Source: a virus
Length of the DNA stretch: 24,148 nucleotides
Reading direction: 5' to 3' (one strand)
IMG/VR virus record: IMGVR_UViG_3300032069_000052
Coordinates: 1-24,148 of that record
Part shown: positions 1 to 24,148 of the stretch, piece after piece
Layout: each line of letters opens with the position of its first letter
Position numbering within the stretch: the first letter of the stretch is position 1
The notes under the pieces: generated by a model
What the model saw: the letters and a program-made list of their open reading frames with translations, nothing else
The model's database searches: none
Told to the model about the DNA's origin: nothing
Position numbers and translations under genes: made by a program

Positions 1-25
1 GAACATCAGCGCGATCAAAAACAAC

Positions 26-54
26 TTGACAGGTGCTGGGTTTTAGAGTAAACT
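26..54 (+). promoter_or_regulatory. sigma-70-like promoter of the left-edge small gene
   Basis: A perfect -35 box TTGACA (26-31) is followed after exactly 17 bases by TAAACT (49-54), which matches four of six bases of the TATAAT consensus. Transcription would start six to seven bases after the -10 box, at or next to the ATG at 61, so there is almost no 5' leader. Placement is inferred from consensus and spacing only. The left window edge hides anything further upstream. Confidence 0.6.
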
Positions 55-60
55 AAAAAT

Positions 61-231
61 ATGCGAATTAGAAGACCCCTTCGATGCGCGAAAACCGTTA
101 CCGCAAGCGCGGCAGAATGGAATGAAATTAAGGAAGGAATAAAAGAAATAGAGAGCAGCAAATTCACTACGCTTGAGAAGCTAAGGCATGGTCTCGAAAA
201 AAGAAAAAGGGACTCAGATGCTAGCAAATAG
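61..231 (+). CDS. small hypothetical protein, 56 aa, possibly leaderless
   Basis: A 56-codon frame opens with ATG directly downstream of a good promoter and ends in TAG. No in-frame upstream start is possible because a TAA lies at 49-51, and no Shine-Dalgarno sequence fits between the -10 box and the ATG. The N-terminus is arginine-rich (MRIRRPLR) and the rest is a charged, probably helical stretch with the pattern EWNEIKEGIKEI...TLEKLRHGLEKRKR. That amphipathic, basic-ended layout resembles small DNA-binding or antitoxin-type proteins, but no family is recognised and no toxin-like partner follows. It is separated from the packaging genes by a long non-coding stretch. It could also be the last gene of an unseen left-hand module. 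Coding status rests on the promoter, composition and intact frame. Confidence 0.5.
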   Translation: MRIRRPLRCAKTVTASAAEWNEIKEGIKEIESSKFTTLEKLRHGLEKRKRDSDASK

Positions 232-256
232 AACCACTGATCCTGTGGGCACCCCC

Positions 257-285
257 CTTAATTCATACATAATAAATGAATTAAG
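257..285. repeat. 10-bp perfect inverted repeat (AT-rich hairpin)
   Basis: CTTAATTCAT (257-266) and ATGAATTAAG (276-285) are exact reverse complements around a 9-base loop. The right side is followed by a T-rich but interrupted stretch (CTTCTTTTCG). It lies 25 bases past the stop of the 56-aa gene, so it could be a weak terminator for that gene. The stem has few G-C pairs, so a protein-binding palindrome is an alternative. Confidence 0.45.
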
Positions 286-383
286 CTTCTTTTCGTCGAT
301 AAAACCGGGCATATTGAGCACCCCCCTTCTCCCCTCTCGTGACGAGGTGGGCTCCAAACCCGCCCTATTGATATAGATAATAA

Positions 384-454
384 ATATTAGTTAAATATAT
401 ATAGATAGATAATATAGATAGATAATATAGTATAGATATTAGTTGAATATATAT
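384..454. repeat. AT-rich repeat block: 19-bp direct repeats flanking a 13-bp tandem duplication
   Basis: ATATTAGTTAAATATATAT (384-402) recurs at 436-454 with one mismatch. Between the copies the 13-mer AGATAGATAATAT occurs twice head to tail (403-415 and 416-428) and then begins to repeat again. The block contains almost no G or C apart from single Gs. Such blocks are typical of easily melted DNA near origins or of slippage-generated low complexity; the sequence alone does not separate the two. Confidence 0.7.
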
Positions 455-472
455 CAGTTAATATGTTAGTAG

Positions 473-508
473 TTAATACTAATATTAGTGATTAGTGATT
501 AGTATTAA
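473..508. repeat. 11-bp inverted repeat enclosing ATTAGTG heptamers
   Basis: TTAATACTAAT (473-483) and ATTAGTATTAA (498-508) are perfect reverse complements. Between and into the right arm run three head-to-tail heptamers: ATTAGTG (484-490), ATTAGTG (491-497) and ATTAGTA (498-504). It directly follows the AT-rich tandem block. Short iterated boxes inside a palindrome are a common form for initiator or repressor binding sites. The binding protein is unknown. Confidence 0.65.
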
Positions 509-864
509 TATGAGTTGACTTATGGCTTACTTATGAGAAACAAAAGAGATAAGCTAACATTCCAGGGAAAGCAATCGCGGTTCCCGAAAAACATGATCTT
601 CTAGTCTTCAGTTAATTCGAGGTTGTTGTTTGGGTCGCATAAGAATTATTATGTTAACTGACAGGCGAAATAGTGGAGTAGTGGTGGGCGGTTAAGATTT
701 TTTTTGATCTATGCGCCAGGGGGGTGTCCTATTGACGGGTGGTGGTTGTGCATATATAACCTCATTCACTTTTTACTGAGCAAAATTGAAATACGGGGGA
801 AGATGGTCAATGATGGAGCGTAGTCGATTCACGGGTTAACATCTTGATAAATAATGGGATGGGG

Positions 865-923
865 GTTGACAATTGGGGTTTAAAAGGGGGATGAATTGAC
901 CTGCCGGGAATCTTATTGTCAAC
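865..923. repeat. 9-bp inverted repeat GTTGACAAT / ATTGTCAAC
   Basis: The arms at 865-873 and 915-923 are exact reverse complements whose starts are 50 bp apart, close to five helical turns. Each arm contains TTGACA, facing inward, but neither has a credible -10 box at 16-18 bases. Paired protein-binding sites are therefore as likely as promoters. The repeat lies about 75 bp beyond the stop codon of the XRE-type regulator, whose own target it might be (inference). Confidence 0.5.
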
Positions 924-997
924 TAGGCCGGGAGGGTCGAGATTTAGCCGATTTCGAGTAATTTCTTATTCAATTTGACGGGATTGGTTTGTAATAG

Positions 998-1516
998 TCA
1001 CTGACCCTCATTTTGGGCGTCTGTAACTTGTTTAGAATCAATAGGATTTTTAGCACAAAACTGTGGGGGTGCGTAGGTAGATATGGGTTTTTTACGTGAT
1101 TCTTGTAACTGTTGTATAATCAACTGTTTATCGAACACGGGAAAATTGACCAATTCGAGCAAGGCGAGGCTTGTAGGCGTTAGTGGCCTCGTTCCCAGCT
1201 CCATTTGGGTAACAAGGGATTGAGAGATCCCGAGTGCAACGGCCAGTCGTTGTTGGGACCAACCCATTTTCTTTCTTGCTTTTTTCAGTAATACGTTTTG
1301 ATTTTCGGCCTTACCCTTTTCCTTGAAAGACCGAAGTTTGAATTCATAATCTTTTGTATCCCGGAATGATGTTTTCAATAATTCTTCCTCTGTTCTGATT
1401 TTTTCGACAAGATTATCTGTACACCGCCAGCATACCAATTCCCTCGTAGGATCAACATTTCCGTTTACTATATTTCCACAAAGGGAACAGATACATTCTC
1501 TTTTGCTTTTTTTCAT
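998..1516 (-). CDS. zinc-ribbon plus XRE helix-turn-helix regulator, 172 aa
   Basis: The protein starts with a cysteine cluster (C8, C10, C13 and C29, C32; two CxxC knuckles in a zinc-ribbon pattern). A charged helical linker follows, then a classic XRE/Cro HTH at about 76-120 with the recognition pattern SQQRLAVALGISQSLVTQME. The C-terminal 50 residues have no recognised domain. It is probably a DNA-binding transcription regulator of phage or host genes. The ATG at 1516 is chosen because GGAG lies eight bases upstream; the frame is open to 1636, but that extension would overlap the next gene upstream and lacks a ribosome site. It is the last gene of the packaging operon, so it would be made with the terminase. 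That placement suggests late feedback or switch control rather than an immediate-early repressor. The target is unknown. Confidence 0.75.
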   Translation of the reverse strand: MKKSKRECICSLCGNIVNGNVDPTRELVCWRCTDNLVEKIRTEEELLKTSFRDTKDYEFKLRSFKEKGKAENQNVLLKKARKKMGWSQQRLAVALGISQSLVTQMELGTRPLTPTSLALLELVNFPVFDKQLIIQQLQESRKKPISTYAPPQFCAKNPIDSKQVTDAQNEGQ

Positions 1517-1574
1517 CTTTATAGCTCCCATATTGATCGGGCTGATAATATCATTGGGAACAACTAAAGTCAAG

Positions 1575-1865
1575 TCAGGGTTGTATTTTCTGTTCGGTAA
1601 TGATGAGGGCGGCAAATAAACCTTGATCGTTGGCAAGGAGTTTCATGGTGATGCGACGACCATCTTTATCCATGCTTTTGGCAAAGGTGTTGGCTCGATC
1701 CACCAGGGTGTCTGGCGTATCTTGTCCACGTTCCAAATACGTTTCAGATATGACGGTCCAGAAATGGTCCGATTTTGAAACGGGAAGCAAGGGCGAGTAA
1801 ATAATGATTAGGCAAAGCAGGGCCGCTATTACGAAGGCAATCGTAAGGATTTTAAATTTATTCAT
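1575..1865 (-). CDS. single-pass membrane protein, 96 aa, unknown function
   Basis: The N-terminus MNKFK is followed by a hydrophobic stretch at about residues 6-26 (ILTIAFVIAALLCLIII) with a basic flank on the cytoplasmic side, then a soluble domain of about 70 residues. This predicts a signal-anchor protein with its C-terminus outside the cytoplasm. The ATG at 1865 is preceded by AAGGGG at 1872-1877, which overlaps the terL stop; the ten-base gap to terL implies one transcript. An upstream extension of the frame to 1913 lies inside terL and is not needed. There is no lipobox and no recognised domain. Beside terminase and a regulator it could be a lysis accessory or exclusion protein, but nothing specific supports either. 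Confidence 0.65.
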   Translation of the reverse strand: MNKFKILTIAFVIAALLCLIIIYSPLLPVSKSDHFWTVISETYLERGQDTPDTLVDRANTFAKSMDKDGRRITMKLLANDQGLFAALIITEQKIQP

Positions 1866-1875
1866 AATTTTCCCC

Positions 1876-3441
1876 TTATTCGTCCAGGTCAAGTTCCACC
1901 TTATCGGCCTCATCCCGTTCTTCGTCTTTGCGTTCCTTGTCGGAATCGCCGCGTTTGTACCGCCAGGAATCCTTCAAGATTGGGTCATCGGGTTTGGTGG
2001 TTCCTGGGGCATAACAGAAGACTTCTCCGTAGGCCAGGGCATCGACAAGATCACGAAAGCGGTAGTCGGGGAACAGAATCAGTTGTTCTTTGGTCTTGAC
2101 ATAATTGCGAAGGAACTTGAGTTTCTTTACCTTGAGTCGAGGCAGGAGGCGAAGAATCCGAGTATCCTTATCTTTGTCGGTCTTGAGCGGTACGGCATAG
2201 ATCGGCTTCCAACCATGCTTTTCCGCGGTTAGCTGGAGGACGGACCAGAAACCTTTTTGGGTTGCCATAGCCTCAACGCCGATAGATAATGGGTTCCACT
2301 TGTCCCGGTATCCATAAAGATCCTTGGCAAATTCATACCAATCTTCCTTGGCCTGATATTCGTCCAGGTGCCACCAGGTATCCGTTGCGTCCACGCCGAT
2401 TACCTGAAGGGCCGAGAAACAATCTTTCCTTTCTTCCCCGATGGCCAGATCCACCATGATGAAGATGTTTAGTTTTTCAAGCCAAGGCTCAAGGTCTTTT
2501 TTGGGAAGATCGTAGAACTCAAATAGGGATTCTTTAAAGGGATGGCGGTCGGGGTCCAAGGGCTCACAAAGATACTCGTTATAGTAAACATAAAGTTGCC
2601 CGATGGCGGCGTAATATTCTTTAAGTTCAACTAGGGCCCGAGCATCTTTCCATTCCGGCCAGAGGGCAACTCCCTGGGGGGTTAGGGCCCCATAACGTTT
2701 AAACAGAACCCCAGGATAGCGGGCTACCCTCTGGATTAGGCAATCGGCAGTAACCGGTGTCGATATCATAAAAATCTTACCGTGGTCGGCTAAAGCCGGA
2801 ATTACCTCTTTTGAGAACCAGCGTTCATCCTTATCAACATTGGCCGGATTTTCCGCTATTTTGATATCCTCGGGGTCATCCACCACTATCAGTTGTGGTC
2901 TTTGGTAAAGATATTTGATTCCCAAAACCTGTTGCCCGAGTCCACGTGCCAGAATCTTGCAATGAATATTCAGGCGGTCATTACGGAGTATGATTTCGTT
3001 TTCCCCCCACTTCTCTAGTCCTCGGCAATCGTAGAAAAACAACTTAAAGACTTTGTTATTATCAGACTCAAATTTAATGGTATTGATTCGATCAGCCGCA
3101 ATCTCCTCGGTCTTGGAAATGAACATAATGAAGCGCAACTGACCGAAAACAGCAGCATGGAACGTCAGGAATTCCGATAGCGTTGATTTGGCGGAGCCAC
3201 GAGGGGCTTCATAGGCTTGAATGTTATGAGGAAGAAATTGGAAGTTCCTGATGATTTCCCGGTGGAACTCCGGGCTTTTTTTACTGAAATAGTACGGGAA
3301 AAAATACTTCATCCAGCTTGCGGGGTCCATTGCCCATTTCACGTAAAGATTGGCAAGGGATTCCTCGTCAAGTTCCTCTGGAAGTTTTAGATCAATATCT
3401 AGGTCATCCAGATTTTGTGTCGTCTGAACATATTTCCGCAT
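1876..3441 (-). CDS. terL: terminase large subunit (ATPase-nuclease)
   Basis: This is the DNA-packaging motor: it docks on the portal, translocates DNA into the procapsid with ATP, and cuts concatemers. The 521 residues fit the family. The N-terminal ATPase has Walker A APRGSAKST (79-87), a Walker B-like LIVVDDPED (184-192) and a coupling motif around ISTPV (226-230). The C-terminal RNase H-like nuclease shows its acidic residues: D331 in IMVDLAIG, E390 in VEAMA, and D464/D467 in RDLVDALAYG. The C-terminus is strongly charged (about 490-521). The start at 3441 overlaps terS by 38 bases; only a modest GGTG-type ribosome site is visible, so coupling to terS translation is likely. It is transcribed away from the portal gene, on the opposite strand from the virion genes. 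Confidence 0.95.
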   Translation of the reverse strand: MRKYVQTTQNLDDLDIDLKLPEELDEESLANLYVKWAMDPASWMKYFFPYYFSKKSPEFHREIIRNFQFLPHNIQAYEAPRGSAKSTLSEFLTFHAAVFGQLRFIMFISKTEEIAADRINTIKFESDNNKVFKLFFYDCRGLEKWGENEIILRNDRLNIHCKILARGLGQQVLGIKYLYQRPQLIVVDDPEDIKIAENPANVDKDERWFSKEVIPALADHGKIFMISTPVTADCLIQRVARYPGVLFKRYGALTPQGVALWPEWKDARALVELKEYYAAIGQLYVYYNEYLCEPLDPDRHPFKESLFEFYDLPKKDLEPWLEKLNIFIMVDLAIGEERKDCFSALQVIGVDATDTWWHLDEYQAKEDWYEFAKDLYGYRDKWNPLSIGVEAMATQKGFWSVLQLTAEKHGWKPIYAVPLKTDKDKDTRILRLLPRLKVKKLKFLRNYVKTKEQLILFPDYRFRDLVDALAYGEVFCYAPGTTKPDDPILKDSWRYKRGDSDKERKDEERDEADKVELDLDE

Positions 3442-3904
3442 CGTTCACCACACCTGTGCCGGCATATCTCTTGGCCTCTAGTGCCCGTTTCTCTTGAACA
3501 ATTTGCAATAGTTCGGAATACTTCTCCGGGGATAACATGAAAACGAATTCCCGTCGTTCATGAATATCCTGTTCTTGTCGCGTTGTCTCTTTCCAGTCCT
3601 CAACATATTGCAGAAATAGCTTTTGAGCCCTGGGATCTCCCGCCTTGGCCTTATCAACTATGGCAGAAATGATGGTGGAGGTGAATTCTTTAAAGTACAT
3701 ACGCCGATATTTGTCAACTTCTTCAAAAAATCCAGTCTCTTGCTTTATTCTTGACAACCTTTCCTGCGTAACATCTAAAATTTCTGCAAGATCCTTCTGC
3801 GTGGGCGGAATTCTATGTTTGTCTGGTAGGGCAAGCCATCGGGTTAGGGCTTCTCGGGTCGTATATTGTTTCCAAAGTGCCGGATCATAGAGGGGTTTTG
3901 TCAT
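3404..3904 (-). CDS. terS: terminase small subunit (DNA recognition)
   Basis: The 166-residue protein precedes and overlaps terL, the usual position of the packaging recognition subunit. Residues about 28-55 (RIPPTQKDLAEILDVTQERLSRIKQ) read as a helix-turn-helix, followed by FFEEVDKYR and a long helical region about 65-150 rich in charged residues, suited to ring assembly. Its role is to bind the pac/cos site and stimulate TerL. The ATG at 3904 overlaps the stop of the preceding gene (ATGA), so it is translationally coupled. Assignment rests on the HTH plus position. The alternative, a phage HTH regulator, is less likely given the 38-base overlap with terL. Confidence 0.85.
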   Translation of the reverse strand: MTKPLYDPALWKQYTTREALTRWLALPDKHRIPPTQKDLAEILDVTQERLSRIKQETGFFEEVDKYRRMYFKEFTSTIISAIVDKAKAGDPRAQKLFLQYVEDWKETTRQEQDIHERREFVFMLSPEKYSELLQIVQEKRALEAKRYAGTGVVNDAEICSDDTKSG

Positions 3905-4161
3905 TTTATTTTGCGCACGGAGCGAATACAGCCCTTGGGAATGGAGAGAAGATCCTGAAAGTTGTCATCCTCACTTAACCCGTGAGCCAGGACCATGTAT
4001 TTCTTGCTTTCTCGGACTAAATACCCCACGCTTTTACACACAATCCCCCGTTGTGCCATCTCTCGGATATCTTGATCACATTTCCAACCGTTTTTTGAAT
4101 AGGCATCATTCCAAATTATCTCTACGGGGGGGAATTTGGTGAACGAATGAGTGGTTTTCAT
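3901..4161 (-). CDS. conserved-type small phage protein, 86 aa
   Basis: A short protein with the pattern VEIIWNDAYSKNGW, then CKSVGYLVRESKKYMVLAHG, then IPKGCIRSVRKI at the end. From memory this is the layout of a widespread family of small phage proteins of unknown function encoded near terminase genes (W-DA...GW, SVG-LV-E, IP-G-I motifs). It is probably a compact beta-rich domain. It overlaps terS by ATGA at its end and the upstream gene by ATGA at its start, so its output is tied to packaging genes. No catalytic residues are recognised; a DNA-packaging or terminase accessory role is inference from position only. Confidence 0.75.
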   Translation of the reverse strand: MKTTHSFTKFPPVEIIWNDAYSKNGWKCDQDIREMAQRGIVCKSVGYLVRESKKYMVLAHGLSEDDNFQDLLSIPKGCIRSVRKIK

Positions 4162-4385
4162 GGTTTTTTGGGAAAAGTCATCAAGATTTCAGGACAATGT
4201 TTGAACATTTCGGTTCCGGCCCATACAAACTTTTCCTCTTTGGGAATATAGATCAGGAAATAGCTGTAGGTGAGTTTTCCGGGAACGACCTCATTCAGAT
4301 ATGCCTCAAAAGCTGTTAGGGTATCACCCTTTTTCAGCCCTAATTCCGGCACATCCAACTTGGCTTTGATTTTTAACGGTTGCAT
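4158..4385 (-). CDS. small hypothetical phage protein, 75 aa
   Basis: The protein begins MQPLKIKAKLDVPELGLKKGDTLTA and continues with alternating hydrophobic and polar residues that suggest a small beta-barrel. The GLKKGD turn is typical of small beta-barrel folds, but no named family is recognised. The ATG at 4385 is one base past the TAA of the upstream gene (TAATATG), and the stop overlaps the next ATG, so the gene is embedded in a coupled chain. It contains no signal peptide or membrane segment. Function unknown. Confidence 0.7.
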   Translation of the reverse strand: MQPLKIKAKLDVPELGLKKGDTLTAFEAYLNEVVPGKLTYSYFLIYIPKEEKFVWAGTEMFKHCPEILMTFPKKP

Positions 4386-4386
4386 A

Positions 4387-4719
4387 TTACCCTCCTGTTA
4401 AATAATCCGTAACGCCGAGTATGCCCCTGGCTACATAGGCCCGCATAGCACGGTTGTCGTTATCCAAGTAGGCCTCCAATGCCTGATGATGTTCGGTAAG
4501 AAGGATATCTACCCTGATTTTTCTCAAGATGCGTTGGTCTAGCGGACGTGGTTCTTTGGTAACCGGGTCTTCTACGAGCCGATTGATTTCCCCCTTGCAG
4601 AAAATTCCCCATCGTTGTGATTTGTCCAGGTACCTGACTTCAAGATCGGGATTGATAGTTCTGAGTTCCCTAACGAACCATCCCGGCGGAGAGAAAAGCC
4701 CCCTACATATTGTGTCCAT
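4387..4719 (-). CDS. conserved-type phage protein, 110 aa, first gene of packaging operon
   Basis: Residues near the N-terminus, PGWFVRELRTINPDLEVRYLD followed by RWGIF, match a pattern I associate with small conserved phage proteins (WLV-EL--I-P-L-VRW...RW-I) of unknown function. A helical C-terminal half follows. The frame is open to 4767, but the operon's promoter -35 and -10 boxes lie in 4739-4767, inside that extension. The ATG at 4719 has GGGG eight bases upstream and is therefore taken as the true start. The predicted mRNA leader is only about 13 bases. It heads a chain of coupled genes running into terS and terL, so an accessory packaging role is plausible but unproven. Confidence 0.75.
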   Translation of the reverse strand: MDTICRGLFSPPGWFVRELRTINPDLEVRYLDKSQRWGIFCKGEINRLVEDPVTKEPRPLDQRILRKIRVDILLTEHHQALEAYLDNDNRAMRAYVARGILGVTDYLTGG

Positions 4720-4738
4720 ATCATCAACCCCAACTAGT

Positions 4739-4767
4739 ATAATACGAGCCCGGTTATAATTTGTCAA
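4739..4767 (-). promoter_or_regulatory. sigma-70-like promoter of the packaging operon
   Basis: Read on the minus strand, TTGACA (4767-4762) is followed after 17 bases by TATTAT (4744-4739), five of six matches to the -10 consensus. The expected start point is near 4732, about 13 bases before the ATG at 4719. This is the best promoter in the window and implies transcription by host RNA polymerase. Confidence 0.8.
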
Positions 4768-4786
4768 GTTTTTGGGTCAATTTGTG

Positions 4787-4816
4787 ATAAAAATGTAACC
4801 ATAACGGCATTTTTAT
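4787..4816. promoter_or_regulatory. candidate operator palindrome between divergent promoters
   Basis: ATAAAAATG (4787-4795) and CATTTTTAT (4808-4816) are exact reverse complements with a 12-base spacer. The half-site starts are 21 bp apart, two helical turns, as expected for a dimeric regulator. The palindrome lies between the two divergent -35 boxes (ending 4767, starting 4826), so one bound protein could control both operons. The zinc/XRE protein encoded at 998-1516 is one candidate binder; that link is inference. Confidence 0.5.
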
Positions 4817-4825
4817 TCAAGCCTC

Positions 4826-4854
4826 TTGACATTTTAGAAATTATGTGTTAATCT
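4826..4854 (+). promoter_or_regulatory. sigma-70-like promoter of the morphogenesis genes
   Basis: TTGACA (4826-4831) is followed after 17 bases by TAATCT (4849-4854), a moderate -10 box. The predicted start near 4861 leaves a leader of about 60 bases before the ATG at 4921. The leader holds a possible 6-bp stem, CGTGGT (4869-4874) with ACCACG (4899-4904). The promoter diverges from the packaging-operon promoter. Confidence 0.6.
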
Positions 4855-4920
4855 ATTTGTGTAGAGGGCGTGGTCAGGGTTGGGACGCTCGAGCATAAAC
4901 CACGTAACGCAAGGGGGGAT

Positions 4921-5193
4921 ATGGTATCAAACATAATTTTAGCACTTCTTTTCGTTTTTTTAATGGTGTTCATTTATTTTGAACATCGTGTTCACCTGAA
5001 CACCATTACCCACCTGATCAAAGTAATCTGTAACCTAGAGGCCTTTGTTCTCGGGGTTCCGGCGGAAGACCTGAAAACATTTACGGAACAGCCTACTCGC
5101 AAACAGACTCGTCCTTCACCGCCCAGTGAAACACGGGATTTCGATGAAGATTTCGGGGAGATCAAACCCCCGAAGGATGAATCCGAAGTCTAA
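4921..5193 (+). CDS. single-pass membrane protein upstream of portal, 90 aa
   Basis: Residues 3-20 (SNIILALLFVFLMVFIYF) form one hydrophobic segment. A short helical region with ITHLIKVICNLEAF follows, then a Pro/Thr/acidic disordered tail ending in ESEV. The ATG at 4921 is chosen over an in-frame upstream GTG (4870) because a G-rich ribosome site AGGGGGG (4912-4918) sits just before it. The stop and the portal start share a base (TAATG), so the portal is translated by coupling from this gene. Function unknown; position suggests a structural or early-assembly accessory. No lipobox or cleavable signal is evident. Confidence 0.7.
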   Translation: MVSNIILALLFVFLMVFIYFEHRVHLNTITHLIKVICNLEAFVLGVPAEDLKTFTEQPTRKQTRPSPPSETRDFDEDFGEIKPPKDESEV

Positions 5194-7127
5194 TGCCTGG
5201 TTTCAGCAAAGACAAACTGATTGAAAGGGTAGATAACATCTACCTTAACCACTCCATCCGCGCAGTCTATCATCCCGAATGGCATACCGCCCTTTCCTTC
5301 TTTGAGGGTCACCAGTACAAGAAATGGGATAAGAATGTTGGCCGACTAATTGAAAAAGACCCCCAGGCATTAACCCGCAAGATGACGGTCAACAAGATTG
5401 AGAAGATCGTCACAACTTTTGTTGCTCATTACCTGAAAGAGCTTCCCACCTGTATTGTCAATCCGAACAGCAATACCCCGGAAGACGTGAACGCTTCCGA
5501 TCTTAGCCAAAACGTCTTGCAGGTTGAATACGTCCCCAAGCTTGAGCAGGTTTTGGGTGAGTATTTTTACTGGAAATATACCATCGGTACGGGAATTAGG
5601 GGTTTATTCTTCGATGATTCCGCGTCCGGGGAAGTCAAGATTCCTGTTTATAATGACGCGGGCGAGAAGATAAATGACTCTATCGTGACGCTTCCAGATA
5701 TCGGACAGTTATATTTACAGACGATCAATCCGTTTAATTTCTTCCCGGTAGGCGGATCTCGGATTGAAGATTGTCAAGAAATTCTTTATGTCGAATCCCT
5801 GCCGATAGAGGTGATTGCTGAGAGATTTGATTTTGATGCTACCCCCGAAAATGTTGAATCGGGCCAGATGACGGGTTCCTATCCCCGAGATTATAACGAG
5901 TTTCATTATGAAACCTTTGAGGAACGGGCTAATGTCTATCACTACTGGCGACAAGCCTCTAAAAAATTGTCGAAGGGTTTTTACGGTTTGGTCATAAACA
6001 AGAAGATTGTTAAAGATAAAGAGAATCCCTATATCCAATGGGGATATCCGTATCCCTTTTTCAAGTCCTGTGCTATTCCCATACCGGGAAGATTTTGGGG
6101 CAAGAGTCCAGTTGAACTCTTGCGCAAGACCCAGATCGCTTATAACTATGTTTACTCGCTCCTGATTCAGACGATGGAACGTATGGGCAAGCTCAAATGG
6201 ATGGTTCACAAATCTAACCCCATTGAAGACGGGGCACTAAATTCCAAGATCGGTGAAGTTGTCTACTATGGTGGGCCATCCGGGACAATGCAGAACCCGC
6301 CCATTCAGGCAAACCTGAATCCCGTCCCCTATTATTACTTTCAGCTTTTGGAGTGGCTTGAGAAAGCCTTTGAAGATATTTCGGGTTTTCATGAGGTTAA
6401 GTCGGCGCGACTTCCCACCGGAGCCAACAACCCAAGTGGGGTTATGGTCAATCTGCTTTTGGAACAGGATGAAACCAGGCTAACTCCGGCAATTAAGGAG
6501 TACACGAATTCAGTGAAACAGGAAGCCCGACTTTATCTGAAAATGGTTCAGGACTTATATGCCGAAGATAGAATTTTGAGAATCGGCGGGGCAGAGAAGG
6601 AAGCTCTTATTCTTGATTTTAAGGGAGCAAATCTTCGAGGCAATGATGATGTAAGCATTGAGCTTGCGCCTATTTTATCGGAAAGTCGTTCGACCTGGGA
6701 ACAGTTTGTGTGGCAAGCCCTGAGTCAGGGTGTCATGGATGCTAGAACTGCTATTCGCAAGCTCAAGCTTGAACATCCCAAAACAATGGTCAATGAGTTA
6801 ATAGACGAACAGTTGGCACTTCGAGAGAATACGGAAATGCGGCAGGGCAATGAAAGGATTGTTGATGAATTTCACGTTGACGAAATTCATTTACCGATAC
6901 ATGAAGGTTTTATGAAGTCTAAGACTTTCGAGAATTTGCCCAATGAGATTCAGGGAATTTTCCAGAAACATCGGGATGAACATTTACAGAATCAGGCCAA
7001 GAAATTTCAGCAACAAACGGCTGCAATGCAACAGCAACAAATGGCGGGACAGCCTAACAACCCCGGTGGGGGGCCACAAGGACCCGAATCGGGAACGTCA
7101 GGCCAAGTCCAGCCTACACAATATTAA
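5193..7127 (+). CDS. portal protein
   Basis: The portal is the dodecameric ring at the capsid vertex through which DNA is packaged and ejected. Identity rests on size (644 residues, usual for podovirus portals), position immediately upstream of scaffold and capsid genes, and recognisable features. These include an N-terminal helical wing, a central alpha/beta region with NPFNFFPVGG, PYPFFKSCAIPIPGRFWGKSP and KTQIAYNYVYSLLIQTMER, and a helical stretch ending near residue 585. The motif GFHEVKSARLPTGANNPSGVMV is typical of P22-like portals. Residues about 600-644 are Gln/Gly/Pro-rich and probably disordered, in the place of the P22 portal barrel. Translation couples to the preceding gene by TAATG. 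Confidence 0.9.
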   Translation: MPGFSKDKLIERVDNIYLNHSIRAVYHPEWHTALSFFEGHQYKKWDKNVGRLIEKDPQALTRKMTVNKIEKIVTTFVAHYLKELPTCIVNPNSNTPEDVNASDLSQNVLQVEYVPKLEQVLGEYFYWKYTIGTGIRGLFFDDSASGEVKIPVYNDAGEKINDSIVTLPDIGQLYLQTINPFNFFPVGGSRIEDCQEILYVESLPIEVIAERFDFDATPENVESGQMTGSYPRDYNEFHYETFEERANVYHYWRQASKKLSKGFYGLVINKKIVKDKENPYIQWGYPYPFFKSCAIPIPGRFWGKSPVELLRKTQIAYNYVYSLLIQTMERMGKLKWMVHKSNPIEDGALNSKIGEVVYYGGPSGTMQNPPIQANLNPVPYYYFQLLEWLEKAFEDISGFHEVKSARLPTGANNPSGVMVNLLLEQDETRLTPAIKEYTNSVKQEARLYLKMVQDLYAEDRILRIGGAEKEALILDFKGANLRGNDDVSIELAPILSESRSTWEQFVWQALSQGVMDARTAIRKLKLEHPKTMVNELIDEQLALRENTEMRQGNERIVDEFHVDEIHLPIHEGFMKSKTFENLPNEIQGIFQKHRDEHLQNQAKKFQQQTAAMQQQQMAGQPNNPGGGPQGPESGTSGQVQPTQY

Positions 7128-7142
7128 ACAAAAGGGGGAAGC

Positions 7143-7913
7143 ATGAGTGAGGAACTCAAGGGCCAAGACCAAGGCCAACCGCAAGGAGCCGGGGCCAGCC
7201 AGAGTCAACCGGGAAGCGGAACCCAAAATCTCTCGGGTAGTCAATCACTAACCGATGAGGCTTTAGTGGAACTGCCGACGGGAGAGAAAGTTACGATAGG
7301 GCAACTCAAAAAAGAGCGACTGATGGAGGCCGACTATCGTAAGAAAACCACAGAACTTGCAGATGAACGCCGGAGGCTTCAGGAAGAAAAAATCAGGCTT
7401 CAGGCTTACGCTGAAGCAAGCCAGGCAAGACCGGATGCCGGGGCAGAGCAAGAAGAACTGGCCCCGGAGGAAGTTCTTATGCGGGGCCTTCAGACGGCCA
7501 TCGAAAGACAAAACCGCTTAGAGGCTATTTTCGCCAAGAACTACCTAGAAAGCCAGATTGACAAACTGAAGCTCACGTATCCCGAAGCTGATGCGGAAGA
7601 TGTTTTCCGTTCTTGCTGGTCTAACCGTAATGTCGTCATTGAAGACGAAATGAAGCGAAGCCATGAAAAGATCGCCACCAAGACGATCAAGCCGGAAAAG
7701 CTCGATGCGAAAACCATTGAAGAAATTGAACGGCGTGGTTATGAGAAGATTCTGGCTCAAAAGAAAGCGGCGGCAACCGGGTCCGGTGGAGCGGGTTCTG
7801 GTAGTGGCGTGGTCAACCAATCCAAGGAACCAGCCAAAACTTACGAGGAAGCCGGAAAATCCCTTCGCGCCGAATTGAAAGCTCTACGTGACGCCGGCGG
7901 CGAAGAAGAATAA
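7143..7913 (+). CDS. capsid scaffolding protein
   Basis: The 256-residue, highly charged protein sits between portal and capsid genes, the standard scaffold position. Residues 1-35 are Gln/Gly/Ser-rich and disordered. About 45-60 contain a short conserved-looking segment (VELPTGEKVTIGQLKKERL) common in phage scaffolds. About 65-190 are helical with heptad-like Glu/Lys/Arg patterns, then a Gly/Ser linker near 215 and a basic helical end (AELKALRDAGGEEE) suited to capsid contact. The role is to template procapsid assembly and leave before DNA fills the head. The start at 7143 follows AAAGGGGGAAGC. No protease motif is seen, so removal would be by exit rather than self-cleavage. Confidence 0.85.
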   Translation: MSEELKGQDQGQPQGAGASQSQPGSGTQNLSGSQSLTDEALVELPTGEKVTIGQLKKERLMEADYRKKTTELADERRRLQEEKIRLQAYAEASQARPDAGAEQEELAPEEVLMRGLQTAIERQNRLEAIFAKNYLESQIDKLKLTYPEADAEDVFRSCWSNRNVVIEDEMKRSHEKIATKTIKPEKLDAKTIEEIERRGYEKILAQKKAAATGSGGAGSGSGVVNQSKEPAKTYEEAGKSLRAELKALRDAGGEEE

Positions 7914-7966
7914 AAACTTTTTCGCGCTTTTTCTTTTTTTAAACTTTTTTAACGAGGTAAACACAC

Positions 7967-9187
7967 ATGGCCATTACTGGTGCAACTTATTCTACTATCG
8001 CAAAAGCCCTGAAGACCCAGTACCTTCCCGTTCTTCAGAAACAGGTCGAGAAAGAGGTTCAGACCTACGACCTTTTCAAGAAAGAGAGCGAGGGGGTCAA
8101 TTCTCAGGACTTCTATATCAAGATGTTCAAGAGCTATCCCCAGGGTGTTGGTCCTGCGGCCCGTGGTGAAGCGTTGCCGACTCCCAGTCCGGCGGGTTAC
8201 GAGGAAGCTAAGGTTTATACTAAGGACAATTACGGCGTCGTGGAATTCGATGCCAAGATCGAGGACGAGGGCTCTGGGATCGTGGACATCATCGACTTCG
8301 AGATGGAGGCAATGCAAGAATCCTTCATCAAGGAACTCAACTTCCAGCTTGCTTATGGTGGACCCGCCGGTGCGCGTTCTACCGTTGCGTCTTTGTCGGG
8401 CCAGGTCATTACCGTTGATGCTCCTGTTGGTCGAGAAACCGAATTCATTTATCCCAATATGTATATTGACGTTTACAATGGAGCCTCGGTTCGCCAGGGA
8501 GGACTCAAGGTCACCGTGGTAAACAAGGCCACCAAGGAGATTACCGTTGTCGGAACGGTTACGGGCATTGCGGACGGCGATCTTATCTATCGAGCAGGCG
8601 CGAAAGATCTCGGCATGATGGGGCTTAATACCCTCATCGGTAACACGGGTACCATCCAGAATATCGACTCCGCAGCCGCAGGAAACGACTGGTGGCAGTC
8701 CATCGTCGTGGACAAGTCGAACAAGTGGGGTACAAGCGCAGCAGACTTCCTGGATTCAATTCAGGACATCATCGATCAGATTGAGACTCAAGGCCCCAAT
8801 GCCAAGGTCAATCTGATTTATGGATGGCCGCTTTTCACCCGTCAGTACGTTTCAGTCCTCGAGGCCAAACGACAGATCGTCAACACTCTCGAATTCAAGG
8901 CCGGACGCAAAGGGATTGCCTATGTCAATGTTGACAGGGAAATCCCGATTCTCAAAGACAGATACCTTCCTTACTACACGGTCTTCTTTCTGGATACCAC
9001 AAAAATCAAAATCTATACGCAGAAAGGTATCCATTGGGAGGAAAAGGGCGGTGGAATCCTCAAGGTTCTCGAACGGAAGGACATTTACACGGCCTGGTTG
9101 AAATTCTATGCTGAAATGGGCACCGTGCAGCGCAATGGTGCCGGAAAGTGGATCAATGCTGGAACGACCGTCGGGGATTACTCCTGA
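7967..9187 (+). CDS. major capsid protein (HK97 fold)
   Basis: Lattice-forming head protein. The 406 residues, the position after the scaffold, and the layout fit the HK97 fold. The layout is an N-terminal helix (about 10-35, ALKTQYLPVLQKQVEKEVQ), an E-loop-like region with GVGPAARGEALPTPSPAGYEEAK, and an acidic spine-helix segment around IEDEGSGIVDIIDFEMEAMQESF. An inserted beta domain at about 145-210 follows, then a C-terminal A-domain with YLPYYTVFFLDTTKIKIYT. The protein ends with an AEMGTVQRNGAGKW strand. No long N-terminal delta domain is seen, consistent with a separate scaffold. The ribosome site is ACGAGG eight to nine bases before the ATG. A strong terminator follows, as expected for the most abundant virion protein. 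Confidence 0.92.
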   Translation: MAITGATYSTIAKALKTQYLPVLQKQVEKEVQTYDLFKKESEGVNSQDFYIKMFKSYPQGVGPAARGEALPTPSPAGYEEAKVYTKDNYGVVEFDAKIEDEGSGIVDIIDFEMEAMQESFIKELNFQLAYGGPAGARSTVASLSGQVITVDAPVGRETEFIYPNMYIDVYNGASVRQGGLKVTVVNKATKEITVVGTVTGIADGDLIYRAGAKDLGMMGLNTLIGNTGTIQNIDSAAAGNDWWQSIVVDKSNKWGTSAADFLDSIQDIIDQIETQGPNAKVNLIYGWPLFTRQYVSVLEAKRQIVNTLEFKAGRKGIAYVNVDREIPILKDRYLPYYTVFFLDTTKIKIYTQKGIHWEEKGGGILKVLERKDIYTAWLKFYAEMGTVQRNGAGKWINAGTTVGDYS

Positions 9188-9221
9188 GAATTAGTCAAAT
9201 CCATTTTCGTCATTCGCTATA

Positions 9222-9268
9222 GAGATGCGGGGGGACGGTTCCAAGACGTCCCCCCCCGTCTCGTTTTT
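9222..9268 (+). terminator. rho-independent terminator after the capsid gene
   Basis: A stem of about 16 pairs (9222-9237 with 9247-9262) has one C-C mismatch and a central GGGGGGACG/CGTCCCCCC block. The nine-base loop is GTTCCAAGA, and the right arm is followed by GTTTTT. It lies 35 bases past the capsid stop and immediately before the ribosome site of the next gene. Downstream genes must then rely on read-through or on an unseen promoter. Confidence 0.85.
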
Positions 9269-9280
9269 AGGGGGGTTGCG

Positions 9281-9739
9281 ATGAAAAAATATTTTTCCAT
9301 CTTTTTGGGATTTCTTCTTTTGTCCTTTCCGGCCTATCTCCTATTTGCCAATACCCATGTTGCTTTTCTCGCGGCGGATATTTCCGTCAATGCCGGCACT
9401 ACTAAGGTCAACGGGACAGATTTCACTTCAGCCGAGGTCTATATAGCAAATCATGGCCTGAAAGAAGTTAGTGCGATCAAGATTACATTCACTAGAGCAG
9501 CCGGATCTTCTTCTACGGTTGATTTTGAATTTCAGGTTTCATTGGATGGCGGAACTAGTTGGTCAACTGCTTATTATGTCAAAGTACAATCTACTACAGA
9601 CGAAACTGCTGTTTCCAATGTTGTTCGCAAAATCCAATTAGTTAATATTTACGGCATTACTCATATCCGGCTTTATCGTGTTGTCAATAACGATTCGGGT
9701 AATAACCTAACGGCGGTCAACGCCTCAGTCAGTTTCTAA
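9281..9739 (+). CDS. Sec-exported small beta protein, 152 aa
   Basis: MKKYF plus a hydrophobic core (about 7-22) and LLFA before N24 form a clear signal peptide with likely cleavage after residue 23. The mature part of about 129 residues is Ser/Thr/Val-rich with alternating strands (EVYIANHGLKEVSAIKITFT, VDFEFQVSLDGGTSW, ITHIRLYRVVNN), suggesting a beta-sandwich. It lacks a lipobox, so it would be periplasmic or secreted. Spacing (16 bases) ties it to the next exported protein. A capsid-decoration protein would fit the location and fold, but a Sec signal argues against cytoplasmic head assembly unless the prediction is misleading. AGGGGGG (9269-9275) is its ribosome site and overlaps the end of the terminator's T-run. 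Confidence 0.75.
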   Translation: MKKYFSIFLGFLLLSFPAYLLFANTHVAFLAADISVNAGTTKVNGTDFTSAEVYIANHGLKEVSAIKITFTRAAGSSSTVDFEFQVSLDGGTSWSTAYYVKVQSTTDETAVSNVVRKIQLVNIYGITHIRLYRVVNNDSGNNLTAVNASVSF

Positions 9740-9755
9740 AAACAAGGAGTCGGCC

Positions 9756-12506
9756 TTGAAGAAAATCCTAGCGATTTCTAGTATTCTACTTTTCTTTTTA
9801 CTATCCCCATTTTTGGCCTTCGCCACCCAATACTACGTTTCTAAGACTGATGGCAGCAATGGGTATAACGGTCTCTATCCTACCTACCAGGGTGGGGTAA
9901 ACGGCCCGTGGCTGACCCTCTCTTACGCTATGACGAACGGCTGGGGGGCGGATGCGATTGTAAGTGTTTGTACCGATGGAAAATTTCGGGAGACCGTAAC
10001 AATCCCGAGTTCGGGCACGGCGGGTCACTACAAAACACTCAACACCTATGGTACGGGGGCAAAGCCTCAAATTCTTGGTTCAACTCAGCTCACCGGCTGG
10101 ACCCCAGATACCGGCCATTATGTCTGTACCTCTTCATTGACCGTGGCGCTTTACTTTATCAACACCAACGGCACGGTCAAGTGGGGCCATAAAAAGGCGA
10201 GTAAGGCTGCCTGTATTGCCGAATATGACTGGTACGGAAACGGGACAAACATCTGGTGTTTCGTTCCTGCTGGTGGGGAGCAAGACCCCGATAGCCGATA
10301 CATAAGTATTGAGGGTGCGACCAGGGATTATTGCATCAGCAATGCTAAGACATATATCACGATTGATGGGTTCGAAACAGCCTATGCGGTTCAGGCTGGA
10401 ATTTGGTTTGACGGCACCACCGCCAACTACGGCATCATTAAAAACTGCCTCTCTCATCATATTGGAACATACCCGACTGGATATAATGCGGGTGTCGGAG
10501 ACTGCATAAGGTTCACAGCAAGTTATGGTTTAATCCAATCCAGCACTTTGCATGACGGATCTAATCATGGGATTTATGTCCATGAGAAAAGCGGGCAAAA
10601 TTGTGTCAATAATATCATAGAGGGCCTTCACGTTTACGATTGCTACCACGTTGGCATCGACGTTTTGATTTATTTCACCGGCAGGCTCGGAAGTGGTCAT
10701 ATTGTTCGCTATAATTACGTCTACTGTACGGATGATTGGGACAGTGTTTCCGGCGTTGATATGGGAGGCATAAGTCTCCACAACCAATACACAGCCAGCA
10801 ATTTAGATGCCTGCCAGGTCTATTACAACGCGATCTGGAACATGATGGGGAAGGGGATCGCAGTCGAACACAACGTGACCAACACCATCATCGAAAATAA
10901 CACTTGTTACAAATCAAATCCGAATTGCGGGGCAATTTATGCCCCTGGAATTTACGTCGCTCTCAGTGCTACTTCCGGAACAGTTCTTAAAAATAATGTT
11001 TCGGTCGACTGGAAAGACGAGTGCCTGTTTGTGGGAGCCCGTGCAAATGTGTCTGGCTGTGATAACAACTGTTGGTATCAAAGTGCGGGCGGGACGGCTG
11101 TTTATACCTACACGGATATTAGCCCAAACTCTTTCCATTATGACGATTTTACTCTTTGGAAAAGTAAAACCGGCTGGGGCACTCCGTCTGGATACGCGGA
11201 TGCCGCCAGCAAGTGGGAAGATCCGAAATTCGTTTCAACGACTGACTATCATCTTCAAGCAAGTTCTCCCTGTATAGATACTGGCATTGCTGTTGGCCTT
11301 ACTCAAGACATTGAAGGGTATTCCGTACCCACGGGCGGAGCGCCTGACATGGGGGCATACGAGTATCAAGGAACCGTTGAAATCAACATAACGGACGGGG
11401 TGAATAATATTGCTGATGGTGGGACATTTGATTTCGGTTCAAGGGTTGTTGCTTCAAATACAGATCAGGAATTCACCATCCAAAACCTCGGCACTGCCGA
11501 CCTAACGCTAAGCGGTTCTCCGATCATTACTATCACAGGGACCAATGCGGATCAGTTCAGTGTCCAGGTGCAGCCGACGACTCCGATTACTGGTGGTAAC
11601 CATGTTCACTTCACTTTGAGATTCACTCCGACCACGGCCGGGGCGAAGGTTGCGGCGATCTCGATTGCCAATAACGACGCAGACGAAAACCCCTATGATA
11701 TTAACCTTACGGGCACGGGTATTTCAGCCGCCGAGATCAATGTCAAACAAAACACTACCAACATTCCAGATGGCGAAAGCTATGCTTTTGGAAACCAGCG
11801 TTTAAGCACAAACACAGATGTTGTTTTCACCATAGAAAATCTAGGTGGATCTGATCTAACTTTAAGTGGAAGTCCGATCATAATCCTCGGTGGAGCCGAC
11901 GCTTCACAGTTTAGTGTTCAGGCCCAGCCTACCAGCCCTATCACTCCGGGAAATTACACCACTTTTACCATTCGGTTTACCCCAACTTCGATAGGCGATA
12001 AAACCGCAACCACTACGATTACCAACAATGACTCTGATGAGGGAACATACGATCTTACCTTCTTCGGAACCGGAATAGCCCCCGAAATCAATATTAAACA
12101 AGGGACTGACAACATTACATCTGGCGGGACGTATGCTTTCGGGACGCATGCTGTGAATACAAATACCGATGTTGTTTTTACTATTGAAAATATTGGAACC
12201 GATTATCTGACATTAAGTGGCACTCCGATCATAGTTATAACTGGTTCGGGGGCGGCTCATTATAGTGTTGAAGCACAGCCGACAACTCCTGTTTCTGCAC
12301 CAAAAGGGAGCACAACCTTTACGATTCGGTTTAAGCCAACTTCCACGGGGTTGAAATCTGCATCTATATCCATAGCCAACGATGATACTGACGAAAACCC
12401 ATATGTCATTAATTTTACAGGAACGGGGGAAGCCGATACTTCAAGTCTTATTTTTCCGGCCAGAACTCCTGAGGTTACTCCTGCAATCACGCCGGAAATA
12501 AAATAG
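9756..12506 (+). CDS. exported beta-helix protein with choice-of-anchor Q and D-type domains, 916 aa
   Basis: It starts with TTG at 9756, five to six bases after a strong AAGGAG; no ATG is near. Residues 1-23 are a textbook signal peptide ending AFA before T24. About 25-500 look like a right-handed parallel beta-helix (asparagine-ladder stretches such as NNIIEGLHVYDC, YNYVYCTDD and IENNTCYKS), as in polysaccharide-acting or surface proteins. About 500-540 carry the SPCIDTG...DIEG...GAPDMGAYEYQG signature of choice-of-anchor Q domains. Three repeats of about 117 residues start near 542, 660 and 777 (EIN, AFG or DFG, TIENLG, LSGSPI, FSVQ, FTPT, INLTGTG) and read as Ig-like choice-of-anchor D/ASH domains. 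Phage tailspikes often use beta-helices, but a Sec signal and anchor domains are typical of bacterial surface proteins, suggesting acquisition from a host. No catalytic residues are assigned. Confidence 0.85.
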   Translation: MKKILAISSILLFFLLSPFLAFATQYYVSKTDGSNGYNGLYPTYQGGVNGPWLTLSYAMTNGWGADAIVSVCTDGKFRETVTIPSSGTAGHYKTLNTYGTGAKPQILGSTQLTGWTPDTGHYVCTSSLTVALYFINTNGTVKWGHKKASKAACIAEYDWYGNGTNIWCFVPAGGEQDPDSRYISIEGATRDYCISNAKTYITIDGFETAYAVQAGIWFDGTTANYGIIKNCLSHHIGTYPTGYNAGVGDCIRFTASYGLIQSSTLHDGSNHGIYVHEKSGQNCVNNIIEGLHVYDCYHVGIDVLIYFTGRLGSGHIVRYNYVYCTDDWDSVSGVDMGGISLHNQYTASNLDACQVYYNAIWNMMGKGIAVEHNVTNTIIENNTCYKSNPNCGAIYAPGIYVALSATSGTVLKNNVSVDWKDECLFVGARANVSGCDNNCWYQSAGGTAVYTYTDISPNSFHYDDFTLWKSKTGWGTPSGYADAASKWEDPKFVSTTDYHLQASSPCIDTGIAVGLTQDIEGYSVPTGGAPDMGAYEYQGTVEINITDGVNNIADGGTFDFGSRVVASNTDQEFTIQNLGTADLTLSGSPIITITGTNADQFSVQVQPTTPITGGNHVHFTLRFTPTTAGAKVAAISIANNDADENPYDINLTGTGISAAEINVKQNTTNIPDGESYAFGNQRLSTNTDVVFTIENLGGSDLTLSGSPIIILGGADASQFSVQAQPTSPITPGNYTTFTIRFTPTSIGDKTATTTITNNDSDEGTYDLTFFGTGIAPEINIKQGTDNITSGGTYAFGTHAVNTNTDVVFTIENIGTDYLTLSGTPIIVITGSGAAHYSVEAQPTTPVSAPKGSTTFTIRFKPTSTGLKSASISIANDDTDENPYVINFTGTGEADTSSLIFPARTPEVTPAITPEIK
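11379..12431 (+). repeat. three tandem Ig-like coding repeats (about 350 bp each)
   Basis: Units begin near 11379, 11733 and 12084. They share protein signatures EIN-K/T, Y/FDFG or AFG, FTI-NLG, LSGSPI, FSVQ-QPT-PI, FT-RF-PT and NLTGTG, with partial DNA similarity around the LSGSPI and FT-RF segments. The spacing is regular (354 and 351 bp). They are diverged tandem duplications within one gene rather than recent copies. Confidence 0.75.
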
Positions 12507-12516
12507 GGGGTAAAAC

Positions 12517-12699
12517 ATGCCTGCAAAATTAGAACGAAAATTGAAGGCCGAGGCGAAAAAGAAATTTCCGAAAGACGAGGAACGGCAAGATGCCTACGTC
12601 GAAGGAACACTTCGCAAGACGGGTTGGATTCCATCGACACAAAAAAAACATCGTAAACGTCATAGCACGTTTGATAAAAACAAGGAGAAAGAAAAATGA
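12517..12699 (+). CDS. small basic phage protein, 60 aa
   Basis: The protein is lysine/arginine-rich (MPAKLERKLKAEAKKKFPK at the start, KKHRKRH near the end) with a middle segment RQDAYVEGTLRKTGW. Small basic proteins with a Y-G-T-RKTGW centre are, from memory, common in phage and metagenomic contigs, without a firm function. The ATG at 12517 follows AGGGGG that overlaps the stop of the previous gene. Its own stop overlaps the next ATG (ATGA). The charge suggests nucleic-acid binding or a small virion component; no fold is recognised. Confidence 0.7.
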   Translation: MPAKLERKLKAEAKKKFPKDEERQDAYVEGTLRKTGWIPSTQKKHRKRHSTFDKNKEKEK

Positions 12700-12927
12700 A
12701 TTTAAGCGAAATTATACACGAGCAAGTTACATGGCGGAATCCCGCATCTGATTTTAGATACGGGGGTTGGCACAGATTCTATAGCCGATATTAAACACAA
12801 ACTTTTCCTACAAGATATCGGCATTGGCATGAACTTGGTTCAATGGAAGGAGAAGATCGGAAGACAATTAATCGCCTGTGAAGATAGGCATGGAGAAATC
12901 TTCATTCGTTTGAGGAAAACAAAATGA
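12696..12927 (+). pseudogene. small gene split by a one-base frameshift (76 aa if joined)
   Basis: An ATG at 12696 overlaps the previous stop (ATGA) and opens a frame that ends early at TAA 12792-12794 (32 aa). A second open frame, shifted by one base, continues from about 12754 to the TGA at 12925-12927, which overlaps the ATG of the next gene (again ATGA). Removing one T from the TTTT run at 12752-12755 joins them into a coherent 76-residue product running ...NPASDLDTGVGTDSIADIKHK... The overlaps at both outer ends show the whole interval was one coupled gene. It may be a real mutation, an assembly indel, or +1 frameshifting at TTT-AGA. Function unknown. Confidence 0.65.
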
Positions 12928-13553
12928 ATAGAGGCGCAATAAGAACACGGGCAAGAATCTTTTTGGACGAACCAGCCGAAAATCGTTGGACTGATGTAAA
13001 CCTTAACAGTTTAATCGAGGAAGCCAAGAATGAAGTTGCTGCCATTTTCCTTTCCCTGGACGAAAGTTATTATCTTAAATCTGACCATTTTGATCTTGAA
13101 GCCGGAAAAGAACTTTATGACCTCCCTGCCGATTTTATCCGGCTCAAGGAAATTCATGACGAGGATGAAGAAGTCCCCGTCAAGGTTTCTGCTTCAAAGC
13201 GCGTAGAGTATTTAAGCCGTGGCGAACTGGTTGCTTTTTATTTTGAGAAAAGCCAAATCGGGTTTTTGGATATTCCAGCCCAGGCAGAAGTTATCAACTA
13301 TAAATATGTTTATTCGCCGGCAGAGTTGTCAGATGACGATTCAATTCCAGATGTACCCGTGTATTTGGGGCATGACCTGATTGCCGTTCTCACGGCTATT
13401 CAGGCCCTGGATCTGGACGAAGACGAAGATAATCCACTCATTCGGAAAGCACAGCGACTTGAAGACAGGATACGGACTACCTATTACAAACGGACAACCC
13501 ATCTTCCTCAGTACGGTGAATCGGACGAGGAGCTTGATCCGATAGACGATTGA
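12924..13553 (+). CDS. head-completion / portal adaptor protein (P22 gp4-like)
   Basis: The protein opens with RTRARIFLDEPAENRWTDVNLNSLIEEAKNEVAAIFLSLDESYY, a helical start followed by a W-TD--L---I--A pattern seen in podovirus head-completion and tail-accessory adaptors. A beta region with LYDLPADFIRLKEIHDE follows, then an acidic C-terminus (residues about 196-209). The 209-residue length suits this family. Such adaptors bind the portal after packaging, seal the head and seat the nozzle. GAGG precedes the ATG by eight bases, and the stop lies two bases from the next gene's ATG, so adaptor and nozzle are coupled. Identification rests on motif style and position between capsid and nozzle genes. 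Confidence 0.75.
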   Translation: MNRGAIRTRARIFLDEPAENRWTDVNLNSLIEEAKNEVAAIFLSLDESYYLKSDHFDLEAGKELYDLPADFIRLKEIHDEDEEVPVKVSASKRVEYLSRGELVAFYFEKSQIGFLDIPAQAEVINYKYVYSPAELSDDDSIPDVPVYLGHDLIAVLTAIQALDLDEDEDNPLIRKAQRLEDRIRTTYYKRTTHLPQYGESDEELDPIDD

Positions 13554-13555
13554 CG

Positions 13556-15397
13556 ATGAAAAGAAAAAGAGGGCTCACACCTACCGACAAATTCAATTTC
13601 GGCGGTGGTCTGGTTACGATGATGGCTAAGACCAGGCTTGCTCCTAACCAACTTGTTGCCGCAAAGAATGTCAATATTTATGTTGACGGCGAGATCGAGG
13701 TTCGCGGTGGGTGTGCGAAAGTTTCAACCGTGGCTTTCGGGACAGAGATTGATCGTTTTATTCACTTCAAGACAGATGTCTACGACAAGATCGTGGCTTA
13801 TGGTGGAACATATATTAAGCGATTAGACAAGGGCACGCCTGATGTTTGGACACAACTTGACGGGTCCATGCCCGATACAGAGGAATTGCGAAGTTTGGAT
13901 ATAGGTCAAAACAAATTGTATATAGGGGCAACAGATAGCATCGGGGTTAGAAAGTATGTCCGTAATCAATCTGCCCTATGGAAGGCCGGGATCACAAAAC
14001 CCGCCGCCGCTATTACCGCAGCAGATGGTGGGGCAGGAGTCCTGAGTGGTACTTATTACTGGTACTGGACCTATTACAATTCTCTGACGGGCGAAGAAAG
14101 CGACCCCTCCCCCATCTCGGGAGTTCTCGTGGTCACGGACAAACAGGTGACGTTGAGTAGTTTCGTGGCCAGTACGGATCCACAGATTGACAAGATTAGG
14201 ATATATCGAAACCCCACGGGTGTTTCTACCTGGTACTATGTTGGGCAAAAGACCAACGACGTCAATAACTTTACGGACAATGTGGCCGATAATAACCTAG
14301 GCCCAGAGATTAGTTTTAAAAATGGCGAACCTCCCAAGGCCGCAATTCTCAGGTACCATCTTAACCGTATGTTTTATGTCAATGCGGACTATCCGAGTCG
14401 GCTCTATTGGTCCGAGGCGCTGTTGCCCGGATCGGTTCATATCAACAGTTGGCAAGGCATTGAAGACAGGGATGGTGGAAAAATCCTTGCACTCGGTTCC
14501 AGTTATGACAATATCATAGTCTATAAAAATACGGGCGTCTTCTGCTTTTCCTTTGATGTCGGTAATCCCGACAATAGTTCCTATATTCCCCTCACAAGCG
14601 AATACGGAATCGTGGCTCCGATGTCGGTGGCTCATGTTGGTGAAGATGAAATTTTTCTATCCTCGGAAGGGCTGAAGCTTATCACCAATGGCGGAACAAA
14701 GATTGACGAAATAGAGATTCCCATTATTGTTCCAGAGGGCATGAAAAATATCAATCCCATCACCAGCATTTTCAGAGAGTGCAAACAGGATGCAATATCA
14801 AAGGCCGTCGGCATCTATTATGAAGCCAAAAATCAATATCATATCTCGGTTCCCTATTACTCGAATAGCAATAATGACTTAACCCTGGTTTGGCACAAGG
14901 ACGTAAATGCCTTTACCATTCACGAAGATTTTAACGTGAAGGCTACGGGACTCTACCGCGAATATGATAACCGGTTGCTCTACCGAAGCCATAATGATCA
15001 ATACATTTATCAACATGACATTGGGTTTACCGATGATAACGTGGATATTACCTTCAAATTGCAGACGGGATGGAATACCCTCGATGGAATCAATGACCGG
15101 AAAAATATTCGTCTGATGTTCCCGACTGTTTATGGGGCAGACGGCGTGGTTCTAAACTATAAGATTTTCAAGGATTTTGAAATAGATGGCCCGGTAGTTT
15201 CATTGACTCACCAGGGAGCTTCCTATTGGGGGTATGCTCATTGGGGACAGAACTATTGGGGGGCTGCCGGGGAAGTGACATATCGAAAACCAACCTGTGT
15301 GAAGGGTCGCATCTTCTCAACGCAATTTTATGGCACGGTCAATAAGAAAGTCGGACTTGCCGATTATCAGTTTTTCTACCAGCCAAAGAGTTTGTAA
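13556..15397 (+). CDS. tail nozzle / packaged-DNA stabilisation protein (P22 gp10-like)
   Basis: The N-terminus, FNFGGGLVTMMAKTRLAPNQLVAAKNVNIYVDGEIEVRGG, is a familiar start of podovirus DNA-stabilisation and nozzle proteins. Much of the rest (613 residues) is beta-rich with repeated aromatic and Asp/Gly turns, compatible with a beta-propeller around the tail channel. Near residues 165-230 a GTYYWYWTYYNSLTGEESDPSP segment with KIRIYR resembles a fibronectin-type insert. Its partner is the adaptor gene just upstream. The ATG at 13556 is used; the frame also allows a TTG at 13550 overlapping the adaptor stop. The C-terminal end (ASYWGYAHWGQNYWGAAG) is Trp/Tyr-rich. It terminates in TAATG with the next gene. 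Confidence 0.8.
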   Translation: MKRKRGLTPTDKFNFGGGLVTMMAKTRLAPNQLVAAKNVNIYVDGEIEVRGGCAKVSTVAFGTEIDRFIHFKTDVYDKIVAYGGTYIKRLDKGTPDVWTQLDGSMPDTEELRSLDIGQNKLYIGATDSIGVRKYVRNQSALWKAGITKPAAAITAADGGAGVLSGTYYWYWTYYNSLTGEESDPSPISGVLVVTDKQVTLSSFVASTDPQIDKIRIYRNPTGVSTWYYVGQKTNDVNNFTDNVADNNLGPEISFKNGEPPKAAILRYHLNRMFYVNADYPSRLYWSEALLPGSVHINSWQGIEDRDGGKILALGSSYDNIIVYKNTGVFCFSFDVGNPDNSSYIPLTSEYGIVAPMSVAHVGEDEIFLSSEGLKLITNGGTKIDEIEIPIIVPEGMKNINPITSIFRECKQDAISKAVGIYYEAKNQYHISVPYYSNSNNDLTLVWHKDVNAFTIHEDFNVKATGLYREYDNRLLYRSHNDQYIYQHDIGFTDDNVDITFKLQTGWNTLDGINDRKNIRLMFPTVYGADGVVLNYKIFKDFEIDGPVVSLTHQGASYWGYAHWGQNYWGAAGEVTYRKPTCVKGRIFSTQFYGTVNKKVGLADYQFFYQPKSL

Positions 15398-15906
15398 TGA
15401 AGATACCGTTTGTTTTGGGAGAAGTTAAAAGCGATAAGAACTTTGAACAAGTAAACTCTGCCCTTGAACAAGCAAACTCTGCCCTTGAAGGCAAAGAACC
15501 CGCTATTACGCCCGGAGGGCCAGACCAATATTTGACAGGAGATAAAAGTTGGCGGACGGTTTGGCCCGTAGGATCTGTTTTTATCGCTGTCGTAGCGACA
15601 GATCCGGCAACACTCTTGGGGTTTGGAACGTGGAGCCGAATTGCTCAGGGTAGAGTCCTCATCGGACAGGATGGCGCAGATACTGATTTTGACGTTGCCG
15701 AAGAAACCGGAGGTGCGAAAACAATAAATCTTGCCCACACGCACGATGATCACACTCAGGTGGAGGCTAGGCAGGGAACAAGCACCGGGAAGGTTTTGAC
15801 CGGCATAGGGGCAGACAATCATACTCTCCATGCGTCAAACTTAAGTGCGACTCAGAGTATCATGAATCCATATTTCGTGGTTTATATCTGGAAAAGAACA
15901 GCATGA
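15397..15906 (+). CDS. tail-tip / fibre protein with gp10 C-terminal-type domain, 169 aa
   Basis: Residues 16-31 contain two identical-spaced heptads (EQVNSAL EQANSAL), likely a short trimeric coiled coil. Residues about 57-169 match the pattern of the T4 gp10/short-fibre C-terminal domain: PVGSVFIAV, TLLGFGTWSRIAQGRVLIG, the DTDFDVAEETGGAKT loop, a His cluster HTHDDH (114-119) and the ending NPYFVVYIWKRT. In related fibres such His pairs bind metal at the trimer axis. It would sit at the distal tail as a receptor-facing or needle-like element. The start is shared with the nozzle stop (TAATG). Being short, it may be an accessory tip rather than the main fibre, which is probably the gene at 18831. 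Confidence 0.8.
   Translation: MKIPFVLGEVKSDKNFEQVNSALEQANSALEGKEPAITPGGPDQYLTGDKSWRTVWPVGSVFIAVVATDPATLLGFGTWSRIAQGRVLIGQDGADTDFDVAEETGGAKTINLAHTHDDHTQVEARQGTSTGKVLTGIGADNHTLHASNLSATQSIMNPYFVVYIWKRTA
15448..15489 (+). repeat. 21-bp tandem duplication encoding two heptads
   Basis: CAAGTAAACTCTGCCCTTGAA (split as 15448-15468) is repeated at 15469-15489 with one T/C difference. The unit is exactly seven codons, one coiled-coil heptad, so unit number would change coil length in whole turns. Confidence 0.85.
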
Positions 15907-15912
15907 TAAAAA

Positions 15913-16173
15913 ATGAGCAAGATGATCCCCCGCTTAAAAGGAGTGTTCTATCTCTGCTTAGGGATATGTACCGATATACTTATTTGTCTGTACTACCGAG
16001 CCATCTCAAACCGCATTTTCTGGCTGGCCGTCTTAATGTCAATTTTGGTTACAATCGTTCCCTTTTTGGTTACAGAGCGGGGAATAATGACTAAATGCAA
16101 GTGGATTTTCGCCTGGTATGCTATAGGCGCAGGCATAGGAACCATGCTCGGCATGATGATTAAACTTCAATGA
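15913..16173 (+). CDS. three-segment membrane protein upstream of transglycosylase (holin candidate)
   Basis: The 86-residue product has hydrophobic stretches at about 10-27 (GVFYLCLGICTDILICLY), 34-53 (RIFWLAVLMSILVTIVPFLV) and 62-84 (KWIFAWYAIGAGIGTMLGMMI), separated by basic residues. Length and topology fit small phage holins. Its stop overlaps the transglycosylase ATG (ATGA), an arrangement typical of holin-endolysin pairs. The ribosome site before the ATG at 15913 is weak, so expression may depend on coupling from the tail-tip stop seven bases upstream. An overlapping frame from ATG 15903 is less protein-like. No named holin family is recognised; an antiholin or other membrane accessory is possible. 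Confidence 0.65.
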   Translation: MSKMIPRLKGVFYLCLGICTDILICLYYRAISNRIFWLAVLMSILVTIVPFLVTERGIMTKCKWIFAWYAIGAGIGTMLGMMIKLQ

Positions 16174-16688
16174 CCAACGAATTTGACATGATTTTTGAAA
16201 GGGCAGGTATTGATTATCATGTTAAACCCTTGCTACTCAAGGCCATTGCACTTCGAGAATCCAACCTAGATCCCAAGGCCTATCGTTATGAACCCGATTA
16301 TTGGGAAAACTATTTGAAACACCTCGACTCCTGGAAAGACAAAGAGCCAACGATAGTAGCCGCGTCCTATGGACTTATGCAGATACTTTTTACAACCGCA
16401 AGTGGACTTGGCTTTGTGGGAACGGCTGAAGAACTTTACGATCCTGCTGTCAATATTGATCTGGGAGCCAAATTGCTGAAACAGTTACTGGACAAAGTAT
16501 TGTCGAGAAAGCAATATGAAACATTTCCGTGGCTTTCTCCCCTGTCAATAGTACTTGCACAATATAACGGTGGAGGCTGGGAAAATCCTGACATAGAAGG
16601 CAATCTGAGAAATCAGAAATATGTAGATTGTATTTGGACAGAATGGGAAAAATTAAAAACAGAAGAAAAAGAACCATCTCTTGCTTGA
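16170..16688 (+). CDS. lytic transglycosylase (SLT-type), probable endolysin or virion muralytic enzyme
   Basis: The 172-residue protein shows the goose-lysozyme/SLT motifs in order: catalytic glutamate E30 in ALRESNLDPKAY, SYGLMQIL (66-73), the LYDPAVNIDLGAKLL helix (about 89-103) and AQYNGGG (130-136). It would cleave the MurNAc-GlcNAc bond of peptidoglycan with formation of anhydro-MurNAc. There is no signal peptide, so release needs a holin, and holin-like genes lie on both sides. It overlaps the upstream membrane gene by ATGA. A virion-borne role in DNA entry is the alternative, but the setting favours lysis. Confidence 0.88.
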   Translation: MTNEFDMIFERAGIDYHVKPLLLKAIALRESNLDPKAYRYEPDYWENYLKHLDSWKDKEPTIVAASYGLMQILFTTASGLGFVGTAEELYDPAVNIDLGAKLLKQLLDKVLSRKQYETFPWLSPLSIVLAQYNGGGWENPDIEGNLRNQKYVDCIWTEWEKLKTEEKEPSLA

Positions 16689-16741
16689 CACGGGCAGGAC
16701 AGGGTTTTTGAAACATATATTTATCTCAAAAGGGGGTTACT

Positions 16742-16999
16742 ATGAGTTTCGATCCTAACATTGTCGCGGCCATTCTTGCACTAATCGCAGGACCGATTGT
16801 GTCCTTCGTGGTGCAGGCGATTAAATCCTGGTTGAAATGGGACGGTGCGAAAGCGCTTGGCCTTTCCGCCGGGATTGCCTTTGGTGCTACTGCCGTTTAT
16901 CTGTTCCAGTCGCACGCTTTTAGCCTGATCGGTTTTGTCGGTTATGGCCTTTTGGTCTTCATCGAAAGCACCGGCGTTTATAAGTTCAAGAGTCAATAA
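16742..16999 (+). CDS. holin-like membrane protein, 85 aa
   Basis: Hydrophobic stretches at about 7-27, 37-56 and 59-76, a short basic loop (KSWLKWDGAK) and a charged C-terminus (YKFKSQ) give a small two- or three-pass membrane protein of normal holin size. The ATG follows AAAAGGGGGTTACT. It is separated from the transglycosylase by 53 bases and followed by the protease gene after 57 bases containing two GCTTATAA boxes. With a second candidate at 15913 and a third at 18634, this region has more holin-like genes than usual; one may be an antiholin. Confidence 0.7.
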   Translation: MSFDPNIVAAILALIAGPIVSFVVQAIKSWLKWDGAKALGLSAGIAFGATAVYLFQSHAFSLIGFVGYGLLVFIESTGVYKFKSQ

Positions 17000-17056
17000 C
17001 GTCAGCTTATAAACTCTAAGGCTTATAACTTTTTCGGTCGGCAAAAGGGGAAAGTC

Positions 17057-17866
17057 ATGAAAAGAGTATTCTGTGTTTTTCTCGCCTTGCTGATGATGGG
17101 GGGGGCCCTGCTTGCAGACGTTTCTCCCAAAACCATGAAGGAAATTAGGCAAGCGACCTGTGCGATTGTCAGTTATTTTGAAATAAACGAGACAAAACCG
17201 ATGCAAGGACGGCAGGGAGAATCAGGGAAAAATCATCCATTTATCACGGTTCCGTTAGGCCGAATACAAGACAGTCCTAACTATCTGGTGGCCTACGTCG
17301 GCGCGGGGACGTTATTGAAAGATAACTTTATCCTTACCGTGCGGCACATGATTATCTCGGAAAGCGGAGAAGACGCGACTAATATCTATGCCATATTTGA
17401 AGGCATAGATCATCCAATCGGATGCAATGTTGTTGCCGTCAGCAAGGGAGAAAAATTTTGTGATGATTATGCGATTTTGAAGCCACGGGAAAATATACCC
17501 AGGAAGGGTTTGAAAATCGCCAAACATGAATTCAAATATGGTGAATGGATCGTCTTCAATGGCTCCGCGGGAGGCCTGGCTTTTTTTGCCAGAGTGGGAC
17601 ATGCCATTGATTTACAGAGTTATTTTTACAGGGATGATAATACCAACACCCTCCACCTGGGAACTTTTGAAGCCTTCCCCTTCTTGACGGTTTATCCCGG
17701 TGGCCCCGGTGATTCGGGGGGCTCAATTAAAAACGAGGACGGAGAGATTATCGGGCTCATGTACTGTGGAATTGCGGTGTACGAGGAAGAATATGTATTT
17801 TCAAATCCCCTGTCAATGTTAAAGGAGTTTCTGTTTAAGTCCGGCTTAGAGGAATTGCTGGAATGA
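17057..17866 (+). CDS. secreted trypsin-like serine protease (S1 fold), 269 aa
   Basis: Residues 1-20 are a signal peptide (MKRVF, hydrophobic core, LLA before D21). The catalytic triad is readable: H97 in FILTVRHM (compare LTAAHC), D137 in CDDYAIL, and S220 in GGPGDSGGSI, the oxyanion-hole signature. GAGTLLKDNFILTV and GEIIGLMYCGIAVY match the flanking strands of the S1 barrel. Cysteines at 35, 123, 135 and 237 could pair outside the cytoplasm. The product is thus expected to act in the periplasm or outside. Its ATGA overlap with the next gene links it to a GWxTD lipoprotein. The ribosome leader GCAAAAGGGGAAAG is identical to that of the gene at 23315. A secreted S1 protease is unusual in a phage lysis region; the substrate is unknown. 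Confidence 0.85.
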   Translation: MKRVFCVFLALLMMGGALLADVSPKTMKEIRQATCAIVSYFEINETKPMQGRQGESGKNHPFITVPLGRIQDSPNYLVAYVGAGTLLKDNFILTVRHMIISESGEDATNIYAIFEGIDHPIGCNVVAVSKGEKFCDDYAILKPRENIPRKGLKIAKHEFKYGEWIVFNGSAGGLAFFARVGHAIDLQSYFYRDDNTNTLHLGTFEAFPFLTVYPGGPGDSGGSIKNEDGEIIGLMYCGIAVYEEEYVFSNPLSMLKEFLFKSGLEELLE

Positions 17867-18519
17867 CTAAAAAACTTGGTCATTTGACTAAAATATTTGG
17901 TTTGTTTTTGACCATCACAAGTCTCTATTCTTGCGTAACATATAACCTGGAAAAGAAACTTAACACTAAGCTTCGGGAGTGGTATTCCATCCATTCCATC
18001 CTAATGCAAACCCGCTTGCCCAACGGCCAGATCGAAGCCGTTTATTTCTTGCACCTACCGGAAAATATGCAGATTGCATACATACGTATATTCTGGAAAA
18101 TCAGGTTTACCTTACTGGATCAGGACAAGGAATTTGAAGCACGGGTTGGGTGGGCGAATCGAATATTTGGGGGAGAGAAAGCCGGAAAGGGATACAGCAC
18201 TGATCGTGGCCAACTTTTTCTGCTGTGCGGTGCCCCATTTCAGGTTTCCTTTTTTGATTCCAGGGGAGAGGAAGAAGGTTCAATTTTTACGGGCAGCATT
18301 GAGCTTGAGCCCGGAACCATCATGGCCTGGTACTACTTCTATGCGGGGCAATTCATAGGGTTTTATTTTGAATCCGACGGTATGGGGGGATGGAGAACCA
18401 GCCAAAATTTTAGATTTCCCCATTCGGAAAATCAGGCATATTTCCTGGCTATTTGTCAATGGGAACTTGCCCCAACGGAAGAAGGATGGATGCTCTGGCA
18501 ACAGGAGGTTACAAAATGA
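17863..18519 (+). CDS. GWxTD-domain lipoprotein, 218 aa
   Basis: The N-terminus MTKKLGHLTK plus a hydrophobic core ends in a lipobox L21-Y22-S23-C24, so the mature protein would be lipidated at C24. Residues about 91-125 (FEARVGWANRIFGGEKAGKGYSTDRGQLFLLCGAP) match the GWxTD domain core, with GYSTDRG (110-116) for the usual GW-TDRG. The C-terminal part is aromatic-rich (AWYYFYAGQFIGFYF, WEL near the end). GWxTD proteins are known from outer-membrane bacteria but their activity is not established. The start overlaps the protease stop and the end overlaps the next ATG (ATGA both times). An outer-membrane partner or target guide for the protease is an inference from coupling. Confidence 0.78.
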   Translation: MTKKLGHLTKIFGLFLTITSLYSCVTYNLEKKLNTKLREWYSIHSILMQTRLPNGQIEAVYFLHLPENMQIAYIRIFWKIRFTLLDQDKEFEARVGWANRIFGGEKAGKGYSTDRGQLFLLCGAPFQVSFFDSRGEEEGSIFTGSIELEPGTIMAWYYFYAGQFIGFYFESDGMGGWRTSQNFRFPHSENQAYFLAICQWELAPTEEGWMLWQQEVTK

Positions 18520-18632
18520 GAATCAAATTGAGATTTCCCTGGAACTCAATTTTGAAAGTTCTGGGATTCGTGTCATCGCTGGTGACCATTTTGCGGCAAC
18601 TATTTGACACCAAAGACAAAAAGGACAAATAG
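18516..18632 (+). CDS. 38-aa membrane peptide
   Basis: The ATG overlaps the lipoprotein stop (ATGA). The frame encodes a basic start (MRIKLRFPW), one hydrophobic segment (SILKVLGFVSSLVTILRQLF, about 11-30) and a charged tail (DTKDKKDK). Position between a lipoprotein and a holin-like gene, coupling, and composition support a real micro-gene. It could be an inner-membrane lysis accessory or regulator. It is too short for a conventional i-spanin, and no periplasmic coiled coil is present. Confidence 0.55.
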   Translation: MRIKLRFPWNSILKVLGFVSSLVTILRQLFDTKDKKDK

Positions 18633-18633
18633 A

Positions 18634-18819
18634 ATGACCACCAAAGAACTATATGATCTTTTCAAAAATTTTCGGGATAACGATTTTTGTCACCTACAAA
18701 AGAAGGTCGATTGGATTTTTTATCTATTGATTACAACCCTTGTCGGCCTAGTTGTTGATCTTCTACTGAAATTCGGCGTGGCGCAGAATTTGGCTAAGAC
18801 CGTCCTTAAAATCTTTTAG
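18634..18819 (+). CDS. XhlA/holin-like membrane protein, 61 aa
   Basis: An amphipathic N-terminal part (ELYDLFKNFRDNDFCHLQKKVDW) is followed by a single membrane segment (IFYLLITTLVGLVVDLLL, about 28-46) and a short tail. The H-L-KKV-W--YLLI pattern resembles haemolysin XhlA-like and small phage holin-associated proteins. The ATG at 18634 has AAGGA eight to nine bases upstream and lies one base past the TAG of the preceding micro-gene; an in-frame TTG at 18604 is unnecessary. It closes the lysis-like cassette, which then gives way to the tail fibre. Confidence 0.65.
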   Translation: MTTKELYDLFKNFRDNDFCHLQKKVDWIFYLLITTLVGLVVDLLLKFGVAQNLAKTVLKIF

Positions 18820-18830
18820 GGAGAAACAAG

Positions 18831-20183
18831 ATGCTTTTAACGATACCGAATACCTTTCAAAACGGAACTGGCGCGGGCAATATCATTGACGCGACCCAGA
18901 TGAATAGCAACTTTAGCGCGGTTGTGACGGTCCTCAACGGCAACCTTGAAAAGAACAATGTCAAGACCGGATCTTCAATATGCCTGGATGATACCGTTAT
19001 GACAATTTCGGCGGCCTGGGTCTTTTCGACCAACCCTGTTTTTAACGCCGGGGCAATTGCCGATAATTACTTGACTTCCAATATTCCCAAAAAAGATGCG
19101 GCCAACGTCTTTGCGGCCCAGCAAGAGTTTGCGGCGGGTATAAACCTGGATAGGCAGCAAGCTCAAAATTTCGTCTGTGAAAAGGTTGCCAGTCTTCCCG
19201 GTGGAACATCCCAAGATATTGGGCGTATTGTCTATTGCACGGGGGATAACAAGTTTTATGGTTGGAATGGAACGGCCTGGCAACAGATTGACTATACGGG
19301 CGGATACACGGGCGGGGCGGTTCGTGGCTATTCGGCAACCCTGGACCTGGATAACGGGAACAGTTCAAAACTCTGGTTTAAAACCGAAGGGGCAAGCCCC
19401 ACCGTCAAGATTGCCCTGATGGGACTTATGTTCCCAAAGCGGTTTTATACGGAACTTGGGTATCACAATCATGGTATTACCGATGGCGGACATGCCCACA
19501 ATGCCGCCGGAGCTCACAACCATCACGTTGATCTTGGTTCGCATACTCATTCGGGAACCTTCGGGTCTTCAAGTCATACCCACAATGTAAGCGGAACTAC
19601 GGGAAGCGAATCTTCTCATACCCATGGAGGCGGAACATATAGTACCGGAACATCTGCTACTCACGTCCATCATAGCGTACAAATAGGAAGTGATGAAACA
19701 GGGGCATCGGGGGCACATAGCCATACTAACTTTGTTGGTTCTTCCGGCGCGGGTTCAGCCCACAGTCATACCTTTTCAGATACCTCCGACGGACCCTCGG
19801 CGACAGCTTCAGTTAGTAGTACCGACCTTGGTGGGGTTTACTCAGCCTATACCAATCCGGGGCCAACGGATTCAGCGATTACGGGCATTACCATCAACGC
19901 TGCCGGAATTAATGCCGGGACACTTAGCGCATCTCAAAAACAATATGCCGATAGTCTAACCGTTTCAATTGACGGAACAGATGTTACGGCGGCCATTCTT
20001 TCGGCAACGGGTTGGTCACAGATCGGCGACGGTACGGCCACTCATGATTTCCATGTCAGTGGTACAGGGGAGATGAACGCTTCGGCATGGAAAAGCTATG
20101 CGGCGGGATTCCATGTTATCGAAATTACAGAGCCGACAACCGATAGGGGTTGCCGGATCATGATTCACATAGAGACTTTTTAA
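18831..20183 (+). CDS. tail fibre with His-x-His metal-binding needle, 450 aa
   Basis: The N-terminus (IPNTFQNGTGAGNIIDATQMNSNFSAVVTVLNGNL) has the form used by phage fibres to join the tail. A middle segment with IGRIVYCTGDNKFYGWNGTAWQQID is a common fibre module. Residues about 212-313 hold nine HxH motifs (HNH, HAH, HNH, HTH three times, HVH, HSH twice) spaced by Gly/Ser/Thr. This is the pattern of the T4 gp37 needle, where such histidines from three chains bind iron along the axis. The C-terminus (DRGCRIMIHIETF) would form the tip. It is the likely receptor-binding fibre. Its start follows GGGAG and the lysis-like cassette lies upstream, so tail genes are split around lysis genes. Confidence 0.88.
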   Translation: MLLTIPNTFQNGTGAGNIIDATQMNSNFSAVVTVLNGNLEKNNVKTGSSICLDDTVMTISAAWVFSTNPVFNAGAIADNYLTSNIPKKDAANVFAAQQEFAAGINLDRQQAQNFVCEKVASLPGGTSQDIGRIVYCTGDNKFYGWNGTAWQQIDYTGGYTGGAVRGYSATLDLDNGNSSKLWFKTEGASPTVKIALMGLMFPKRFYTELGYHNHGITDGGHAHNAAGAHNHHVDLGSHTHSGTFGSSSHTHNVSGTTGSESSHTHGGGTYSTGTSATHVHHSVQIGSDETGASGAHSHTNFVGSSGAGSAHSHTFSDTSDGPSATASVSSTDLGGVYSAYTNPGPTDSAITGITINAAGINAGTLSASQKQYADSLTVSIDGTDVTAAILSATGWSQIGDGTATHDFHVSGTGEMNASAWKSYAAGFHVIEITEPTTDRGCRIMIHIETF

Positions 20184-20194
20184 GGAGGATAAAA

Positions 20195-20887
20195 ATGGCG
20201 ACAAATCCATATTACAGTATGTCAAGTTATCCTACCACGGGAGGCTGGGAAACCATGAGTGGTGGGGGCGGCGGTGGTGGCGGGTCTGCCTTCGATCCAG
20301 TAGGTGCAGCTATCGGTGGCGGCCTTAGTTTACTCGGGGGTATTTTCGCGGGAATAGCAAAAGGCAAAAGGCGTAAAGAAAATAAAAAGGCGTATGAGCA
20401 AGCCCAAAAGGATTACCAAGCCAGGGCCGGACAGTTATTCCCGGAGCTTTCTAAAGAATCGTTTATGTACAAAAGCCCCGAGTTGAATAACGCCATTCAA
20501 GGAGCACTAGCCTATCGCCTCAAGAATATGTTTGCCGATTGGGGGATGCCCGAGGGTAGAACCGGGGGCATGGATCAGCTCAATCAACTTTTTGCCAACC
20601 TGATGCCACAACAGCAACCCCAGGCTCAGATTCAACCTGGCGGTGGTTTTAATCCCATGCAGATGCAGGGAATGGGCCAGGGAATGGGCCAGGGAATGGG
20701 CCAAAGAATGGGCGGTCCCATGATGGGGATGGGCGGTCGCGGTGGCGGACAAGGCGGATGGTACGGGGATTTTTCGGGTCCGGGAATGGGCGGTCCCATG
20801 ATGGGGATGGACGGTCGCGGTGGCGGACAAGGCGGATGGTACGGGGATTTTTCGGGTCCGGGAATGGGCGGATCTCGGATGATGTAA
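20195..20887 (+). CDS. Gly/Met-rich putative ejection protein with glycine-zipper segment, 230 aa
   Basis: The ATG follows a perfect AAGGAGG; the open frame upstream to 20150 lies inside the fibre gene. Residues about 22-29 are a glycine run. About 36-54 (GAAIGGGLSLLGGIFAGIA) form a glycine-zipper hydrophobic segment followed by the basic KGKRRKE. A helical middle (about 60-140) and a Gln/Met/Gly-rich C-terminus with two 26-residue repeats (GPMMGM-GRGGGQGGWYGDFSGPGMG) follow. Small virion proteins with a zipper segment preceding DNA-ejection proteins are usual in podoviruses, where they help form the envelope-spanning conduit. No homologue can be named. The low-complexity tail may be disordered or self-associating. 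Confidence 0.65.
   Translation: MATNPYYSMSSYPTTGGWETMSGGGGGGGGSAFDPVGAAIGGGLSLLGGIFAGIAKGKRRKENKKAYEQAQKDYQARAGQLFPELSKESFMYKSPELNNAIQGALAYRLKNMFADWGMPEGRTGGMDQLNQLFANLMPQQQPQAQIQPGGGFNPMQMQGMGQGMGQGMGQRMGGPMMGMGGRGGGQGGWYGDFSGPGMGGPMMGMDGRGGGQGGWYGDFSGPGMGGSRMM
20672..20863 (+). repeat. 12-bp and 78-bp tandem repeats in the ejection-type gene
   Basis: Three 12-bp units (AATGGGCCAGGG type, 20672-20707, peptide MGQG or MGQR) lead into two 78-bp units (20708-20785 and 20786-20863). The 78-bp units differ by a single G/A base, which changes GGR to DGR; a partial third unit starts at 20864. Near identity implies recent duplication or ongoing homogenisation. Confidence 0.9.
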
Positions 20888-20899
20888 GGAGAAATTAAA

Positions 20900-21262
20900 G
20901 TGGTGCAAAAAAATCTATACAAACCATATCCTAATGTTCCGGCCAATCCTTATATTCCAGGAATTCAGGCAAACAATCAAGGGATAGGTCAGGGATGGGG
21001 ACAACAAAACTCTTCTGGCGCTATACCTAATATAAATCTGCAATTTCCAGTCCATCATGAATTTCAGGGAATTCAACGTAACCAGATGCCGAATTATCAG
21101 ATGCCAAACATGGGAATGGGGCAAGGCATGGGAATGAGATCACCCTATGCGGGTATGTTCCCAGGGCGGGGAATGGGGATGCAGGGCGGAATGGGACAAG
21201 GCGGATGGTACGGGGATTTCATGCGGCAACCGAATCCCGGTTACGGTGTTCCCCTGTACTAA
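20900..21262 (+). CDS. Met/Gln/Pro-rich virion-type protein, 120 aa
   Basis: The start is GTG at 20900 (a second GTG follows at once), eight bases after AAGGAG. The sequence is low in charge and rich in Asn, Gln, Pro, Gly and Met, with MGMGQGMGM-type runs and a C-terminal GQGGWYGDF block. That block repeats 26 bases found exactly twice in the upstream gene (third copy at 21194-21219), showing shared origin or recombination between the two. It lacks membrane segments and is probably flexible. Position inside the ejection-protein run suggests a virion component. No family is recognised. Confidence 0.6.
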   Translation: MVQKNLYKPYPNVPANPYIPGIQANNQGIGQGWGQQNSSGAIPNINLQFPVHHEFQGIQRNQMPNYQMPNMGMGQGMGMRSPYAGMFPGRGMGMQGGMGQGGWYGDFMRQPNPGYGVPLY

Positions 21263-21274
21263 GAGGAGAAAACA

Positions 21275-22207
21275 ATGGCGCAAAAATCTACGAGCGGAGG
21301 CGGATATTGGAAAGCCCCGAGTTCTAAAATCAGTTCCCCGAAAGGATGGCAATGGGCTCAAAAGCAGTATTCCCCGCAATTCCTGAAATCTGTTGAAAAT
21401 ACCTACGGTGGTTGGCAGGGACTTGTTGACCAACCCGGCATTGATATGACGCAGCTGCCGAGGACGGCGGAGGAATGGCGGAATTATAAACCGACTTCTC
21501 TTGCCGATATGTATAAGGGATTCACGGAAAAGAATCCCCTCATGGAGCAGACCCAGTACAATCAAGCAATGGAGCGGGTACGCGGGGCGGGCGGTGGAGC
21601 AATCCAGGGTCTAATGAATATGGCGGCGGCAAGGCCTGGTGGGGCGTCATACGGAGGATTTGATAATAGCGTAGATCAGATCAATAAGGCCATGATGGAA
21701 GGCGGTATGGATGTTGCCACTCAACAGGCCATGCAGAATATTGCCGAACAACAGGCAAATCAGGAAAAGCTCATCGGATATACGGGTCAAGATATCGGCA
21801 ATCAGATGGGTTGGCTTCAGGGCTTGACTGGGGCACAAGGTACCGATTGGTCGAACTATTTAGCGGGTATGGGCCAAAATTTTAATCAGCAATTAGGTGC
21901 TTTGCAGGGACAATCGGGTTGGCTGGGCCAGATGACTCCGTATGAGCAATTCAATATTCAGACTCCGCGTCAATGGGCAGCACAGCAAGCGGCGGCAAAT
22001 TCGGCGGCGGCCATGAATGAGGAACGAATTAATGCAGCCCGTCGTGGCGAGACAATGGGTTGGCTCGATAAACTTATGCAATGGCAGAATCAAGGCGCGA
22101 ATCAGTATTATGGTGGTCAGCAAGACTGGTTAAATTACGGCCATCAGCGCGGCGATGCTGAGTTGGGCGGGTACAATCCTAGCTGGCTAGGCTGGACTCA
22201 AGAGTAA
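21275..22207 (+). CDS. putative internal virion / DNA-ejection protein, 310 aa
   Basis: A good AAGAGGAG precedes the ATG. The product is rich in Gln, Ala, Gly and Trp with helical stretches and methionines (NQAMERVRGAGGGAIQGLMNMAAARPGG; QQAMQNIAEQQANQEKLIGYTGQDIGNQMGWLQGL). This is the composition typical of podovirus ejection proteins that leave the head with DNA and line the conduit. Around 225-260 a QWAAQQAAANSAAAMNEERINAARRGE segment is a clear charged-Ala helix. No enzyme motif is seen. A long leader with a hairpin separates it from the next gene. Confidence 0.65.
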   Translation: MAQKSTSGGGYWKAPSSKISSPKGWQWAQKQYSPQFLKSVENTYGGWQGLVDQPGIDMTQLPRTAEEWRNYKPTSLADMYKGFTEKNPLMEQTQYNQAMERVRGAGGGAIQGLMNMAAARPGGASYGGFDNSVDQINKAMMEGGMDVATQQAMQNIAEQQANQEKLIGYTGQDIGNQMGWLQGLTGAQGTDWSNYLAGMGQNFNQQLGALQGQSGWLGQMTPYEQFNIQTPRQWAAQQAAANSAAAMNEERINAARRGETMGWLDKLMQWQNQGANQYYGGQQDWLNYGHQRGDAELGGYNPSWLGWTQE

Positions 22208-22284
22208 GACAATTTCTGCCCGTAGGTTGATATTGACTAGGTTGAGATCGTCGATTGTACGCGATCCTAGAGCGTTGTTTTTAG

Positions 22285-22313
22285 CCTGATATGCCCCCGG
22301 TGGGGTATTTAGG
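22285..22313 (+). other. GC-rich stem-loop in the 123-bp gap between ejection genes
   Basis: CCTGA (22285-22289) plus ATGCCCC (22291-22297) pair with GGGGTAT and TTAGG (22302-22313), leaving a CGGT loop, two G-T wobbles and a one-base bulge; G22284-C22314 can extend it. No T-run follows, so it is not a canonical terminator. The gene's ribosome site (GGGGG, 22321-22325) begins eight bases after the stem, so the fold could influence initiation at 22331 or act as an attenuator or processing site. The upstream half of the gap (22233-22270) has a second, weaker pairing (CTAG...GATCG / CGATCCTAG). Confidence 0.5.
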
Positions 22314-22330
22314 CAATTTAGGGGGTTTCA

Positions 22331-23281
22331 ATGGACTTTGACTGGGAAACATTCGTTGGTACGGGGGTTCAGCCCGCGTTGAAATGGCTTCAAGACTACA
22401 TGGGTTATGGTCTGCAATCAAATTTAGAACGCCAGAAGTATATGCAGGATATCAGCAAAATCCAAACCGAATACGGCGAAAGGCGCAGGGGTTCTAAACT
22501 TGAATATGACCTGGCCATGAGTCGAGACAAAGGGCTTCAAGACTTTGAAAAGGATATAGCTCATATAAAAGATGGCATAGAGCGGGGTCAAATCGATTAT
22601 CAAGCCCGGACAGACTTGAGTTTAACCAAGGCCAAGTCGGATGTCTTTATCGGGCAAACTAAGGCCGAAGAAGAAATCAGAACGGCAGAGCAACAGAAAC
22701 GATACAAGGCCTACGCAGATTCGTTAAGAGGTCTTTATAATCAAGATCCGAAAGCCAAAGAAAACGTTGGTATCAACACGGTAACTCAACTGGGGGAATT
22801 AACGGGCAAGATGTTTAAGCATCAATCAGAAGCCGCAACGCGTATCGGAGCCCTGGCTATGCAAGAGGCCGAGTTAAAAAAACAAATCGCCAAGGCAAAG
22901 CCCCAGGAAGTTGGTTCGATACAAGAACAGCTGGCAATCAATCAAACCCAAGCGAAAATGTGGAAGACAAATCTGGACCGCATCGCGCAATTCCAGGACG
23001 TTGCCGACAGAACCTTAAAGGGACTGCACTCAACCGGAATCACGGAGAATGGACAAATCCCGGATGACAAAAAGCGTCTATACATGGATGGTTTGAGTTA
23101 TCTCGAAACAAAATACCGGGAAAAGGGGCTAAGTCTGGCCATGTTGCCCGTAGAGAAGATTGCGGAGCGACTTAAGGTTATGTATCCCGATGTCGAAATC
23201 ACGCCCGACGACCTGAAATTTATTGACGCTAATAAACTTTGGCTTGTCGATTGGATGAATAAACAAACCAAAAAGAAATAA
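22331..23281 (+). CDS. coiled-coil putative ejection protein, 316 aa
   Basis: Residues about 30-230 are strongly helical and charged (RQKYMQDISKIQTEYGERRRGSKLEYDLAMSRDKGLQDFEKDIAHIKDG as a leading stretch, then MQEAELKKQIAKAKPQEVGSIQEQLAINQ), consistent with long coiled coils. The C-terminus is a compact acidic/basic domain (YPDVEITPDDLKFIDANKLWLVDWMNKQTKKK). There is no signal peptide, no transmembrane segment and no recognised catalytic motif. Placement after two putative ejection proteins and before a large glycine-zipper protein fits an internal virion core or ejection role. The start at 22331 follows AGGGGG. Confidence 0.65.
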   Translation: MDFDWETFVGTGVQPALKWLQDYMGYGLQSNLERQKYMQDISKIQTEYGERRRGSKLEYDLAMSRDKGLQDFEKDIAHIKDGIERGQIDYQARTDLSLTKAKSDVFIGQTKAEEEIRTAEQQKRYKAYADSLRGLYNQDPKAKENVGINTVTQLGELTGKMFKHQSEAATRIGALAMQEAELKKQIAKAKPQEVGSIQEQLAINQTQAKMWKTNLDRIAQFQDVADRTLKGLHSTGITENGQIPDDKKRLYMDGLSYLETKYREKGLSLAMLPVEKIAERLKVMYPDVEITPDDLKFIDANKLWLVDWMNKQTKKK

Positions 23282-23314
23282 TCCCTTCTTTGTTGTCAGC
23301 AAAAGGGGAAAGAA

Positions 23315-24148
23315 ATGTATGATCTGTTTTCATTTATAGACGACGATTACGATCAGCTTAATCCGCAAGAGGCCCGTCAACGCAAACTTGATGAACTCAT
23401 AAACTCAGATATCGCTGCCTATACGCCCCAACCTCCGCCCAAGAAAAAGTCTTTTGCCCGCGAACTTCTGGACCCGCTTTATAGTTTTGCAAGCGGCGTT
23501 TATGGGGGAACAGCCAAGGTCTTGGATACGATGAGTTGGTTGACGCATGAACTCAATCCAGCTTTTCCGAGAACTGAGCAATTAACAGATTTACCCGTGC
23601 CCTGGTTGCGTCAACAAGAACAGGCCATGGGGGCAGCCGGGTATCCCGAAGGTTCCATTCCACAAAAAGTTTATAGCGGGCTAGGTGAAGCAGCCCCGGA
23701 TCTTCTGGCATTAAAAGGACTTGGGGCAGCCATGCCCATGGGGGCAGCACTTCCTGCATATGGGGCTGCCCAAGGTGGAAAAGAGGGTGGCTGGTATGGG
23801 GCGTTTCAAGGTGGATTAACGGGCGGATTGACCGGGGGAATCCTGCATGGCGTAGGTCAACTTCCTCCCGGATGGCGCATTCCTGCCGGATTCGGAGCCG
23901 GGTTTGCCACAACGCCTGGTGGTCTTGAAGAAAAGGTGTCGGGGGGTACAACGCTCGGTGTATTATCTGCCGGGGGCGGCCCGGTCAGCAGTCGTGAATT
24001 TTGGGATCGGTACGCCCGAGAACCTAAGCCCCTAACCGAAACCGAAAAGCAAATCCTGAATAACGTCAAAGAGAATCTTGCCTATATCACAGGCAAGAAA
24101 AACGTCAGCGAATTCCCTCCGACCGAAGAAATAGATTGGTCTAAAGAA
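23315..24148 (+). CDS. large ejection-type / polyvalent virion protein, partial (first 278 aa)
   Basis: The frame opens with ATG after GCAAAAGGGGAAAG and stays open to the window edge, so the C-terminus is missing. An acidic start (MYDLFSFIDDDYDQ) precedes a Pro/Lys stretch (TPQPPPKKK) and helices. A hydrophobic glycine-zipper region at about 122-185 (GLGAAMPMGAALPAYGAAQGG, GGWYGAFQGGLTGGLTGGILHGVG) suggests membrane insertion or conduit lining. The GGWYGAF peptide echoes GGWYGDF in the proteins at 20195 and 20900. In podoviruses the last ejection protein is often very long and may carry muralytic or other domains further on; none is visible here. Confidence 0.7.
   Translation, partial: MYDLFSFIDDDYDQLNPQEARQRKLDELINSDIAAYTPQPPPKKKSFARELLDPLYSFASGVYGGTAKVLDTMSWLTHELNPAFPRTEQLTDLPVPWLRQQEQAMGAAGYPEGSIPQKVYSGLGEAAPDLLALKGLGAAMPMGAALPAYGAAQGGKEGGWYGAFQGGLTGGLTGGILHGVGQLPPGWRIPAGFGAGFATTPGGLEEKVSGGTTLGVLSAGGGPVSSREFWDRYAREPKPLTETEKQILNNVKENLAYITGKKNVSEFPPTEEIDWSKE

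Follow-up and report, generated by a model that had tools for sequence, protein, structure and literature searches.

A small putative beta-sandwich protein and a spike-type beta-helix protein with predicted Sec signal peptides are encoded behind the capsid gene of a tailed phage

The DNA analyzed here (the window) comprises the 24,148 bases of the IMG/VR record IMGVR_UViG_3300032069_000052 and belongs to a tailed phage. Besides the major capsid protein and a head-tail adaptor, it encodes a P22/SU10-type portal, a head scaffolding protein and an internal-virion-protein-like gene. Close relatives of this phage were not found among viral contigs, neither with the capsid protein as a single-sequence query nor with the terminase. 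The space between the end of the capsid gene (9187) and the start of the adaptor gene (12924) harbors two genes, here called ORF1 and ORF2, as well as two very short ORFs. The initial annotation had placed two exported proteins directly behind the capsid gene, and the coordinates 9281-9739 and 9756-12506 confirm this. The features of the region are as follows:

7967..9187, + strand: major capsid protein (phrog_14242, E=1.7e-42)
9222..9268, + strand: intrinsic terminator candidate in the gap between the capsid gene and ORF1, a 15-bp stem-loop followed by TTTTT
9281..9739, + strand: ORF1, 152-aa protein with ATG start; predicted beta-sandwich, weakly discoidin/CBM-like
9281..9349, + strand: predicted Sec signal peptide, ORF1 residues 1-23 (signal-peptide caller; site between LFA and NT)
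9744..9749, + strand: Shine-Dalgarno sequence AAGGAG of ORF2, 6 nt before the TTG start (direct reading)
9756..12506, + strand: ORF2, 916-aa protein with TTG start; beta-helix, anchor-Q and three anchor-D domains
9756..9824, + strand: predicted Sec signal peptide, ORF2 residues 1-23 (signal-peptide caller; site between AFA and TQ)
9825..11237, + strand: right-handed beta-helix domain of ORF2 (AF2 model, fold matches)
11238..11369, + strand: choice-of-anchor Q domain, which closes the ORF2 helix (NF041518, E=1.4e-9, residues 495-538)
11376..12428, + strand: three tandem choice-of-anchor D / HYDIN-like Ig domains of ORF2 (NF012200 and PF22544, three stretches each)
12924..13553, + strand: SU10-type head-tail adaptor (PF24175, E=1.8e-16), the downstream edge of the slot

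Since ORF2 starts 16 nt past the stop codon of ORF1 and is preceded by AAGGAG, both genes look like a single operon. The terminator reported in front of the pair was recovered as a hairpin (9222-9262) with a T-stretch at 9264-9268 and a folding z of -2.5 for the segment 9185-9280, and it would presumably lower the expression of the pair in comparison to the capsid protein. The terminator candidate is also listed in a motif scan, in which terminator-like motifs are common. Furthermore, a protease gene (17057-17866), for which a signal peptide is called, and a lipoprotein gene (17863-18519) with a lipobox-like LYSC motif are present about 4.5 kb downstream, behind the holin and transglycosylase genes. 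The proposal of four exported products holds in terms of their export signals, but not in terms of one block, because these are two separate gene groups. No homologue of the protease or the lipoprotein was found in four related phage records, and both were therefore excluded from the cassette. Other fibre-type genes of the window (15397-15906, Gp10_C, and 18831-20183) lack a signal peptide, and no integrase was recognized within the 24,148 bases.

The Sec-type signal peptides stated for both proteins were assessed with a simple, home-made caller, which considers the n-region charge, the h-region hydropathy and the -3/-1 rule, and ORF1 as well as ORF2 were positive. This caller recovered six of seven known E. 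coli signal peptides and called 4 of 562 phage ORFs taken from related phage loci (a background of 0.7%), while shuffled N-termini of ORF1 and ORF2, in which the unusual hydrophobic make-up was preserved, were called in 2-4% of the cases. Both N-termini, MKKYFSIFLGFLLLSFPAYLLFA followed by NTH in ORF1 and MKKILAISSILLFFLLSPFLAFA followed by TQYY in ORF2, display an n-region with lysine and a hydrophobic core, and their end is of the A-X-A type. A real export is supported by the comparison of ORF1 with its homologue in the siphophage L004, since the identity is 28% in the signal peptide (first 25 residues) and 59% in the mature part, and the hydrophobicity of the signal peptide is kept despite the changed letters. 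It is further supported by the phage homologues of ORF2 without signal peptide, which start with MATPYYVS or MATYYVS, thus at the residue after the predicted cut of ORF2, and by the cellular relatives of its helix, which appear to be exported as well. Judged from these sequence features, the conclusion that ORF1 and ORF2 are both built for Sec export is supported.

For ORF1, the AF2 model (pLDDT 64.5) displays helical residues 2-23, and a fold search with this model yielded Z values of up to 7.0, many of them for CBM22, CBM32 and discoidin-type folds. On sequence level, the match to PF00754 (F5_F8_type_C; E=2.4e-4, 21.7 bits) lies under the curated Pfam cut-off of 28.2. ORF1 is predicted to be a beta-sandwich with a weak likeness to discoidin or carbohydrate-binding modules. 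A search of the model against BFVD gave no match at E<=0.001, no ORF1 homologue was found in bacterial and archaeal genomes, and neither ORF1 nor ORF2 matched a cultured phage when used directly as tblastn query.

The architecture described for ORF2, a beta-helix followed by an anchor Q and three anchor D domains, is borne out by NF041518, NF012200 and AlphaFold. The choice_anch_D match to NF012200 has an E value of 1.5e-51 and that to the HYDIN/VesB-like Ig domain one of 4.3e-18; the approximate bounds of the three anchor-D domains are 11376-11720, 11730-12074 and 12078-12428. Anchor-D domains are not known from GH136/GH120 glycosidases. The AlphaFold core of the beta-helix spans residues 178-420 with a pLDDT of mostly 60-84 (modeled region 22-541), and the model is good in this core only. 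Fold matches of the core include the alginate epimerase AlgE6 (Z 25.2), the pectate lyase Pel9A (Z 24.7), the Dettilon tailspike (Z 24.1) and the lacto-N-biosidase LnbX (Z 21.3), and the structural matches are dominated by beta-helix polysaccharide lyases, epimerases and glycosidases, so that the modeled helix is of the spike/depolymerase type. Taken the models of both proteins together, ORF1 and ORF2 look like carbohydrate-handling modules.

Once bacterial relatives are included (profile A6), the sequence profile of the ORF2 helix extends to GH136/GH120 glycosidases (7v6m, E=3.6e-20; 3vst, E=2.3e-14), whereas the match of a phage-only profile to these enzymes spans the N-terminal 80 residues only. 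In ErLnb136 the catalytic acid pair is D568/D575 (PMC7335108), and no equivalent was recognized in ORF2 at the weakly aligned place. A YDC(Y/H) patch of the helix was considered as active site and rejected, since the alignment with the xylosidase contains this rung motif too and its role looks structural. The structure prediction suggested in the initial annotation to find active-site clefts has confirmed the beta-helix, but a catalytic site could not be assigned. At the N-terminus, domain searches recognized no head- or tail-binding domain and the helix family starts right after the signal peptide; at the C-terminus (...EADTSSLIFPARTPEVTPAITPEIK), direct reading and domain searches revealed no LPXTG, PEP-CTERM or T9SS domain. 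The codon usage of ORF2 falls within the range seen for other genes of the phage, and a recent capture from a host is not supported by composition.

The closest relatives of ORF2 are siphophage proteins, namely L002/L003, L034/L035 (the second copy that the L002/L003 phages carry) and L006, and none of them carries a signal peptide. These beta-helix relatives (L002/L003/L034 and L006; IMG/VR 3300031707_000011, 3300031952_000013 and 3300032046_000072) share the helix domain of ORF2 with 36-43% identity and are likewise placed among head and tail genes, but their capsid types are unrelated. The L002 protein is the one with 43% identity, over residues 22-736, and contains an anchor-Q and one anchor-D domain. 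In L002/L003 the order is helix, anchor-Q, anchor-D, a second helix and, different from ORF2, a fused phrog_240 head-protein domain (E=4.9e-20 in L002). In a tree, ORF2 groups with these phage proteins with a support of 98/94. This suggests that ORF2 is a member of a phage spike-like clade, in which a signal peptide is exceptional. Among the cellular helix relatives, L009 and L028 are positive for a Sec signal peptide, in L008/L010 and L011 the helix is directly preceded by a hydrophobic leader, and L007 has an archaeal pilin-like N-terminus; L009 furthermore ends in a T9SS-type tail, in contrast to ORF2. At E<=1e-20, such cellular relatives were found in one further genome beyond the seed among about 590 genomes of two phyla. 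The tree, together with the lack of a C-terminal anchor, speaks against the initial reading that this architecture marks a bacterial surface protein. That interpretation is partly supported and, as a surface-protein reading, incomplete, since ORF2 appears to be a phage spike relative bearing a secretion signal.

The slot behind the capsid gene, defined as the space between the capsid and the adaptor gene or as the first 5 kb if the adaptor was not found, was compared in loci with homologous capsid genes, of which 52 were fetched and 49 used for the signal-peptide counts. Its size is variable and reaches up to 7.7 kb in the loci with an adaptor. The same caller found no signal peptide among the 147 ORFs that lie in the slot or directly after it, against two of two in the window; many of the 49 loci are closely related, so that the independent cases are fewer than 49. 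At this same place Arthrobacter phage Jasmine encodes a tailspike (gp17) and an esterase (gp18), Microbacterium phage Shocker (gp28-gp30) a beta-helix-like hydrolase and an esterase, and ctEqG8 repeat-rich proteins. Like ORF2, the slot proteins of Jasmine and Shocker include a beta-helix-like spike or hydrolase; unlike ORF2, they have no signal peptide, and a sequence homology to ORF2 is undetectable. By sequence, the two signal peptides of the window thus appear as an outlier within a spike/esterase slot.

The sole other homologue of ORF1 that was found is present in L004 (IMG/VR 3300033489_000157), a siphophage with an HK97-type capsid protein unrelated to that of the window. This homologue (157 aa, 52% identity) has a signal peptide as well and is encoded between the head-tail genes and the tail terminator. 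Directly after it follows a 441-aa protein, again with a signal peptide, with tailspike-type repeats (phrog_4636, E=1.3e-8), and two membrane-type ORFs are located further downstream in the cassette. Both phages therefore carry, inside the head-tail block, an exported ORF1-type protein followed by a larger spike-type protein with signal peptide; the second protein of L004 differs in having fibre-type repeats and no beta-helix. An ORF1-type protein beside different spike-type proteins with signal peptides indicates that the pattern recurs in two unrelated phages. A scan for relatives of the 441-aa protein yielded 79 loci with 76 copies that have complete starts, and among these the L004 gene, which was fetched twice, is the only one with a signal peptide, whereas the 74 others have none. 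The L091 gene, which has no signal peptide, sits right behind a virion structural gene and shares with the L004 gene a 296-bp segment that is 81% identical on DNA level (about 90% of residues 58-165). This common segment suggests that signal peptides were joined to fibre modules, and the signal peptide on both spike-type partners, ORF2 and the 441-aa protein, is a feature that their relatives are without.

Some known systems resemble the pair in part. The tailspike gp49 of Pseudomonas phage LKA1 combines a beta-helix O-antigen lyase with a discoidin-like jelly roll (PMC5701251). There, however, both are parts of a single virion-attached chain for which no secretion signal is mentioned (PMC5701251), while the window encodes two separate chains with signal peptides. 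The endolysin Lys44 of phage fOg44 is Sec-exported via a true signal peptide (PMC6116005) and is, like the pair, a late phage protein with such a signal, but it is a lysis enzyme and not of the spike type. The secreted bacterial GH136 (LnbX) and GH120 xylosidase enzymes share the fold and a distant profile match with ORF2, but their catalytic residues were not recognized in it. An engineered T7 phage releasing an endosialidase has an advantage on capsulated hosts if it grows separately from its competitors, but is selected against in mixtures (PMC3564837). For a signal peptide on phage tail or spike proteins, no described example was found in the open-access literature, an absence that is weak evidence.

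Virions of Caudoviricetes are assembled in the cytoplasm. The predicted export signals on both proteins, and the one on ORF1 that is kept in L004, hence argue against an ordinary cytoplasmic assembly of ORF1 and ORF2 into the virion, and in this point the earlier reasoning is supported. If both were nevertheless spike or decoration proteins of the virion, they would have to travel via the periplasm and be added to the particles upon or after lysis; alternatively, the signal peptide would be a cellular leftover and an escaping fraction would be packaged. The phage clade around ORF2, the head-protein domain fused to its L002 relative and the tailspike, hydrolase and esterase genes in the slots of Jasmine and Shocker fit to such a role. 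Tailspike or decoration homologues had been named as evidence against the cell-surface role, and this is half the case, by homology and by position, with homologues that are without the signal peptide of ORF2. We consider a virion role unlikely, since strong signal peptides on two neighbors and the retention of the one of ORF1 in L004 suggest that export was selected, since no virion-attachment domain was recognized between the signal peptide and the helix of ORF2, and since the window has other fibre-type genes without signal peptide. It should be kept in mind that the phage relatives of ORF2 and the slot itself point to virion spikes.

A comparably small chance is given to secreted exoenzymes, in which ORF2 as a free depolymerase and ORF1 as its carbohydrate-binding helper would digest capsule or exopolysaccharide and thereby aid the exit and spread of the progeny. 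The lyases, epimerases and glycosidases among the structural matches and the profile link to GH136/GH120 point in this direction, and a released exoenzyme can benefit a phage on a capsulated host as long as the genomes grow apart, but in mixed growth cheats select against such genes (PMC3564837). Furthermore, a common fold does not show activity, the catalytic residues were not identified in ORF2, and the phage-only profile reaches the enzymes over a short N-terminal stretch only. Choice-of-anchor D and Q domains are frequent among bacterial surface proteins, and ORF2 combines them with a signal peptide as exported proteins of this kind do. Together with the exported cellular helix relatives, several of them with Sec signal peptides and one with an archaeal pilin-like N-terminus, this would fit to a moron of bacterial origin, an adhesin or surface protein gene that benefits the host and is expressed in lysogeny. 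This appears very improbable, because the closest relatives of ORF2 are phage proteins, its codon usage lies in the phage's range, its C-terminus is without anchor, a late head operon is an unlike place for a moron and no integrase was recognized in the window.

We therefore lean, with somewhat better than even confidence, toward ORF1 and ORF2 being late-expressed, spike-type, glycan-recognizing modules, which are exported by Sec and act on host glycans outside the virion. Here, both genes would be transcribed together with the head genes at a level probably reduced by the terminator. The Sec system would then translocate both proteins by means of the predicted signal peptides, and cleavage would release mature ORF2. 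The beta-helix of ORF2 and the putative beta-sandwich of ORF1, whose fold assignment is weak, may bind a polysaccharide of the host surface or envelope. Finally, the proteins, held in the envelope or released by lysis, might occupy or trim the glycan that is used by the phage's own spikes, so that progeny would not be lost on debris or infected cells and rival phages would adsorb less. This masking or trimming step, taken alone, is tentative and less likely than not, and a free depolymerase that aids spread would be the nearest alternative to it. In a host with an outer membrane, Sec alone delivers a protein only to the periplasm. For a role at the surface, it is a counterpoint that no outer-membrane or wall anchor was recognized in ORF2.

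Spike-type glycan-binding proteins are usually viewed as parts of the particle, and homology to a tailspike does not by itself place a protein in the virion. If the proposed role is true, phages would also deploy spike modules as a secreted decoy, an exclusion factor or a shared exoenzyme. A phage that naturally secretes an exoenzyme would make the tragedy-of-the-commons question, so far addressed with engineered T7 (PMC3564837), testable. More speculatively, secreted spikes may be present across tailed-phage lineages, where spike or fibre modules with signal peptides, accompanied by a small exported beta-sandwich protein, would serve as decoys or glycan trimmers that protect the progeny and exclude rivals.

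In L002 and L003, two siphophage contigs encoding beta-helix relatives of ORF2 without a signal peptide, a spike-like gene is present in two lengths:

L002:10001-14578, spike-like gene, 1525-aa version
L003:10001-11935, spike-like gene, 644-aa version

Here, both contigs have the same gene neighbourhood and the head-protein-like end (phrog_240 domain) is common to both versions, whereas the 644-aa version has neither a second helix nor an anchor-D domain. This looks like a single lineage in which domains were lost or exchanged.

A fibre segment of ~100 residues is common to the products of L004:10486-11811 and L091:5161-6495, with 81% identity on DNA level. In the siphophage L004 its carrier has a signal peptide, in contrast to the L091 protein, the gene of which is placed behind a structural gene in a different phage. 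Downstream of the exported pair of L004, still within the head-tail block, two further ORFs of 136 and 72 aa are present (L004:11964-12590), which are SP-like or membrane-type.

In the cellular relative L007, a MAG, ORF2-type helix domains are preceded by pilin-like N-termini (L007:2016-7491), and gyrase genes adjoin the helix genes. Judged from these N-termini, the MAG is apparently archaeal.

In many phages with the capsid type of the window, a gene of ~155 aa lies immediately before the adaptor gene. This gene is not in its usual position in the window; by eye, an ORF on the minus strand (4387-4767) resembles it. At 12697-12923 an ORF of ~30 codons stops and a different frame is then open as far as the adaptor gene, a possible frameshift or decayed gene.

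Further downstream, the window encodes:

17057-18519, trypsin-like protease with signal peptide and GWxTD-domain lipoprotein
18831-20183, 450-aa protein, stretch with many Gly-His-Ser/Thr-His repeats

The latter is probably a fibre; its only family match is a weak PHROG of unknown function. The protease contains the GDSGG motif and, together with the lipoprotein, directly follows holin/transglycosylase genes. Both proteins possibly act in lysis or exclusion.

Follow-up and report, generated by a model that had tools for sequence, protein, structure and literature searches.

Why does a phage carry a secreted serine protease joined directly to a GWxTD-domain lipoprotein, and do the two proteins act together? 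The question is raised by IMGVR_UViG_3300032069_000052, a linear IMG/VR record of 24,148 bases that we analysed over its whole length (the window) and that represents a fragment of an incomplete genome. Profile matches identify its terminase (phrog_38, 2.3e-61), portal (phrog_156, 1.5e-21) and major capsid protein (phrog_14242, 1.7e-42), along with a stabilisation or internal-virion-type protein. Compared with named phages (Arthrobacter, Microbacterium, Cellulosimicrobium and spring-water phages), capsid and portal show only 20-29% identity. The source of the window is an unusual, divergent tailed phage from the environment.

The two genes lie in a late block encoded on the + strand. Its upstream border is a Gp10_C baseplate/tail protein (15397..15906; Pfam PF21939, E 3.1e-21). 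It is followed by a small membrane protein with three hydrophobic segments (15913..16173), a possible holin or antiholin whose match to DUF7940, the family of a Sulfitobacter phage holin, is very weak (E 0.12). Next come an SLT lytic transglycosylase, the likely endolysin (16170..16688; Pfam PF01464, E 3.4e-14), and a holin-like membrane protein with two hydrophobic segments (16742..16999; phrog_1299 holin, E 0.0025). The protease (17057..17866, 269 aa) and the lipoprotein (17863..18519, 218 aa) then overlap by the four nucleotides ATGA. Beyond them we find a 38-aa ORF with one hydrophobic stretch (18516..18632), joined by another ATGA to the stop codon of the lipoprotein, and a 61-aa one-segment membrane protein (18634..18819) that is XhlA-like by eye only (phrog_1193 hemolysin, E 0.29). 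The downstream border is a tail-fibre-like protein (18831..20183), recognised by its composition, with no confident domain. The initial annotation had given the outer limits of the pair, the overlap and the position in a lysis cassette, and on these points it was right.

HtrA and GWxTD proteins are bacterial families, which raises the suspicion that host genes entered a mis-assembled or contaminated viral contig. One of the three IMG/VR contigs known to hold a GWxTD gene (L002) fits such a case: its end resembles Bacteroidota host DNA beside a phage-type integrase, and we rejected it as a viral GWxTD gene. In the window, however, both ORFs are flanked by phage genes that share their strand, and their start sites are like those of other phage genes. 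In codon usage, too, the two genes conform to the phage (0.146 against a null of 0.148 +/- 0.018, and 0.128 against 0.168 +/- 0.021), which makes a late insertion or an assembly chimera unlikely. Moreover, a related lipoprotein is found inside an independent phage contig, described below. The artefact is thus largely refuted and we give it very little probability: both ORFs are real, phage-adapted genes.

The protease begins with a Sec signal peptide (hydrophobic segment 4-22) and carries H97, D137 and S220 in the correct triad order, with GDSGG at 218-222. When the protein is aligned with seven HtrA/DegP proteases (A4), the three catalytic residues are invariant together with G218, G221 and G222; this supports the signal-peptide S1 protease proposed at the outset, its triad falling on that of HtrA. 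Within GDSGG, HtrA has N at D219; the first G is also given as varying, although G218 is listed as invariant in A4. Pfam Trypsin_2 matches over its full profile (1-144 of 144, E 2.7e-4), with 22.1 bits against a gathering score of 27.6. A search of 148 Bacteroidota genomes with the protease returned mostly DegP-type matches of about 500 aa, the best reaching 5.6e-5. In the PDB it matches SplA and DegQ (3pv4_A), both weakly, and its PADLOC matches are due to the trypsin domain alone. On the double beta-barrel fold expected of an S1 protease the AlphaFold2 model, with a pLDDT of 32, says nothing either way.

Bacterial HtrA, DegP and DegQ share the catalytic core of the phage protein, about 200 residues aligning with the triad. 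They differ in that the phage protease has around half their length and ends directly after the protease core, and therefore has no PDZ domain. Judged by its alignment, it is HtrA-like in the core; we do not class it as an HtrA, since the C-terminal PDZ is missing.

The second protein is a candidate lipoprotein with the lipobox LYSC (C24) and, at positions 110-116, the string GYSTDRG, where Y replaces W as it does in several cellular GWxTD members. It passes the NCBIfam model TIGR04514 (32.4 bits, cut-off 28, E 1e-7) and falls below the gathering score of Pfam PF20094 (21.9 bits against 26.9). The invariant GWxTD columns W78, N99, G110, D114, G116, G123, W156, F167 and F169 are kept, and conservation of the domain columns extends as far as the W-x-Y and F-x-F strands. 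A search of the window finds the motif pattern a single time, and 100 shuffles do not contain it. By the NCBI model and the alignment, the protein is a divergent member of the GWxTD family, as the initial annotation had suggested. No hydrophobic or transmembrane segment follows the lipobox. The residue at +2 after the cysteine is valine, which under the E. coli +2 rule fits outer-membrane sorting, and we predict that the lipoprotein is probably held at the outer membrane.

GWxTD proteins of cells (TIGR04514/PF20094) occur in Bacteroidota, Calditrichota and Marinisomatota; when Marinisomatota and Bacteroidota genomes were searched, about half encoded such proteins. The cellular forms have the core domain columns in common with the phage protein; most of the matching proteins, though, are about 400-500 aa long and match over the core only. 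Our literature search found no paper mentioning GWxTD, and a sequence search of the PDB gave no GWxTD relative.

Of the fold of the lipoprotein, the structure model gives a moderate view only (pLDDT 64). Foldseek returned no match at E 0.001 or better, and in VIA-align 2 no family stood out, which is not evidence for a new fold. The model resembles OsmE weakly (4dm5_A; Z 3.5, rmsd 1.7 over 48 residues; Foldseek E 0.35). Together with the sequence logic G...lG.P...W.Y...F.F and a sensible aligned register in a profile comparison (hhalign), this might suggest that the lipoprotein interferes with assembly of the host outer membrane by mimicking a host GWxTD protein or a BamE/OsmE-like lipoprotein. 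Yet the profile comparison falls short of significance (E 0.14, probability 0.4%), the Z score lies within the stated noise range of the tool, and the PDB offers no GWxTD relative by sequence; we hold such mimicry to be improbable. A separate match to Bacteroidota BamH (9hjm_H, Z 2.5) was rejected: the published description of BamH contains no GWxTD resemblance, and a bacterial GWxTD protein did not match BamH in the PDB.

Are such lipoproteins found in other phages? Single-protein scans of IMG/VR and tblastn against 50,697 phage records gave no relative of either the lipoprotein or the protease. With the strict motif pattern, IMG/VR yielded one other contig, L002; a pattern derived from the profile yielded L002 and a second contig, L046. 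(Among the capsid-related loci discussed below, a GFITDRG string in L078 was disregarded, as it overlaps the capsid ORF.) Within the collections searched, GWxTD proteins look very rare in viruses.

The contig L046 (IMGVR_UViG_3300033149_003380, phage G191) is a 45 kb phage contig with a terminase, of phrog_2 where the window has phrog_38. Its lipoprotein of 208 aa is 33% identical to that of the window over 209 columns (pairwise E 4e-28) and scores 26.8 bits with PF20094, next to a gathering score of 26.9. The two proteins are similar in size and share the lipobox, an N-terminus of the form CVT[YF]NLxKKL...EW[YF]xIHxILM and a complete GWxTD domain. Since the phage forms are compact lipoproteins of 208-218 aa with their own N-terminus, and the cellular matches are core-only in mostly longer proteins, the two form a compact phage GWxTD lipoprotein subfamily. 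The genomic settings differ. In L046 the gene has a Dam-like methyltransferase gene on one side and the terminase on the other, with no protease beside it, and an XhlA-like gene (phrog_1193, 2.4e-4) lies about 9 kb away, so that the role of the lipoprotein need not be lysis. The same phage has, near an XhlA-like gene, an ORF (L130:15622-16593) with papain-like spacing seen by eye only (QGSSLSC, HH, NSYG) and no Pfam or PDB match.

Secreted single-domain S1 proteases, for their part, were looked at in context in three further, independent phage settings. The first is L133 (IMGVR_UViG_3300003267_000105), a phage contig that encodes DNA polymerase A and an HtrA-like protease (Trypsin_2, 103 bits) resembling that of the window in its signal peptide, single domain and absence of PDZ. 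The surroundings differ: DUF5675 and small genes lie close by in place of a recognised holin, and the contig has no GWxTD gene. On the - strand of this contig, L133:14368-14877 encodes a CsgG-domain lipoprotein (PF03783, 48 bits).

The second setting is that of cultured Sulfitobacter phages. In pCB2047-A the order is GH108 endolysin (phrog_315, 3e-57), DUF7940 holin (phrog_1356, 4e-17), a gene of unknown function, XhlA (PF10779, 9.5e-12) and a signal-peptide Trypsin_2 protease (55.9 bits; phrog_9683 'protease', 1.9e-77), annotated as 'putative serine protease/peptidase'. Near-identical copies of the protease are carried by pCB2047-C and NYA-2014a. A secreted single-domain trypsin-like protease, the type also found in the window, stands here directly downstream of the endolysin, holin and XhlA genes. 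Unlike the window, these phages have a GH108 endolysin and no GWxTD lipoprotein beside the protease, and the proteases are too divergent for tblastn to connect them in either direction. By gene order, pCB2047-A is the nearest precedent for the window, and a protease in a phage lysis cassette is not new. The deposited start of the Sulfitobacter protease (L134:3938-4705) overlaps the XhlA ORF; a start at 4037 of the locus gives a clean signal peptide, and the annotation is probably too long.

In the third setting, RL2RES, a DegP-like gene lies near the capsid gene, showing that the position of such proteases varies among phages. Only the Sulfitobacter phages provide an unambiguous lysis-cassette setting among the three. 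Hits in the phage collection such as MT835589.1 (L137, 'UNVERIFIED') are bacterial contigs and were left out of the phage proteases; in MT835589.1 the DNA is bacterial and of high GC content, encodes a MenD-like protein and an HtrA that has a PDZ domain, and is probably contamination.

These contexts bear directly on whether the two neighbours form a unit. The initial annotation had taken the ATGA overlap to suggest that the two proteins are coupled in function and made in a fixed ratio. Four-nucleotide overlaps, however, occur at four of the 22 junctions of the window (13550, 16170, 17863 and 18516), and the one between protease and lipoprotein is of an ordinary type. In independent genomes the two genes were not met side by side: the 45 kb of L046 contain no trypsin-like match, L133 has its protease alone, and GWxTD is absent from the annotated surroundings of the pCB2047-A protease. 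Neither gene was found in 80 viral loci whose capsid gene is related, 35 of which reach far enough past the capsid to show it; in a control run, the protease HMM used there detected the proteases of L133, the Sulfitobacter phages and RL2RES. A survey beyond the window hence finds each gene singly elsewhere and the pair only here; by the standard that the initial annotation had set, this largely refutes the pair, though not the two genes individually, and the proposed coupling is not supported. Given the separate occurrences in L046 and L133 and the frequency of such overlaps, we favour, from these comparisons, two independent genes that would be neighbours by chance; with so few examples, a joint function in the window phage is still conceivable.

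What form could a joint function take? When phages lyse Gram-negative hosts, a third function directed against the outer membrane is normally required, provided by spanins or disruptins (PMC9239132). In the window we recognised no spanin. Scans for lipoboxes and membrane segments revealed no small o-spanin nested in or beside an i-spanin, as in Rz/Rz1; the lipoprotein, with 218 aa, a globular domain and a protease for a neighbour, does not match a two-component spanin, nor, having no C-terminal transmembrane segment, a u-spanin. The protease as effector and the lipoprotein as outer-membrane anchor or adaptor could then jointly disrupt the outer membrane in place of Rz/Rz1. Several observations agree with this: the two genes adjoin with a 4-nt overlap inside the lysis cassette, a secreted protease occupies the corresponding position in a cultured Sulfitobacter phage, the GWxTD protein of phage G191 is the only convincing lipoprotein found there, and a simple pattern scan of the window gave no other convincing lipobox ORF. 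They are countered by the L046 relative, which has no protease match on its contig and lies apart from the XhlA-like gene, by the proteases of L133 and pCB2047-A, which occur without the lipoprotein, and by the commonness of the overlap in the window. In addition, spanins may be encoded in the part of the genome that this fragment does not cover, and the lipobox scan was a simple one. We consider a spanin substitute of this kind unlikely, and it is a shade more doubtful that a phage without spanins would break the outer membrane at lysis by these two proteins, in a proteolytic third step distinct from both spanins and disruptins.

Another explanation looks to infection rather than to release. 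Phage outer-membrane lipoproteins that jam receptors are established, of the type of T5 Llp acting on FhuA (PMC9586334). The window lipoprotein could block or alter an outer-membrane receptor in this way, while the protease strips surface proteins, resulting in superinfection exclusion or receptor masking. Besides the precedent itself, the lipoprotein gene is two small ORFs upstream of the fibre-like gene, and in L046 its counterpart lies outside the lysis cassette. Against this, no sequence link to Llp has come to light, and the presumed late operon position suits lysis better than early exclusion as far as the protease is concerned. T5 Llp is also much smaller than the GWxTD lipoprotein. Overall we assign the explanation a low but real probability; for the lipoprotein, masking of the Llp kind is a live alternative.

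The account that we tentatively favour, at somewhat under even confidence, is that of two independently acquired accessory genes, both directed at the envelope, which a divergent tailed phage with a probably diderm host carries in its late (lysis) operon. Once exported by Sec, the protease would adopt in the periplasm the fold of a single-domain HtrA-like serine protease. As it has no PDZ domain, regulation of the DegP type is not expected. Its targets are most likely envelope proteins, cleaved late in infection, which may help the outer envelope to yield once holin and transglycosylase have acted. The lipoprotein would be a host-type GWxTD protein cut down to its domain; it would be lipidated and probably anchored at the outer membrane. 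There it would most likely act alone, binding a host outer-membrane complex and altering receptor display or membrane integrity.

What is new here is the phage GWxTD lipoprotein subfamily, along with a further secreted protease in a lysis region. The secreted HtrA-like proteases of the window and the Sulfitobacter phages offer a way into a possible proteolytic step in phage lysis, and a phage protein drawn from this host family gives a handle on the role of GWxTD at the outer membrane.

The window encodes two further proteins with apparent Sec signal peptides (9281-9739 and 9756-12506), placed between capsid and connector genes, an odd site for exported proteins; one of them has a C-terminal choice-of-anchor D / HYDIN-ASH Ig-like series and a choice-of-anchor Q match. 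In the late region, tandem low-complexity proteins rich in Gly, Met and Gln, with GQGGWYGDFSGPGMGG repeats, occupy positions 20150-21262.

What the first reader, a model, noticed from the sequence alone, without database searches (positions are those of the whole stretch)
20708..21219. The same 26-bp segment occurs three times in two adjacent ejection-type genes
The sequence encoding GQGGWYGDF (20747-20772, 20825-20850 and 21194-21219) is identical at DNA level in two different genes, and the two 78-bp units differ at one base. This implies recent duplication and exchange between neighbouring genes. A related GGWYGAF occurs in the glycine-zipper part of the protein at 23315, so the peptide may be a shared docking or self-assembly motif of the ejection apparatus.
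Basis: partly seen in the sequence, partly recalled or inferred. Interest (0 to 1): 0.6.

Follow-up and report, generated by a model that had tools for sequence, protein, structure and literature searches.

The report
Repeated Gly-Trp tail in phage proteins
A short-tailed phage carries the same 26-base stretch three times near the ends of two neighbouring virion-type genes; it looks like a recently duplicated protein tail ending in a conserved Gly-Gly-Trp motif, next to a gene that has split in two, which is a modest and mostly ordinary case of phage gene remodelling.

Summary
In detail: three exact 26-bp copies and a 78-bp tandem pair with one difference (G20733/A20811, Gly to Asp). The window is an IMG/VR record of a short-tailed phage with P22/SU10-type portal and adaptor. 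Genes A (20195-20887), B (20900-21262) and C (21275-22207) follow each other. Two other IMG/VR contigs hold A and C. Neither has the 78-bp repeat, the GGWYGDF string or a separate gene B. In both, C starts directly after or overlapping A, and its N-terminus carries P-x-NPYI, as B's does. B and C lie in one frame, split by one TAA and a ribosome-binding site, so B is best read as the front of an ancestral C. All three A homologs end with GGW 16-19 residues from the C-terminus; B's end also has it (20). So GGW is the conserved core and YGDF is local. Codon identity beyond the peptide argues for DNA-level copying between A and B. GGWYGAF in the last gene is a conserved internal glycine-zipper piece, not the same element. 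A docking or assembly role of the tail is inferred, not shown. The events are ordinary; the C-terminal GGW tail is the only part of wider interest.

The parts
20195..20887 (+). Gene A, 230 aa: Gly-rich N-terminus, hydrophobic helix, conserved core (LFPELSKESFMYK..PELNNAIQ), Met/Gln/Gly-rich C-terminal tail
   Evidence: ORF (start at 20195 chosen from AAGGAGG and homologs); homologs 48% and 42% identical; no Pfam match
20666..20713 (+). 12-bp in-frame tandem array, 4 copies (GMGQ)
20706..20783 (+). 78-bp unit 1
20784..20861 (+). 78-bp unit 2, one difference (A at 20811, Gly to Asp); both units start with GAATGGGCGG, which recurs at 20862-20871
20747..20772 (+). 26-mer copy 1 (GQGGWYGDF)
20825..20850 (+). 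26-mer copy 2; its GGW is 18 residues from the C-terminus of A
20900..21262 (+). Gene B, 120 aa, GTG start; best read as the N-terminal part of the ancestral gene C, now with its own C-terminus
   Evidence: P-x-NPYI shared with both C homologs; same frame as C; no separate homolog in relatives
20939..20956 (+). P-A-NPYI motif of B
21194..21219 (+). 26-mer copy 3; its GGW is 20 residues from the C-terminus of B
21260..21274 (+). In-frame TAA, then GAGGAGAAAACA (ribosome-binding site) that splits B from C
21275..22207 (+). Gene C, 310 aa, remainder of the ancestral C
   Evidence: homologs 42% (G001) and 39% (L031) identical by BLAST
22331..23281 (+). Gene D, 316 aa, predicted virion-type protein
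   Evidence: weak match to a tape-measure PHROG, 2.4e-4; homolog in G001
23315..24148 (+). Gene E (open at record end), large protein with glycine zipper
   Evidence: homolog in L031, 37%; L031 copy matches a tail-associated lysin PHROG, 4.9e-6
23786..23806 (+). GGWYGAF in E: internal glycine-zipper piece, aligned with EGGWKGAA in L031

Best explanation
A is a small virion protein, probably of the set ejected with the DNA, with flexible Gly/Gln/Met-rich ends. Its C-terminal tail carries a conserved GGW 16-19 residues before the end; I infer that this exposed Trp-containing tail docks to another virion component or to itself. In this phage the tail recently doubled by an in-frame 78-bp tandem duplication, probably by slippage or unequal exchange between 10-bp direct repeats (GAATGGGCGG at both ends of the unit). 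The next gene, ancestrally one protein, was split by an in-frame stop with a ribosome-binding site into B (N-terminal part) and C (core). The new C-terminus of B carries a DNA-level copy of A's tail motif, so both proteins may now show the same tag. Shown: repeats, frame, absence in the two relatives, GGW conservation in 3 of 3 A homologs. Inferred: ejection role, docking, gene fission, route and order of copying.
For: Repeats and single difference. Codon-level identity beyond the peptide. Relatives L031 and G001 have A and C but no 78-bp repeat, no GGWYGDF and no separate B. GGW within the last 25 residues occurs in 4 of 106 genes of four related contigs, and these are the 3 A homologs and B; 0 of 137 genes of three distant podophage loci. 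Chance by shuffling the tails: 0.054 window, 0.0037 G001, 0.0025 L031. P-x-NPYI occurs only in B and in the 2 C homologs among the genes of these contigs; 34 of 200,000 shuffles of B place it in the first 30 residues. B and C share a frame. Portal matches P22_portal and SU10_portal, adaptor SU10_adaptor.
Against: Only three A homologs are known, and GGW in a Gly-rich tail is cheap for the window copy itself (0.054). Local alignment of whole B with the N-terminus of either C homolog is not significant (14% and 9% of shuffles reach it). Similarity of the A/B and B/C start regions beats shuffles (1 of 1000 reaches it) but ranks only second among 136 gene-start pairs, and A's own start is nearly as similar, so it does not prove a junction duplication. 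Coding tails after the 26-mer do not align better than shuffles (408 of 1000 reach it). Structure models are too poor to use (mean pLDDT 43 and 34). No ejection-protein family was matched by A, B or C.
Confidence: 0.5

Rival explanations
1. Neutral low-complexity drift: A and B have Gly/Met/Gln-rich disordered tails that grow and shrink by slippage; the 26-mer copies are debris without function.
For: 12-bp and 78-bp in-frame arrays side by side; tails do not align between relatives; 78-bp duplication is flanked by 10-bp direct repeats.
Against: GGW at 16-19 residues from the end is kept in all three A homologs although the linkers are unalignable; slippage inside A does not put the motif at the end of B.
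Confidence: 0.3
2. One segmental duplication of the A-tail / C-start junction created B: the front of C became fused to a copy of A's tail, followed by a copied ribosome-binding site and start for the rest of C. (A more specific form of the best explanation.)
For: 12-base spacers at both junctions; start regions align better than 999 of 1000 shuffles; both starts read M-V/A-Q-K; B ends like an A tail.
Against: Junction similarity ranks second of 136 gene-start pairs, so it may be a shared strong initiation site; the coding tails between motif and stop do not align.
Confidence: 0.3
3. The shared peptide arose by selection for the same binding motif in both proteins, with coincident codons.
For: Nearly the same distance from the C-terminus in A and B (18 and 20 residues).
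Against: Probability about 6e-4 to 9e-4 that codons agree by chance.
Confidence: 0.07
4. Assembly artefact: repeat number is wrong or the split of B and C is a sequencing error.
For: Single metagenomic contig; reads not available.
Against: The two units differ at one base; the B/C break has both a stop and a well-placed ribosome-binding site; a total repeat of 156 bp is short.
Confidence: 0.06

Closest known systems
T7 gp14 / P22 gp7 small ejection proteins (PMC8954989, passages)
   Same: Size (230 aa against 181-240 aa), a hydrophobic helix, place in a cluster followed by a larger ORF
   Different: No sequence or profile match; the Met/Gly/Gln tail and GGW are not mentioned in the passages read; by my reading one hydrophobic helix, where gp14-like proteins are given two to five
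T7 gp16 basic C-terminal residues needed for infectivity (PMC8954989, passage)
   Same: A short C-terminal element of an ejection protein that matters
   Different: Basic residues, not Gly-Trp; different protein
Phage SU10 nozzle fibre-dock loop with three Trp (PMC9509320, passages)
   Same: Spaced Trp residues in a flexible segment serve as docking points in a phage of related portal/adaptor type
   Different: Belongs to the nozzle, not to ejection proteins; no homology to A or B claimed
Tape measure protein C-terminal segment (PHROG 10093)
   Same: The A homolog in L031 has GGIVTRPTNAIIGERGPEAIIPL before its GGW end (2e-7)
   Different: Window and G001 A proteins lack it

Membership tests
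T7 gp14-like / P22 gp7-like ejection proteins | Sequence or profile match | tested here: not met
   No Pfam match for A, B or C; E has a sub-threshold T7_gp14 hit of 0.18; no tblastn match in 50,697 phage records for A or C
T7 gp14-like / P22 gp7-like ejection proteins | Gene cluster: small, middle, large gene | tested here: met
   A 230, B+C 120+310, D 316, E at least 278 aa here; 1041 aa for the gene at that place in G001
T7 gp14-like / P22 gp7-like ejection proteins | Membrane-active, present in virion and ejected | not testable with these tools
   Model shows a helix at 42-55 but mean pLDDT is 43
Short-tailed phage of P22/SU10 portal type | Portal and adaptor profiles | tested here: met
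   P22_portal 3.1e-12, SU10_portal 1.9e-9; SU10_adaptor 1.8e-16
Tape measure proteins | Profile match in A | tested here: not met
   Window A: only phrog_37425, unknown function, 6.8e-4; L031 A matches TMP profiles over 30-55 residues only
In-frame tandem duplication | Period divisible by 3, near-identical units, short direct repeats at the ends | tested here: met
   78 bp, 1 difference, GAATGGGCGG at 20706, 20784, 20862

The most novel reading that the evidence does not exclude
The C-terminal GGW tail is an undescribed docking tag of phage ejection-type proteins, and after the neighbouring gene split, the new C-terminus was given the same tag by copying from A, so that both halves stay in the same assembly.
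Probability: 0.25. Interest if true: 0.55.

Novelty: new member of a known kind. Interest (0 to 1): 0.3.

Why it matters
Ejection proteins are among the most variable virion proteins, and how their parts find each other is poorly known. A tail that has changed almost completely between relatives except for GGW, yet was copied to a newly made C-terminus, would mark a testable docking site. If it is only low-complexity drift, it is an ordinary example of phage mosaicism.

Tried and rejected
Shared docking motif including gene E: rejected, since the E homolog in L031 has EGGWKGAA at the aligned place. GGWYGDF as a general virion motif: a degenerate DNA pattern found 17 stretches in 2.9 million viral contigs; 9 of 17 lie in tail-fibre-like ORFs of the type GNTYMxNxxGGWYGDFSGYYFR (my reading of the repeats, no profile run), 1 in a tape-measure-like ORF (also my reading), the other 7 in unrelated or very short ORFs; none looks like a relative of A or B. 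RNA element or promoter inside the repeat: no Rfam match in the window, promoter-like and terminator-like sites not clearly above shuffles. Fold comparison: not run, because both models were poor. Hosts or prophages: none found in genome contigs, phage records for A, C and E or plasmids for C. A single-query scan with the major capsid protein found nothing. Profiles of A and C against three distant podophage loci gave only weak hits; the best, for C in MW202795 at 0.034, is in the gene at the matching place, a lead only. Literature: GGWYG gave one unrelated paper (listing); searches for ejection protein with glycine-rich, tape-measure motif, gene fission, and Trp tail gave no description of this tail in their listings.

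Full report
What was checked. The 26-mer GGACAAGGCGGATGGTACGGGGATTT is at the three stated places with no mismatch, and nowhere else in the 24,148-base record with up to three mismatches. The 78-bp units 20706-20783 and 20784-20861 differ only at 20733/20811, G to A, Gly to Asp. TRF also reports a 12-bp array (4 copies, GMGQ) just before them. The window is the whole of an IMG/VR virus record, so reads, strain variants and the rest of the genome could not be examined, and the databases may leave out near-identical records.

Gene map. I use A (20195-20887), B (20900-21262), C (21275-22207), D (22331-23281) and E (23315 onward, cut by the record end). The start of A at 20195 is my choice from the AAGGAGG before it and from the homologs. 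The portal matches P22_portal and SU10_portal and the gene at 12924 SU10_adaptor; the gene at 13550 matches an 'internal virion protein' PHROG, and tblastn links it to same-named proteins of phages such as PH1. A to E follow a gene at 18831 that I read as tail-fibre-like. Gene order small, middle, large fits an ejection cluster as described in PMC8954989 (passages read), and the E homolog of L031 matches a tail-associated lysin PHROG at 4.9e-6. A, B and C match no named family, so 'ejection-type' remains an inference.

Relatives. Scans with A and C found one contig, G001, and the nozzle-type protein found in addition L031 and L032. L032 ends before A. So A and C can be compared in three genomes: window, G001 (36,483 bp) and L031 (from a 23,836-bp contig). 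A is 48% and 42% identical over aligned positions, C 42% and 39% by BLAST. Neither relative has the 78-bp repeat or GGWYGDF. GGGWY-type coding (GGWY) is found once in G001, in the N-terminal part of its A, and not in the motif list of L031.

The conserved core is GGW at the C-terminus. A ends with GGW 18 (window), 16 (G001) and 19 (L031) residues from the last residue, and B 20 (in one search the two relatives were read one residue short). Among 106 non-overlapping closed ORFs of at least 80 aa in the four contigs, GGW in the last 25 residues occurs in 4: the three A homologs and B. It occurs in 0 of 137 such ORFs of three distant podophage loci. Shuffling each tail gives GGW in the last 25 residues in 5.4% (window), 0.37% (G001) and 0.25% (L031) of trials. 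The motif and the 25-residue limit were chosen after seeing the window sequence and the alignments, so these numbers are indicative. All three A proteins also have a Gly-Trp in the first 36 residues.

B is probably the front of C. In L031 the start of C overlaps the end of A, and in G001 C starts 11 bases after A; neither has a gene between. The N-terminus of both C homologs carries P-x-NPYI (residues 21 and 18), as does B (residue 14), while the window's C lacks it; no other gene of these contigs has it, and 34 of 200,000 shuffles of B show it in the first 30 residues. B and C are in the same frame, separated by TAA, GAG GAG AAA ACA and then ATG. Against this, the overall local alignment of B to either N-terminus is not significant (14% and 9% of shuffles reach it), so the link rests on position, frame and one motif; a shared frame alone has a chance of one in three.

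DNA-level copying. Two independent copies of GQGGWYGD would share all eight codons with probability about 6e-4 (17 genes) or 9e-4 (A and B). Recoding B with the genome's codons reached 26 shared bases in 0 of 1000, and permuting its own synonymous codons in 3 of 1000. Copying is therefore likely, but the tract is short, the flanks upstream align only in part, and the coding ends after it do not align better than shuffles (408 of 1000 reach the score). A junction duplication of A-tail and C-start would explain tail, spacer and start together; the start regions beat 999 of 1000 shuffles but rank second of 136 gene-start pairs, and A's own start is close behind, so this stays a lead. The 78-bp duplication itself is explained by the 10-bp repeat GAATGGGCGG at both ends of the unit.

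Gene E. Its GGWYGAF at 23786-23806 aligns with EGGWKGAA in L031 inside a conserved glycine-rich stretch. It is an inherited internal part of E and does not support a common tag.

Mechanism. I think the tail is a flexible tether with an exposed Trp that docks to another virion part; doubling it in A would raise avidity. A precedent for Trp docking in a related type of virion is the SU10 nozzle loop, where Trp 839, 847 and 857 hold a trimeric fibre (PMC9509320, passages). A precedent for an essential C-terminal end of an ejection protein is T7 gp16 (PMC8954989, passage). Both are analogies. The AlphaFold models had mean pLDDT 43 (A) and 34 (C) from three-sequence alignments and were not used.

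Verdict. Its likely causes are ordinary: in-frame tandem duplication, local copying and gene fission in a fast-changing phage protein set. The C-terminal GGW tail is the part worth a test.

Noticed in passing
window 9756-12506: 916-aa protein with an apparent TTG start between capsid and adaptor genes, with HYDIN/ASH Ig-like domains (4.3e-18).
   Followed up: partly
window 17057-17866: Trypsin-like peptidase, below the Pfam cut-off (2.7e-4), in a structural/lysis region; L031 has a gene with a short match to it.
   Followed up: no
L031:17462-18307: The A homolog has a tape-measure-type segment GGIVTRPTNAIIGERGPEAIIPL (PHROG 10093, 2e-7), absent in the other two A proteins.
   Followed up: partly
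window 13550-15397: The nozzle-type protein has YWGYAHWGQNYWG near its end; L031 and L032 keep a similar aromatic/Trp row, G001 does not in the stretch printed. It recalls the three-Trp dock loop of SU10.
   Followed up: partly
L004:16618-17202 and other ORFs of G001: The relative carries several similar ORFs of HNH endonuclease type (my reading); one was tested (HNH_3, 6.8e-14), one lies between adaptor and nozzle genes.
   Followed up: partly
L012:3048-3068: An unrelated 175-aa ORF has GGWYGDF 14 residues from its C-terminus; not identified.
   Followed up: no
window 374-515: AT-rich short tandem repeats near the left end of the record.
   Followed up: no
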